54,001 nt of DNA, from NCBI GenBank assembly GCA_017475765.1, contig JAFVEY010000019.1, positions 1 through 54,001 on the forward strand. The letters are read 5' to 3'. Numbering within the stretch: position 1 is the stretch's first letter; every line of letters begins with the position of its first letter. The notes beneath the pieces were generated by a model. That model was not told the DNA's origin. It did not search any database and worked only from the letters and a program-made list of their open reading frames with translations. A program made the translations under genes and the position numbers. Origin of the DNA: Clostridia bacterium. Its GTDB lineage: Bacteria; Bacillota; Clostridia; Oscillospirales; Acutalibacteraceae. Positions 1-54,001 of the stretch are shown here, piece after piece.

Positions 1-63
1 CTTGCATCAGTCGGGTATGATGACATACTCGAAAGATACAAGGTACTGCACTTAAACTATTGA
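1..63 (+). CDS. ltrA: Group II intron reverse transcriptase/maturase (LtrA), C-terminal end only
   Basis: Only the last 20 residues and the stop lie in the window; the frame is open to the left edge. The tail (GYDDILERYKVLHLNY) matches the usual C-terminal ending of bacterial LtrA-type maturases, which reverse transcribe and help splice their host intron. It is followed within a few bases by domain V/VI-like RNA, the position expected for a maturase encoded in intron domain IV. The rest of the protein is outside the window, so whether it is intact cannot be judged. Confidence 0.75.
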   Translation, partial: LASVGYDDILERYKVLHLNY

Positions 64-139
64 ACCGCCGTGTACCGAACGGTACGCACGGTGGTGTGAG
101 AGGTCGGCTACTCAACTAATGGGTAGCCTCCTACTCGAT
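1..139 (+). mobile_element. 3' end of a group II intron (domains V and VI)
   Basis: After the maturase stop, positions 62-105 form a domain V-like hairpin (ACCGCCGTG... pairing with ...CACGGTGGT, tip around CCGAACGG). Positions about 98-136 form domain VI: GAG-AGG pairs with CCT-A-CTC, leaving a bulged A at 133 as candidate branch point, with an inner GGCTAC/GTAGCC stem. The intron should end about six bases after that A, near CGAT at 136-139. The intron body extends left of the window. The exact 3' splice site is inferred, not proven. Confidence 0.8.
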
Positions 140-541
140 TTGCTGTACGCCTAAATAGTCAATCAAAGCATTTTGGAATATCTTAGAGCAGTTTACACCG
201 TCTTTGTCGGCAAGATCAGCAAGCCATGCCGGCAGAGATAATGTTTTCTTTACAAAGCGGTTATTGATTTTATCCCTGAAAGCAGGCATAAACACATCAA
301 TAACAGCAGGAACTTCGTTTTGTTCGCATTTAATTTTAGTGATAGGGGTAGGTTCGGGAATCGGTTCGTTATCCTGCTCCATGCCCCAAATGTGCAGTCC
401 GAGAGCCTCACGGGCATTTTTTACAGCTTCGTCCATTGTGTCGGCACATGGATAACAGCCGGGAAGATCGGGAAATGAAATTGAGATTCCATCATCTGCA
501 AAATCAAAAACAGCAATAAATGAATATCTGTCTTTTTCCAT
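131..541 (-). CDS. hicB: HicB-family antitoxin
   Basis: 136 aa. Residues about 5-60 form the HicB-like partial RNase-H fold (YSFIAVFDFADDGISISFPDLPGC, split here as a motif around FPDLPGC, then DEAVKNAREALGLH). Residues about 98-130 (KTLSLPAWLADLADKDGVNC onward) look like the ribbon-helix-helix DNA-binding end. In known HicAB modules the antitoxin blocks HicA and represses the operon. A GGAGGT Shine-Dalgarno precedes the ATG. It lies 51 bases downstream of hicA on the same strand. Oddity: the stop codon and the last codons lie within the opposite-strand group II intron 3' end, so the extreme C-terminus is probably intron-derived. Confidence 0.88.
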   Translation of the reverse strand: MEKDRYSFIAVFDFADDGISISFPDLPGCYPCADTMDEAVKNAREALGLHIWGMEQDNEPIPEPTPITKIKCEQNEVPAVIDVFMPAFRDKINNRFVKKTLSLPAWLADLADKDGVNCSKIFQNALIDYLGVQQIE

Positions 542-592
542 AGTAAAATACCTCCGATTATAGTATATTTTTTGTTGTAAGGGTTATGGGTA

Positions 593-790
593 TCAAGGAA
601 ACCTGATACCCGGTTGTCTTTCAATGTTTTTCAGCGTTCCGACCGGTATATCCTTTTGAGAGTGAGTTACTGTTACTCTGCCGGGTTTTGTCGGATATTT
701 GAATTGATGATGATCTCCGACACAGCCGACCTCGTACCAACTGTCCGCTGTAAGTATCTGGATGACTTCTCTTGATGAGTAGCTTTTCAT
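593..790 (-). CDS. hicA: HicA-family mRNA interferase toxin
   Basis: 65 aa, typical HicA size. It has the double-stranded-RNA-binding-like fold signature: N-terminal SSREVIQILTADSWYEV, then GDHHQFKYP with the candidate catalytic His27/His28, then RVTVTHSQKDIPVGTLKNI. HicA toxins cleave mRNA independently of ribosomes until bound by HicB. The start ATG has an AAGGGGGA Shine-Dalgarno. It is first in the minus-strand pair with hicB downstream. The catalytic His is present, so the toxin is probably active. Confidence 0.9.
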   Translation of the reverse strand: MKSYSSREVIQILTADSWYEVGCVGDHHQFKYPTKPGRVTVTHSQKDIPVGTLKNIERQPGIRFP

Positions 791-814
791 GTTGCTGTCC
801 CCCTTACATATATT

Positions 815-843
815 ATTTTACTACATAATTTATTATGTATCAA
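815..843 (-). promoter_or_regulatory. hicAB promoter with palindromic operator
   Basis: On the minus strand TTGATA (838-843) and TAAAAT (815-820) are separated by 17 bases, a good sigma-A promoter 25 bases upstream of hicA. The interval is almost filled by the perfect inverted repeat TACATAATTTATTATGTA (822-839). A HicB-HicA autorepression site is inferred from the location. Confidence 0.7.
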
Positions 844-986
844 TGGATAAAAATAAATAATTTTTTATGTATTATATAGATTCGCCCCCAAAGCTGTACT
901 CCGGGGGGGGTGATTTTTTCATCACACAGTAGTATATTAATTTTTTGCTAACATATCATAAAATACATTTTCAGATATTATTTTTA

Positions 987-1685
987 GTATGACGGGCATA
1001 TCAATGCTCTGCGGTGAAAGTCCGCAGGGAGATAGTTACCGACCAACCCGAAAGTGACTCCCAAGGTTTGAATCGTGAGGTTCAGGCGAGAAGAAGGGAT
1101 AGCGAAATCGTAGCCTGACGAACAGAAACCTGATAAGAAGGCGCATTAAGCGGGTAAGATGACGCAAAACATCGAAGCCCAAAAGGTAACCGTAACCTTA
1201 ATGTGTAAATCAGGCAGGTAGACGAGGAAAGAGTATTGGTTTATCCCGTGAGGTCTCACAGGTGTGGTGGGAATAGTGATTCCAAAGCCTACATAGTAAC
1301 AACGAACTGTGAGAAGTCAGCAGAGGTCATAGTACCGGATTTTTTTCGGGAAGGATCGAACAATTTAAGACGTCAATCAAAATGTATGTTCTCCGAACCC
1401 ACCTTGACAAATGGCATTCCCAAAACGTATATGAGGTTAAACCATATCACATAAAGGATATACGGAGAAGCAGAAAGGAGAAAGACGGAAGTATGTCAGA
1501 AATGCTTGAAAAGATACTCAGCGACGAAAACATCCGACTTGCCAAAAAGCGAGTATATGCCAACAAAGGTGCAGGAGGAGTTGACGGCGTAACAGTTCAG
1601 GAACTGGACGAATATCTGGAGAAGAATTGGAAGAGTATCAAACAGCAAATCCGAGAAAGTACAAACCGCAGCTGCCAAGTGCGAA
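987..1685 (+). mobile_element. Truncated group II intron, 5' part only
   Basis: The start GTATGAC near 987 resembles the GUGYG intron 5' consensus, followed by domain I-like RNA (GGTGAAAGTCCGCAGGG, CCCGAAAGTGACTCCC and other segments) and by the start of a maturase gene. The element breaks off around 1680-1690, inside the maturase coding sequence, and joins AT-rich DNA upstream of an AraC-type gene. No domain V/VI follows it, so it cannot splice alone. It has the same orientation as the intron end at 1-139, but lies after it, so the two are not halves of one simply interrupted intron. Confidence 0.75.
1494..1680 (+). pseudogene. ltrA: Broken group II intron maturase (LtrA N-terminus)
   Basis: The start has a good Shine-Dalgarno (AAAGGAG) and reads MSEMLEKILSDENIRLAKKR then NKGAGGVDGVTVQEL, the standard LtrA N-terminus. 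After residue about 55 the frame is lost: the expected KYKPQLP continues in another frame (codons beginning near 1660), which means a one-base frameshift, and homology then ends near 1680. No reverse transcriptase motifs remain. Non-functional. Confidence 0.8.
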
Positions 1686-1711
1686 TATCTCCTGCTTGGC
1701 GGCGTTTTCTA

Positions 1712-1740
1712 TTGATATATTTCATAAATAGTGCTACAAT
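1712..1740 (+). promoter_or_regulatory. Promoter of the AraC-type gene
   Basis: TTGATA (1712-1717), 17-base spacer, TACAAT (1735-1740); 41 bases before the start codon at 1782. It lies just beyond the truncated intron. Confidence 0.65.
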
Positions 1741-1781
1741 TTTAATATAGAAAATCAGTAACTGCTATCAATGGAGGATAT

Positions 1782-2597
1782 ATGCTCTACCAAATAGATA
1801 AAAACTTCAAAACCATAACTGCTAATCCGTATCAACGAAAAAACTATCTTGAGTTTGCTCCTTGTGAAGCACTTAAGCCATATATTCGTTGCTTTTGGCA
1901 TAGTAAGTACAAAGGAGGGTCAGCAGGCAAATCACTTGTAATTCCGGATTTGTGTATGGATATCATTTTATATGAGAACAACGGATATCACGCAGACTTT
2001 TGCGGTATAAACAATCGCTCTTTTTACTCCGTCAACACCGATAAAGAATATTTTGGCATACGTTTTTACGCTTGGACAATTACGTTGTTTACGAGTGATA
2101 CAATGTCTGAAACATTAAATGCTTATGAATGTGCTCAAAAGTATTTCAGAGATTTCTCCAATCGAATAGCGGAAGAAATTATATGCGCTGATAGTGTGTA
2201 TGAGAAAAAGCGGCTTTCGGAAAGATATTTGCTGAAGAGGTTAAGTAATAGAAGTATCAACTCTTCGGTTTTGAATTCCGTTGTTTACACTATACTGCAT
2301 AACGGAAAAGCGGCTGTACGGGATTTGGCAAATTATAATGCTGTCAGCAAAAGGAAATTAGAGAGGGATTTTCTTGATACAACAGGCGTATCGCCGAAAC
2401 AAATGGTAAATCTGATTCGTTATCAGCTTTTGTGGCAGGACGCTGTCAGGCGTGATTTTAATGTATTCGAAAGCGTAGATAAATTCGGTTATTACGACCA
2501 ATCACATTTACTCAAAGAGTTTAAAAAATATCACGGATTGACTTTGACCGAAGCGCGCAAAGCTGTTTCATATTTGTCGCATTTTTACAATACATAA
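1782..2597 (+). CDS. AraC/XylS-family transcriptional regulator
   Basis: 271 aa. The N-terminal half (FAPCEALKPYIRCFWHSKYK then SLVIPDLCMDIILY) resembles the DUF6597-type sensor domain common in small AraC regulators. The C-terminal 100 residues carry the two helix-turn-helix AraC domain (DLANYNAVSKRKLERDFLD, GVSPKQMVNLIRY, and FGYYDQSHLLKEFKKYHGLT). A GGAGG Shine-Dalgarno precedes the ATG. The VOC gene lies 50 bases downstream on the same strand and may be its target or co-transcribed. The ligand is unknown. Confidence 0.85.
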   Translation: MLYQIDKNFKTITANPYQRKNYLEFAPCEALKPYIRCFWHSKYKGGSAGKSLVIPDLCMDIILYENNGYHADFCGINNRSFYSVNTDKEYFGIRFYAWTITLFTSDTMSETLNAYECAQKYFRDFSNRIAEEIICADSVYEKKRLSERYLLKRLSNRSINSSVLNSVVYTILHNGKAAVRDLANYNAVSKRKLERDFLDTTGVSPKQMVNLIRYQLLWQDAVRRDFNVFESVDKFGYYDQSHLLKEFKKYHGLTLTEARKAVSYLSHFYNT

Positions 2598-2647
2598 GAG
2601 CTGAAATTTGCTAAAATATTCTTATCAATTATTTTAGGAGGAAAAAT

Positions 2648-3076
2648 ATGAATAAAATAACCTGTATATGTTTAGGCGTAAGAAGTATGGAGAAAGCAAT
2701 CAAGTTTTACCGTGATGGTTTGGGCTTTCAAACAGACTGCACAGAGGACAATCCACCTGTGTGCTTTTTCAACACATCCGGGACAAAGTTCGAGCTGTAT
2801 CCATTAGATTTATTGGCAAAGGATATCAGCGAGGATAACCCACCGCAAGGACAGGGCTTTGGCGGCGTCACTTTGGCGTACATTGTCGAACACAAAGAGG
2901 ATGTCGATAAGGTGATTGAATTGGTAAAACAAGCAGGTGGAACGATTGCCAAAGAGCCTCAGAATGTATTTTGGGGCGGCTACCACGCTTACTTTGCCGA
3001 TCTGGATGGATATTATTGGGAAGTGGCATGGGGACCTGATTTTCGGTTTGATGATAACGGATTGCTGATATTCTAA
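2648..3076 (+). CDS. VOC-fold (glyoxalase/bleomycin-resistance/dioxygenase superfamily) protein
   Basis: 142 aa, two beta-alpha-beta-beta-beta modules: ITCICLGVRSMEKAIKFYRD near the start and DVDKVIELVKQAGGTIAKEP then YHAYFADLDGYYWEVAWGP at the end. Candidate metal or ligand residues are scattered (Glu52 region, His and Glu in the C-terminal module). Family members isomerise glyoxalase substrates, bind drugs or are dioxygenases; the exact activity cannot be told. The start has AGGAGG. Confidence 0.85.
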   Translation: MNKITCICLGVRSMEKAIKFYRDGLGFQTDCTEDNPPVCFFNTSGTKFELYPLDLLAKDISEDNPPQGQGFGGVTLAYIVEHKEDVDKVIELVKQAGGTIAKEPQNVFWGGYHAYFADLDGYYWEVAWGPDFRFDDNGLLIF

Positions 3077-3169
3077 TTGAGGCCCTGCCAAACAATCCCA
3101 TAACACACAAATTCGCAAAGTAATGAAAAATTACCCTGCCTCTTAAATTTTGCTTCCCAGATATTAAAA

Positions 3170-3259
3170 ATGTCTGTTAACGATGTAATAGTAATTGAGC
3201 AAATGGATTTTTTGGAAGGAACATATGCTGAAAAAGACTTTATACAACTAATTTCATAA
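3170..3259 (+). pseudogene. Possible small gene remnant, 29 codons
   Basis: A short frame reads MSVNDVIVIEQMDFLEG and continues to TAA at 3257. Upstream of the ATG the frame stays open as protein-like sequence without a Shine-Dalgarno, which suggests the 3' end of a decayed gene rather than a real small gene. No family recognised. The rest of 3077-3380 is AT-rich (runs of A and T) and I see nothing else in it. Confidence 0.25.
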
Positions 3260-3381
3260 ATTCAAAATCAAATTGAAATGATTATTTTCTGCAAAAAATA
3301 TTAATTATAAACTAAAATATAATTATTGTTAATTTGATTTATGCTAACTGTTATATTTAAAATGTTATTGTATTAAAACTA

Positions 3382-3424
3382 AAAGCACGATAAAGTTGTT
3401 AAAAACTCAACTTTATCGTGCTTT
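3382..3424 (+). terminator. Intrinsic terminator-like hairpin
   Basis: Perfect 17-base stem AAAGCACGATAAAGTTG (3382-3398) with its complement at 3408-3424, nine-base loop, ending in TTTATT. It ends the accessory plus-strand genes and could act in both directions. Confidence 0.8.
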
Positions 3425-3448
3425 ATTCATGCTAAAGCGCCCAAATAC

Positions 3449-3482
3449 GAAGAAAGCCCCCGAAAAATCGGGGGCTTTCTTC
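3449..3482. terminator. Bidirectional terminator hairpin downstream of tRNA-Leu
   Basis: 15-base stem GAAGAAAGCCCCCGA (3449-3463) with complement 3468-3482 and AAAA loop. It lies 34 bases beyond the 3' end of the minus-strand tRNA. A weaker ACGTCAGT/ACTGACGT repeat (3483-3508) sits between it and the tRNA. Confidence 0.75.
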
Positions 3483-3515
3483 ACGTCAGTACGTCTCCTA
3501 ACTGACGTCTTTGTA

Positions 3516-3602
3516 TGGTGCGGGTAACAGGACTTGAACCTGCACCTCCTTGCGAAGACTAGCACCTGAAGCTAGCGCGTCTGCCAATTCCGCCATACCC
3601 GC
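3516..3602 (-). tRNA. tRNA-Leu, anticodon CAG
   Basis: On the minus strand the acceptor GCGGGTA pairs with TACCCGC. The anticodon stem CTAGC/GCTAG encloses the seven-base loop TTCAGGT, giving anticodon CAG (codon CUG). The long variable arm is that of a class II tRNA (Leu/Ser). The T arm contains GGTTCAAGTCC. The terminal CCA is encoded. Confidence 0.95.
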
Positions 3603-3747
3603 ATATTGATTTTTGACTGCCTAAATATTATATCAGATATCATCATTCTTGTCAAGCGTTTTTTATAATTTTTTTGCAATCACAATCGGCTTCCGGTTTC
3701 CGGAAGCCGATCAGATGGATTACGTTTGCTTTTCAGTAGGTGTTGTA

Positions 3748-5595
3748 TTACGAATCAAGAAGCTCCATGACCTGAACACTTCTTGCAATAAAGCCCTGAA
3801 GCTCATCGGCAGAAAGGCGGCGCTGGCTGATCACCGCCAGATCATAAATATGGCGGCAGAGAAGACTCTGCTTGTCGTGGTCATATTCGGGGAGCTTTCT
3901 GACAGTTTCGTTGCTGCTGTTGATAATCAGCGTTTCCTGAGCCTTGTCGTTGTTTGCACCGAACATATCGCCGTACAGTTTGTTCATATCATTGATTCTT
4001 CTTTGATATTCGTTGATGGTGATGATGGCAGGAGTATCGGTGCTTTTCAGTGGCTGAACCTTGATTTCAAGCTTATCGGATGAAAGAGCGTCCTTGAATA
4101 TTTCAATCAGCTTTTCAGGCTCTGCTTCATTCTCGCTGCTGTTGCTGTCTGATGCAAGCGCTTCCCCGACCTCGGAATCTATTCTTACGAACTTGATATC
4201 GCTTTCCTTATATTCAAGGAAGGTAACAAAATGCGTATCAATGTTATGCTCCAAAATCACAGCGTCAATACCGTTATCCTTGAAAATTTTGATATATTGA
4301 GCCTGGAGATTGGCATCCGAAACATAATATACCTTGTTCTCCTTGGATTTCGGCAGTTCTGAGAAGGTCTTGAATTCGCCGTTGATTGTTTTGTAAAGGA
4401 TGATATCCTTCATTCTGTCATAGAATTTTTCATCTTTGATACAGCCGAACTTGATAAAGGGAGAGATATCATCCCAGTAGCTTTCATATTCGTTTCTTTC
4501 GTTCTTGAAGACGGAAACGAGCTTATCGGCAACCTTTTTGGTAATGTGCTTTGATATTTTTGCCACCTCTCCGTCATTCTGAAGGAACGAACGGGATACG
4601 TTAAGCGGCATATCGGGGCAGTCAATCACGCCTTTCAGGAGCATAAGAAACTCCGGAACGACTTCCTTGATATTGTCGGCAATATAGACCTGATTGGAAA
4701 ACAGCTTTATCTCACCGGGCATTACCTGCAGCTTGTCGGTCTGCTTCGGAAAATAAAGAATACCCTTGAGGTTGAACGGATAATCGACATTAAGGTGAAT
4801 CCAGAAGAGAGGGAGATTGATATCGGGGAATACCTCTCTGTAAAAGTCCTCATACTCTTCCGTTGTGCAGTCCTTCGGAGCTTTAAGCCACAGGGGATTG
4901 GTGATATTGACAGGCTTTTCTTCTGTCTTGTTTTCTTCATCATCCGCTTCATCCTCTTTTTTGTCCTGCACACAGATGAAATATATCTCATAGGGCATAA
5001 AGTGACAGTATTTTTTCAGAACGGAACGCAGTCTGAAGCTGTCGTTAAATTCATTTCCTTCATCAGACAGGTGCATAATGACAGTCGTGCCTTTTTCTGT
5101 TCTTTCGCCGTCCGATATTTCATAAGTGCTTGCGCCGTCGCTTGACCAATGAACGGGTACAGCGTCTTTCTGATAGGAAAGTGTATCTATTTCAACAGTA
5201 TCGGAAACCATATAGGCGGAATAGAAGCCCAGACCGAAATGACCGATGATACCGGCATCAGCATCTGTTTTGTCCTTATATTTTTCAATAAATTCCTGAG
5301 CGCCCGAAAAAGCAACCTGAGTGATGTATTTTTCGACTTCCTCTTCCGTCATACCAATACCGTTATCCTTAATGGTAAGCGTTTTTGCGTCTTTGTCAAG
5401 AATAATGTCGATTCTCGGCTTGATACCGTCGTCCTCGGCTTCTCCGATGGTGCAGAGGCTCTGATATTTTTTGATGGCATCACAGCCGTTGGCAACAATT
5501 TCTCTGAGAAAAATATCCTTGTCGGAATAAAGCCATTTTTTGATGATCGGAAACAGATTTTCCGAATCTACTTTGATTTGTCCTTCTCTTTTCAT
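3748..5595 (-). CDS. htpG: Hsp90 chaperone HtpG
   Basis: 615 aa, close to E. coli and Bacillus HtpG. The N-terminal GHKL ATPase shows IFLREIVANGCDAIKK, DNGIGM and GHFGLGFYSAYMV; the middle domain contains PLFWIHLNVDYPFNLKGILY and NVSRSFLQND with the catalytic-loop Arg; the C-terminal dimerisation domain ends ARSVQVMELLDS. The open frame extends 11 codons upstream, but GGAGG sits just before MKREGQIKVD, so that Met is chosen. Acidic linker near residues 215-230. It follows spoIIIE on the same strand, 80 bases away. ATP-driven client folding in the cytosol. Confidence 0.96.
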   Translation of the reverse strand: MKREGQIKVDSENLFPIIKKWLYSDKDIFLREIVANGCDAIKKYQSLCTIGEAEDDGIKPRIDIILDKDAKTLTIKDNGIGMTEEEVEKYITQVAFSGAQEFIEKYKDKTDADAGIIGHFGLGFYSAYMVSDTVEIDTLSYQKDAVPVHWSSDGASTYEISDGERTEKGTTVIMHLSDEGNEFNDSFRLRSVLKKYCHFMPYEIYFICVQDKKEDEADDEENKTEEKPVNITNPLWLKAPKDCTTEEYEDFYREVFPDINLPLFWIHLNVDYPFNLKGILYFPKQTDKLQVMPGEIKLFSNQVYIADNIKEVVPEFLMLLKGVIDCPDMPLNVSRSFLQNDGEVAKISKHITKKVADKLVSVFKNERNEYESYWDDISPFIKFGCIKDEKFYDRMKDIILYKTINGEFKTFSELPKSKENKVYYVSDANLQAQYIKIFKDNGIDAVILEHNIDTHFVTFLEYKESDIKFVRIDSEVGEALASDSNSSENEAEPEKLIEIFKDALSSDKLEIKVQPLKSTDTPAIITINEYQRRINDMNKLYGDMFGANNDKAQETLIINSSNETVRKLPEYDHDKQSLLCRHIYDLAVISQRRLSADELQGFIARSVQVMELLDS

Positions 5596-5675
5596 TTTGA
5601 ATACCTCCGTTTTGTATTGGTTGGTCATTAATGTATAACATGCAGCATATCATGCAGGTGAAAGCGGTGCTTTGA

Positions 5676-8483
5676 CTAATCACTATGCGTTACGCTCCGC
5701 TCCATCCATTGCTGATATGTCATCAGAACCTGTCGGGGTTTGGAGCCTTCATGCGGTCCCACAATGCCCATCTGCTCCATCTCGTCAATCAGTCTGCCTG
5801 CTCTTGCATAGCCGACCCGGAAACGTCTTTGCAGCATGGACGTTGAAGCCTGACCTGCTTCAACAACGCATTTGATAGCGTCCTCAAGCATTGGGTCAAG
5901 ATCGCTTTCAACATTATCGCTTCCGTCTCCGTTGTTATCCGGAACAGCATTTTTCTCGATCTCCTGAAGAACATTCTCATCGTATTCGACAACCTTGTTC
6001 TTCTTGATGAAATTAATAATATTTTCTATCTCCATGTCATCAACATAACATCCCTGCACACGCACCGGTTTGGTAGTGCCGATGGGGGAGAAGAGCATAT
6101 CGCCCCGTCCAAGGAGCTTTTCCGCTCCGCCTGTGTCGAGTATCGTTCTGGAGTCCGTCTGTGATTTTACGGCAAAAGCGATACGGCTCGGTACGTTCGC
6201 TTTGATCAGACCTGTTATGACATCAACAGACGGTCTTTGCGTTGCAATGACAAGGTGCATTCCTGCGGCTCTCGCCATCTGTGCAAGACGGCAGATAGAC
6301 TCCTCAACATCCTTAGGAGCTGCCATCATCAGGTCGGCAAGCTCATCAATCACGATAACAATCTGCGGCATTTTTTGCAGCTTTTTCGGTTCATCGGAAG
6401 CACCGCTTTCCTTTGTTCCTTCCGAATTCAGCTCTGCCTGAGCCTGTGCAAGCATTTCGTCCTCCTCGAAGGAGCGTTCGCCTTCGTCAATATGAATCTC
6501 GTTTGCAGCAAGCTCTTCTGCCTGCGCATTCTGTCTGTCAACAAAGCGGTTATAGCTGTGCATATCTCTGACGTTATATTCGGCAAAGATTTTGTAGCGG
6601 TTAAGCATTTCGTTCACCGCCCAGCTCAGCGCACCGGCAGCCTTTCTCGGATCTGTTACGACAGGTACGAGAAGATGGGGGATTCCGTTATAAACACCAA
6701 GCTCGACAACCTTTGGGTCGATGAGCATCAGCTTTACCTCATCGGGGCTTGATTTGTACAGAAGACTGACAAGCATGGAATTGATACACACGGATTTACC
6801 GGAGCCTGTTGAACCCGCAATCAGAAGGTGCGGCATTTTGCTCAGATCAGCAAGTGTAATTTTTCCCGTGATATCTTTTCCGAGTGCAACGGTAAGATTG
6901 CTTTTGGCTTCCTGAAACTCTTTTGATTCAACAAGATTTCTCATCTTGACAATGCTGACAAATTTGTTCGGAACCTCTATGCCGACAGCGGATTTTCCCG
7001 GTATAGGTGCTTCAATGCGCACACCTGTTGCAGCAAGGCTCATGGCAATATCGTCAGACAGATTGGTGATCTTGCTGATTTTGATTCCTGCAGCTGGCTG
7101 CAGCTCATATCTTGTGACAGAAGGTCCTCGGCAGATATTGACGATAGTGGTCTGCACTCCAAAGCTTTTCAGGGTATCGACAAGCATTGTACCGCTCTGG
7201 TTAAGCTCCATGGAGATGTTAGCCTCCTGTTCGGGCGGCTGCGGTTCCAGCAGATTGAACGGCGGCTTGATATAATGCCCCGAAATAAAAGAGCTGTCGG
7301 GAGCAATTTCAAATTTATCCGTGTTATCTTGTCCGGCAGACGGATGTGCAGGCTTGACGGGCTGCACAGGCTGCGGCAGAGGATCGGGAACGGGTTCCTC
7401 AATGGGATAAAAGGGGAGCTCATCGGGTTCATCCTCCGGCTCAATATAAAGCTGATCAAAATCAAATCCGCTTCCGTATTCTTCGGCAGGCTGTGCGGGA
7501 AGAGGTGCGAATTCCTCGTCAGGCGGAGCAGGGGACTGTGCGGATTTTTTGCGCTGTTTTTTCTTTGGCGGCTGTTCCTCTTCGGGAGGCTCCGTAAGAA
7601 AGTTATCCTCTCTTTCAGGCTCATAGAACGGTGTTCTTTTTAATTTGCGGAATTCGGGATTGCCGCTCTTTTTCGTTTTGCTGCTGAGACGTCTGTCAAT
7701 TTCCGAGCGTACATATTCCTCACGCTGCTGTTTTCTTTTTTCATCTTTAATCTGTTGTTCTCTTTTGCGTACCTCGGTGCGGATCTGTCTGCTGTCGCTG
7801 ATATTTTCGCCGACTCTTCTGACAGGCCGTTTGAATGTCTGAATCAAAGCGACAGTCATACTGTCAAAGGTAAAGGCAAGAAGTATCAGAAAAGCGAACA
7901 GACAGATAATTCCTCCGCCGACAGAGCCTGTCAGTTTCGTCACGGGAATACCGAGAAGCGCTCCGATAAAGCCTGTCCCGTGATGTGCTGACGCATTGAT
8001 AAAGCTCTGATGAATTTCTTCAAAGTAACCTCCGAGCTTTGAGCTGTCAGCCTGAAAGGCATATACAGCTGTGGAGAGAATCAGTATCAGGAAGGATGCA
8101 CAGACAGTCTTGCCTTTGAAATCATCAGATGGTTCATCCTTGCCGTTCTGCCAGCAGCAATAGAGCGTTACCGCCGGAACGGCAAAGCCGAATACGCCGA
8201 AAAGTCCCCGGTATAGCTGATGGAATATCAGCCAGAGTCTGTCGCCGGGAATAAAATAGATAAAAAGAAACAGCACAGAAAGCGCAAACAATATCAGCGC
8301 TGTAATGAACCTGCGCCGCTGCCTTTCCCATTCGGCACGAGCCTGTGCTTTTTTTCTTGCCTCGGCAGCTTTGGAACCTTTTGAAGCGCCTGTTTTTGCG
8401 CCTGACGATTTTTTAGCCGCCGAAGATCCGGCAGGAGGCTTTTTGCTTTTCGCCGAGCTGCTTTTTGAACTGTTTGCTGCCAA
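5676..8483 (-). CDS. spoIIIE: DNA translocase FtsK/SpoIIIE
   Basis: 935 aa. The start is TTG: GAGGTG lies seven bases upstream and a nearby ATG is out of frame. Order: Ala/Lys/Ser-rich cytosolic start (1-50), about four membrane segments (60-215), a charged then Pro/Glu-rich linker (230-400), and the motor domain with Walker A GSTGSGKS near 560 and Walker [13 protein letters not shown] near 713. The winged-helix gamma domain occupies the last 65 residues ([20 protein letters not shown]). It pumps chromosomes across closing septa and into the forespore; the domain binds orienting sequences. The motor holds an acidic insert (residues about 665-705) between its Walker motifs. Confidence 0.95.
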
Positions 8484-8538
8484 ATTTCATCACCTCAATT
8501 TATATTTATTTTCCTTTTACAGCTGAAGCATAACCCTA

Positions 8539-8567
8539 ATTATATCATAATATTTTCGTAATATCAA
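8539..8567 (-). promoter_or_regulatory. spoIIIE promoter
   Basis: Minus strand TTGATA (8562-8567), 17 bases, TATAAT (8539-8544), about 56 bases before the TTG start. Confidence 0.7.
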
Positions 8568-8592
8568 ATATTTGTTAATGATGAAATGTAAA

Positions 8593-8626
8593 AAAACCGG
8601 ACAGTATTCCAGTACTGTCCGGTTTT
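8593..8626 (-). terminator. Terminator downstream of uppP
   Basis: 14-base stem AAAACCGGACAGTA (8593-8606) and complement (8613-8626), six-base loop, with T-rich flank TTTT on the minus strand. Just after the uppP stop. Confidence 0.85.
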
Positions 8627-8633
8627 GTAATGA

Positions 8634-9590
8634 TCAGAATATAAGAGGCTGACCTGTGAAAAGATTGGCGCCTGTGATAAGCTCGATAATACTTATCACA
8701 AAAACAAGTGCTCCTACAATGCCGGTATAGAGAATAAAAATATACATTCTGTCGGTGGAAAGGAGCCATTTGAAGAGCTTAATTGCCAAAAATCCGACCA
8801 CAGCAGCAATGATCATTCCGATAATAACAGGGAAGTAGTCGATCTTGACAGCTTCGCCGTTGTCGGGGAAAAGAGCTTCCTTGCCTTCGAGAATAGCAGC
8901 CGCAACAATGGCAGGAGTTCCGAGAATGAAGGAATAATCGAGCGCCCTCTGCTTATTGATCCCTCTCAGTTCACTTGCGACAAGTGTGGAACCTGAACGG
9001 GAAATGCCGGGGAAGATGGCTGCAACACATTGTGTCAGTCCGACAGCAACAGCATCAACTACATTGTATTTTTTTCTTCCAGGACCGCCCGGACGTTTGA
9101 TACCCTTCTTCTTATAGGCTCTTGCGGTCTGTTGGTTTTTTCTGTCGCCGAGAAAAAGCAACACGCTTGTTGTCATCAGCGCCAGACCCACAACGATGAA
9201 ATAACCGCTTTTGGAGAAAAGATCTGCAAGATCCTTCAGCTTCATATCAGTTCCCGGAATGGGGAGGAAGAGGAGAAACAGCGGCAGCAAACCGATAATG
9301 ATCATCATTACCATATTCCTTTTGCCATCCATTTCACTCCATTTGAATTTGCCTGTGAAGATATCCTTCACCATAAGACCGAATTCCTTGAGAAGTCCTG
9401 CAATCAGTTTGATGTAAACGCCGATGACAGCGGCAAGTGTTCCGATGTGAAGCATAACGGAGAAAAACAAATTATCCTCTTCCATGCCGAAAATATGCTG
9501 TGTGATCGTAAGATGACCGCTGCTCGATACGGGAAGAAATTCCGTCAGTCCCTGAATAATGCCCTGAATGATTGCCTCGAATAGATTCAT
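8634..9590 (-). CDS. uppP: Undecaprenyl-diphosphatase (BacA/UppP)
   Basis: 318 aa polytopic membrane protein with both family signatures: QGLTEFLPVSSSGHLTI near the start and FPGISRSGSTLVASELRGIN in the second half. It dephosphorylates undecaprenyl pyrophosphate to recycle the lipid carrier for peptidoglycan synthesis. It is some 40 residues longer than many homologues because of a lysine-rich cytosolic insert (KNQQTARAYKKKGIKRPGG) in the middle. A GGAGGT Shine-Dalgarno precedes the ATG. It follows the tepA-like gene and may be co-transcribed with it. Confidence 0.95.
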   Translation of the reverse strand: MNLFEAIIQGIIQGLTEFLPVSSSGHLTITQHIFGMEEDNLFFSVMLHIGTLAAVIGVYIKLIAGLLKEFGLMVKDIFTGKFKWSEMDGKRNMVMMIIIGLLPLFLLFLPIPGTDMKLKDLADLFSKSGYFIVVGLALMTTSVLLFLGDRKNQQTARAYKKKGIKRPGGPGRKKYNVVDAVAVGLTQCVAAIFPGISRSGSTLVASELRGINKQRALDYSFILGTPAIVAAAILEGKEALFPDNGEAVKIDYFPVIIGMIIAAVVGFLAIKLFKWLLSTDRMYIFILYTGIVGALVFVISIIELITGANLFTGQPLIF

Positions 9591-9612
9591 GTATGTACCT
9601 CCGTTCTTTTTC

Positions 9613-9647
9613 TGCGGCAGAATCCTGAATATTAATATTCTGCCGCA
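9613..9647 (-). repeat. Inverted repeat between tepA-like gene and uppP
   Basis: 11-base stem TGCGGCAGAAT (9613-9623) with complement 9637-9647. No T-run follows it on the minus strand, and the uppP Shine-Dalgarno comes right after, so it may be a weak terminator or an mRNA processing/stability hairpin. Confidence 0.45.
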
Positions 9648-9666
9648 CGGAAGGATATGTCTGATA

Positions 9667-10452
9667 TCATTCCGCTTTTTTCTTTGTTTTTGATGCTTTC
9701 CTTTTTTTGCCTTTTTCCTTGTCGATCATCCCGAAAAGAGAAGCGACAGCATCAGCCAGCGTTCCTATACTGTCGATCAGTCCTTCTGAAACAGCGTCCT
9801 CGCCGTCCAGTATCGTTCCGATGTCCATCACAAGCTCATCCGTATTCATGGCAAGCTCGTTATATCTTTCGGAAGAAATAGACGAATTTTCTGTGACAAA
9901 ATCGGTTATCCTTCTCTGCATCCGCTGAAAATATTCAAACGCCTGCGGAACGCCGAGCATTAGTCCGTTCATTCTGACGGGATGGATCGTCATTGTCGCC
10001 GATTTTGCAATGAATGACTGCTTTGCGGCAACAGCGATCGGAACGCCGATGGAATGACCTCCGCCGAGAACAAGTGACACAACCGGTTTTGTCATGCCGG
10101 CAACCAGTTCGGCAATGGCAAGACCTGCTTCGACATCTCCACCAACGGTATTCAATATAATAAGAAGTCCGTCAATCAGGCAGCTTTGTTCTGCTGCGAC
10201 AAGCTGTGGGATGATATGCTCATATTTTGTCGTTTTGTTCTGCGGGGAAAGGATGAAATGTCCTTCTATCTGCCCGATAATGGTAAGGCACTGAACGGTA
10301 TATTTTCCACAGGAAGAAATAATGGAGCCTGATTCGATGATGATATCGTTCATTTTCTCCGTGTTTTCGATGATCTGAGTTTCTTCTGCGGGCGCATTGT
10401 CAGGCTGAAGGGAAGGATCCTGAACAGTATTGCTGATTTTTTTTGTACTCAT
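9667..10452 (-). CDS. tepA: ClpP-like serine protease, TepA/YmfB type
   Basis: 261 aa from the ATG that follows GGAGG (the open frame runs 11 codons further up without a good site). ClpP/SppA crotonase-like fold: [21 protein letters not shown], nucleophile region VLGGGHSIG (Ser134) and TMTIHPVR (His157), then an [13 protein letters not shown] ending and a lysine-rich tail. Bacillus TepA lies beside spoIIIE, as here with uppP between. Described in Bacillus as affecting protein export and spore protein breakdown; the substrate here is unknown. Confidence 0.88.
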
Positions 10453-10506
10453 AATGATACGCCTCCATGCTAAAAGTTTGTGCATTTCGGCGCTTCGGCA
10501 TACATA

Positions 10507-10535
10507 AGTATAGCATTATTTTTTCCATTCTTCAA
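10507..10535 (-). promoter_or_regulatory. tepA promoter
   Basis: Minus strand TTGAAG (10530-10535), 17 bases, TATACT (10507-10512), about 55 bases from the start codon. Confidence 0.65.
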
Positions 10536-10596
10536 GACTGTATTTTGCACAATATAGAAGGAATTAATCGTTTTATTTTATGGCTGTCATTATTTT

Positions 10597-10626
10597 CATG
10601 CCGCCCGAAAGAAGCCGGACGGCATG
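10597..10626 (-). repeat. Hairpin downstream of the PF06541-like gene
   Basis: Stem CATGCCGCCCG (10597-10607) with CGGACGGCATG (10616-10626), one G-U pair. It sits right after the stop of the minus-strand gene but lacks a clear T-run, so terminator function is only probable. Confidence 0.5.
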
Positions 10627-10629
10627 AAA

Positions 10630-11019
10630 TCAGAAATCAAATCTTTTTCGCAGCAGACTGCACACACCCGATATCGGAACAGTCAAAGCCGCCCAGAGTA
10701 TACTGTAAATCAGGCAGATCTGACCCTTGAAATTAAAAGGCAGACCGGAATAGTCCCACACATTCATTTTAGCTTTGAGATTGACAGCGCACCCCACCAC
10801 AAATTCGACGCTTGTGATCACGCTGCTGCCGATCATACATTTTTTCCACATGGCAATTCCGACAAGACGTTTGAAAATTCTGTAAAGAACGACAAAGCAG
10901 AATCCGCCTGTCAGAACCATTGTCCAATGCGTATATTTCCGCCAGATGATTTCGATCAGCCCGTAGGAGATTCCTCCGATGGAAAACAATGCCAAATTGC
11001 AGTTTAATTTTCTTTTCAA
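10630..11019 (-). CDS. Small membrane protein, putative ABC-transporter type IV (PF06541-like)
   Basis: 129 aa, about four membrane segments. The conserved pattern is IGGISYGLIEIIWRKYTHWTM, SVEFVVGCAVNL, MNVWDYSGLPFNFKGQICL, as in the PF06541/CmpB-like family common in Clostridia. The biochemical role of this family is not established. The start is TTG with GAGGTGG five bases upstream; no ATG start fits. Confidence 0.75.
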   Translation of the reverse strand: MKRKLNCNLALFSIGGISYGLIEIIWRKYTHWTMVLTGGFCFVVLYRIFKRLVGIAMWKKCMIGSSVITSVEFVVGCAVNLKAKMNVWDYSGLPFNFKGQICLIYSILWAALTVPISGVCSLLRKRFDF

Positions 11020-11178
11020 ACGACCACCTCTTTTTTACATTTCGGATATAGTATCTGCATTTTTCTGCATATCTACTCTGTCAAAAAGAGAAAAAGAAAA
11101 ATCCGTATTTTACAAATCCATTTTTGCTTGATTTGAATATGTTTTTTGAGGTTATGTGTAGCTTTTTTTAACAGATGA

Positions 11179-11187
11179 TGGTATAAT
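11179..11187 (+). promoter_or_regulatory. Extended -10 promoter of the rpn gene
   Basis: TGGTATAAT: TG one base upstream of a consensus TATAAT (11182-11187). No good -35 is visible, as is usual for extended -10 promoters. It lies 28 bases before the start codon. Confidence 0.6.
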
Positions 11188-11214
11188 ATAAATAAAGATT
11201 CGGAGGCGGCAAAG

Positions 11215-12201
11215 ATGAACAGAGATGAAAAAATTGTAAAGCTGAAGCTGGATATCATTTTCAAAAGGATATTCGGCAATGAGAATAATACGGATATTAT
11301 TGCGGCATTTATTTCGGATCTGCTGGAGATACCACGCAGCAGCATCAAGAAAATCTATATCAATAATGTTGAATTGGCACCTGAATATTTTGATCAGAAA
11401 TTCAGCAGACTTGATTTAAGGCTGGATGTTGACGGCAGGATTGTCAACATAGAAATGCAGGTCAACAGAGAGCCGGATTTTAACGACCGTACTTTATTTT
11501 ACTGGTCAAAAATATACAGTGAACAGCTCAAAACCGGAGAAGAATACGGTGAATTGAATCAGACAATCTGTATCAATATCATTAACTTCAATCAGTTTGA
11601 CTGTCCGGATTATCATTCTCATTTCAAGGTGCTTGAAAAAGAGCGCCATGAGGTGCTTTCGGAAAAATTCGCCATACATTTTTTTGAACTCAAAAAGATC
11701 AAAGATTCCCAAAAACACAAACCGATGGAAGACTGGCTGAACCTTATCAACGCAGAAACGGAGGGTGATCTTATGGATATACAAAGCACAACCAAAAGCC
11801 CGGAGGTACAGAAAACAATTGTAATGCTGAGAGAACTCAGCGCAGACGAAAAGCTCCGTCAGGAGGTTTATTATCGTGAGAAGCGCCTGCACGATGAAGC
11901 GTCAGCATTAAAAGGCGCAATGCGTGAGGGCATAGCCATCGGCGAGGAAAGAGGCATAGCCATCGGTCAGGAAAGAGGCATAGCCATCGGCGAGGAAAGA
12001 GGCATAGCCATCGGTCAGGAAAGAGGCATAGCGATCGGCGAGGAGAGAGGCATAGCCATTGGTCAGGAGAGAGGCATTGATATAGGTATGGCCAAGATAT
12101 TACTGAAACTGTACAATTCAGGTAATACAGTGGAGCAGCTTTCAGGTATGTTTGATATGCCGGAAGAAGAAGTGAAAAGGCTTTTGGCTATTAAGTCCTG
12201 A
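11215..12201 (+). CDS. Rpn-family recombination-promoting nuclease / PD-(D/E)XK transposase-like protein
   Basis: 328 aa. N-terminal LKLDIIFKRIFGNENNTDII then the PD-(D/E)XK core RLDLRLDVDGRIVNIEMQV, with Asp67, Glu80 and Gln82 as candidate catalytic residues, all present. The middle (FNDRTLFYWSKIYSEQLKTG, CINIINFNQFDCPDYHSHF) is typical of the Rpn/PDDEXK_2 family. From residue 239 there are six GIAIG(E/Q)ER octapeptides followed by a degenerate seventh, then a C-terminal helical segment ending in EEVKRLLAIKS. CGGAGGCGG precedes the ATG. Met187 has its own strong ribosome-binding site. E. coli Rpn proteins are DNA endonucleases, linked to phage defence, and held in check by their own short internally started C-terminal product; the same design is inferred here. 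Confidence 0.85.
   Translation: MNRDEKIVKLKLDIIFKRIFGNENNTDIIAAFISDLLEIPRSSIKKIYINNVELAPEYFDQKFSRLDLRLDVDGRIVNIEMQVNREPDFNDRTLFYWSKIYSEQLKTGEEYGELNQTICINIINFNQFDCPDYHSHFKVLEKERHEVLSEKFAIHFFELKKIKDSQKHKPMEDWLNLINAETEGDLMDIQSTTKSPEVQKTIVMLRELSADEKLRQEVYYREKRLHDEASALKGAMREGIAIGEERGIAIGQERGIAIGEERGIAIGQERGIAIGEERGIAIGQERGIDIGMAKILLKLYNSGNTVEQLSGMFDMPEEEVKRLLAIKS
11760..11775 (+). promoter_or_regulatory. Internal ribosome-binding site and start codon within rpn
   Basis: GGAGG at 11760-11764, eight-base spacing, in-frame ATG at 11773-11775 (Met187). It would give a 142-residue product made of the post-nuclease region, repeats and C-terminal helices. This is better than most true start sites in the window. 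Expression is inferred. Confidence 0.6.
11929..12072 (+). repeat. 24-base coding repeats, six units (first copy)
   Basis: Six head-to-tail 24-base units encode GIAIG(E/Q)ER with Glu and Gln versions alternating, followed by a degenerate unit encoding GIDIGMAK at 12073. Confidence 0.95.
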
Positions 12202-12233
12202 ACTCTATGAATACAAAAATAGAGGGTGATCTT

Positions 12234-12638
12234 ATGGATATACAAAGCACAACCAAAAGCCCGGAGGTACAGAAAACAATTGTAATGCTGAGAGAACTCA
12301 GCGCAGACGAAAAGCTCCATCAGGAGGTTTATTATCGTGAGAAGCGCCTGCACGATGAAGCGTCAGCATTAAAAGGCGCAATGCGTGAGGGCATAGCCAT
12401 CGGCGAGGAAAGAGGCATAGCCATCGGCGAGGAGAGAGGCATAGCCATCGGTCAGGAAAGAGGCATAGCAATCGGCGAGGAAAGAGGCATAGCCATTGGT
12501 CAGGAGAGAGGCATTGATATAGGTATGGCCAAGATATTGCTGAAACTGTACAATTCAGGAAATATAGTGGAGCAGCTTTCAGGTATGTTTGATATGCCGG
12601 AAGAAGAAGTGAAAAGGCTTTTGGCTATTAAGTGCTGA
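12234..12638 (+). CDS. Stand-alone Rpn C-terminal domain protein (duplicated short form)
   Basis: 134 aa if started at the ATG following AGAGGGTGATCTT, equivalent to Met187 of the upstream gene; an ATG nine codons earlier (12207) has no ribosome-binding site. No nuclease residues. The protein is MDIQSTTKSPEVQKTI onward, five GIAIG(E/Q)ER octapeptides and the same C-terminal helix. It differs from the parent by one repeat unit and a few substitutions (for example Arg to His, Thr to Ile, final Ser to Cys). It begins 33 bases after the full-length stop. By analogy with the E. coli short form it could inhibit the nuclease; it could equally be a harmless recombination remnant. Confidence 0.6.
   Translation: MDIQSTTKSPEVQKTIVMLRELSADEKLHQEVYYREKRLHDEASALKGAMREGIAIGEERGIAIGEERGIAIGQERGIAIGEERGIAIGQERGIDIGMAKILLKLYNSGNIVEQLSGMFDMPEEEVKRLLAIKC
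12390..12509 (+). repeat. 24-base coding repeats, five units (second copy)
   Basis: Same octapeptide-coding unit as in the upstream gene, but five copies instead of six, and the first two are both the Glu version, so the loss was of one Gln-type unit. Confidence 0.93.
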
Positions 12639-12669
12639 ACTTTATGAATACAGAAATAGCCCCTGTGTG

Positions 12670-13005
12670 TCATTGTTCAGTCTGAATCACGGTAACTTTT
12701 TTCCCGTTCTTTTTGCAGTAATCAATGACAAATCTGGTTCCTTTGGAGCAGCCGTCCCAGAAGGCTATGACAATATCTGCATATTGGACGATCTGCTCAT
12801 TTCTTCTCAGCGGTGCGGCTCTGCCGTATTTTTGATATTCGGGAAGAAATTCCGTCAGCTTCAGACAGTTCTGACGGGCATAATCTCCGGCGCAGGTGTC
12901 GATTCCTTTTGCCCCGCCGCTGACGATTTCGGTTGTTTCATCAGGCAGATAACTGCCTATATTCTGAATTTTCAGGCTTCTTGAGCCTATTACAGCAACT
13001 TTCAT
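12670..13005 (-). CDS. SLOG/DUF2493 Rossmann-fold protein (YspA-like)
   Basis: 111 aa. N-terminal MKVAVIGSRSLK, then EIVSGGAKGIDTCAGDYARQ and a late YADIVIAFWDGCSKGTRFVI: the nucleotide-binding pattern of the SLOG (DprA/YpsA/LOG) superfamily. Such proteins are thought to bind nucleotides or nucleic acid; several SLOG clades sit in defence and mobile contexts, which fits the neighbouring rpn genes, but no function can be assigned. GGAGG precedes the ATG. Convergent with the rpn pair, 31 bases between stops. Confidence 0.8.
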   Translation of the reverse strand: MKVAVIGSRSLKIQNIGSYLPDETTEIVSGGAKGIDTCAGDYARQNCLKLTEFLPEYQKYGRAAPLRRNEQIVQYADIVIAFWDGCSKGTRFVIDYCKKNGKKVTVIQTEQ

Positions 13006-13028
13006 AATTTTGCCTCCAATATAGACTT

Positions 13029-13057
13029 ATTTTAGACATGAATTGTATCTATTTGAA
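13029..13057 (-). promoter_or_regulatory. Promoter of the SLOG gene
   Basis: Minus strand TTCAAA (13052-13057), 17 bases, TAAAAT (13029-13034). Its -35 overlaps the divergent promoter below. Confidence 0.5.
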
Positions 13058-13082
13058 TATTATAACACATAACAGATATAAA
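13053..13082 (+). promoter_or_regulatory. Promoter of the ribbon-helix-helix gene
   Basis: TTGAAT (13053-13058), 18 bases, TATAAA (13077-13082). The -35 element overlaps that of the divergent SLOG gene, so binding by one protein could affect both. Confidence 0.5.
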
Positions 13083-13116
13083 ATAAAGTTAAATTATATT
13101 TAAATGGGGTTGTTTT

Positions 13117-13293
13117 ATGGCTACAAAGAGTTTGTCTATACGGATTGATAACGAAATGCTTGATAAGCTGCATATCGTGGCAGATTATGAGGGACGTTCC
13201 GCCAATAGTCAGATACTTATTCTTATCCGTGACTGTATTGAACAGTATGAGGAAAAGCATGGAAAAATCGAGATCGGAACTACTATTAAATAA
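13117..13293 (+). CDS. Small ribbon-helix-helix (Arc/CopG-like) DNA-binding protein
   Basis: 58 aa. The beta strand KSLSIRIDNEML is followed by DKLHIVADYEGRSANSQILI and LIRDCIEQYEEKHGK, the standard strand-helix-helix of Arc-type repressors (the Ser-Ala-Asn-Ser turn starts helix B). The ATG is preceded by GGGG. The partner is not visible; it is divergent from the SLOG gene and may regulate that intergenic region. Confidence 0.75.
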   Translation: MATKSLSIRIDNEMLDKLHIVADYEGRSANSQILILIRDCIEQYEEKHGKIEIGTTIK

Positions 13294-13390
13294 TGAATCA
13301 GTTCTGCATATACAGCTGATGGAAAAATCTATATAACCTGTCAATGAATAAATTTTTGTTTTTATCAGATATTAATATCAGGGTGATAAA

Positions 13391-13558
13391 ATGCAGAACA
13401 AAAACAACAGCACAGAGACAATTTCCGAAAAAGCTGCCGTCAACGTACCTTTGGAAGAGGAAGAGCCGATTCCCGATGTTTATCCTGCCATCGACAACGA
13501 TCTTGCAAGGGATAACATCGAAAACGATATGACGGCTGCGGATCTGCAGGACTTTTAA
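13391..13558 (+). CDS. Small acidic hypothetical protein
   Basis: 55 aa starting MQNKNNSTETISEKAAV, with a Glu/Asp-rich middle and end (LEEEEPIPDVYPAIDNDLAR, DMTAADLQDF). AGGGTG precedes the ATG and a terminator follows the stop at once, which supports a real gene. No membrane segment, no recognised family; net negative and probably unstructured. Confidence 0.6.
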   Translation: MQNKNNSTETISEKAAVNVPLEEEEPIPDVYPAIDNDLARDNIENDMTAADLQDF

Positions 13559-13563
13559 TCATC

Positions 13564-13593
13564 AATGCCGCTCACTCACGGGCGGCATTTTTC
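13564..13593 (+). terminator. Terminator after the small acidic gene
   Basis: AATGCCGC (13564-13571) pairs with GCGGCATT (13582-13589), followed by TTTTC. Confidence 0.7.
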
Positions 13594-13726
13594 TTGCCCA
13601 ATCCGGCGAGCGGCGAGGTCGCAGGGTATATATGAAATGGGAAAAGAAAATTTTTCAGATCGGCATAATCATGCCTCTGCAGTGCATATAATTATGATAT
13701 AGTTTATATTTAGCGGAGGTGCAAAA

Positions 13727-13831
13727 ATGACGGCATTTCTGGCGGGTCTATTGATAGGTGCGGCGCTCGGAGTAGTGTGCATGGCTCTGCTTAGTGCAGC
13801 TTCTGCCGCCGACGACAAAGCGGAAAGATAA
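13727..13831 (+). CDS. Tiny single-pass membrane protein, DUF3789-like
   Basis: 34 aa: MTAFLAGLLIGAALGVVCMA then LLSAASAADDKAER. One Gly-rich membrane helix with a short charged C-terminus, the layout of the DUF3789 family of about 30-residue Firmicute proteins. AGCGGAGGTG gives a strong Shine-Dalgarno seven bases upstream and a terminator follows, so I regard it as real. Function unknown. It sits directly before the spoIIIA operon. Confidence 0.7.
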   Translation: MTAFLAGLLIGAALGVVCMALLSAASAADDKAER

Positions 13832-13842
13832 AATACAGGAAT

Positions 13843-13883
13843 CGGGAGATCAGTCGCAGCAGCGGTTGATCTCCCGGAATTTT
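13843..13883 (+). terminator. Strong terminator before the spoIIIA operon
   Basis: CGGGAGATCA (13843-13852) pairs with TGATCTCCCG (13867-13876), then GAATTTTTTTG. It isolates spoIIIA from upstream transcription; the operon promoter should lie between 13884 and 13964, but I could not identify a convincing sigma-E site there. Confidence 0.88.
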
Positions 13884-13964
13884 TTTGTTCTAAAGCCGTC
13901 CGCACCGCCGTATAGATTACTATCAGACGAACGACAAACGCTTAACAGCAAGGAGAAAACAGAA

Positions 13965-14894
13965 ATGAAAGACAGATTAGAATGTTACACATCGGCGGTA
14001 AAAATGCTTTGCGCAGAGCTTTCGGGAGTGCTTCTCAGAATTCCCGAAGCCAAAAAACAGACGGTTCAGGAAATACGGCTTCGCTCAGGAAAACCCACAG
14101 CGCTGAGTGACGGAACGGAAACCCTTTTTGTATGTCAGGACGGCAGTATCGTTTATTCTCCCGAACGTGCGTTTATATGCACCCGGCGGCATATTTATGA
14201 TACTTTCAGACAGCTTTGCGGCTTTTCCGTTTACAGTCGTCAGGAGGAGATACGCAACGGCTATATTACCATCAAGGGCGGTCACAGGGTCGGACTTTGC
14301 GGAACGGCTTCTCTCAAGGGCGGAGAGATTGCATCAGTCACCGATATCACATCGCTCAATATACGCATCGCCAGACAGATAGCCGGCTCATCTGCTCCTG
14401 TTCTGGAGAAGATCACGCCGCTTTCCGGCGGAGTGCTGATCGCCGGAGCGCCGTCCACCGGAAAGACAACGCTTCTCAGGGATATCGCTTCCCGTCTTTC
14501 CACAGGACTCGGCTGCCGGATTATGCGCACCTGTGTGATTGACGAAAGGGGAGAGCTTTCAGGTTCTTCTGAAGAGAACGGCGGAATTGACCTCGGACTT
14601 TGTGATATATTAAGAGGATATCCGAAGGGCGAAGGAATCATGCAGGCTGTGCGCTCACTTTCGCCGCAGGTGATCATCTGCGATGAGGTCGGGACAGAGG
14701 ATGACTGTCATGCCGTTGCTCAGGGTGCCAATGCAGGAGCGCATATTATTGCTTCCATTCATGCGCCGTCCGTTGATGAGCTGATGCGCAGAAGTCAGGC
14801 AAAACGGCTGATAGAAACAGGGGCATTCAGAACGCTTGTTCTTCTTGATTCCACAGATCATCCGGGACGGGCAGCCGAAATAACGGAGGTATAA
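13965..14894 (+). CDS. spoIIIAA: Stage III sporulation protein AA, secretion ATPase
   Basis: 309 aa from the ATG after AAGGAG; the frame is open further upstream but crosses the terminator. Walker A GAPSTGKT (residues 161-168), Walker B PQVIICDEVG, then GANAGAHIIASIHAPS as in type II/IV secretion ATPases. It powers the SpoIIIA-SpoIIQ channel between mother cell and forespore. First gene of an eight-gene operon. Confidence 0.96.
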   Translation: MKDRLECYTSAVKMLCAELSGVLLRIPEAKKQTVQEIRLRSGKPTALSDGTETLFVCQDGSIVYSPERAFICTRRHIYDTFRQLCGFSVYSRQEEIRNGYITIKGGHRVGLCGTASLKGGEIASVTDITSLNIRIARQIAGSSAPVLEKITPLSGGVLIAGAPSTGKTTLLRDIASRLSTGLGCRIMRTCVIDERGELSGSSEENGGIDLGLCDILRGYPKGEGIMQAVRSLSPQVIICDEVGTEDDCHAVAQGANAGAHIIASIHAPSVDELMRRSQAKRLIETGAFRTLVLLDSTDHPGRAAEITEV

Positions 14895-14897
14895 AAT

Positions 14898-15410
14898 ATG
14901 CTGGCTTTGAAGATAGCAGGAGGAATGATTATTACTGTAAGCGGTGCCATGGGGGGACTGTTTGCAGCGAAAAGGCTTGAAAGACAGTGCGCTGCTGTGT
15001 CGGATTATATCGCCTTTCTTACTTATTCGGAATCCATGATCGGTTATTGTGCGGCAGATATCGCCGAGATCCTTTCCGATGCTGACAGATTTCCGTATCT
15101 GGAAAAAATCATAACGGATGTCAGAGCCTATCTTGCCGGTGGAAAAGAATTTTCCCGTGCATGGAAAACAGCTGTCAGCGATTCGGCGGCAAGAGGAGAG
15201 ATCGGAAAAAGCGATATCCGCCTGATTGCTTCCTTCGGAGAAGGCTTCGGAGCGATGGGAGCGGAGGAGGAAATACGGAGAATACAGCTTCACAAGGACG
15301 AGGCACAGCGCCGTTTGTCGGAGCTTCGTCCGCAGCTTGAAGCCAAGCGCAGGCTTTATCGTGTGGTAGGAACATTCTGCGGAATGCTTGCGGCGGTGAT
15401 CATTATCTGA
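14898..15410 (+). CDS. spoIIIAB: Stage III sporulation protein AB
   Basis: 170 aa. N-terminal membrane segment (KIAGGMIITVSGAMGGLFAA), a helical cytoplasmic body resembling GspF, and a C-terminal membrane segment (VVGTFCGMLAAVIII). It begins three bases after spoIIIAA. Confidence 0.93.
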   Translation: MLALKIAGGMIITVSGAMGGLFAAKRLERQCAAVSDYIAFLTYSESMIGYCAADIAEILSDADRFPYLEKIITDVRAYLAGGKEFSRAWKTAVSDSAARGEIGKSDIRLIASFGEGFGAMGAEEEIRRIQLHKDEAQRRLSELRPQLEAKRRLYRVVGTFCGMLAAVIII

Positions 15411-15451
15411 ATCCTAAGGTGCGGCAGACTTGTAAAGGAGAGGAGAGTCCT

Positions 15452-15652
15452 ATGCAGACGAATGTTGATTTTATTTTTAAAATAGCGGCAATAGGAATTA
15501 TTGTTGCAGTGCTCAGTCTTGTTCTTTCCCGTTCGGGGCGGGAGGAACAGGCAATGATGACAACGCTTGCGGGATTGATCGTGGTGCTTTTAATGCTTGT
15601 TCAGCAGATATCGGAGCTTTTTACCACGATCGAAACGCTTTTCGGATTCTGA
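15452..15652 (+). CDS. spoIIIAC: Stage III sporulation protein AC
   Basis: 66 aa, two membrane helices (FKIAAIGIIVAVLSLVL and AMMTTLAGLIVVLLMLV), usual size and spacing for SpoIIIAC. The ATG at 15452 follows GGAGAG; the longer open frame is not used. Confidence 0.93.
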   Translation: MQTNVDFIFKIAAIGIIVAVLSLVLSRSGREEQAMMTTLAGLIVVLLMLVQQISELFTTIETLFGF

Positions 15653-16038
15653 CGGATATTCTGTCTGTCTGCGGTGTTGCCCTGACAGCGTCATTTGCTG
15701 CTCTTGCTCTGCGGAAATATTCCCCCGAAACCTCTGCAGTGATCGCCATTGCTGCAGGAGTGATGATATTTATTGCAGTTCTGATACAGGCAGCACCGTT
15801 TGTAAGCGAAATCAAAGGTCTTGTCGATGATGCCGGTATAGATACCTCTTATGGCATCATACTAATCAAAACTGTCGGCGTATGTGCTCTTTGTCAGTTC
15901 ACCTCCGACTGCTGCCGTGACAACGGTCAGAATTCATTGGCTTCAAGAGTGGAGCTTGCAGCAAAGCTGACGATCGTTGTCATATCCTTCCCGATGTTTC
16001 AGAAAATACTAGCAACAGCTGCGGAGCTGCTGGCATAG
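15649..16038 (+). CDS. spoIIIAD: Stage III sporulation protein AD
   Basis: About 129 aa. Family resemblance (SVCGVALTASFAALALRKYS, then TSYGIILIKTVGVCALCQF and LASRVELAAKLTIVVISFPM) extends upstream of the first ordinary start (GTG at 15739), back to the spoIIIAC stop. In that stretch there is no in-frame ATG, GTG or TTG, only CTG at 15649 (overlapping the TGA of spoIIIAC) and ATT at 15646 or 15658. I place the start at the overlapping CTG; a GTG start would lose the first membrane helix. SpoIIIAD is normally about 130 aa. Confidence 0.8.
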   Translation: MTDILSVCGVALTASFAALALRKYSPETSAVIAIAAGVMIFIAVLIQAAPFVSEIKGLVDDAGIDTSYGIILIKTVGVCALCQFTSDCCRDNGQNSLASRVELAAKLTIVVISFPMFQKILATAAELLA

Positions 16039-16061
16039 GCGGAATTTTTAACGGAGATAAA

Positions 16062-17201
16062 ATGAAAAAAACAATTATTCTGATCATCATGCTGCTGTTG
16101 GTTTTGTTGCCGGGCGTGACGGTCTGTGCGGCGGAAGCCGATGATACAGAGGTGCTGTATGAACAGCAGGCAGATCTGAGCGGTGTGAGCAGTCTGTATT
16201 CATCGCTGCCAGATGAAACAAAAAATCTGCTTTCGGATATGGGGATCAGCTCTGCGGATTATAAGGCGCTTTCAGAAACAGGTGTGCATGATATTTTTGA
16301 AAAGATATTGTCCTTGGCAGGGACAAAGGGGAAAACTCCTTTCGGAGCGGCAGCGGTCTGTTTGGGGATCATGCTGCTTTGTGCTGTGGTTGACGGCACA
16401 AATATCACGATGGGAGATCGTTCTCTCAGCGGTGTCAGCTCGGCGGTAGGTGCTTTATGCGTCTGTACGGCTGCTGTTCTGCCGATGTGTGAGGTGATCA
16501 AAAGAAGTACGGTGATCATACAGGGCGCATCGGGTTTTCTGATGCTGTATGTCCCGATCATGGCGGGGCTGATGGTATCATCGGGGCATGAAGCCGCCGC
16601 AGGCTCCTACTATACGATGCTGATGGGAGCAGGCGAGATCATCACGCAGATTTCTGCAAGATTTATTGCTCCGTTTATGAATGTGTTTCTGGCACTTTCG
16701 GTAACATCATCGCTTTCGCAGCGGCTGAATCTGTCGGTTGTATGTTCTTCTGTCTATAAATGTGCCAAATGGGTACTGACGCTGGGGATGAGTATTTTTG
16801 TAACGATACTTTCGGCGCAGACCTTTATTACCTCCTCTCTTGATAATGTCAGCAAAAGAGCCTTACGGTTTGCGGTAAGCTCCTTTGTGCCGGTTGTCGG
16901 AGGTGTTCTGAGCGAAACGGTAACGGCCTTCAGCGGCAGTCTGGAGCTTCTTAAATCGGGAGCGGGGGTTTTTGTCATTATTGCTTCCGCCTGTATCTTT
17001 CTTCCCGTGCTGATCGAATGTATTTTGTGGCAGTTTACACTTTTTTTTCTTTCGGGAGCGGCGGATATTATGGGACTGGGAAGAATGAAGTCCGTTTTCG
17101 CAACGATCTCAACGGTCGCTTCGATGCTTACCGCCATACTTCTCTGCATACTTACGATTTTTATTATTTCAACGGTAGTGATTCTCATCATAGCAAAATG
17201 A
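16062..17201 (+). CDS. spoIIIAE: Stage III sporulation protein AE
   Basis: 379 aa polytopic membrane protein. Signal-like N-terminus (IILIIMLLLVLLPGVTVCAA), soluble stretch to residue 85, then about seven membrane segments including GAGEIITQISARFIAPFMNV and SVYKCAKWVLTLGMSIFVTI. ACGGAG precedes the ATG. The largest membrane part of the SpoIIIA complex. Confidence 0.94.
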   Translation: MKKTIILIIMLLLVLLPGVTVCAAEADDTEVLYEQQADLSGVSSLYSSLPDETKNLLSDMGISSADYKALSETGVHDIFEKILSLAGTKGKTPFGAAAVCLGIMLLCAVVDGTNITMGDRSLSGVSSAVGALCVCTAAVLPMCEVIKRSTVIIQGASGFLMLYVPIMAGLMVSSGHEAAAGSYYTMLMGAGEIITQISARFIAPFMNVFLALSVTSSLSQRLNLSVVCSSVYKCAKWVLTLGMSIFVTILSAQTFITSSLDNVSKRALRFAVSSFVPVVGGVLSETVTAFSGSLELLKSGAGVFVIIASACIFLPVLIECILWQFTLFFLSGAADIMGLGRMKSVFATISTVASMLTAILLCILTIFIISTVVILIIAK

Positions 17202-17219
17202 ATGAATTCTGAGGTAATT

Positions 17220-17687
17220 ATGGAAGGTATCAATTCATGGGCAGCGGTTGTGACAATCTGCGCTGTCATTGCCTGTATTGTTGAAATGATGACAAGCAAT
17301 ACAAAAACAGAAAAAAGCGTCAGAATGGTATTAGGTATATTCATGCTTTGTGCTGTGATTGTTCCGATAGCCGATGTTATCCGTGAAATCGGAGCAGCAG
17401 ACTTTTCGGCAGATTATGAGTTTGAAGCCTCTGACAGTATGAGGGAAGCGGAAATGGATCTGCTTTGCTCACAGCTCAAAGAGCTGACCGAAAAAACACT
17501 TTTAGAAAAAAACATCTATCCGCTCAGTACTGATATCAATATAAAAACAGACGATACAGGCAGCATAGAAAGCATTTATGCGGATATAACGCTGGACAGA
17601 AATAGCGCACAGGACGCTGCCGCCGCTGAGGAAATCATTAAAACCGAGCTGGGATTTGAATGTTCCGTAAAAACAGGAGCTTTATGA
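17220..17687 (+). CDS. spoIIIAF: Stage III sporulation protein AF
   Basis: 155 aa from the ATG after TGAGGTAATT; an ATG six codons earlier touches the spoIIIAE stop region without a ribosome-binding site. Two membrane helices (WAAVVTICAVIACIVEMM and MVLGIFMLCAVIVPIADV), then a soluble ring-building-motif-like domain. Downstream overlap ATGA offers a second possible spoIIIAG start. Confidence 0.92.
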   Translation: MEGINSWAAVVTICAVIACIVEMMTSNTKTEKSVRMVLGIFMLCAVIVPIADVIREIGAADFSADYEFEASDSMREAEMDLLCSQLKELTEKTLLEKNIYPLSTDINIKTDDTGSIESIYADITLDRNSAQDAAAAEEIIKTELGFECSVKTGAL

Positions 17688-17743
17688 ATGAACCGGATGG
17701 TACAGGCATATTATATATTGAAAGATTCAAAGAGGTACAGGTT

Positions 17744-18355
17744 ATGCGTGAAATAGATGAAAACACAGAGCCGACCGAAAAAGTAAAAACTAAGGAAGGC
17801 ATTATTCCGAAACTTCTGAGCAGCGATAGGGCGCTGAGTATTATTGTTATCACAGGACTCATCGGTATCGGTCTGATCTTTATTTCTTCCTCGCTGAGTC
17901 CTCCGTCGGTCAGCGACGCACAGCCTGACGAAAGCGAGCTGACATCGGACGAGCTGCTTGATTACCGCACACAGATCAGCGAAGAACTGGGCAATATGCT
18001 TGCCAGCATGGATGGTGTTGGCAGAACCAAGGTAATGGTAACCATCAGCGGAACAGTAAGAAATGTATATGCAACGGACGTTGATGTCAATGACAGGCAG
18101 ACATCAAGAAAAAGCGGCAGCGATGAAAATGCTGACAATCAGAATACCGAAAGAAGATCCTGCATTGTCATACGTCAGAAGGACGGCTCCGAGAAGGCAT
18201 TGACCATTGGTCAGCTGATGCCGGAGATCAAGGGCGTCCTGATTATATGTGACGGAGGTGATAACGAGCAGGTAAGGGACAACATAGTCAGGGCGGTTGC
18301 TGCCGCTTTGGATATAAATGACTCGCATATATGCGTAAGTAAACTGGGAACATAG
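17744..18355 (+). CDS. spoIIIAG: Stage III sporulation protein AG
   Basis: 203 aa from the ATG after AGAGGT with seven-base spacing. An in-frame ATG at 17684 overlaps the spoIIIAF stop (ATGA) behind AGGAG with only four-base spacing and would give 223 aa, so either may be used. One membrane helix (ALSIIVITGLIGIGLIFISS), a linker, then the ring-building domain (LLDYRTQISEELGNMLASMD, TKVMVTISGT, IKGVLIICDGGDNEQVRDNI). It forms the large ring in the intermembrane space. Confidence 0.93.
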   Translation: MREIDENTEPTEKVKTKEGIIPKLLSSDRALSIIVITGLIGIGLIFISSSLSPPSVSDAQPDESELTSDELLDYRTQISEELGNMLASMDGVGRTKVMVTISGTVRNVYATDVDVNDRQTSRKSGSDENADNQNTERRSCIVIRQKDGSEKALTIGQLMPEIKGVLIICDGGDNEQVRDNIVRAVAAALDINDSHICVSKLGT

Positions 18356-18368
18356 GAGGAACTTATTT

Positions 18369-18992
18369 ATGACATTCGGAAAAAGACAGCTTGTGATCGC
18401 ATCTTTGGTGGTAGCTCTGGGAGCGGCAGTTTATCTTAACTGGCAGTTTTCGGGAAGTACGCCCGTAAGCGTTGCAGGAGCGGAGGAAAGCTCTTCCAAG
18501 CAGCTGGGGCAGACAACCTATGTCAATACGGAGCTTTCGTCGTCTGAATACTCATCTTCTGAGACTTCAAAGGAAAACAGCAGCTCAGACAATACAAAAG
18601 CAGCGCAGGCAAATACCGGATCTGAAACATCTGACAGCGGACATTTTGCCGATGAGCGTACAGAGAGAAATAAAAGCAATGCAACCGCTGCCGAAGCTTT
18701 GTCTGATATCGTGGAATCGGCTTCATCCTCTGAAGCGGCAAAAAAAGAAGCCGTTGCGGCTTCCGAAAAATTGGCTCAGAGCATCAAGGCTCAGAGCGAT
18801 ATTGAAGGGCAAATCAAGAGCAAGGGTTTTGAGGACGCTTTTGTTTCGATCAACAACGATACATGTATCGTATCTGTATACGGTAAGGAGCTGGATGACG
18901 CATCGGCGATTGTTGTCAAGGATATCGTGAACCGTCAGACAGGGATTGGCTTTGACAAAATAACCGTTTCACAGTCCGAAAAAGCGTCATAA
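18369..18992 (+). CDS. spoIIIAH: Stage III sporulation protein AH
   Basis: 207 aa. N-terminal membrane helix (RQLVIASLVVALGAAVYLNW), a long Ser/Glu-rich linker (residues 35-105), then the conserved YscJ/FliF-like domain (ALSDIVESASSSEAAKKEAV, ending GIGFDKITVSQSEKAS). Partner of SpoIIQ in Bacillus; many Clostridia use other partners. Last gene of the operon; terminator 12 bases after the stop. Confidence 0.95.
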   Translation: MTFGKRQLVIASLVVALGAAVYLNWQFSGSTPVSVAGAEESSSKQLGQTTYVNTELSSSEYSSSETSKENSSSDNTKAAQANTGSETSDSGHFADERTERNKSNATAAEALSDIVESASSSEAAKKEAVAASEKLAQSIKAQSDIEGQIKSKGFEDAFVSINNDTCIVSVYGKELDDASAIVVKDIVNRQTGIGFDKITVSQSEKAS

Positions 18993-19003
18993 CGAAAGAA
19001 ATA

Positions 19004-19040
19004 TGCCGGCATATTGCGATCATATCACAATATGCCGGCA
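19004..19040. terminator. Bidirectional terminator between spoIIIAH and ferredoxin
   Basis: 13-base stem TGCCGGCATATTG (19004-19016) and CAATATGCCGGCA (19028-19040), T-rich beyond. It serves the convergent operon end and the ferredoxin gene. Confidence 0.85.
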
Positions 19041-19063
19041 CGAATCATTTTACCCGTTTTTCA

Positions 19064-19234
19064 TTATTCGGCAACAGGTGCGCCGACAGGACAGACTTCA
19101 GCACAGGAGCCGCAATCTGCACAAAGATCAGCATTGATCTCATACTTGCTGTCGCCCTCAGCGATAGCCTCGCAGGGACACTCAGCAGCGCAAGCGCCGC
19201 AGGAGATGCAGTCGTCAGTAATTTTGTAAGCCAT
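19064..19234 (-). CDS. 2[4Fe-4S] ferredoxin
   Basis: 56 aa clostridial-type ferredoxin. Cluster cysteines Cys9, 12, 15, 19 and Cys38, 41, 44, 48 in CxxCxxCxxxCP motifs (CISCGACAAECP and CADCGSCAEVCP); one extra Cys21. AAAGGAGG precedes the ATG. A low-potential electron carrier, likely for pyruvate oxidation and hydrogenase in this anaerobe. Confidence 0.96.
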   Translation of the reverse strand: MAYKITDDCISCGACAAECPCEAIAEGDSKYEINADLCADCGSCAEVCPVGAPVAE

Positions 19235-19388
19235 AAATATGCCTCCTTTAGAGTTATTTCATTTAATATATTATAGCACCTTTTTATGAAATTGCAATAG
19301 TTTTGCAAAAAATAATTCAGGAAAAATTGACTAAAATTGATATAGTTTTTTTGCTGAACCAAAAATTAGAAAAAAATTTTTATTTTAC

Positions 19389-19417
19389 TTGTATTAATGC
19401 CTGATTTAAGTTAAAAT
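19389..19417 (+). promoter_or_regulatory. Promoter of the DUF5640-like gene
   Basis: TTGTAT (19389-19394), 17 bases, TAAAAT (19412-19417), 36 bases before the start codon. Confidence 0.6.
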
Positions 19418-19452
19418 AGTAATACGGTTTATTTTAATATCAGGAGGATGAG

Positions 19453-20358
19453 ATGATGTCTGATGAAGAAAATTTTAATGGCAGCGAAACTGCCGCCGGG
19501 AAAACGGAAACCGTATTTATGGCTAAGCCTGCCAAAGTGAAAAGATACCGAGCTCCGCTGATTATCGCAGCCTGTATTTTTTTTGCTTCGGTATTATTTT
19601 TCGTTTGCTGGAAGTGCTTTTTTGATACAAGTATTCTGGGAACATGGGGAGTCGAAATGATTTCGGCTGACGGAAACAATAAGCTGGAATACACTCTGAC
19701 ATTCAATAATGATAAAACCGTCAGTCTGCACAGTGGAGGAGTGTCCTATACAGGAAGGTATTACTTTGTTGACAATGAGGATAAAGGATCTGTTGTTTCC
19801 ATATACATAAATAATTCCGGAGTGCCGTTTGTCGCTGCCGATTTCGGCTACGATTTTGAGGGCAATATTTTTACCGGAAGATCGCTGAAGTTGACAGATT
19901 ATTCGGGTATGTTCTTTACACCTGATACAGCATCGTCCGATCAGGAACAGGTGAAGGAAAAGCAGAAAATTACTGCCAGTACCGAAAAAGACGGCGTGAT
20001 ATATTATATCTGGGATTTCAGACCTTCTCAGGAGATATTCAAAACAGAAGCGGTCAAGGATGCAAAAACAGATAAGGCACTTCTGGGTTCTTGGATCTTC
20101 AGGGAAGAGGATAGTGATTACAGCTATACGATCACATTTGAAGAGGACGGCAGCTTTGAGCAGCTTTCGTACGATTCGGATCTCAGAGGTACTTATAGTG
20201 CTAACGGAGAAAGCTGCACATTATGTCTTTATGATCTTTCGGGCGAAAAAAACGAGTCGTCATTATCTTATGAGATCAACGGCAGCAAGCTTACGTTAAA
20301 TTCTGTCGAATTTACAAAAACAGACAACAAATTCGCTTATCAGAGCGATGTACAATAA
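19453..20358 (+). CDS. Membrane-anchored protein with two DUF5640/lipocalin-like repeats
   Basis: 301 aa. Cytosolic start, one membrane helix (RAPLIIAACIFFASVLFFVC, residues about 33-53), then two similar extracellular domains: ILGTWGVEMISADGN with LEYTLTFNNDKTVSLHSGG, and LLGSWIFREEDSDYSYTITF with EEDGSFEQ. The LG(T/S)W plus TFxxDxT/S pattern is that of small lipocalin-like DUF5640 domains in Firmicute surface proteins. AGGAGG precedes the ATG. Role unknown. It may be transcribed with the phosphohexomutase 24 bases downstream. Confidence 0.7.
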   Translation: MMSDEENFNGSETAAGKTETVFMAKPAKVKRYRAPLIIAACIFFASVLFFVCWKCFFDTSILGTWGVEMISADGNNKLEYTLTFNNDKTVSLHSGGVSYTGRYYFVDNEDKGSVVSIYINNSGVPFVAADFGYDFEGNIFTGRSLKLTDYSGMFFTPDTASSDQEQVKEKQKITASTEKDGVIYYIWDFRPSQEIFKTEAVKDAKTDKALLGSWIFREEDSDYSYTITFEEDGSFEQLSYDSDLRGTYSANGESCTLCLYDLSGEKNESSLSYEINGSKLTLNSVEFTKTDNKFAYQSDVQ

Positions 20359-20382
20359 TATCAAAAAGGAGTATGAGAAATT

Positions 20383-22236
20383 ATGTTAAATGATTTTTGG
20401 AAGCAGTTCAAAAGCGGAACAGACATCAGAGGCGTTGCAGTTGAGGGTGCAGGATATGAGGTCAATCTGACAGACAGCACCGTTACAGCAATGGTAAACG
20501 GTTTTATCGTATGGCTTTCCGATAAAAAGGGCAAGCCCTCTGACGAACTGAAAATTTCTGTTGGCAGAGATTCAAGAATTTCAGGTCCGCACATTCTGGA
20601 TCTTTCTGTACAGGCAATGCTCAAAGCCGGAATTGAAGTGATCGACTGTGATCTTGCTTCGACCCCTTCCATGTTCAAGACAACGGTTGAAATGAACTGT
20701 GACGGTGCGCTTCAGATCACGGCAAGTCATCATCCCTATTACAGAAACGGTCTTAAATTCTTTACCCGTGAAGGCGGTCTTGAAGGCGAGGATATCGAAA
20801 GTATTCTTGAACACGCTCAAAACGGTGATATTCCTGCCGAAGCAAAGGGCGGAAAGCATATTGACAGCGATTTTATGAGCAGATATGCCTATTCTCTCCG
20901 TGAGCTGATCAAGGAAGAGGTTGATTCGGATGATGACTATGATCATCCTCTTAAGGGCTTCCGTATTGTTGTGGATGCCGGAAACGGAGCAGGCGGATTT
21001 TATGCAACAGATGTGCTTGAAGCGCTCGGCGCCGATATCAGAGGAAGCCAGTTCCTTGAGCCTGACGGTATGTTCCCGAATCATGTGCCGAATCCCGAAA
21101 ACGCAGAAGCAATGGCTTCCATTAGTGCCGCAGTACTTAAAAATAATGCAGATCTCGGTGTTATTTTTGATACAGATGTGGACAGAGGAGGAGCTGTGGA
21201 TGCAAAAGGCAATGAAATTAACCGCAACAAACTGGCAGCTCTTGCATCGGCAATCGCTCTGGAAGGCAATGAGGGCGGTACGATCGTTACGGACTCTGTT
21301 ACCTCCGGCGGATTAAAAAAATTCATTGAGGAAACGCTCGGCGGAAAGCATCTGCGCTTCAAGAGAGGATATAAAAATGTGATCAATGAGGCTGTTGCTC
21401 AGAATGAAAAGGGAATCAACTGTCCTCTTGCCATTGAAACATCGGGTCATGCTGCTTTGAGAGAAAACTATTTCCTTGACGATGGCGCTTACCTTGTAAC
21501 GAAAATTATTATCAAAATGGCTCAGCTCAGAAAAGAGGGCAAACGGCTTGAAACGCTCATAGAGCAGCTGGAAGAGCCTATTGAAAGTAAGGAGATACGT
21601 ATCAAGATTACCGAGAAGGATTTCCGCAAATACGGCGAAAAGGTGATTGCAAATCTGTTTGAATATGCTGAAAAACAGAAAACATTCATTGTTGCTGAGG
21701 ATAACCACGAAGGTATCCGTGTTTCCTTCAATAAGACAAACGGCAACGGATGGTTCCTTCTCAGACTTAGTGTACACGACCCTATCATGCCGCTTAATAT
21801 CGAAAGCGACAGCAAGGGCGGTGTTGAAAAAATTTATAAGAAAATCCTGCCGTTCCTCGAAAGCTGCGAAGGTCTTGAAACTTATAAGAAGCCTGCGGTA
21901 AAGAAAACAGCAGCGAAGTCAGAAGTAACTGTTGAGGAAAAAACTGAAACAAAGTCTGTCACAAAGAAAACAACTACGAAAAAAACCACAGCGGCAAAGG
22001 CAGAAGTAACTGCTGAGGAAACAACCGAAACAAAGCCTGCTGCTAAGAAAACAACTGCAAAGAAAACCACGGCAGCAAAGGCAGAAGCAGCTGCGGAAGA
22101 AAAGACCGAGACAAAGCCTGCCGCAAAGAAAACAACCACGAAGAAAACCACATCCGCAAAAGCAGAAACAGCTGCTAAGGAAAAAGCAAAAACCACAGCA
22201 ACAGTCAAAAAGACCGCTAAGAAAGAAGAAAAATAA
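20383..22236 (+). CDS. Alpha-D-phosphohexomutase (phosphoglucomutase/phosphomannomutase family) with lysine-rich repeat tail
   Basis: 617 aa. Residues 1-500 are the four-domain phosphohexomutase: active-site loop ITASHHPYYRNGLKF (phosphoserine about 116), metal-binding DTDVDRGG (263-270), sugar-binding ETSGHAA (near 352), and a phosphate-contact region near 448 (SFNKTNGNG) that departs from the usual RPSGTEP. These enzymes interconvert hexose 1- and 6-phosphates; the sugar is uncertain. Residues 503-617 are an added Ala/Lys/Thr/Glu tail with three 27-residue repeats, histone H1-like and highly basic in KKTTTKK blocks. AAGGAG lies before the ATG. Confidence 0.9.
   Translation: MLNDFWKQFKSGTDIRGVAVEGAGYEVNLTDSTVTAMVNGFIVWLSDKKGKPSDELKISVGRDSRISGPHILDLSVQAMLKAGIEVIDCDLASTPSMFKTTVEMNCDGALQITASHHPYYRNGLKFFTREGGLEGEDIESILEHAQNGDIPAEAKGGKHIDSDFMSRYAYSLRELIKEEVDSDDDYDHPLKGFRIVVDAGNGAGGFYATDVLEALGADIRGSQFLEPDGMFPNHVPNPENAEAMASISAAVLKNNADLGVIFDTDVDRGGAVDAKGNEINRNKLAALASAIALEGNEGGTIVTDSVTSGGLKKFIEETLGGKHLRFKRGYKNVINEAVAQNEKGINCPLAIETSGHAALRENYFLDDGAYLVTKIIIKMAQLRKEGKRLETLIEQLEEPIESKEIRIKITEKDFRKYGEKVIANLFEYAEKQKTFIVAEDNHEGIRVSFNKTNGNGWFLLRLSVHDPIMPLNIESDSKGGVEKIYKKILPFLESCEGLETYKKPAVKKTAAKSEVTVEEKTETKSVTKKTTTKKTTAAKAEVTAEETTETKPAAKKTTAKKTTAAKAEAAAEEKTETKPAAKKTTTKKTTSAKAETAAKEKAKTTATVKKTAKKEEK
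21925..22167 (+). repeat. Three 81-base coding repeats (27-residue unit)
   Basis: Units at residues 515-541, 542-568 and 569-595 of the phosphohexomutase, each (V/A)(T/A)xEE(K/T)TETK, then KKTTxKKTT(A/S)AKAE. Nearly identical in sequence, so probably changes in copy number between strains. Confidence 0.9.
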
Positions 22237-22243
22237 TAAAAAT

Positions 22244-22283
22244 AAGCTCTCCGGTTCGGGAAATCTCATTGACCGGAGAGCTT
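22244..22283. terminator. Bidirectional terminator between phosphohexomutase and pgeF
   Basis: AAGCTCTCCGGT (22244-22255) pairs with ACCGGAGAGCTT (22272-22283). Flanked by A-rich and T-rich ends, so it can serve both convergent genes. Confidence 0.85.
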
Positions 22284-22291
22284 GAATTATA

Positions 22292-23125
22292 TTATGCTTT
22301 GATACACATCATGGCGACCAATCCTCCTCGTTTGCCTCCGCTGGCACGGTGGGAATACAGCAGACCGCTGTTGCATTTTGTACACACATCGCTGATCGTG
22401 ATATTAATGCTCAGCAGTCCGGCTTCCATCAGCATACGGCGGTTTGTTTCCTTAAGGTCTATAAGATATTTGCCGTGGCCTAATGTTTTTGTGAAATAAG
22501 CAGGTTTCAGCTCTGTAAGAGACGCAAATTCCTCAAAAACAGGTGTATCGACTTCATAGCAGCAAGCGCCGATCGCCGGTCCCACAACCGCAATGATATC
22601 GGCAGGGTCGCAGCCGTAATCATTTTCCATCTGCTCGACAACAGCTTCTCCGATTTTACCGATTGTACCTCTCCATCCGGCATGAGCAAGTGCAATGACT
22701 TTTTTTTCGGGGTCTGCAAAGTAAATCGGAGTACAGTCGGCATAGTGCGTAACCAACGTGACACCCGGCTCATTGGTGATAAGAGCGTCAACACTTTGTA
22801 TATCATGCTCACGGGTGATGCCTATACCGATGTCTGCTTTGGTAACATTTCTGACAAATGTATTATGATCCTGAGAGGAGCTTACGAGCATATCAAAATC
22901 GAAGCCGGCAGCCTTGCAGAATATTTTATAATTTTCGATTACGTTTTTGGGATCGTCACCTCTTTTGAAATTCAGATTCATTGATTTGAATTCCCCTGTG
23001 CTGACGCCGCCGATACGGGTAGAAAACGCATGGTTGATAAAATCCAGCTTCGACAGGGAGGGGAACTGCAGAAATCCGACTCCGTCCACGAAATTAAGAT
23101 TGGTATTCTTACTTTTGAAAATCAT
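22292..23125 (-). CDS. pgeF: Multicopper polyphenol oxidase-type / purine nucleoside phosphorylase-like protein (YfiH/PgeF)
   Basis: 277 aa. Family signatures: HAFSTRIGGVSTGEFKSMNL, THYADCTPIYF, ALAHAGWRGTIGKI, VGPAIGACCYEV, and C-terminal VCTKCNSGLLYSHRASGGKRG. His and Cys of these motifs bind zinc. Family members edit or remove wrong peptidoglycan precursors and phosphorolyse purine nucleosides; the main role here is not determined. TGAGGAT precedes the ATG. Confidence 0.92.
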   Translation of the reverse strand: MIFKSKNTNLNFVDGVGFLQFPSLSKLDFINHAFSTRIGGVSTGEFKSMNLNFKRGDDPKNVIENYKIFCKAAGFDFDMLVSSSQDHNTFVRNVTKADIGIGITREHDIQSVDALITNEPGVTLVTHYADCTPIYFADPEKKVIALAHAGWRGTIGKIGEAVVEQMENDYGCDPADIIAVVGPAIGACCYEVDTPVFEEFASLTELKPAYFTKTLGHGKYLIDLKETNRRMLMEAGLLSINITISDVCTKCNSGLLYSHRASGGKRGGLVAMMCIKA

Positions 23126-23161
23126 AATACTATCCTCACATGAAAAAGACTAATAATCCTT

Positions 23162-23190
23162 ATTCTACTATATTCACAGGTATTTGTAAA
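23162..23190 (-). promoter_or_regulatory. pgeF promoter
   Basis: Minus strand TTTACA (23185-23190), 17 bases, TAGAAT (23162-23167). Confidence 0.6.
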
Positions 23191-23272
23191 TACATTTTGG
23201 AATTTTATTTTCCGGAGATATCGCCTGTTATTATTTATGCTCTATGAATTGCTGAACAATCATAGATCCTGT

Positions 23273-23301
23273 TTGCATACTGATCCGATTAATGCTATAA
23301 T
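23273..23301 (+). promoter_or_regulatory. Promoter of the Cys-rich small gene
   Basis: TTGCAT (23273-23278), 17 bases, TATAAT (23296-23301), 32 bases before the ATG. Confidence 0.7.
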
Positions 23302-23333
23302 ATGGATATCAATAAAATTAAGGAGCGTTAACA

Positions 23334-23546
23334 ATGCTGAAAAAAAAGTTATTTGGAAATACCATTGAGCCAAACTGTGATTACTGCCGATACAATGTAA
23401 AAAACAGCGGCGGCAATTCGATATGCCGCTACGGTTCTCCGTCTGTGGAGAATGTATGCGGCAGGTATGTTTACGATCCGCTGAAGCGTGAGCCGAAAAC
23501 ATTGCCTGATATACCGAGATTTACCGCCGATGATTTTAAATTATGA
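23334..23546 (+). CDS. Small four-cysteine protein, zinc-binding-like, hypothetical
   Basis: 70 aa with Cys15 and Cys18 (CDYC), Cys31 and Cys42 spaced like a small metal-binding knuckle, then a Pro-rich tail (DPLKREPKTLPDIPRFTADD). TAAGGAG precedes the ATG and a consensus promoter lies upstream, so it is real and separately expressed. It ends eight bases before the convergent mscL stop. No established function; metal binding is inferred. Confidence 0.7.
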   Translation: MLKKKLFGNTIEPNCDYCRYNVKNSGGNSICRYGSPSVENVCGRYVYDPLKREPKTLPDIPRFTADDFKL

Positions 23547-23554
23547 GGGATGGA

Positions 23555-24013
23555 TTACTTCTTCTCGTCCTCTTTAAGAGCCTCTTCTGCAATTTCAAGA
23601 ACAGAAGTACAGTGAGGGCAGCGAATTGCTTCAATTGCAATTTCACTTGCACAGAAAGGACACTTCTTTGTTGTGGGAGCGGCTTCCGGCTCAGGTTTCT
23701 TTGCAAAAGAAGTCAGTTTGTTCACAGCCTTGACCATAGCGAAAATAATGACAGCCATGATAAGGAAATTGATAATAGCCGATGCAAATGCGCCGAACTT
23801 GATCGGACCTACATTCAGGACAGCTGTCATGGAATCAATATCATCAATTCCTGCAACCGTACCGATCAGGTACTGGATAGCCGGCATGATGACATCATCG
23901 CAAAGGGATGTAACGATTGATCCGAATGCGCCGCCTATGATAACACCGACAGCCAGATCCATTACATTTCCACGCATGACAAATTCTTTAAATTCGCTTA
24001 CTAACTTACCCAT
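23555..24013 (-). CDS. mscL: Large-conductance mechanosensitive channel MscL with C-terminal zinc ribbon
   Basis: 152 aa. N-terminal amphipathic helix and first pore helix (VMRGNVMDLAVGVIIGGAFG), second membrane helix near 75-98, usual for MscL. After residue 105 the ordinary bundle is replaced or followed by a linker and a zinc-ribbon: Cys118-x2-Cys121 and Cys132-x2-Cys135. MscL opens under membrane tension to release solutes. The start has GGAGG. Confidence 0.93.
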   Translation of the reverse strand: MGKLVSEFKEFVMRGNVMDLAVGVIIGGAFGSIVTSLCDDVIMPAIQYLIGTVAGIDDIDSMTAVLNVGPIKFGAFASAIINFLIMAVIIFAMVKAVNKLTSFAKKPEPEAAPTTKKCPFCASEIAIEAIRCPHCTSVLEIAEEALKEDEKK

Positions 24014-24053
24014 AATGAATTACCTCCGTAAATGTAAATTATCATACAAATCC

Positions 24054-24083
24054 ATTATAACATATTTCGACAGTATCCGTAAA
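24054..24083 (-). promoter_or_regulatory. mscL promoter
   Basis: Minus strand TTTACG (24078-24083), 18 bases, TATAAT (24054-24059). Confidence 0.6.
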
Positions 24084-24122
24084 TAAGAATTTAAGAAAAT
24101 TACTGTAAAATTTATGCACACA

Positions 24123-24156
24123 TAACCCCCTGTACTCTTCAGAATACAGGGGGTTA
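24123..24156 (-). terminator. Terminator downstream of ilvE
   Basis: TAACCCCCTGTA (24123-24134) pairs with TACAGGGGGTTA (24145-24156); it separates ilvE from mscL. Confidence 0.75.
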
Positions 24157-24183
24157 AATTAATAAATTGATTTTGGCGAATGA

Positions 24184-25209
24184 TTACTCAATTACCTTGA
24201 TCCAGCCTTCTGGCGCTTCAATTCTGCCCATTTGTATGCCGGTGAGAGTATCATAAAGCTTCTTTGTCACCGGACCCATTTCTTCCATACCACTGGGGAA
24301 GCTGATCTCCTTGCCATGATCGTTGATTCTGCCGACAGGTGAGATAACGGCAGCCGTGCCGCAAAGACCGCATTCTGCAAAATCCTGAAGCTCATCAAGA
24401 TATACCTCACGTTCTTCCACCTCAAGACCGAGATAATCTTTAGCAACAGTCATCAGCGAACGTCTTGTGATAGAGGGAAGAATACTGTTTGATTTCGGTG
24501 TGACAACCTTGTTGTCCTTTGTTACGAAAAGGAAGTTGGCGCCGCCTGTTTCCTCGACCTTTGTTCTTGTTTTTGCATCAAGATACATATTTTCTGCAAA
24601 CCCCTCTTCGTGAGCGGTAACGATGGCATGAAGACTCATAGCATAATTAAGACCTGCTTTAATGAAGCCTGTGCCGTTAGGAGCGGCTCTGTCGAAATCG
24701 CTGACTTTTATGGTAAGGGGTTTAGCGCCGCCCTTGAAATAAGGACCGACAGGTGTTGCGAAAACTCGGAACTGGAACTCATCAGCAGGTTTAACGCCGA
24801 TAACGGGATTGATACCAAACATATACGGACGCAGATAGAGAGTAGCGCCTGTGCCGTAAGGCGGAACATAGGCTGCATTGGCTTTTACGGTCTGTACAAC
24901 GGCATCAATGAATTTATCTTCGGGAAATACGGGCATTTCCATTCTTTTTGAGGAATTGGCAAGTCTTTCCGCATTGAGATCCGGGCGGAACACAACGATA
25001 TGACCGTTTTCGGTGGTGTAGGCTTTCAGACCCTCAAAAATTGTCTGAGCATACTGGAGAACACAGGCACATTCGCTCATTGTGATCGTGTCGTCATCGA
25101 TCAGCGCACCCTCGTCCCATGCTCCGTTTTTATAATTGCTGACATAGCGCTTGTCGGTTTTGATATAGCCGAAGCCTAAGTTTTCCCAGTCAATATTTTT
25201 CTTTTCCAT
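24184..25209 (-). CDS. ilvE: Branched-chain amino acid aminotransferase
   Basis: 341 aa from the Met preceded by AAAGGAAG; the open frame begins 11 codons earlier. Fold-type IV PLP enzyme, class II BCAT: QTIFEGLKAY, RLANSSKRMEMP, NGTGFIKAGLNYAMSL with the PLP lysine, EETGGANFLFV, and ECGLCGTAAVISPVG. It makes or degrades Leu, Ile and Val with 2-oxoglutarate/glutamate. Confidence 0.95.
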   Translation of the reverse strand: MEKKNIDWENLGFGYIKTDKRYVSNYKNGAWDEGALIDDDTITMSECACVLQYAQTIFEGLKAYTTENGHIVVFRPDLNAERLANSSKRMEMPVFPEDKFIDAVVQTVKANAAYVPPYGTGATLYLRPYMFGINPVIGVKPADEFQFRVFATPVGPYFKGGAKPLTIKVSDFDRAAPNGTGFIKAGLNYAMSLHAIVTAHEEGFAENMYLDAKTRTKVEETGGANFLFVTKDNKVVTPKSNSILPSITRRSLMTVAKDYLGLEVEEREVYLDELQDFAECGLCGTAAVISPVGRINDHGKEISFPSGMEEMGPVTKKLYDTLTGIQMGRIEAPEGWIKVIE

Positions 25210-25246
25210 TTTAAGGACTTCCTTTCGATAAATTAAATACAACTAT

Positions 25247-25275
25247 ATTATATCGCCATTTAAAATTCATGTCAA
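25247..25275 (-). promoter_or_regulatory. ilvE promoter, perfect consensus
   Basis: Minus strand TTGACA (25270-25275), 17 bases, TATAAT (25247-25252). 37 bases before the ilvE start, with no space for an attenuator, so control by T-box or leader peptide is unlikely. Confidence 0.8.
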
Positions 25276-25311
25276 TCATTTTGCAAGTTAAAAATCGTCA
25301 TTATGCAAAAT

Positions 25312-25590
25312 TCAATCAAAATGACAGGCAATTGTCTGCTGATTTTTCTGATCATAATACTCTGCTTTCCAATAATGTCTGTCATCTGTACAATAGTACT
25401 CTACTCCCGGCAGATCATTTCTTATCGGCGTTTTGAAAGGATATTTCAAAAATACGAAAATATGGTTTTCAGAAACCATAGAAAATCCGCCTTTAAAGGT
25501 TTCGCTGATTGTATTGCCTGCTTTTAGTTCATTGGTTAATATTTGTTTGAAAGCGGGAGTTAATTGATCGAGATGTTCCTGTATTATCAT
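25312..25590 (-). CDS. Hypothetical protein
   Basis: 92 aa (MIIQEHLDQLTPAFKQILTN... ending TIACHFD). Preceded by AGAGAGGA-type sequence before the ATG. Soluble, no recognised domain; a Tyr/Trp-rich stretch VEYYCTDDRHYWKAEYYD near the end. It lies between glyS and ilvE on the same strand. Confidence 0.6.
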   Translation of the reverse strand: MIIQEHLDQLTPAFKQILTNELKAGNTISETFKGGFSMVSENHIFVFLKYPFKTPIRNDLPGVEYYCTDDRHYWKAEYYDQKNQQTIACHFD

Positions 25591-25616
25591 GCTTGTCCTC
25601 TCTTTTTTATGTAAAT

Positions 25617-25645
25617 CCGCCGCACAGACTGCTGCTGTGCGGCGG
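25617..25645 (-). terminator. Hairpin downstream of glyS
   Basis: CCGCCGCACAG (25617-25627) pairs with CTGTGCGGCGG (25635-25645). The following minus-strand bases are ATTTACAT, only weakly T-rich. Confidence 0.6.
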
Positions 25646-25671
25646 AGTAATGATAAGGTGAGATTTTCGGT

Positions 25672-27048
25672 TCAGAATTTAATCTTTTCTGTAATATAGT
25701 CATTAAGCTTGTCAATGGCAATTCTTTCCTGAGCCATTGTATCTCTGTCACGGACGGTCACACAACCGTCCTCAAGGCTGTCGAAATCAAATGTAATGCA
25801 GAACGGTGTGCCGATCTCATCCTGACGGCGGTAACGCTTGCCGATGGAGCCGGCATCGTCATAATCGACCATAAAGCTCTTTGTAAGGGCATCATATACC
25901 TTTTCAGCCTGTTCGTTCAGCTTTTTGGAAAGCGGAAGAACGGCAGCCTTGAAGGGAGCGAGGGCGGGGTGGAGGCGAAGTACAGTTCTGGTATCCTTTT
26001 CATCAATCTGTTCTTCATCATAAGCATCGGTGATAACAGCAAGGAACAGACGTTCAACACCGAGGGACGGCTCGATAACATAAGGAATATATTTTTCGTT
26101 TGTTGTCGGGTCGAAATATTCAAGACTCTTGCCGCTTGTATTGATATGCTGGGTAAGGTCATAGTCCGTTCTGTCGGCAACGCCCCACAGTTCGCCCCAG
26201 CCGAACGGGAAGAGATATTCAAAGTCGGTGGTTGCCTTGGAATAGAAGCAAAGCTCTTCGGGATCATGGTCACGGAGTCTGAGATTTTCCTCTTTTATGC
26301 CGAGAGAATAGAGCCAGTCACGGCAGAAGCCTCTCCAGTAGCTGAACCATTCCAGATCTGTTCCGGGTTTGCAGAAGAATTCAAGCTCCATCTGTTCAAA
26401 TTCACGCACACGGAAAATAAACTTGCCGGGAGTGATCTCATTTCTGAATGATTTACCGATCTGAGCAACGCCGAAGGGGATCTTTTTTCTTGTTGTTCTT
26501 TGAATATTGGCAAAGTTGACGAAAATTCCCTGAGCTGTTTCGGGACGCAGATAAAGGGTATCCTTGCTGTCCTCTGTAACGCCCTGGAAGGTTTTGAACA
26601 TCAGATTGAACTGACGGATCTCGGTAAAGTTATGCTTGCCGCAGTTCGGGCAGGGAATGTTTTTTTCGGTGATATAAGCCGCAAGCTGTTCGTTTGTCCA
26701 GCCGGCAACATTGGTACCGTCAAATTCTTCGATCAGGTTATCTGCTCTGTGGCGTGTCTTACACTCCTTACAGTCCATCAGAGGATCGGAAAAACCGCCG
26801 AGATGACCGGAAGCCACCCATGTCTGGGGGTTCATCAGGATAGCGGCGTCAAGACCCACATTGTACTTATTTTCCTGTACGAATTTCTGGAGCCATGCAG
26901 CCTTGATGTTGGTTTTCAAAGCCGAACCCAAAGGACCGTAGTCCCATGTGTTTGCAAGACCTCCGTAAATTTCTGAGCCGGGATATACAAATCCTCTGTT
27001 TTTACAGAGAGTTGCAATTTTGTCAAGATTTTTTTCCGTATTTTTCAT
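25672..27048 (-). CDS. glyS: Glycyl-tRNA synthetase (dimeric class II)
   Basis: 458 aa from the ATG after TTGGAGG (the open frame adds five codons). Class II core: [53 protein letters not shown], and C-terminal anticodon-binding domain ([20 protein letters not shown], ending [13 protein letters not shown]). A zinc-type Cys pair CPNCG near 145. This is the single-chain archaeal/eukaryal type, not the alpha-beta type. Confidence 0.97.
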
Positions 27049-27082
27049 TTGTCTTTCCTCCAATTATCAATCAGATATACTG

Positions 27083-27111
27083 ATTTTAGCACGTTTTGTC
27101 CGATACTGCAA
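27083..27111 (-). promoter_or_regulatory. glyS promoter
   Basis: Minus strand TTGCAG (27106-27111), 17 bases, TAAAAT (27083-27088). The 5' leader is too short for a T-box. Confidence 0.7.
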
Positions 27112-27171
27112 GAGTTATCATAAGATAATTTTGATAATTATGTCTGTCAGCTTTGATTATTATCCTGATTG

Positions 27172-28377
27172 TCAATTCTGAATCATTGCCTGTATCTCAG
27201 GAAAGACAGAAAGACTTCTTTTGAGTATGCCGTTCATATAAGCGATAGCCGTTCCGTAATTGGTGATCGGTATACCCTCATCTTCAGCGCATTGGATCCT
27301 GTATTTCATTTCTCTTTCGTTAAGCATACAGCCTCCGCAGTGGATGACCAGCCGATAGTCTTTCAGACTTTCAGGAAATTCCGTTCCGCTTGTCCATTCA
27401 AAAGCAAGGTCACTTTTCCCCGTATATTTTTTTAACAGCGCAGGGAGCTTGACGGTTCCGATATCGCCGCATTGTCTGTGATGGCTGCATCCCTCGGAAA
27501 TAAGGATTTTATCGCCGTTGTGAAGCCTGTCGATTGCCCTGACGCCGTCCACGGCAAGGCGGAGATTGCCCTTGTAATTGGCAAAGAGAATAGAGAAGGA
27601 AGTGAGGAGGATATCATCGGGTGTGTCCCGGCTTACTTTTGCAAAAGCCTGACTGTCTGTTATCACCAATTTGGGTTTCTTTCCCAAAGCGTTCAGCGTG
27701 GCAGTAAGCTCTGTGTCCTGAGTGACGACAGCGGCGGCATGGATGTCAAGAATATCCCTGATCGTCTGCTGCTGAGGAAGAATCAGCCTGCCTTTCGGTG
27801 CTGCTGCATCAATCGGTATGACCAACACCACAAGATCTTCGGGACGGAGGAGATCCGAAATGATATGTTTGTTATTTTCCTGTCCTTTTGCCGTTTTTGC
27901 GATCAGCTCCTTCAGCTCATAAATGTTTTCACCTGTTTCGGCACTTACGCATATTTCGTTGCCGCCTTCAGCGGTAATGTTTTTGATATCATTTTTATTG
28001 TAGGCGATCACATAAGGAATATTCTTTTTCTGAAAGCGCTCGATCAGATCCCGATCTTCGTTGGATATGCCTGATCCGGAATCAACAACAAGCACCGCTA
28101 TATCCGTTTTATTCAGAACCTGCAGGCTTTTTCTGACTCTCAGAGCGCCAAGCTCGCCTTCATCATCAATGCCAGGTGTGTCAATGACGACAACGGGACC
28201 TAGGGGGAGAAGCTCCATTGCTTTGGAAACGGGGTCGGTGGTTGTTCCGAGAACATCGGAAACGATGGCGATATTTTGTCCTGTTACTGCATTCATAACG
28301 CTGGATTTGCCTGCATTTCTCTTTCCGAAAAAGGCAATGTGCAGTCTGTCGGCGGACGGAGTTGAATTAAGACTCAT
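27172..28377 (-). CDS. hydF: [FeFe]-hydrogenase maturation GTPase HydF
   Basis: 401 aa. GTPase domain: Walker A GKRNAGKS (18-25), switch II DTPGID (59-64), NKND (near 127). The C-terminal iron-sulphur domain shows HHRQCGD and VIHCGGCML, the His/Cys set that binds a [4Fe-4S] cluster. HydF is the scaffold on which HydE and HydG products assemble the 2Fe subcluster before transfer to hydrogenase. It is last in the operon, 97 bases after hydG. Confidence 0.96.
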   Translation of the reverse strand: MSLNSTPSADRLHIAFFGKRNAGKSSVMNAVTGQNIAIVSDVLGTTTDPVSKAMELLPLGPVVVIDTPGIDDEGELGALRVRKSLQVLNKTDIAVLVVDSGSGISNEDRDLIERFQKKNIPYVIAYNKNDIKNITAEGGNEICVSAETGENIYELKELIAKTAKGQENNKHIISDLLRPEDLVVLVIPIDAAAPKGRLILPQQQTIRDILDIHAAAVVTQDTELTATLNALGKKPKLVITDSQAFAKVSRDTPDDILLTSFSILFANYKGNLRLAVDGVRAIDRLHNGDKILISEGCSHHRQCGDIGTVKLPALLKKYTGKSDLAFEWTSGTEFPESLKDYRLVIHCGGCMLNEREMKYRIQCAEDEGIPITNYGTAIAYMNGILKRSLSVFPEIQAMIQN

Positions 28378-28415
28378 AAAAATCTTCCTTTACTTTTTGA
28401 TAAAATTGATATAAA

Positions 28416-28459
28416 AACGGCATGGCAGGACTGCATAAAAACTGTTCTGCCACACCGTT
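28416..28459 (-). terminator. Terminator-like hairpin between hydG and hydF
   Basis: AACGGCATGGCAG (28416-28428) pairs with CTGCCACACCGTT (28447-28459) with two wobble pairs when read on the minus strand, and a T-rich TTTTTATATC follows. The 18-base loop is long. It may lower hydF expression or be read through; on present evidence it is a candidate attenuator. Confidence 0.55.
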
Positions 28460-28474
28460 GTGTCAGTATGCTGT

Positions 28475-29896
28475 TTAGAACCGGAAGTCACGCTTGCCGC
28501 CGTGAATATCCATGATATGCTGACGGGCAATTTCTCTTACCTTTTCTTTCGGTATATTTTCAAGCTCGTCAATGATTAGCTTTTCGCCGATAGCTCTTGT
28601 TTCGGGGGAAGCATAGTCCTCCAGATATTCCTTCAGCGTCATAAGCGCATTCGGGTGACAGCAGTTCTGTATCTGACCTGCTTTGCAAAGTGCCATAAAG
28701 CGGTCGCCCGTCCTGCCTTCTCTGTAACAGGCGGTGCAGAAGCTGGGAATATAGCCAAGCTCCATCAGCCATTTTACAACCTCGTCAAGCGTTCTTCTGT
28801 CGCTGACATCAAACTGAGCGGAATCCTCATCTTCCGGCACAGGCTCCGCATAACCGCCGACGCTTGTTTTGGAACCGCCGCTTATCTGAGATACGCCGAG
28901 ATGAAGAAGCCTTTCCCTGCATTTCTGACTTTCTCTTGTCGAAACGATCATGCCCGTATAGGGAACGGCAATTCTGATACAGGCAACGATCTTCGCAAAG
29001 GTTTCATCGTCAATACCATTGTCAAATTCATCGGGGTCGATATCATCAGCTCTTCGTACTCTCGGAACGCTTATCGTGTGCGGACCGACTCCGAATTTGG
29101 CTTCAAGGTGTTCGGCATGCATCAGTATTCCGACAAACTCATAGCGATACAGCTCCAACCCGAAAAGCACACCGCAGCCGACATCGTCAATTCCTGCTTC
29201 CATCGCTCTGTCCATCGCTTCGGTATGATAGCTGTAATTATGCTTCGGTCCTGTCGGATGAAGTCTTTCATAGCTTTCTTTATTATAGGTTTCCTGAAAC
29301 AGAATGTATGTTCCGATCTCGGCATCCTTAAGTTTCTTGTAATTTTCATGTGTAGTGGCAGCGATATTGACATTGACTCTGCGGATAGCACCGTTTTTAT
29401 GCTTTATGCTGTATATCGTCTTAATGCTTTCAATAATATAGTCGATCGGGTTATTGACAGGGTCTTCGCCTGCTTCGATCGCCAGTCTTTTATGTCCCAT
29501 ATCCTGAAGGGCGATGACCTCGTTTCGGATCTGCTCCTGAGTCAGCTTGATACGGGGAATGTGCTTGTTTTTGAGATGATACGGACAGTAAAGACAGCCG
29601 TTTACGCAGTAGTTGGAAAGATACAGCGGTGCAAACATCACGATTCTGTTGCCGTAATAATCCTGCTTGATTTTATTTGCCAGCCGATAGATCTCCTGAT
29701 TCTTTTCTTCAATTTCACAGTCCAGAAGAACGATTGCTTCCCTGTGTGTCAGACCCTTTCCGATCCTTGCTTTTTCAAGGATCGAATCAATCAGATCAAT
29801 ATTATTTTTGTTTTTGGCAGCATATTCAAGAGATTCCCTTATCTCTTCATCATTGATAAATTCCTCTGCATTAGATGATTTCGGATCATATTTCAT
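28475..29896 (-). CDS. hydG: [FeFe]-hydrogenase radical-SAM maturase HydG
   Basis: 473 aa. Radical-SAM cluster CVNGCLYC (Cys97, 101, 104), ThiH-like barrel, and C-terminal cluster motif CTACYREGRTGDRFM with a further Cys 22 residues on, which binds the second [4Fe-4S] cluster with a labile iron. HydG cleaves tyrosine to p-cresol, CO and cyanide for the H-cluster. It begins 24 bases after hydE. Confidence 0.97.
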   Translation of the reverse strand: MKYDPKSSNAEEFINDEEIRESLEYAAKNKNNIDLIDSILEKARIGKGLTHREAIVLLDCEIEEKNQEIYRLANKIKQDYYGNRIVMFAPLYLSNYCVNGCLYCPYHLKNKHIPRIKLTQEQIRNEVIALQDMGHKRLAIEAGEDPVNNPIDYIIESIKTIYSIKHKNGAIRRVNVNIAATTHENYKKLKDAEIGTYILFQETYNKESYERLHPTGPKHNYSYHTEAMDRAMEAGIDDVGCGVLFGLELYRYEFVGILMHAEHLEAKFGVGPHTISVPRVRRADDIDPDEFDNGIDDETFAKIVACIRIAVPYTGMIVSTRESQKCRERLLHLGVSQISGGSKTSVGGYAEPVPEDEDSAQFDVSDRRTLDEVVKWLMELGYIPSFCTACYREGRTGDRFMALCKAGQIQNCCHPNALMTLKEYLEDYASPETRAIGEKLIIDELENIPKEKVREIARQHIMDIHGGKRDFRF

Positions 29897-29920
29897 GTTG
29901 ATTACTTCTTTCTGTATAAT

Positions 29921-30967
29921 TTAAACGGTACGGCAGTCGCCCCGGTCGATCACGACATGATAGCCGATCGACTCCATTCGGCTCTGCATACAATAGCGGC
30001 ATTCCGCTGCTTCGTCACCTGTACATATTTTGTTGTCATAAAGCAGATATTTCTTTCTCACCGAAACGGGGGAAAGATTAGGCATAACCACATTTGCTCC
30101 TGCTAAAATACCTTTTTCTCTTCCGAGGGGGTGTATGGTTCCGAGAGCCGTTGTGGAGGGGAGAAGCGCATAAGGTACGGTAAGCCTTAAAAGTCCCAGC
30201 ATAAACAGCGTAAGGTTCATCGTTCCGTTTTTTCTGTCGGCGAACGGTGTATCATGCTGTGCAATGAAGGGACCGATTCCCACCATGTGCGGCTGAAGCT
30301 CTTTGATAAACAGAAGATCCTCCGCTAAGTTTTCTGCCGTCTGATACGGAGAGCCGACCATAAATCCGCAGCCCACCTGATAGCCAATCGCTTTCAGATC
30401 ATAAAGACATTTCTTCCGGTGAAGCGGAGACATCTCTTCCGGGTGCAGCCGACGGTAATGCTCATCATTAGCTGTTTCGTGGCGCAGCAGATATCTGTCA
30501 GCGCCTGCATCAAAGAATGCCTGATAGCTTTCATGCTCCTTTTCGCCGATGGAAAGGGTGAGAGCGCAGTCAGGGAATTGCTGTTTGATAGAACTGATAA
30601 TACTGATCATCCGTTCGTCCGTGAAATACGGATCTTCGCCGCCCTGCAGTACGAATGTACGGAAGCCCAGATCGTAGCCGCTTTGGCAGCATTGCAGGAT
30701 ATCGTCTTTGCTCAGTCTGTATCGTTCGGCGTTTTTGTTGCTTCGTCTTATGCCGCAGTAGATGCAGTCATTTTTGCAGTAATTGGTAAATTCGATCAGT
30801 CCCCGGATATAAACGTCATGCCCGTAATATTTGTGTCTTGCCTGTCTTGCTTTTTCAAAAAGATATTCAGCAATTTCCGGAGAAATATTGCTGATCAATT
30901 CTGTATATTCATCCATTGACAGAATACTATTTTGTTCCAGCTTGTCAATCAGCTTTTTCATCATCAT
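29921..30967 (-). CDS. hydE: [FeFe]-hydrogenase radical-SAM maturase HydE
   Basis: 348 aa. Radical-SAM cluster CKNDCIYC (Cys64, 68, 71), then IRRSNKNAERYRLSKDDILQ and LQGGEDPYF; C-terminal CRYCMQS. HydE is needed for the bridging dithiolate part of the 2Fe subcluster. The start ATG overlaps the stop of the upstream small gene (ATGA), which suggests coupled translation. Confidence 0.96.
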   Translation of the reverse strand: MMMKKLIDKLEQNSILSMDEYTELISNISPEIAEYLFEKARQARHKYYGHDVYIRGLIEFTNYCKNDCIYCGIRRSNKNAERYRLSKDDILQCCQSGYDLGFRTFVLQGGEDPYFTDERMISIISSIKQQFPDCALTLSIGEKEHESYQAFFDAGADRYLLRHETANDEHYRRLHPEEMSPLHRKKCLYDLKAIGYQVGCGFMVGSPYQTAENLAEDLLFIKELQPHMVGIGPFIAQHDTPFADRKNGTMNLTLFMLGLLRLTVPYALLPSTTALGTIHPLGREKGILAGANVVMPNLSPVSVRKKYLLYDNKICTGDEAAECRYCMQSRMESIGYHVVIDRGDCRTV

Positions 30968-31206
30968 TTTGCTGAACAGACTACCTTTGAGCTGATACCG
31001 TCAAGCATTCCTATTTTGCCGGCAAGGGTATTGATGATATCTGTCGGAGCGTCAAGAGCGATGCTGATGATATTGACATTTTTTTTAGGGTAGGGCAGAC
31101 CCATTCTTCCGATGATGTAGCTTCCGTATTCGTGCAGCAGCTCGTTGAGTTTCTCTGTTGAGTCAAGATTTTCAACGATGATTCCGATAATTGAAACATG
31201 ATTTTC
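30964..31206 (-). CDS. TM1266-family protein (putative iron-only hydrogenase system regulator)
   Basis: 80 aa from the ATG behind AAGGAG; a longer frame runs up into the leader. ACT-like ferredoxin fold: NHVSIIGIIVENLDSTEKLN then EYGSYIIGRMGLPYPKKNVN and ISIALDAPTDIINTLAGKIG. The family is almost always beside hydE/hydG/hydF and is named from context; the ligand is not known. Its reading frame overlaps the hydE start. First gene of the operon. Confidence 0.88.
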   Translation of the reverse strand, partial: ENHVSIIGIIVENLDSTEKLNELLHEYGSYIIGRMGLPYPKKNVNIISIALDAPTDIINTLAGKIGMLDGISSKVVCSAK

Positions 31207-31212
31207 CATGGG

Positions 31213-31229
31213 GTAAAACTCCTTTTTAC
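31213..31229 (-). promoter_or_regulatory. Shine-Dalgarno in the loop of an inverted repeat
   Basis: GTAAAAAGGAGTTTTAC on the minus strand: 6-base arms GTAAAA/TTTTAC flank AGGAG, eight bases before the first gene of the hyd operon. Possible translational control point. Confidence 0.5.
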
Positions 31230-31353
31230 AGCCGCAAAATAAAAGCACCCGCAGAGGGTGCAGCACTGATGAAGCCCGGAACGAAATCGGGCTATGATTA
31301 TGACGCTTGCACCTTTATCACAGGACAGACCTTCTGACTTAGAAAGCGGCTTT
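31230..31353 (-). promoter_or_regulatory. Structured 5' leader of the hydEGF operon with terminator/antiterminator
   Basis: On the minus strand: AGCCGC (31346-31351) can pair with GCGGCT (31230-31235) to close the leader; CTTTCT/AGAAGG hairpin; GGTGC-A-AGC (31305-31313) pairs with GCT-GCACC (31257-31264) around an inner AGCCCG/CGGGCT hairpin (31273-31293). The same GCACC also pairs downstream as GCACCC/GGGTGC (31245-31261) followed by TTTTATTTT, an intrinsic terminator. The two pairings exclude each other, which is how a riboswitch or protein-dependent attenuator works. I do not recognise a known riboswitch class. Confidence 0.65.
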
Positions 31354-31382
31354 ATATTTTAATCAGTTTAAGTTTTGTACAA
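31354..31382 (-). promoter_or_regulatory. Candidate promoter of the hyd operon
   Basis: Minus strand TTGTAC (31377-31382), 17 bases, AAATAT (31354-31359); the -10 is poor. A TTGACC farther up (31430-31435) has no matching -10. The true start is uncertain and must be at or upstream of 31351 for the closing stem to form. Confidence 0.4.
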
Positions 31383-31518
31383 AGCGCTGAGCTTTTGTAT
31401 TCAACTATATGAAATATACTATCATATTTGGTCAATATTCGCAATAGTTTTAAAGAAAAAACCAAAATTTTTAATCAAGTTTAACAAATCTAACTCAAAT
31501 TTGTCGAAATGCTCTCTG

Positions 31519-31547
31519 TTGCAATTTTATGTAAAATGCGTTACAAT
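31519..31547 (+). promoter_or_regulatory. Promoter of the RNA methyltransferase gene
   Basis: TTGCAA (31519-31524), 17 bases, TACAAT (31542-31547). Divergent from the hyd operon. Confidence 0.65.
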
Positions 31548-31582
31548 AGATATCATTATAATTTTGTAAATGAGGGTATCAA

Positions 31583-32704
31583 ATGGATAAAATACAATTT
31601 GCTGCACCCTGTCTTTTCGGTATAGAGGGAATTTGTGCAGATGAACTTAAAAGAATGAATTTTCAGAACGTCAGAGCGGAAAACGGACGTGTTCTCTTTG
31701 AAGGAGATTTCACAGCATTGGCAAGAGCAAATATCTGTTCACGCTATGCAGAAAGAATACAGATACTTCTCGGAGAATTTCCGGCATACAGCTTCGAGGA
31801 TCTTTTTCAGGGGGTGAAAAAGCTGCCTTGGGAACAATGGATCAGAAAAGATGACGCTTTTCCCGTGAAAGGTCATTCTGTCAGCTCAAAGCTGGCAAGT
31901 GTGCCGGATTGTCAGAAAATCATCAAAAAGGCGGTTGTCAGCAGACTGAGCGCCAAATATCATACCGAATGGTTTGAGGAATCGGGCAGCCGTCATCAGA
32001 TACAGTTCCTGATCATGAAGGATAAAGTCAGCATTATGCTTGACACATCAGGAGAAGGACTTCATAAAAGAGGATATCGCCAGAATGCAACAGAAGCGCC
32101 GATAAAGGAAACGCTGGCAGCTGCCATGGCAGATATATCTCATGTCCGTCCGTTCAGCAATGTGGTTGATCCTTTCTGCGGTTCGGGAACGATACTGATC
32201 GAGGCTGCCATGAAAGCGCTGAATATTGCGCCCGGACTGCGCAGACGCTTTTCGGCGGAGCTGTGGAAAAGTGTTCCGATCGAGGTATGGTCTCAAGAAA
32301 GAGAAAGAGCGTTTGACCTGATCGACCATAGTGTGGAATTTGAAGGATTCGGATATGATATAGACGAAGAAGCCATAGAGCTTACTAAATCCAATGCGCA
32401 TAAAGCCGGAGTCGAAAAGCGCATACATACTGCCAGACGCTCCATAGCGGATTTCAGTTCGGAGCTTGAAAGAGCGGCAATTATCACGAATCCGCCTTAC
32501 GGTGAAAGACTTCTTGATGTGGAACAGGCGAGGGAGCTTTATCGGATCATGGGGCAGAAATTTGAAAAACGACAGGGATACAGCTATACCATTATCAGTC
32601 CCGATGACAATTTTGAACGCAGCTTCGGTAGACCTGCCGACAAGCGCAGAAAACTTTATAACGGTATGATAAAATGTCAGGTGTATATGTATTTTAAAAG
32701 ATGA
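31583..32704 (+). CDS. THUMP-domain class I SAM-dependent RNA methyltransferase (RlmK/L-like, YpsC)
   Basis: 373 aa. N-terminal ferredoxin-like/THUMP region (residues 1-155) then UPF0020 methyltransferase: LHKRGYRQNATEAPIKETLA, SAM motif VVDPFCGSGTILIEAA, catalytic NPPYGERL. Methylates N2 of guanine in rRNA in known relatives; the exact site here is inferred. Encoded 24 bases upstream of a hypothetical gene. Confidence 0.9.
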   Translation: MDKIQFAAPCLFGIEGICADELKRMNFQNVRAENGRVLFEGDFTALARANICSRYAERIQILLGEFPAYSFEDLFQGVKKLPWEQWIRKDDAFPVKGHSVSSKLASVPDCQKIIKKAVVSRLSAKYHTEWFEESGSRHQIQFLIMKDKVSIMLDTSGEGLHKRGYRQNATEAPIKETLAAAMADISHVRPFSNVVDPFCGSGTILIEAAMKALNIAPGLRRRFSAELWKSVPIEVWSQERERAFDLIDHSVEFEGFGYDIDEEAIELTKSNAHKAGVEKRIHTARRSIADFSSELERAAIITNPPYGERLLDVEQARELYRIMGQKFEKRQGYSYTIISPDDNFERSFGRPADKRRKLYNGMIKCQVYMYFKR

Positions 32705-32728
32705 TTTTTGATAAAATGGTGATGATTT

Positions 32729-33076
32729 ATGATACCGACAGAATTTGGGATTATTGATAATTTTGACCCTGCAAAGGATTATGATGATTATGAGCCTGAA
32801 AAATATCATTGCGTGGCAATCGATGATGATTTGTATATCAATGACTGGTGGGAAAAGTTACAGATGATGAAAACGTACTTTTTTCGCCTTGACAGACCTG
32901 AATTTGGGTTGAACCGCTGGGGAATCACACTCATACCGCCCGAAAGCCTGCCTGTATTGCAGGATATCATTATTACAGACAAAAGAATCAATGAGGACGA
33001 GCATCTCGTTGCATTAGCTCAAAAAGTACAGCAGGCGATAGACGAAAAGAAATATATGATTCATTACGGTGTCTGA
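32729..33076 (+). CDS. Hypothetical protein
   Basis: 115 aa, acidic, soluble (IPTEFGIIDNFDPAKDYDDY ... PPESLPVLQDIIITD ... KYMIHYGV). No family I can name. It lies in a same-strand row between the methyltransferase and an acetyltransferase, with GGTGAT before the ATG. Confidence 0.65.
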   Translation: MIPTEFGIIDNFDPAKDYDDYEPEKYHCVAIDDDLYINDWWEKLQMMKTYFFRLDRPEFGLNRWGITLIPPESLPVLQDIIITDKRINEDEHLVALAQKVQQAIDEKKYMIHYGV

Positions 33077-33096
33077 GGAAGGCAGAAAGGATTTTT

Positions 33097-33615
33097 ATGA
33101 AACTGAAAACAGAACGATTAATTTTGGAACCGCTTTCTGCAAAGCATTACGAAACAACCTTCCGATATTCGACCGACCCCGAAAATACCAAAATGATGGT
33201 ATATCTTCCGAAGGAAAGTGAAGAAGAGGTAAGAGATTATCTGTCGAAATGCGAAAAGCAGTATCAGAAAGATATTCCGGAATATCTTGAAATGGCAATT
33301 CTTCTTGACGGAATACATATCGGTGCGGTCAGTATTGAATTTGTTGATAATAACAGCGTCGGTGAACTCGGCTGGATCATCAGCAGGGACTATTGGGGCA
33401 ATGGCTATACCGTTGAAGCGGCAAGGGCGCTGATTGACTGCTGCAAAGAACAATACGGTCTGATGCATTATATTGCCCATGCCGACAGCGAAAATCATGC
33501 TTCGATCCGTGTTATGGAAAAGCTCGGAATGAAATTTGTGAAAAAGTATGGAGGAAGGAAAAACCGTATTTCGGATGAAATACGAGATGAAGTTTTATAT
33601 GAAATCAGTTTGTGA
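33097..33615 (+). CDS. GNAT-family N-acetyltransferase (RimJ/RimL type)
   Basis: 172 aa. Start LKTERLILEPLSAKHYETTF, the GELGWIISRDYWGNGYTVEA acetyl-CoA region, and late HADSENHASIRVMEKLGMKF are the GNAT RimJ-like signature. Acceptor (protein N-terminus, amino acid or drug) is not predictable. AGAAAGGA precedes the ATG. Confidence 0.9.
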   Translation: MKLKTERLILEPLSAKHYETTFRYSTDPENTKMMVYLPKESEEEVRDYLSKCEKQYQKDIPEYLEMAILLDGIHIGAVSIEFVDNNSVGELGWIISRDYWGNGYTVEAARALIDCCKEQYGLMHYIAHADSENHASIRVMEKLGMKFVKKYGGRKNRISDEIRDEVLYEISL

Positions 33616-33630
33616 TACGGAGGAAAAAAC

Positions 33631-33963
33631 ATGCTGATCGAATTTGATAAAATGAAAAGTGTTACCATACCGCATTTAAACGGCGGCGAAGGCAGCGTGA
33701 CGGCTGCCATGTATATGGATGACAGCGGAAAAGTTATGTACAGCGTGATTCCTGTTGGTTCGTCAATCGGTCTTCATACGCAAAGCTCAGGCAATGATAT
33801 TAATTATGTCATAAGCGGACAGGGAGAGGCAGTCTGTGACGGAAAGAAGGAAATACTGAAACCGGGAGTATGCCATTATTGTCCGAAAGGATCAGAGCAT
33901 ACGATCATCAACACAGGTTCAGAGGATCTGGTATTATTTACGGTAGTTCCGGAGCAGAAATAA
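33631..33963 (+). CDS. Cupin-domain protein
   Basis: 110 aa single beta-barrel cupin: motif 1 GSSIGLHTQSSGNDINYVIS with metal His/Asn, motif 2 KPGVCHYCPKGSEHTIINTG with metal His. Small cupins may be sugar isomerases, dioxygenases or sensors; the substrate is unknown. GGAGG before the ATG; dnaE follows in 24 bases. Confidence 0.85.
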   Translation: MLIEFDKMKSVTIPHLNGGEGSVTAAMYMDDSGKVMYSVIPVGSSIGLHTQSSGNDINYVISGQGEAVCDGKKEILKPGVCHYCPKGSEHTIINTGSEDLVLFTVVPEQK

Positions 33964-33987
33964 AGGGAAAAAGAGGAAGGTAGTAAT

Positions 33988-36900
33988 ATGTCATTTGCGC
34001 ATCTTCATGTACATACGGTTTACAGTCTGCTGGACGGTGCCTGCAAGATCAAAGAGCTTATCAGAACGGCAAAGGAAATCGGTCAGGACAGCATTGCCAT
34101 CACCGACCATGGTGTGATGTACGGCGTAATAGAGTTTTATAAGGCGGCAAAAGCAGAGGGCATCAAGCCGATCATCGGCTGCGAGGTATATGTTGCTCCG
34201 AGAGGCAGAGCCGACAGAGTTTCCGGCATCGACAGAGACAACAGACATCTTGTCCTGCTTTGTGAAAACAATACAGGATATCAGAACCTTATCAAGCTCA
34301 ATTCGCTTGCGTGGACAGAAGGCTTTTACGGCAAACCGAGAGTGGATATGGAGCTTCTGGAAAAGTATCATGAGGGACTGATTGCGCTTTCCGCCTGCCT
34401 TGCAGGAGAGATACCAAAAGCATTAATGAATAATGATTATGAAGGTGCCAAAGAAAAAGCGCTTGAATATAAAAGAATTTTCGGCAGAGGAAACTATTTT
34501 CTGGAGCTTCAGGATCACGGTATAGACGCACAGAAAAAAATCAATCCGATGATAATCAGACTTTCCCGTGAGCTTGATATCCCTCTTGCTGCCACTAACG
34601 ACTGCCATTATGTACGGAAAGAGGACAGCAAATTACATCATGTTCTTCTGTGTATCCAGACGAATCATACGGTAGATGAGCCGAATCCGATGGCTTTTCC
34701 GACCGATGAATTTTATCTCAAAAGCGAGCAGGAAATGCTTTCTCTTTTTCCCGATGTTCCCGAAGCTTTGGAAAATACCGCAAAAATCGCTGAACGCTGC
34801 AATGTGGAATTTGAGTTCGGTCACACAAAGCTGCCCAGATTTGACATTCCTGACGAAAGAGATCATTTTAAATATTTCCGTGACTTGTGCTATAAGGGTC
34901 TTTACAGACATTACGGCAATTCTCCGGCAAAGGAACTGACAGACAGGCTTGAATATGAGCTTTCAGTTGTGTCGGAAATGGGGTATATTGATTATTTCTT
35001 AATTGTTGCGGATTATGTCAACTATGCGAAATCCCACGGCATCCCTGTCGGAGCAGGAAGAGGTTCGGGGGCAGGAAGTATTGCTGCCTACTGTATGGGC
35101 ATCACGGAGATCGACCCGATCAAATACGATCTTCTTTTTGAGCGCTTTCTGAATCCCGAAAGAGTCAGTATGCCCGATTTTGATATTGATTTCTGCACAG
35201 AGCGCCGTCAGGAAGTCATTGATTATGTTATCCGAAAATACGGTGAGGATCATGTTGCACAGATCGCTGCTTTTGGTACAATGGCGGCAAGGGGAGCAAT
35301 AAAGGATGTCGGCAGAGCACTTGCTGTTCCTTATGCCGTCTGTGACAAGGTGTCGAAGCTCGTCCCTCGTGACCTTGATATCACCATCCCGAAGGCGCTT
35401 GAAGTGTCAAAGGAACTGAAGGAATTATATACAAATGACAGGCAGATACATGATCTGCTCGATACGGCAATGAAGCTGGAGGGAACACCCAGAAATACGA
35501 CAACTCATGCTGCCGGAGTGGTGATCACCGACCGACCTGTTGCGGAATATGTACCGCTTGCCAAAAATGACGATACGGTGGTAACACAGTTTACCATGAC
35601 AGAGCTTGATGAGCTGGGACTTCTCAAAATGGATTTTCTCGGACTGAGAAACCTGACGGTTCTGCATGATGCCGAGCAGATGATCCGCAGCAAGGACAGC
35701 GGCTTTTCAATTGCTGCTGTTCCCGATAATGATAAGGGCGTTTTTGAAATGTATTCCAAAGCTGATACGGATGGTGTGTTTCAGTTTGAATCAAGAGGGA
35801 TGAAAAATGTGCTTACGCAGCTGCGGCCGGAAAATCTGGAGGATATCATCGCCGTTATATCGCTTTACAGACCGGGACCGATGGAATCTATTCCGAAATA
35901 TATTGAAAATCGTCATCATCCCGAACGAGTGACATATAAACATCCTCTTCTTAAGCCGATACTTGACGTTACCTATGGGTGTATCATATATCAGGAGCAG
36001 GTGATGCAGATATTCCGTTCCCTTGCCGGATATTCTCTGGGAAGGGCGGATATTGTAAGACGTGCCATGGCGAAAAAGAAAAAGTATGTCATGGATGAGG
36101 AAAAACAGATTTTTATACACGGTCTGACGGACGATGACGGTAAAGTTCTGGTTGACGGCTGTATCAGAAGAGGAATTCCGGAAAAGACAGCGCTTGCCAT
36201 TTTTTCGGAAATGGAGGGCTTCGCCTCTTATGCTTTCAATAAGGCTCATGCGGCGGCTTACGGCTATATTTCCTATCAGACGGCATATCTCAAATATCAT
36301 TATCCGTGTGAATATATGTCGGCTCTTCTGACAAGCGTTCTGGGAGATTCGGGAAAGATAGCAGCATATATTGATGAATGCGGAAAAAATAATATCAGGG
36401 TTCTGCCGCCGAATGTCAATGAGAGCGATGTCGGCTTTACTGTTTCGGAGGGGAATATCCGTTTCGGACTGAAAGCAGTAAAAAGCATCGGAAGAGGTCT
36501 TATCGAAACGATCATTGAAAAAAGAAAGGATGGGCGTTTTACATCATTTTATGATTTCTGCAGCAGAGTATACAGCCGTGAATTGAACAAAAGAGCGCTT
36601 GAAAATCTGATAAAAAGCGGAGCGCTTGACGGTCTTGGTGCTAACAGACGGCAGATGATGATTTCCATGAATTCGCTAATGGATCAGATAGCCGATGAAA
36701 AAAAGAGCAGCATGGAGGGGCAGATGAATTTATTTTCCATGGAAAACGGTTCATCCGAAAATGGTCCCGAAATACCTGCTGCCGCAGAATATTCTCATAA
36801 AGAGCTTCTCGAAATGGAAAGAGAATCGGCAGGACTGTATCTGAGCGGACATCCGATGGCGGAATATGATGATATCATAAAAGCTATGAAAGCAGACAGG

Positions 36901-37482
36901 CTGAGCGATATCATTGCAGAGGAAAATGAAAGCTATCCCGATGGAAAGAAAATAGACGCTCTTTGCATGATATCAAAAATCAAAATACGGACAACCAAAA
37001 ACAATACCCGCATGGCTAATGCAACGATCGAGGATAAATACGCTTCTGCCGAAATGGTGGTCTTTTCCCGGACACTCAACGAATACGGAGCGTATCTGAA
37101 TGAGGGCAGTATTGTAAGGGTGACGGGAACAGTAAACCGCCGTGATGATGAAAGCGTACAGATTGTGTGCGATCGGCTGCTTCCCGTGCCAAAAAATGTA
37201 AAGGCTGCCGAAAGCGGAGCAAGGCCGGCTTCTGAATCAACTCCGCCGGGACTGTATCTGAAGCTGACTGACGACAGCTGTGATGAATACAGGAGGGCTA
37301 TGCAGATAACAGACATTTTTGATGGTGCAACACCGCTGTATATATTTTTTACTTCATCGAGAAAGCTGTGGAGAACACCGGCATCTATGCGTGTTGACCC
37401 TAATCCTGTGATGATAGCGGAGCTGCGCAGGAGAATCGGCAATGATAATGTGATATTGGTAAAGAGCGAGAAATTATCATAA
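33988..37482 (+). CDS. dnaE: DNA polymerase III alpha subunit DnaE
   Basis: 1164 aa. PHP domain at the start (FAHLHVHTVYSLLDGA, SIAITDHGVMYG), palm/fingers with GAGRGSGAGSIAAYCMG and catalytic PDFDIDFC (about 393-399), THAAGVVI, FQFESRGMKNVL, then helix-hairpin-helix near 850 and OB-fold (SIVRVTGTVNRRDDESVQI) near the end. In Firmicutes DnaE works with PolC; PolC is not in the window. AGGAAGG precedes the ATG. Confidence 0.97.
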   Translation: MSFAHLHVHTVYSLLDGACKIKELIRTAKEIGQDSIAITDHGVMYGVIEFYKAAKAEGIKPIIGCEVYVAPRGRADRVSGIDRDNRHLVLLCENNTGYQNLIKLNSLAWTEGFYGKPRVDMELLEKYHEGLIALSACLAGEIPKALMNNDYEGAKEKALEYKRIFGRGNYFLELQDHGIDAQKKINPMIIRLSRELDIPLAATNDCHYVRKEDSKLHHVLLCIQTNHTVDEPNPMAFPTDEFYLKSEQEMLSLFPDVPEALENTAKIAERCNVEFEFGHTKLPRFDIPDERDHFKYFRDLCYKGLYRHYGNSPAKELTDRLEYELSVVSEMGYIDYFLIVADYVNYAKSHGIPVGAGRGSGAGSIAAYCMGITEIDPIKYDLLFERFLNPERVSMPDFDIDFCTERRQEVIDYVIRKYGEDHVAQIAAFGTMAARGAIKDVGRALAVPYAVCDKVSKLVPRDLDITIPKALEVSKELKELYTNDRQIHDLLDTAMKLEGTPRNTTTHAAGVVITDRPVAEYVPLAKNDDTVVTQFTMTELDELGLLKMDFLGLRNLTVLHDAEQMIRSKDSGFSIAAVPDNDKGVFEMYSKADTDGVFQFESRGMKNVLTQLRPENLEDIIAVISLYRPGPMESIPKYIENRHHPERVTYKHPLLKPILDVTYGCIIYQEQVMQIFRSLAGYSLGRADIVRRAMAKKKKYVMDEEKQIFIHGLTDDDGKVLVDGCIRRGIPEKTALAIFSEMEGFASYAFNKAHAAAYGYISYQTAYLKYHYPCEYMSALLTSVLGDSGKIAAYIDECGKNNIRVLPPNVNESDVGFTVSEGNIRFGLKAVKSIGRGLIETIIEKRKDGRFTSFYDFCSRVYSRELNKRALENLIKSGALDGLGANRRQMMISMNSLMDQIADEKKSSMEGQMNLFSMENGSSENGPEIPAAAEYSHKELLEMERESAGLYLSGHPMAEYDDIIKAMKADRLSDIIAEENESYPDGKKIDALCMISKIKIRTTKNNTRMANATIEDKYASAEMVVFSRTLNEYGAYLNEGSIVRVTGTVNRRDDESVQIVCDRLLPVPKNVKAAESGARPASESTPPGLYLKLTDDSCDEYRRAMQITDIFDGATPLYIFFTSSRKLWRTPASMRVDPNPVMIAELRRRIGNDNVILVKSEKLS

Positions 37483-37509
37483 AAAATACGCCGACATCGT
37501 AAATTTTCC

Positions 37510-37538
37510 TTGATTATTTTCGACAATGTGTATATAAT
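37510..37538 (+). promoter_or_regulatory. Promoter of the leader ORF and corA
   Basis: TTGATT (37510-37515), 17 bases, TATAAT (37533-37538). Confidence 0.75.
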
Positions 37539-37587
37539 GATATTATCGGTTTTTTAAGTTTCATCATTGATCGTGAGGTGGTAATGT

Positions 37588-37686
37588 ATGAGTTCCGACC
37601 CTTACAGCGGCAAACGGATACTTAATTTTAATCAAGGAACACATACATTGCTTGCTGTGTTCCGTAAACGGAAAGGACGATTCTGA
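37588..37686 (+). CDS. 32-codon leader ORF upstream of corA
   Basis: MSSDPYSGKRILNFNQ then a basic end LAVFRKRKGRF. GAGGTGG lies six bases before the ATG, and the TGA stop shares bases with the corA start (TGATG). Basic and without membrane segment. It may couple ribosomes onto corA or act as a regulatory leader peptide; no homologue recognised. Confidence 0.5.
   Translation: MSSDPYSGKRILNFNQGTHTLLAVFRKRKGRF
37636..37663 (+). repeat. Inverted repeat inside the corA leader ORF
   Basis: GGAACACA (37636-37643) pairs with TGTGTTCC (37656-37663), 12-base loop. It lies 22 bases before the corA start, so it can hinder or expose that start as ribosomes pass over the leader ORF. Confidence 0.55.
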
Positions 37687-38615
37687 TGGTCAGTTATTAT
37701 AAGACCGTAAACGGAAGAATCGAGGAAATAAAGGAATATGAACCCGGCTGCTGGGTGAACTGTGTCGCACCGGAGGATGATGAGGTTCAGTATCTTCTTG
37801 ATTTTTTCGATATACCGCCGGAGCTTTTGAGATCGGCTCTTGATGAAGAGGAATCTTCTCATATTGACAGCGAGGATGATACGACTCTTATCATTATAGA
37901 CGTGCCTGTGGTGGAAAAGGTTTCGGGCAGTATTACCTATTCAACAATGCCTATCGGCATTATGATAACAAAAAGTAATGTTATCACGGTTTCTCTGAGA
38001 GAAAGCACCATACTGACGGAATTTGCCGAGGGTGTTGTCAGAAATGTCGTGACGAACTACAAGACGCATTTCGTTCTTCATATAATGCTCAGAATGGCGA
38101 CCAAATATCTGCAATATCTGAAACAGATTGATAAAATCAGCAACCGCATTGAGCGGGGACTTCGCCGTTCTGCCAAGAACAAGGAACTGAACCAGCTGCT
38201 TGATATTGAAAAATCACTTGTCTATTTCTCATCATCTTTGAAAGCTGACGAGATCACGCTGGAAAAGATCATGCGAGGCAGACATCTGAAACTGTATGAA
38301 GAGGATCAGGATCTGCTTGAGGATGTCCTCATTGAGGTAAAGCAGGCTGTGGACATGGCAGCGATCTATCTGAATATACTTAACGGAACGATGGATGTGT
38401 TTGCTTCTATCATTTCCAATAATCTTAATATTGTCATGAAGATACAGGCATCGCTGACATTGCTTGTCTCCGTTCCGACAGTCATTTCGGGACTTTACGG
38501 AATGAATATCATCGGAGGTCTGCCTTTTGACGGCTACTGGTGGTTCCCTGTGGCTCTTTCGGGAGTATTGATGATCATTATGTATATTATTCTTCGGAAG
38601 AAGGATATGTTTTAA
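37686..38615 (+). CDS. corA: CorA-family magnesium/divalent cation transporter
   Basis: 309 aa. Large acidic cytosolic domain, long helix (VYFSSSLKADEITLEKIMRG then VKQAVDMAAIYLNILNGTMD), and C-terminal two membrane helices with the YGMNIIGG signature in between. Pentameric Mg2+/Co2+ channel in known relatives. Own ribosome-binding site is only AAAGGA eleven bases up, so translation may depend on the leader ORF. Confidence 0.95.
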   Translation: MVSYYKTVNGRIEEIKEYEPGCWVNCVAPEDDEVQYLLDFFDIPPELLRSALDEEESSHIDSEDDTTLIIIDVPVVEKVSGSITYSTMPIGIMITKSNVITVSLRESTILTEFAEGVVRNVVTNYKTHFVLHIMLRMATKYLQYLKQIDKISNRIERGLRRSAKNKELNQLLDIEKSLVYFSSSLKADEITLEKIMRGRHLKLYEEDQDLLEDVLIEVKQAVDMAAIYLNILNGTMDVFASIISNNLNIVMKIQASLTLLVSVPTVISGLYGMNIIGGLPFDGYWWFPVALSGVLMIIMYIILRKKDMF

Positions 38616-38624
38616 TATAACTGA

Positions 38625-38652
38625 AAAGCCTTTCCGCATCGGGAAAGGCTTT
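38625..38652 (+). terminator. Terminator after corA
   Basis: AAAGCCTTTCC (38625-38635) pairs with GGAAAGGCTTT (38642-38652). Confidence 0.8.
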
Positions 38653-38693
38653 ATGATTTGACGGATTTTTTACAGCTTTGAGGGAGGACGCCC

Positions 38694-39452
38694 ATGAATG
38701 AACAAAAACTATTTCATATAGACATCACTCCTGAACAGGGTGCCGAATATGCGATTCTTCCGGGAGATCCCGGACGTGTGGAGAAAATTGCACAGTTTGT
38801 TGACAATGCGCAGCCCCTTGCGCAGAACCGTGAATTTACCTCTTACAGCGGTACTTTGTGCGGCGAGCGTATTATCATTACATCAACCGGTATCGGCGGA
38901 CCGTCTGCCGCCATCGCCCTCGAAGAGCTGGCAAGGGCAGGCGTAAAAACGGCTGTGCGTATCGGAACCTGCGGCGGCATTCATTATGATGTGGCGGCAG
39001 GGGACTTTGTCATTCCTACTGCAGCTGTCCGTATGGAGGGAACATCAAAGGAATATGCTCCCATCGAATATCCAGCAACAGCGGATTTTGACGTTGTTTC
39101 CGCTCTGGTTTCGGCGGCAAGGCAAAACGGATTTGGTTTTCATACAGGCGTTGTGCAGAGCAAGGATTCCTTTTACGGTCAGCACAATCCCCATACCATG
39201 CCGGTGAAATATGAGCTGGAAAATAAGTGGAACGCATGGAAGCAGCTTGGTGTTCTTGCATCTGAAATGGAAACGGCAGCGCTGTTTACTGTGGGGGCGG
39301 TTCGCCATATCAAGATCGGATGCGTTCTTCATGCTCTGTGGAATCAGGAGAGAAAAAATCTCGGTATCAGCGACAGCGATGATTTTGATATGGATGCCGC
39401 CATTAAAACGGCTGTAAGCGCTTTGAAGCTGATTATCGGTCATAAGGAATAA
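38694..39452 (+). CDS. udp: Uridine phosphorylase
   Basis: 252 aa, NP-I family. AILPGDPGRVEKIAQFVDNA binds phosphate, VKTAVRIGTCGGIHYDVAAG and ASEMETAALFTVGA hold the nucleoside site; Uridine-type QSKDSFYGQH in the middle. It splits uridine with phosphate to uracil and ribose 1-phosphate for salvage. GAGGGAGG before the ATG. Confidence 0.9.
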   Translation: MNEQKLFHIDITPEQGAEYAILPGDPGRVEKIAQFVDNAQPLAQNREFTSYSGTLCGERIIITSTGIGGPSAAIALEELARAGVKTAVRIGTCGGIHYDVAAGDFVIPTAAVRMEGTSKEYAPIEYPATADFDVVSALVSAARQNGFGFHTGVVQSKDSFYGQHNPHTMPVKYELENKWNAWKQLGVLASEMETAALFTVGAVRHIKIGCVLHALWNQERKNLGISDSDDFDMDAAIKTAVSALKLIIGHKE

Positions 39453-39456
39453 AGGT

Positions 39457-40392
39457 ATGAATAACGAGGAAAAAAAGATGATTGCTGTCGTGGGACCGAC
39501 CGCATCGGGAAAAACAGCTCTTTCGATCTGTCTTGCAAAGCATTTTGACGGCGAGATCATATCCGCCGATTCCATGCAGATCTATAAGGGGATGACGGTT
39601 GCGACAGCCAAGCCGACAGCTCAGGAAATGTGCGGCATCAGACATCATATTATGGATTTTCTTGATTCGAGGGAAAGTTTTTCCGTTTCGGAATTTGTCG
39701 ATATGGCATTTTGTGCGGCAGAGGATATTTTTTCCAGAGGAAAGCTGCCGATCCTGTGCGGCGGAACGGGTCTTTATGTCCGTTCCTTTCTGGAAAATAT
39801 AAAATTTACCAATGAAAAAACAGATCCTGCCTTAAGGGAGGAGCTGCAGAAACGATATATCAATGAAGGCGGCGAGGCGCTGATAGAGGAACTGAGAGGT
39901 TTTGATCCCGAAACGGCAGACAGACTGCTGCCAAGTAATTCTAAACGCATTATCAGAGCGATTGAAATTTATAGGCTGACGGGAATCACAATGTCGGAAT
40001 TCATCAAAAGCTCAAAGCAGACGCCGTTTCCGTATTCGTTTACTGCAATTGGCATTACCTATGCGGACAGACAGAAGCTTTATGACCGGATCAACCGACG
40101 GGTCGATATCATGCTTGAAAACGGACTGATTGAGGAAGCAAAGGAATTTTATTCCTCCGATATAGGAATGACTGCCTCCGCCGCCATCGGCTATAAGGAA
40201 CTGAAGCCGTATCTGGATGGTGCAATATCGCTTGATGAAGCAGCAGAAAATCTGAAGGCGGCAACACGGCATTATGCAAAACGTCAGCTCACATGGTTCA
40301 GGAAAGACAGCTATATCAATTGGATAGAAGCCGACAGAACCGATAATGTGGCGGAAGAAGCAATAAAGATCATCGATCGGAAGGATGTTTAG
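39457..40392 (+). CDS. miaA: tRNA dimethylallyltransferase MiaA
   Basis: 311 aa. P-loop VGPTASGKTALS (13-20), DSMQIYKGMTVATAKPT, GGTGLYVRSFLE, and C-terminal RHYAKRQLTWFRK. Adds dimethylallyl to A37 of UNN-reading tRNAs. Four bases after udp; ATAAAGGT precedes the ATG. Confidence 0.97.
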   Translation: MNNEEKKMIAVVGPTASGKTALSICLAKHFDGEIISADSMQIYKGMTVATAKPTAQEMCGIRHHIMDFLDSRESFSVSEFVDMAFCAAEDIFSRGKLPILCGGTGLYVRSFLENIKFTNEKTDPALREELQKRYINEGGEALIEELRGFDPETADRLLPSNSKRIIRAIEIYRLTGITMSEFIKSSKQTPFPYSFTAIGITYADRQKLYDRINRRVDIMLENGLIEEAKEFYSSDIGMTASAAIGYKELKPYLDGAISLDEAAENLKAATRHYAKRQLTWFRKDSYINWIEADRTDNVAEEAIKIIDRKDV

Positions 40393-40394
40393 TA

Positions 40395-40423
40395 TTTACA
40401 TCACAAAAGAATTGTGATAGAAT
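40395..40423 (+). promoter_or_regulatory. Promoter with palindrome filling the spacer
   Basis: TTTACA (40395-40400), 17 bases, TAGAAT (40418-40423). The spacer is exactly the inverted repeat TCACAAAAGAATTGTGA (40401-40417). A dimeric regulator there would block RNA polymerase. Its arms are Rex-like half-sites in reverse order, so this is not a normal Rex box. Confidence 0.55.
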
Positions 40424-40461
40424 ATACTGTGTCTGATATTGAGTGGAGATAGGAGAGAATC

Positions 40462-41772
40462 ATGGATAAAACGGTAATTATAAGAAAAATAGTCATAGCA
40501 CTTATGATTGTGCTGATTATTGCATATATTATTTCGGTCGTATTAAAATCGAATTTTACTCAGATAAAAACAGAAACTGCCAATATCATGACCGTTTCTG
40601 ATTCTATTTCCGTCAACGGATATTTTATCCGTGACGAGCAGCTGATTACATATAAGGACGGGGGCTTTATTTCCTATACGCTGTCTGACGGAGATAAGGT
40701 TTCAAAAAATGAAGCGATCGCAAACGTATTTTCAAGCGAGAGTGCCGCTGCGGACAAACAGACGATAGATAATCTTGAAGCTCAGATAGATAGGCTGCAG
40801 CAGCTGAATAAGACGGCGGAAACACTCACGGCAACACCCGATGAGCTGGATAAGAATATTGATACGCTATTGTCGCAGATCAATCTAAATATATCTGACG
40901 GTGATTTTTCAAAAGCGAATAATAATGTGGAAAATCTGCTTTATAATATTAATGAGCGGCATCTTGTCACAGGGAAGGTAGCACGTTTTTCAGAAAAAAT
41001 AAAAGAGCTGCAAAGTCAGGTGAGCAGTCTGAAAAAGAACTCAGCAGAATCTCAGAAGTCAAAGTCGATATTGTCGCCTGCAACGGGATATTTTGTCGGT
41101 ACTGCCGACGGATATGAAAATATCTATACCTCCGCTGATCTTGATGATCTTATGCCGGGCGATCTGAGTGAGGATAAGATTAGTCAGAAGCCTGTGGATG
41201 ACGATGTTGTCGGCAAGGTGATGGAGGGAGTATACTGGTATATAGCCTGTGAAGTCAGCGCAGATGACGCATTGAGAATCAAAAATTCCGACAGCTTAAG
41301 CGTGGAGATACCTCTTGTCAATAACCGCAATATTTCGGTGGAGGTTTATGCTATCAATCAGAAAACCAAAACCTCGGATGCACTTGTTATTCTTCAGGGA
41401 AATTATATGAATGAAGAAATGGCAGGTATAAGAAATGAAAATATAGCGGTTGTGCTGAATGTATACACAGGTATCTATGTATCAAAAAATGCAGTACATG
41501 AATGTACCATAACGGAAACCGAAACGGATGAAAGCGGAAATACAAAGGAAGTAACCAAAACTGTGCCGGGCGTCTATATCCGTATCAGCAATGAATTGCT
41601 GTTCAAGCAGATCATACCACTCTATACCGGCAATGATTTCGTGATATGCAAGCAGTCTCCAGATGATGAGGAACTGTATACTGACGAAATAGGAATCTTA
41701 AAGGCTTATGATGAAGTAGTAGTGGAAGGAGCTAATCTTTATGACGGAAAAATTATTGACAGAACAAATTAA
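40462..41772 (+). CDS. HlyD-like membrane-anchored adaptor protein
   Basis: 436 aa. N-terminal membrane helix (VIALMIVLIIAYIISVVL, residues 11-28), lipoyl/biotinyl-like halves (SISVNGYFIRDEQLITYKDG, and SILSPATGYFVGTADGYENI) separated by a coiled-coil segment about 95-195 (IDNLEAQIDRLQQLN), then a beta-rich end. HlyD adaptors link a membrane pump to the outside; in Oscillospiraceae this gene often stands before the sepF group without a pump. Exact function unknown. Its last 32 bases overlap yggS. Confidence 0.75.
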   Translation: MDKTVIIRKIVIALMIVLIIAYIISVVLKSNFTQIKTETANIMTVSDSISVNGYFIRDEQLITYKDGGFISYTLSDGDKVSKNEAIANVFSSESAAADKQTIDNLEAQIDRLQQLNKTAETLTATPDELDKNIDTLLSQINLNISDGDFSKANNNVENLLYNINERHLVTGKVARFSEKIKELQSQVSSLKKNSAESQKSKSILSPATGYFVGTADGYENIYTSADLDDLMPGDLSEDKISQKPVDDDVVGKVMEGVYWYIACEVSADDALRIKNSDSLSVEIPLVNNRNISVEVYAINQKTKTSDALVILQGNYMNEEMAGIRNENIAVVLNVYTGIYVSKNAVHECTITETETDESGNTKEVTKTVPGVYIRISNELLFKQIIPLYTGNDFVICKQSPDDEELYTDEIGILKAYDEVVVEGANLYDGKIIDRTN

Positions 41773-42475
41773 AAGGCTTGACGATGTCAGGGCAAATTAT
41801 GAGGAGATCACGGAAAATATTGCTCTCGCTGCGGAAAAAAGCGGAAGAACGGCACAGGATATCAGCTTCCTTGCTGCTACCAAAACTGTTGAGCCGGAAA
41901 TTATCAACTATGCCATATCGCTGGGATTGAAAAAGATAGGAGAAAACAGAGTGCAGGAGCTGCTGTCCAAATATGACGAATATGATCTTGCTCATGCCGA
42001 TCTGCAGTTTATAGGACATCTCCAGAAAAATAAGGTCAGACAGATCATCGGAAAGGTATCGATGATACAGTCTGTGGACAGTATTAAACTGGCGGACGAA
42101 ATAGCAAAGCAGTCTGTCAAAAACAATATCACGACCGATATATTGATTGAGGTCAATATCGGCAGAGAGGAAAGCAAATCCGGCGTAATGAAGGAAGAGC
42201 TTGATGAGCTGATTCAAAAAATAAGCGTTTTGGAAGGTATCAGAATCAGGGGATTGATGTCAATTCCGCCGATCTGCGACTCAAAAAAAGAAATTTCTAA
42301 ATTTTTTGACGATATGTACAAACTATTTATTGACATTTCAGCGAAAAAATCGGATAATGTAAATATGGACTTTCTCTCGATGGGAATGTCTGACGATTAT
42401 ACGGAAGCAATTCTGTCGGGTGCAAATATGATAAGAGTCGGCTCAAGGCTCTTTGGCGCCAGAATATACAGATAA
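41741..42475 (+). CDS. PLP homeostasis protein YggS/YlmE
   Basis: 244 aa fold-type III PLP-binding protein. LAATKTV with PLP lysine Lys48, KKIGENRVQELLSKY, FIGHLQKNKVRQIIGKVSMI, LMSIPP and LSMGMSDDYTEAI are the family signatures. GGAGCTAATCTTT precedes the ATG inside the previous gene. It keeps free PLP low; in Firmicutes it lies before sepF, as here. Confidence 0.95.
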   Translation: MTEKLLTEQIKRLDDVRANYEEITENIALAAEKSGRTAQDISFLAATKTVEPEIINYAISLGLKKIGENRVQELLSKYDEYDLAHADLQFIGHLQKNKVRQIIGKVSMIQSVDSIKLADEIAKQSVKNNITTDILIEVNIGREESKSGVMKEELDELIQKISVLEGIRIRGLMSIPPICDSKKEISKFFDDMYKLFIDISAKKSDNVNMDFLSMGMSDDYTEAILSGANMIRVGSRLFGARIYR

Positions 42476-42493
42476 ATTCAGGAGGAATAAAAA

Positions 42494-42955
42494 ATGGCAA
42501 ACTTTATGGGAAAATTCAAGAGTATACTTAAGCAGCCTGAGGATGAGGTCGCATACGATGATTATTATGACGATACAGATGTAATGGAGGATGACGCTCA
42601 GCCGGATATCGACATTGACGAGCCGGAGCCGGATACAGGATCATCGGATAATGTTATCAATATCCATGACTCCGCAAGCGTTCAGTTTGTGCTTTTCAAG
42701 CCCGAAGCATTCGATCCTTCGGTGAAGGAAATGGCGAATGAGCTGATGAAAAGAAATACAGTCATACTGAATGTGGAGGATACAAATAAGGACGTGTCAA
42801 GACGCATTATTGATTTTCTCGGCGGCGTTGCTTATGCCAATAACGGCAATGTAAAAAAGGTTGCTGAGGACACTTTCATTATCATGCCGAGCAATGTTAC
42901 TCTTTCGGGACAGGATGCAATGGATGAAGTAGGCAGCGATAATGTTTATTTCTGA
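42494..42955 (+). CDS. sepF: Cell division protein SepF
   Basis: 153 aa. N-terminal membrane-binding amphipathic helix (ANFMGKFKSILKQ), acidic linker, then the SepF/YlmF domain (VLFKPEAFDPSVKEMANELM, VILNVEDTNKDVSRRIIDFL, GGVAYANNG, EDTFIIMPSNV). SepF anchors and bundles FtsZ at the septum. CAGGAGG precedes the ATG. Confidence 0.95.
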   Translation: MANFMGKFKSILKQPEDEVAYDDYYDDTDVMEDDAQPDIDIDEPEPDTGSSDNVINIHDSASVQFVLFKPEAFDPSVKEMANELMKRNTVILNVEDTNKDVSRRIIDFLGGVAYANNGNVKKVAEDTFIIMPSNVTLSGQDAMDEVGSDNVYF

Positions 42956-43002
42956 TAGACCGGATTCGCTGAAAATGGATCAAGGTCGGGAAGGGTTAAA
43001 AT

Positions 43003-43944
43003 ATGATTACTTTGGAAGAAATTGAAAACATCTCCTTTCGTAAAACCGGATTGAGCGGATATAAAATTGATGATGTGGATTCCTTTTTGGATAAGGTTGT
43101 AAAAAAGGTAAGAAGCCTTGAGCTTGTCAACAGGGAGCTTGAGGGAAGAATAGAAGCTCAGAATAAAGAAATTCAGAAATATAAAGAAAAAGAGGAAAGT
43201 GTTCAGAGCGCTATCATTACCGCAGAAATGACTGCAAAACAGATCGTGATGGAGGCAACACGCAAATCCGACGAGCAGCTGTCTGAGTCAAAGGAAAAAG
43301 CAGAATCTATTGTCAGAGAAGCACAGGAACGTGCCGACAATATCAATGCCGAAACAAATGCAAGAGTGGAGGAACTGATGAACAGGGCTCTCCGTGAATC
43401 TGCCGACAAAATAGAGGAAAATAACCGTATTCTTGAAGCGCAGAAAAAGAGCATTATCCGTTTGATGGGAGAAGCAAGCAAATTCAGGAATTCTCTTTTG
43501 CAGGCATATAAGGAGCATCTGAAAATTATCAATGCTCTGGCAAAGCCGGAGGATTTCAAAAAGCAGCAGAAGGAGCTTGAAGAAAATTATCCGCCTGTTC
43601 ACGGTCAACAGCCTATTGCACTTGAAACAGCGACGTCAGCAGCTGAGCCTGCCGAAAGCACAGTTGAAGCAAAGGCAGAGGAAACGGTGATTGCAGAAGT
43701 CAAAACCGAAGAACCGGCAGCTCCGGCGGCAGAGGTCGTGACAACAGCGGATACTGATGAAAAAGCAGAAGAAACTGCCGCAGAAAGTAAAGAAAATGCT
43801 GAATCCGGAATTACCGGAAGCAGCCGCACTCCGGTTGTTTTAAGCGGCTCTCAGCCCGAAGCCAAATTGGGTGTGCTGAAACTTGATGGTGCTGATAAAC
43901 CACATTCCGGGAAATCGGGTAAGAGTCATAAAAAGAGAAGATAA
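43003..43944 (+). CDS. divIVA: DivIVA domain protein
   Basis: 313 aa. N-terminal lipid-binding DivIVA motif (FRKTGLSGYKIDDVDSFLDK), a coiled coil from 35 to about 185, then a long Ala/Glu/Pro tail and a basic end (KPHSGKSGKSHKKRR). It marks curved membranes at poles and septa. The tail is about 120 residues longer than in Bacillus DivIVA and low in complexity. Confidence 0.92.
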   Translation: MITLEEIENISFRKTGLSGYKIDDVDSFLDKVVKKVRSLELVNRELEGRIEAQNKEIQKYKEKEESVQSAIITAEMTAKQIVMEATRKSDEQLSESKEKAESIVREAQERADNINAETNARVEELMNRALRESADKIEENNRILEAQKKSIIRLMGEASKFRNSLLQAYKEHLKIINALAKPEDFKKQQKELEENYPPVHGQQPIALETATSAAEPAESTVEAKAEETVIAEVKTEEPAAPAAEVVTTADTDEKAEETAAESKENAESGITGSSRTPVVLSGSQPEAKLGVLKLDGADKPHSGKSGKSHKKRR

Positions 43945-43960
43945 GATGAATTATCTTACC

Positions 43961-43990
43961 GGATTCCGGCACATGGCTGTGCCGGAATCC
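43961..43990 (+). repeat. Strong hairpin between divIVA and ileS
   Basis: 13-base stem GGATTCCGGCACA (43961-43973) and complement 43978-43990 with TGGC loop. No T-run, so perhaps an mRNA-processing or partial terminator hairpin. The ileS leader is only about 80 bases here, with no T-box. Confidence 0.6.
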
Positions 43991-44027
43991 ATTCAGGTTA
44001 TTAATTATTACAGAGGAGAGAAAACCA

Positions 44028-46814
44028 ATGCCGCAGGATTATAACAGTACATTGAATCTGCCGAAAACAGACTTCCCGATGAGGGCAGGACTTCCAAAAT
44101 CCGAACCTCAGACCCTGAAGCGCTGGCAGGAAAACAAAGTTTATGAGCGTCTGATGGAGCTTAATGAGGGAAAGCCGCTTTATGTTCTTCATGACGGACC
44201 TCCGTATGCCAACGGAGACATTCATCTGGGTCATGCTCTCAATAAAACCCTTAAGGATATTATTGTGAGATATAAGAATATGACGGGCTTCAAATCCCCT
44301 TATGTTCCGGGCTGGGACACTCACGGACTTCCGACAGAGCTTAAGGCAAGAAAAAAGGCAGGCGTCAGCAATTCTGACATCATTTCCGATGTGGAGCTGA
44401 GAAAAATATGCCGTGAATTTGCGACAAGCTATATTGACGGTCAGCGTGAACAGTTCAAGCGTCTCGGCGGCATAGGCGAATGGGATAATCCGTATATTAC
44501 ACTAACACATGATTTTGAAGCAAAGCAGATTGAGATATTTGCGGATATGGCAAGCAAGGGATATATTTACAGAGGCTTAAAGCCTGTATATTGGTGTCCT
44601 GACTGTGCCACAGCTCTTGCAGAGGCAGAAATTGAATATGCCGAGGATCCTTGTCATTCTATTTATGTGAAGTTCAAGGTAACGGATGATCAGGGTAAGC
44701 TCAGCGCAATGGGTGCCGATCTCAAAAACACCTACTTTGTAATATGGACAACGACAACATGGACACTTCCGGCGAATGTTGCAATCTGTGTGGGACCGAG
44801 ATTCAATTACAGCCTGATTAAATGCGGCAGCGAATATTATGTGATGGCTGAGGAGCTTTACGCTTCCGCCATGGAGGTTGCCGGCAAAGAAAACTATGAG
44901 GTGATAGGCACCATCAAGGGTGCAGACCTTGAATATATGAAAACCGCTCATCCGTTTATCGACAGAACATCACTTGTTATTGTCGGAGATCATGTCACTC
45001 TTGAAAGCGGTACAGGCTGCGTTCATACGGCTCCCGGACATGGTGTTGATGACTATAATGTGTGCCGTAATTACGAGGAGCTTCCGATGGTTGTTCCGGT
45101 TGACGCACAGGGAAGACTGACCGAAGAAGCAGGTATGTTTGCCGGTCTGCTTACTGCTGATGCCAATAAGCCGATTGCCGAGCATCTTGAAAAGACGGGC
45201 GCACTTTTTGCACTTAAGAAGATCATACACCAGTACCCGCATTGCTGGAGATGTAAAAACCCCGTTCTTTTCAGAGCAACAAAGCAATGGTTCTGCTCAG
45301 TGGATGATATCAAGGATGCCGCTATCAATGAGATCAGAAATATTGAATGGGTTCCCGCATGGGGAGAGGATCGTATTAGTGCAATGGTTCGTGAGCGCAA
45401 GGATTGGTGTATCTCACGTCAGAGAAAATGGGGCGTTCCGATTCCGATATTCTTCTGCAAGGACTGCGGCGAACCGATTCTCGATAAGGAAGTAATGCTT
45501 CATGTATCGAAGCTGTTCGGTAAGTCCGGCTCCGATATATGGTATGAAAAGGAAGCAGCTGATCTGATTCCCGAAGGACTGACCTGTCCGAAATGCGGAA
45601 GCAGGGAATTTGAAAAAGAAAAGGATATCATGGATGTATGGTTTGATTCGGGTGTTTCTCATGCGGCAGTATGTGAAGCACGTCCGTATCTCAAATGGCC
45701 TGCGGATCTTTATCTTGAGGGTGCCGACCAGTACAGAGGATGGTTTCAGTCATCCCTTCTGACATCGGTTGCTTCAAGGGGTGCTGCTCCGTATAAAGCG
45801 GTTGTAACACATGGCTGGGTCGTTGATATGGAGAAAAAGAAGATGTCCAAGTCTGCCGGAAACGGTATGTCTCCTTTACAGATCATAGACCAGTACGGTG
45901 CGGATATTCTCAGACTCTGGGTAGCTTCATCCGATTATCATGCAGATGTCAGAATTTCCAAAGAGATTCTTTCTCAGCTCAGCGAAGCATACCGCAAGAT
46001 CAGAAATACGGCACGTTATATCCTCGGCAATATCAGCGATTTTGATCCGGATAAGGATAAGGTTTCTGTTGATAAGCTGCTGCCGATCGACAAATGGGCG
46101 CTTCAGAAGCTTGATGAGCTGAATGCCAAGGTGAGAAAGGGCTATGATACCTATGATTTTCATATTGTGTATCAGGCAATTCATAATTTCTGTGTGGTTG
46201 ATATGAGTAATTTCTATCTGGATGTTCTCAAAGACAGACTCTATACAGAAAAAGCCGACAGCGAGGCAAGAAGAGCAGCTCAGACAACGATCTATACTAT
46301 CCTTGACGCAATGGCAAGACTGGTATCTCCGATACTTGTATTTACTTCGGATGAGATTTGGCAGTATATGCCGCATGATTCATCCGCTAATGCCGAAAAC
46401 GTACTGTTTAACGATTTGCCGAAACCGACAGGCATTGAGCTTGACGAGAGCTTTATCGCTATGTGGGACAGAATACACGAAACCCGTGATATCGTTAAGA
46501 AGGCAATTGAAGTCGAGATCAAGAATAAGACGATCCGTTCGTCTCTCGAAGCAAAGATAACGCTTAAGAGCAGCGGCGAACAGCTTGCGTTCCTCAAATC
46601 AGCGGAAAAAGAGCTTGCAGCAGCATTCATCGTTTCAAGTGTGGAGCTTGTTGATGCGGCAGTTGAATCGCTTGAGGTAGAGGTTGCCCATGCTGACGGT
46701 GAAAAGTGCGAGCGCTGCTGGATATTCAGCAGTACTGTGGGAGAAAACAGCAAACATCCCACGCTTTGCAGACGCTGTGCATCGGTAATAGAAGCGCTGG
46801 AGCTTGATATCTGA
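44028..46814 (+). CDS. ileS: Isoleucyl-tRNA synthetase
   Basis: 928 aa class I enzyme. HIGH motif HLGH (66-69) after DGPPYANGDI, editing domain with TTTWTLPANVAI and SGTGCVHTAPGHGVDDY, KMSKS at about 605-609, WFDSGVSH, and C-terminal zinc finger CERCWIF plus CRRC. The bacterial short-zinc-finger type. GAGGAGAG before the ATG. Downstream lspA has the order common in Firmicutes. Confidence 0.98.
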   Translation: MPQDYNSTLNLPKTDFPMRAGLPKSEPQTLKRWQENKVYERLMELNEGKPLYVLHDGPPYANGDIHLGHALNKTLKDIIVRYKNMTGFKSPYVPGWDTHGLPTELKARKKAGVSNSDIISDVELRKICREFATSYIDGQREQFKRLGGIGEWDNPYITLTHDFEAKQIEIFADMASKGYIYRGLKPVYWCPDCATALAEAEIEYAEDPCHSIYVKFKVTDDQGKLSAMGADLKNTYFVIWTTTTWTLPANVAICVGPRFNYSLIKCGSEYYVMAEELYASAMEVAGKENYEVIGTIKGADLEYMKTAHPFIDRTSLVIVGDHVTLESGTGCVHTAPGHGVDDYNVCRNYEELPMVVPVDAQGRLTEEAGMFAGLLTADANKPIAEHLEKTGALFALKKIIHQYPHCWRCKNPVLFRATKQWFCSVDDIKDAAINEIRNIEWVPAWGEDRISAMVRERKDWCISRQRKWGVPIPIFFCKDCGEPILDKEVMLHVSKLFGKSGSDIWYEKEAADLIPEGLTCPKCGSREFEKEKDIMDVWFDSGVSHAAVCEARPYLKWPADLYLEGADQYRGWFQSSLLTSVASRGAAPYKAVVTHGWVVDMEKKKMSKSAGNGMSPLQIIDQYGADILRLWVASSDYHADVRISKEILSQLSEAYRKIRNTARYILGNISDFDPDKDKVSVDKLLPIDKWALQKLDELNAKVRKGYDTYDFHIVYQAIHNFCVVDMSNFYLDVLKDRLYTEKADSEARRAAQTTIYTILDAMARLVSPILVFTSDEIWQYMPHDSSANAENVLFNDLPKPTGIELDESFIAMWDRIHETRDIVKKAIEVEIKNKTIRSSLEAKITLKSSGEQLAFLKSAEKELAAAFIVSSVELVDAAVESLEVEVAHADGEKCERCWIFSSTVGENSKHPTLCRRCASVIEALELDI

Positions 46815-46841
46815 TTATTTATATTTATATCACTTCGCATT

Positions 46842-46869
46842 AAGCGGTGTATCTGCGGATGCACCGCTT
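46842..46869 (+). terminator. Terminator-like hairpin after ileS
   Basis: AAGCGGTGTATC (46842-46853) pairs with GATGCACCGCTT (46858-46869) with one mismatch, followed by TCGATATTG; weak T-tail, 16 bases before lspA. Confidence 0.55.
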
Positions 46870-46895
46870 TCGATATTGATGAAAGGGTGAAGAAT

Positions 46896-47393
46896 TTGAC
46901 GCTTGCTTTCGTTTTGATACTGTCTGCCGTGCTTGTTATCATTGATCAGGTAATAAAGTATTTCATCTATCAGGGTCTATCTCCTGACGGACGGATCACA
47001 GTGATTGATCATCTTTTTTATCTGATCTATTCAGAAAACAGGGGAGCGGCTTTCGGTATGTTCCAGAATGCCACGCTTATATTTGCGGTTATTACGGTAT
47101 TGATGATAGGGATATTTGTTTATGTGATTGCCTCAAAGAAACTGACAGGAAAACTTTTTACCGCTTCAGTTATTTTGATTATCGGCGGAGGAGTAGGCAA
47201 TCTGCTCGACAGGGTTTTCAGAGGGTTTGTGATAGACTATATTTCTCTTTCCTTTTTCCCTCCGATCTGCAACTTTGCAGATTACTGCATTACAATAGGG
47301 GCGGCACTTTTTATCCTCTCTATATTTTTAATGCCGGAAATAAAAAAATCCGCTGCTGCGGATAAGACAGAAAACGGTGAGATCAATGACTGA
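46896..47393 (+). CDS. lspA: Lipoprotein signal peptidase
   Basis: 165 aa, four membrane helices. DQVIKYFIYQ near the start, YSENRGAAFGMF, then catalytic Asp regions GGGVGNLLDRVFRGFVIDYI and CNFADYCITIG. A TTG at 46896 is preferred, since AAGGG lies eight bases before it; a GTG at 46887 is preceded directly by that same AAAGG and has no spacing. Removes signal peptides from prolipoproteins such as the one encoded at 48348. Confidence 0.94.
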   Translation: MTLAFVLILSAVLVIIDQVIKYFIYQGLSPDGRITVIDHLFYLIYSENRGAAFGMFQNATLIFAVITVLMIGIFVYVIASKKLTGKLFTASVILIIGGGVGNLLDRVFRGFVIDYISLSFFPPICNFADYCITIGAALFILSIFLMPEIKKSAAADKTENGEIND

Positions 47394-48300
47394 GAAAATC
47401 TTTGCGGCAGGTGAACAGGCAGCCGGAAAAAGAATTGATGCCTATCTTTCTTCCGCTGCTGCGGACATTACCCGTTCCGCTGTACAGCGGCTTATTGACG
47501 GTGGAAATGTTCTTGTTAATGGTAAGATACCTTCCAAAAATTACAAGCTCAGAATCGGGGACAGGATTGTTCTTACGATTCCCGATCCAATACTTCCCGA
47601 AGCCGTTCCTGAAAATATTCCTCTGAATATTGTTTATGAGGATGATGATCTTCTGGTCGTCAACAAGCCGAAAAATATGGTCGTTCATCCGGCAGCCGGC
47701 AATTTCAGCGGAACGCTGGTCAATGCACTGTTATATCACTGCGGCAGCAGCCTGTCAGGAATCAACGGTGTGCTCCGTCCGGGAATCGTACACCGAATAG
47801 ACAAGGACACAAGCGGTCTGCTGATCGTGGCAAAAAATGATTTTTCGCATCATCTCCTTGCCGAACAGATCAAAGAACACAGCTTTACAAGAAAATATCA
47901 GGCTGTTGTGTACGGTAATTTAAAAAACGATGAGGGTACGGTTGACTTGCCGATCGGACGTCACCCGACAGACCGAAAGAAAATGACGGTGACTGATAAA
48001 AACTCCCGAAATGCCATCACCCACTATAAGGTTCTGGGACGTTACAGCGGTTTTACTCATCTGGAGCTGACGCTGGAAACGGGCAGAACACATCAGATCA
48101 GAGTTCACATGGCACATATCGGACACCCTGTTGCGGGGGATCCCGTTTACGGACCGAAAAAAGTCATTGCCTCGCTTGGCGGACAATGCCTTCATGCGTA
48201 TTATATTTCATTTGTCCATCCGAGAACAGGTGAGGTTCTTACGCTATCATCGGAGCTGCCTGCCTATTTTACGGATTTTTTGAATTCTCTGAAAATATAG
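47386..48300 (+). CDS. rluD: 23S rRNA pseudouridine synthase, RluD-type
   Basis: 304 aa. S4-like N-terminus (GKRIDAYLSSAAADITRSAV), catalytic VHRIDKDTSGLLIVAKN, RKYQAVVYGNL and HQIRVHMAHIGHPVAGDP. The ATG overlaps the lspA stop and is preceded by GGTGAG; the frame extends three codons further up, to a poor GTG. It modifies uridines of the large ribosomal RNA. Confidence 0.94.
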   Translation: MTEKIFAAGEQAAGKRIDAYLSSAAADITRSAVQRLIDGGNVLVNGKIPSKNYKLRIGDRIVLTIPDPILPEAVPENIPLNIVYEDDDLLVVNKPKNMVVHPAAGNFSGTLVNALLYHCGSSLSGINGVLRPGIVHRIDKDTSGLLIVAKNDFSHHLLAEQIKEHSFTRKYQAVVYGNLKNDEGTVDLPIGRHPTDRKKMTVTDKNSRNAITHYKVLGRYSGFTHLELTLETGRTHQIRVHMAHIGHPVAGDPVYGPKKVIASLGGQCLHAYYISFVHPRTGEVLTLSSELPAYFTDFLNSLKI

Positions 48301-48304
48301 TCAG

Positions 48305-48349
48305 ACCCCGTCATGCTGATTACGGAATTTTCAGCATGACGGGGTTTTT
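48305..48349. terminator. Terminator between rluD and the convergent lipoprotein gene
   Basis: 15-base stem ACCCCGTCATGCTGA (48305-48319) with complement 48331-48345, then TTTTA. Confidence 0.9.
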
Positions 48350-48959
48350 ACGAAAGTGTTATTTTGTTGAATATCGGTTCAAATCTGGTTTTATCCTCTT
48401 CATGAAAATACAATACAGCTTCCTGATAGCCGCTGTCTGTTATTTTGGCTTTGAGGTAAGCAGCAACCTGATTGCCTTTTGCATCCTTCGTGATCGCTTT
48501 GCAGATAATGATTCTGGCATCGTTTACATAGACTTCCGCATTGGCATAGGTTTCCTTCAGATAGGCGACAAGGTCATCCTTACTGACCCCTTCGTTTTCG
48601 ATGACTTCCAATTGGAGTGTCGCCGTTCCATCCTTATTTTGAAGATAGATGCCGTCCGATGGTATGTAATCATCATCCGTCAGATAAAATTCTTCAGGAA
48701 ATGTTACTGTCATGGTGTTATGTTTGTTGATGAATTTCAGATAACCTTTTTTTGATTCATAAATGCCTTGGGGAAGGCTGATCTCGGAAGAGCTTTCCGG
48801 CGGTTCAGATACAGGTTCGTAACTTTGGCTTGAAATATCGGCTGTCACTATCATCGTATTTTCGCTGTTTTCTGATGATTCGTCAGAGCTGCTTTGCGAA
48901 CAGGCAGACAGCAGGAATGTCAGCAATACAGCAGCAGTAATCAATAAACACTTTTTCAT
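48348..48959 (-). CDS. Lipoprotein, hypothetical
   Basis: 203 aa. Signal peptide MKKCLLITAAVLLTFLLSAC with lipobox LSAC (acylated Cys20), a Ser/Glu linker to about 60, then one soluble domain (YESKKGYLKFINKHNTMTVT, ATLQLEVIENEGVSKDDLVA, YLKETYANAEVYVNDARIII) that may be a small beta-alpha surface fold. Function unknown. It follows the DEAD-box helicase gene by 18 bases on the same strand. Confidence 0.8.
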   Translation of the reverse strand: MKKCLLITAAVLLTFLLSACSQSSSDESSENSENTMIVTADISSQSYEPVSEPPESSSEISLPQGIYESKKGYLKFINKHNTMTVTFPEEFYLTDDDYIPSDGIYLQNKDGTATLQLEVIENEGVSKDDLVAYLKETYANAEVYVNDARIIICKAITKDAKGNQVAAYLKAKITDSGYQEAVLYFHEEDKTRFEPIFNKITLS

Positions 48960-48977
48960 GACGGCATTTCCTCCTTG

Positions 48978-50729
48978 TTATTGGCCGTGCCGTTTGGCGC
49001 CTTTTCTGTATACCTTTTTGGAAGAGCTTTTTTTGTCAGAGGATTTCTTTTTGGAAAACTCCTTGCTTTTGCTTTGCGGTTTTCTGCCGTTGTTATTATT
49101 TTTATGCACACGGCTGGTGTTTTTATCCTCAAATACAGTAACCTTTACCGGTCTGCCGCATACCTTTGCGCCATACATCATATCGAGAACCTCGTCAACG
49201 GAAGAGGAGGGGACTGCCGCAACGGAAAAATCGTCATAAATTTCGATTTTGCCGATATCCGATCCGTGAAGCAGGCTTCTTTCGGTAATGGAGGCAACAA
49301 TATGGTTTGGTGCCACACGACTGGCTCTGCCGATATTGAGCATGATTTTGGTATAATCAACATGGGAGTTTCTGCCGCTTTGCTTTCTTTCAGATCTGAT
49401 ATCCCTGATTTTAATTTCCTTTTCGGAGAAATTCATCTGAAGTGCGGCAGCAGCGATATCAAATAGGGAATATCCTTCTGAAAGCAGCAGATTCACCATA
49501 TCCCTGTATCTGTCAGCAGCAGGTTCCGCTAAGGACTTTTCTACCTGGGTTATATTCTTTTCTGCGATTTTGTAATTGATATCATCGCCTGTCGGAACAG
49601 ATATTTCTTCAATATTTGATTTCACGCTGTGTGCAATATCCAAAAGGGAATATACCTGCCTTCTGCCGCTGCATATCGTTATGGAATTGCCCTCCTTGCC
49701 GATTCTTCCTGTTCGTCCGATTCTGTGAACATAGTATTCGGTGTTCTGAGGGATATCATAGTTAAAAACATATTCAACATCATTAACGTCAATTCCTCTT
49801 GCGGCAACATCTGTTGCAACAAGAACGGATGTGATTCCATTTCTGAATTTATCCATTACAGTCGTTCGCTGTGACTGTTTCAGGTCGCCGTGGAGCGCTT
49901 CGGCATTGAATCCGCTTTGAATCAGTGCGGAAGATATTTCCTCAGCCATTTTTTTGGTATTGCAGAATACGATAGAAAGTGACGGCTCGTAATAATAAAG
50001 CAGCAGTTTGAGAGCGTCCGTTTTTCTGCCCATAGGAACATCGACATAGCATTGCTTTATATTGTCAAGCGTTACCTTTTTGCTGTTGATCTGAATGATT
50101 TCGGGATCGACCTGAAAATCTTCGGTAATGGACATGACAGCATCGGGCATTGTTGCAGAAAAGAGAACGGTCTGTCTTTCGGAGGGAGTTTCACGCAGTA
50201 TTGTTTCCATGTCCTCCTTGAAGCCCATACTGAGCATTTCGTCTGCCTCGTCAAGAACAGCCAGCCTGACATGATCCAGCTTGAGGGTTCGTCTCCTGAG
50301 ATGATCCATGATTCTGCCGGGTGTTCCCACGACAATATTGGCTCTTTTCAGCTTGGTAATCTGTCTGTCCATTGGAGCGCCGCCATACACCTCAACAGGT
50401 CGTATACCCTCGCAGTATTTTGTCAGCTTTTTGATTTCTCCGCAGCATTGCATTGCCAGTTCTCTTGTCGGGAGCATAATGATGGCAAGTACATGAGTTT
50501 TATCCTCGGCGGCATTAATCATTTCTATTGCAGGGATGGCAAAAGCCATTGTTTTGCCTGTGCCTGTCTGAGAGCGTCCTATCATATCCCTTCCCGATCT
50601 CATTACTGGAATGGACTGGTACTGTATTTGTGTCGGCTGCTCATATCCGAGGTCAGCAATCGCTTTCATAATTTCCTTCGGCAGATGCAGTTCCTCAAAT
50701 CCGTTTGTCATATCAGATATCTCACTCAT
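48978..50729 (-). CDS. DEAD-box ATP-dependent RNA helicase (CshA/DeaD type)
   Basis: 583 aa. Q-motif GYEQPTQIQYQSIPV, Walker A SQTGTGKT, TPGRI, LDEADEM, FSATMP, VATDVAARGIDV and HRIGRTGRIG, then C-terminal DbpA-like RNA-binding domain (NHIVASITERSLLHGSDIGK, VKVTVFEDK) and a Lys/Ser/Gly basic tail. Unwinds RNA in ribosome assembly, decay and cold adaptation. Confidence 0.95.
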   Translation of the reverse strand: MSEISDMTNGFEELHLPKEIMKAIADLGYEQPTQIQYQSIPVMRSGRDMIGRSQTGTGKTMAFAIPAIEMINAAEDKTHVLAIIMLPTRELAMQCCGEIKKLTKYCEGIRPVEVYGGAPMDRQITKLKRANIVVGTPGRIMDHLRRRTLKLDHVRLAVLDEADEMLSMGFKEDMETILRETPSERQTVLFSATMPDAVMSITEDFQVDPEIIQINSKKVTLDNIKQCYVDVPMGRKTDALKLLLYYYEPSLSIVFCNTKKMAEEISSALIQSGFNAEALHGDLKQSQRTTVMDKFRNGITSVLVATDVAARGIDVNDVEYVFNYDIPQNTEYYVHRIGRTGRIGKEGNSITICSGRRQVYSLLDIAHSVKSNIEEISVPTGDDINYKIAEKNITQVEKSLAEPAADRYRDMVNLLLSEGYSLFDIAAAALQMNFSEKEIKIRDIRSERKQSGRNSHVDYTKIMLNIGRASRVAPNHIVASITERSLLHGSDIGKIEIYDDFSVAAVPSSSVDEVLDMMYGAKVCGRPVKVTVFEDKNTSRVHKNNNNGRKPQSKSKEFSKKKSSDKKSSSKKVYRKGAKRHGQ

Positions 50730-50778
50730 AAAAATTCCTTTTCCTTTACAATTTATTTAGCATTTCATCAACCTTAAC

Positions 50779-50807
50779 ATTTTATCAGAAAGATATATCT
50801 TTGTCAA
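50779..50807 (-). promoter_or_regulatory. Promoter of the DEAD-box helicase gene with palindrome
   Basis: Minus strand TTGACA (50802-50807), 17 bases, TAAAAT (50779-50784). The spacer carries the palindrome AAAGATATATCTTT (50789-50802). Confidence 0.7.
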
Positions 50808-51067
50808 ATATAATCATCAGAGTTGATTCATCTGCTTCGGCAGATCAGGACATTTTCTCTTCTATTTCTCCATCCGTCATCGGACTGCCGATATTTTTTG
50901 ACGAATTTTTGCCGATACCACAAGTTGTATTACCACATAGACAAAACAGACACAACATATTGTTTTCTGATAAAATGAAGATTGTCAAAATTCACATATA
51001 ATTAGGTAAATTTGAGGTGTTAATTTGTATAATTTATACGATAATTTAAGAAAGACTATTCTAAAGG

Positions 51068-51096
51068 TTGACAAAATCGAAAAAGGGCATTATATT
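51068..51096 (+). promoter_or_regulatory. pflB promoter
   Basis: TTGACA (51068-51073), 17 bases, TATATT (51091-51096); start about 130 bases before the pflB ATG. A TATAAT at 51206-51211 lies too close to the ribosome-binding site and lacks a -35. Confidence 0.75.
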
Positions 51097-51232
51097 AAAT
51101 TTACAGTCATTTGCTAAAGATAAATCTGAATGCTTGATTTTGTAACACTTTCCGATAAAATATGACAATTATTTAACAAAGGCACGTTTATCAGCAGACT
51201 GACATTATATAATTAGGAGAGGAGTTTCTTAA

Positions 51233-53491
51233 ATGGACAAGAGAAATGAAGAGGCTTGGGAAGGCTTTGAAGGAAGAATCTGGAAAGAGGAAGTAAACAC
51301 AAGAGACTTCATACAGAAGAATTATCGCCCCTATGATGGCGATGAATCATTCCTTGCAGGCCCGACAGAAGCAACCAATAAGCTCTGGAGCAAGGTGCAG
51401 CAGCTTCAGAAGGAGGAAAGAGCAAAGGGCGGCGTCCTTGATATGGAAACAAAGATCGTTTCCGGTCTGACTTCCTATGGCGCAGGTTATATTGATGAGG
51501 AGGATACAACTCTTGAAAAGGTTGTAGGACTTCAGACAGATAAACCTCTCAAAAGAGCATTTATGCCTTACGGCGGTATCAAAATGGCTGAACAGGCTTG
51601 CGAAACCTACGGATATACTCCTGATCCTGAACTTCATAAGATTTTTACAGAGTACGCTCCCACTCACAACCAGGGCGTATTTGACGCATATACTCCTGAG
51701 ATGAAGGCTGTACGTCATAACAAGATCATCACAGGTCTTCCGGACACCTACGGCAGAGGCCGTATCGTAGGCGACTACCGCCGTGTGGCTCTCTACGGTA
51801 TTGATTACCTTATTGAGCAGAAGAAGAAGGATTTTGCCAACACAGGCGACGGTACAATGACAGATGAGGTCATCAGACTCCGTGAAGAGATCAGCAAACA
51901 GATCCGTGCTCTCAACGGCATGAAGGAAATGGCAAAGATCTATGGTTATGATATCTCAGGTCCTGCAAAGAATGCAAGAGAAGCTGTTCAGTGGCTTTAT
52001 TTCGGATATCTCGCAGCTATCAAGACACAGAACGGTGCAGCTATGTCAGTAGGCCGTGTTTCAACATTCCTTGATATCTATATCCAGAGAGATATTGACA
52101 GAGGAATCCTTACAGAGGAAGAGGCACAGGAGCTTATCGACCACCTCGTTATGAAATTCAGAATCGTTAAGTTTGCCCGTATTCCTTCCTATAATCAGCT
52201 GTTCTCAGGTGACCCTGTATGGGCAACTCTTGAGGTTGCAGGTATCGGTGTTGACGGACGTTCAATGGTAACAAAGAATGACTTCCGTTTCCTCCATACA
52301 CTTGAAAACATGGGTCCGTCCCCGGAGCCTAACCTTACGGTTCTTTACTCTTCTGCTCTTCCGCAGAGCTTCAAAAAGTATGCTTCCAAGATATCTATCA
52401 ATACAAGCTCCGTTCAGTATGAAAATGACGATGTTATGAAGCCTGTATGGGGCGATGACTATTCCATCTGCTGCTGCGTATCCGCAACACAGACAGGTAA
52501 GGAAATGCAGTTCTTCGGCGCAAGAGCTAACCTTGCTAAATGTCTTCTTTATGCGATCAATGGCGGTGTTGACGCTAAGACCCGTGAGCAGTGCGGTCCG
52601 ATGATCAGACCTATCACTTCAGAGTATCTTGATTATGATGAGGTTATCGAGAAGTATGATATCATGATGGATTGGCTTGCAGGCACTTATGTAAACGCTC
52701 TGAACCTGATCCACTATATGCACGACAAGTATTTCTATGAAGCTGCCGAGATGGCTCTCATTGATACAGATGTACGCCGTACATTTGCAACAGGTATTGC
52801 AGGCTTCTCACACGTTGTAGACTCACTCAGCGCTATCAAGTATGCAAAGGTAAGAACAGAAAGAGATACTGATGGCATCGTTCTCCACTTCATCACAGAG
52901 GGCGACTTCCCACGTTACGGTAATGATGATGACCGTGCAGACGATATTGCTGTATGGCTCCTTAAGACATTCCTTGAGAAAGTCAAGAAGCACCACACAT
53001 ACAGAAATTCCGAGCCGACAACATCAATTCTTACCATTACATCAAATGTTGTATATGGTAAGGCAACAGCAGATATGCCTGACGGAAGAAAAGCCGGCGA
53101 ACCGCTTTCACCTGGTGCAAATCCGAGCTACGGTGCAGAGAAGAACGGACTTCTTGCTTCTCTTAACTCTGTTGCAAAGCTTCCTTATCATTGGGCTCTT
53201 GACGGTATTTCCAATACGCAGACGATCAACCCCGATGCACTCGGTCACGAGCCGCAGGAGCGTATTGACAACCTCGTTCAGGTAATGGATGGCTATTTCG
53301 ATCAGGGCGCACATCACCTCAATGTAAACGTATTCGGCACAGATAGGCTCATTGATGCTATGGAGCATCCTGAGAAGGAAGAGTATGCAAACTTTACGAT
53401 CCGTGTATCTGGCTATGCGGTTAAGTTTATTGATCTTACCCGTGAGCAGCAGCTGGATGTTATCTCACGTACCTGCCATGCAACTCTTTGA
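51233..53491 (+). CDS. pflB: Formate C-acetyltransferase (pyruvate formate-lyase)
   Basis: 752 aa. Start [20 protein letters not shown]. Active-site cysteine cluster CCC at 413-415 ([15 protein letters not shown]). Glycyl-radical motif [10 protein letters not shown] with Gly727. Pyruvate plus CoA gives acetyl-CoA plus formate under anoxia. A TAGGAGAGGAG Shine-Dalgarno and codon use richer in preferred codons than neighbours suggest high expression. Its activase starts two bases after its stop. Confidence 0.97.
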
Positions 53492-53493
53492 TT

Positions 53494-54001
53494 ATGACAG
53501 ACGATATTGATTTTAACATTACCGGAAATGTCCACACGCTTGAAACCTTCGGGCTTGTGGACGGACCGGGAGTACGGTTTGTTGTTTTTCTCAGCGGCTG
53601 CAAAATGCGCTGTAAATTCTGCCACAACCCCGACACATGGAACAGTCAGGGGGAGGAGTGGACGGCGCAGAAACTGTTTCAGCACGTCCGCAGGTACAAG
53701 AGTTACTGGAAAAATAACGGCGGTATCACCGTCAGCGGCGGCGAACCGCTTTTACAGCAGGAATTTGTCACAGCGTTTTTTACGCTTGCCAAAAAGGAAA
53801 ACATCAATACAACCATCGACACCGCAGGTCAGCCTTTCAGCAGCGACCCCGAGTGGCTTTCTCAGTTTGAAAAACTGATGAATGTTACCGATTTGGTCAT
53901 GCTTGACCTGAAAGACATGAACGCCGAAGGTCACAAGTCGCTGACAGGTGTTGATAATGCCAATATTTTTGACATGGCAAAATGGCTTTCCGACCATGGA
54001 A
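53494..54001 (+). CDS. pflA: Pyruvate formate-lyase activating enzyme (partial, cut by the window end)
   Basis: 169 codons visible; frame still open at 54001. Radical-SAM cysteines Cys36, 40, 43 in CKMRCKFCHNPDTW, then GGITVSGGEPLLQ and TIDTAGQPF, MLDLKDMN. It uses SAM and a [4Fe-4S] cluster to install the glycyl radical of PflB. No ribosome-binding site is visible, which suggests coupling to pflB (gap of two bases). Confidence 0.95.
   Translation, partial: MTDDIDFNITGNVHTLETFGLVDGPGVRFVVFLSGCKMRCKFCHNPDTWNSQGEEWTAQKLFQHVRRYKSYWKNNGGITVSGGEPLLQQEFVTAFFTLAKKENINTTIDTAGQPFSSDPEWLSQFEKLMNVTDLVMLDLKDMNAEGHKSLTGVDNANIFDMAKWLSDHG

Follow-up and report, generated by a model that had tools for sequence, protein, structure and literature searches.

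A predicted Rpn-type nuclease gene with a probable internal start, a free-standing tandem copy of its short form, and the recurrence of such copies in a clade of Clostridia

Free-standing genes for the short form of Rpn nucleases, RpnS, are known downstream of long genes in E. coli, where ypaA is a second RpnE-S and a second RpnC-S has been described (PMC10327210). The product of ypaA was detected when tagged (PMC10327210). In the RpnC system, adding a single repeat to RpnC-S abolishes its action against RpnC-LS, the reverse combination also fails, and rescue is regained when both partners carry the extra repeat (PMC10327210). Among the papers listed by our literature searches, this was the only one to treat stand-alone RpnS genes, which is no proof of absence elsewhere. 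The closest parallel to the locus described here, RpnE of strain K-12, is annotated as inactive. Of the 19 E. coli records viewed in RefSeq, 18 (L176-L188, L190 and L224-L227) annotate the free copy as a pseudogene, although a tagged product is in print (PMC10327210), and the 19th record is without a free copy.

We analyzed a stretch of 54,001 nucleotides from a Clostridia bacterium of the gut (assembly GCA_017475765.1, contig JAFVEY010000019.1, positions 1 to 54,001), hereafter the window. The initial annotation had reported an Rpn nuclease gene with intact nuclease residues, an internal Met187 preceded by GGAGG at eight-base spacing, and a tandem duplication of the segment from this site to the stop that forms an independent 134-residue open reading frame. 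All of these elements were recovered, and the locus is organized as follows.

11182..11187, + strand: TATAAT, a -10-like element 5' of the long gene, read from the sequence
11202..11206, + strand: GGAGG, Shine-Dalgarno of the long gene, read from the sequence
11215..12201, + strand: rpnL-like gene of 328 aa, Rpn-family PD-(D/E)XK nuclease, from the reading frame, family matches and residues
11760..11764, + strand: internal Shine-Dalgarno GGAGG, eight bases 5' of ATG 11773, from the sequence and its conservation at the synonymous level in relatives
11773..12201, + strand: predicted intragenic short product (RpnS-like), 142 aa from Met187, from sequence only
11929..12077, + strand: 24-base repeats coding GIAIGEER/GIAIGQER, 6.2 copies, from repeat analysis
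12202..12222, + strand: post-stop flank carried along in the duplication, with its other copy at about 12639-12659, from direct repeats and alignment
12207..12638, + strand: stand-alone short reading frame from the alternative start ATG 12207, 143 aa, from the list of reading frames
12221..12226, + strand: AGAGGG, weaker Shine-Dalgarno of the stand-alone copy (CGGAGG at the internal site), from the sequence
12234..12638, + strand: stand-alone RpnS-like reading frame of 134 aa, tandem copy of 11773-12201, from the reading frame, repeats and alignment
12390..12514, + strand: 24-base repeats of the stand-alone copy, 5.2 copies, from repeat analysis and alignment

The alternative start at 12207 is in frame, five bases past the stop of the long gene, and no Shine-Dalgarno was seen before it by eye. 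The TATAAT at 11182..11187 is absent from the listing of a promoter scan of 11000-12800, which returned 9 sites against 3.6 expected, each matching at 9 of 12 positions; on the + strand, the site nearest to the internal start on its 5' side lies at 11554-11582. The element ATGGTATAAT is also found 5' of another rpn start in the same genome (C33) and of a solo short form (C74/C61). Adjoining the rpn pair, at 12670-13005 on the - strand, is a small SLOG/DprA-like protein that scores below the Pfam cut-offs. SLOG proteins are often nucleotide-related sensors.

The duplication shows up as two blocks of direct repeats, one with a spacing of 461 bases (94% identity) and one of 437 bases (96%). One residue of the front part and two residues of the tail are different in the stand-alone copy, which also has one 24-base repeat unit fewer (8 residues, or two four-residue units). 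In both copies, the repeats start at residue 53 of the short form, so that 52 residues precede them. The alignment spans both copies from end to end, which excludes a chance resemblance. What was duplicated begins near the internal ribosome site, includes the stop and ends about 20 bases past it. Of the 23 bases at 11737, which lead up to the internal start, 18 are shared with the 23 bases at 12635, which span the second stop; recombination between these segments is a likely origin and may have seeded the duplication.

The long protein matches PF12784 (PDDEXK_2; E 6.7e-53) and TIGR01784 (E 2e-35), both above the curated cut-offs. Residues D13, D67, E80, Q82 and R92 are all present and were matched by eye to D11, D63, E82, Q84 and R94 of RpnA (PMC5350276). 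In 10 aligned rows, D13, E80, Q82 and R92 are invariant and D67 is nearly so. The strict D..E-x-Q pattern occurs in 35 of 39 long genes, and the remaining 4 were assigned by eye. The C-terminal part contains four-residue repeats, two to each 24-base unit, whose number differs between copies. An AlphaFold model of the long protein, built from 10 rows, was poor (mean pLDDT 58.4) and was used for its helix pattern only; it predicts, at low confidence, a C-terminal helix at 196-301 running through the repeats, followed by two short helices. The short-form model (mean pLDDT 67.8) has helices at 10-107, 112-119 and 123-131. At this low confidence, the predicted pattern may resemble the described RpnA-S fold, in which a long helix bearing the repeats is followed by short HTH-type helices, but a Foldseek search with the short-form model gave no match at E <= 0.001 (best E 0.43, with HTH domains among the weak matches), and no RpnA-S structure was among the 50 matches listed. 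A sequence search of the PDB returned no RpnA-S structure and a single match for P0001, at E 0.43, while the short-form profile retrieved designed helical proteins and gamma-delta resolvase as weak matches. The PADLOC library of defence systems gave no match.

The internal start looks conserved among relatives. Met stands at the internal site in 39 of 44 long genes of the clade. A Shine-Dalgarno precedes it in every one of the 39, with a length of four bases or more, and in 36 the length is five or more. Among 272 other internal ATGs, used as a control, the corresponding figures are 28 and 6; this control set includes 5 one-codon-later starts, all of them among the 28. These belong to the 5 of 44 genes that lack the Met, where an ATG lies one codon later with AGGAGG eight bases before it. 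Two of the other 39, L115 and L137, likewise have AGGAGG, which is thus not confined to the shifted genes. The 44-gene start count left out L149 as well as L131, L139, L143 and L153, which were missed by the motif search; L131, L139 and L143 do carry LM at the internal site.

The codons that overlap the ribosome site are nearly fixed. Glu183 is encoded by GAG in 43 of 43 genes, the window included, versus 474 of 1396 other Glu codons, and Thr182 by ACG in 40 of 43 versus 64 of 410 other Thr codons. Close by but outside the ribosome site, Glu181 is always encoded by GAA (43 of 43). Relatedness of the genes inflates the p-values for this codon bias (2e-20 and 2e-25). Even so, it is hard to see what besides a ribosome site would set adjacent codons apart in this way, and because the codons before it are fixed in 43 clade genes, the internal start is very probably real. 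The fixed synonymous codons provide evolutionary evidence that bacteria other than E. coli also maintain such starts for intragenic Rpn antitoxins. One pattern-based scan of IMG/VR contigs found two distant relatives, L174 and L175, on contigs classed as viral; by eye, the L174 protein has its Met at the internal site one codon later.

We then considered how widely free-standing short forms occur. The short-form region was detected in 25 of 64 genomes of the genus (E 1e-4) and in 8 of 300 genomes of a family sample (E 1e-8), the window's own included. The named relatives, across 70 loci, are mostly uncultured Ruminococcus, Clostridia or Oscillospiraceae. The count rests on 44 of the 45 long frames that have a stop, namely those with 90 bases or more of downstream sequence; a same-strand short reading frame directly follows 14 of them. 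The 44 genes lie on 43 loci (L127 has two); close relatives were kept, frame-broken genes were included, and L111 was left out for its short flank. When at least 250 bases downstream were required, 13 of 43 long genes had a same-strand short frame downstream, and none of the 43 had one upstream or on the other strand. At one of the 14 loci, L142, the long gene is broken. Two further loci with downstream short copies, L022 and L029, stand outside the count.

Ten copies that bear repeats or are cut were compared with the long genes, and 9 of them are closest to their own neighbour. The window copy differs from its own long gene by 0.007 per site over 150 nt, the next nearest compared long gene being at 0.253, while the copies of L108, L112 and L116 are distant from theirs (0.43, 0.25 and 0.18 per site). 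Copies closest to their own neighbours either arose separately or were kept alike by conversion, and as judged from these distances the downstream copies apparently have several separate origins and recur in the group. This recurrence of free-standing short forms behind the long genes of the clade is among the things that the present analysis adds. The window's ClpP-like and CmpB-like neighbours recur at L104 and L107, about 3 kb from rpn genes that carry short copies, and also near two rpn genes cut by contig ends (G021:C122 and G024:C168).

Several loci depart from this layout. L043 (G024:C33) carries three tandem short forms with no long gene on the piece, the first being cut at the contig end. 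At L046 (G005:C73), a short reading frame passes from the opening residues of an rpn long gene straight into the internal-start region, which looks like an in-frame deletion of the nuclease part. The window's genome also contains a solo short form (L054:1-320 and the end of L057, on contigs C61 and C74), with the start of C61 overlapping the end of C74 by 141 bases. Here the promoter-like ATGGTATAAT lies closely before the internal site CGGAGGGTGATCTTATGG, an arrangement that counts in favour of the internal start. The long gene's own ribosome site also contains CGGAGG, so a deletion between both sites would give such a solo gene. Its frame ends after 53 codons, before the repeats, and it may therefore be a pseudogene or a capped form of the kind described below. 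Five contigs of the window's genome (C33, C61, C66, C72 and C74) have rpn-related sequence at their ends, so the assembly breaks or lacks further rpn copies.

A second class of short genes lacks the repeats altogether. These capped genes encode 76-81 residues from the first ATG, end approximately where the repeats would begin, and lie directly downstream of rpn long or short genes. They fall into three families.

Capped family 1: L106:3909-4154, L109:3862-4107, L117:4253-4498 and L045:282-527
Capped family 2: L022 and L029
Capped family 3: L127:3913-4149

Family 1 comes entirely from assemblies of the 'Lapin' series, as far as these are named, with copies that are 94-100% identical in 4 of 64 genomes. 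The capped proteins resemble the end of the PDDEXK_2 domain, below the Pfam cut-off. In family 1, AAAGGAGG or AAAAGGAGG precedes the ATG, and in L022 and L029 the ATG overlaps the stop of the long gene. With dN/dS of 0.07-0.23 within family 1 and 0.17 for L022 versus L029, whose capped genes do not match in their last residues, the capped genes look to be under purifying selection where compared. We found no described function for them; our guess is that they inhibit by way of the helix that precedes the repeat position.

Long gene and free copy have repeat regions of unequal length in 9 of 9 clade pairs. In the window the free copy is 8 residues shorter, and in L137 it is 28 residues longer, with front (159/159) and tail (144/144) identical. 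The difference of +3 in L125, not a multiple of four, reflects tails that could not be aligned and an uncertain boundary, and the stand-alone copy of L107 is cut by a contig end. The same pattern is seen in E. coli, where rpnE and ypaA of K-12 differ by one four-residue unit and the lengths differ in 18 of 18 loci with both copies read, from 19 fetched. These loci were hand-picked from 60 of 5371 records, and several share alleles (10 pairs representing 8 distinct ones). The 19th, L189 (NZ_CP159644.1), has a single fused copy, an rpnE with the tail that other strains carry on ypaA; this apparent fusion would have swapped the nuclease tail and the internal antitoxin together.

Shuffling the 8 distinct E. 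coli pairs gave an expectation of 0.26 equal pairs, with 0 seen, which leaves selection for repeat mismatch unsupported. Fast drift of repeat numbers could produce such a mismatch without selection. Repeat lengths were also compared between loci of single assemblies: in Lapin-002 bin115 the free copy of L117 and the long gene of L107 share a repeat-region length of 38, an unweighed coincidence, and in Lapin-026 bin79 the free copy of L104 (18) does not match the long gene of L106 (30).

Around the observed anatomy, the conserved internal start, the recurrence of copies and the mismatch in every measured pair, the reading we prefer, at a probability of roughly 0.7, is an RpnL/RpnS-type toxin-antitoxin unit in which the free copy is an antitoxin of other specificity or a spare C-terminal cassette. 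The unit would probably serve in phage defence. The long gene would encode a DNA nuclease, and the internal ribosome site would direct translation of its 142-residue C-terminal part; by analogy with E. coli, this short part would bind the nuclease via the C-terminal helix and keep it inactive. A tandem duplication that took in everything between the internal ribosome site and a point shortly after the stop would have given rise to the free-standing short gene; the imperfect 23-base homology may have seeded it. Translation of the new gene may start at its own weaker ribosome site or depend on coupling to the stop of the long gene. With two four-residue units fewer, and if the repeat-matching rule of E. 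coli RpnC holds, the free copy is expected to be a poor inhibitor of the adjacent nuclease. Its role would then be that of an antitoxin of another specificity or of a spare cassette.

The initial annotation had combined the nuclease, the internal start and the extra antitoxin-like copy, all well backed by the sequence, with a changed ratio of toxin to inhibitor. The latter is doubtful. More of the same antitoxin would be a natural outcome of a copy that differs by only one residue in the front and two in the tail and lies directly downstream, where it may be coupled. Set against this, the repeat region of the window copy is two four-residue units shorter, a single extra repeat abolished inhibition in E. 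coli RpnC (PMC10327210), and repeat lengths differ in all measured pairs. By this analogy, the free copy may not simply raise the dose of antitoxin, and we regard dosage as an unlikely account. An exchange of tails, in which recombination at the conserved front or ribosome site swaps the nuclease tail together with the internal antitoxin, is possible though we hold it with little conviction. Fronts are 97-100% identical in 7 of 9 pairs, with tails from 39% to 100%; L189 bears the ypaA tail of other strains, a fusion of this kind is also described in PMC10327210, and the long gene of L109 ends with the tail that L117 has on its stand-alone copy. These swaps are inferred by comparison, however, and conversion of fronts with divergence of tails could give the same mosaic. 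Moreover, the fronts of L108 and L112 are more diverged than the tails or equally so, and the window pair has no tail swap.

Among the observations that would refute its reading, the initial annotation had named a second copy that most related strains lack and that has neutral substitution patterns. Most relatives do lack it, with nothing of the kind behind 30 of 44 long genes, yet copies recur, and only downstream, only as the 3' part and mostly with intact frames. On substitutions, nine pairs pooled over front and tail gave Sd of 73.5 over 436 sites and Nd of 105.5 over 1697 (binomial P 5e-10, with sites taken as independent), which shows purifying selection on the copy set as a whole. In seven pairs with nearly identical fronts, the fronts carry 10 synonymous changes and 1 non-synonymous change. 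Outside its repeats, the window pair shows just 2 synonymous and 3 non-synonymous changes, which settles nothing about selection; taken alone, this copy could be a young neutral duplicate. A young, unselected and transient tandem duplication via short homology would fit these 5 changes, the weaker Shine-Dalgarno of the stand-alone copy and the many long genes without one. The pooled selection, the pattern of recurrence, and the AAAGGAGG or stop-overlapping starts in several relatives argue against such a relic, which we consider rather improbable. A collapsed or mis-joined repeat in the draft genome was judged highly improbable and rejected: several rpn pieces of this draft and many relatives' short copies do sit at contig ends, but the two copies differ at several positions and by one 24-base unit, and the same layout is present in other assemblies and in E. 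coli chromosomes.

Returning to the toxin-antitoxin reading, the mismatch in every measured pair raises the question of whether a free copy, such as YpaA, inhibits its neighbour at all; if it does not, such copies have another job. Tentatively, and against the odds as we see them, free-standing RpnS, rather than boosting dosage, may form a class of its own, directed at other RpnL variants or acting as an exchange cassette, with the capped genes an independent antitoxin class built on a conserved pre-repeat helix. If true, repeat length and often the tail would be mismatched to the neighbouring nuclease, the targets would be paralogues or incoming genes, and the capped class, at 76-81 residues, would escape the repeat-matching rule altogether.

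Orphan toxin/immunity modules of CDI and Rhs systems (PMC3150448) offer a more remote point of comparison. These are C-terminal modules that lie beside the main gene and have their own specificity; the likeness is an analogy only, for the way in which the free copy might work, the proteins and their delivery being unrelated to Rpn. The Rpn-L/S system of C. difficile is closer, as a Gram-positive Rpn gene with an internally translated short form, although the main text of PMC10327210 describes no stand-alone copy for it. The arrangement in the window is not new: it is the layout of E. coli rpnE-ypaA, with a nuclease-type gene containing an internal start, followed by a tandem copy of the short form that begins, by eye, at the internal Shine-Dalgarno and differs in repeat length. 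The window protein belongs to PF12784, whereas E. coli RpnE belongs to PF04754. Known RpnS forms start 8-20 residues before the repeats (PMC10327210), a description and not a definition, whereas 52 residues precede them here, making the clade a variant in that respect. Unlike the E. coli pair, the clade also has several short copies in a row at some loci, together with the capped class.
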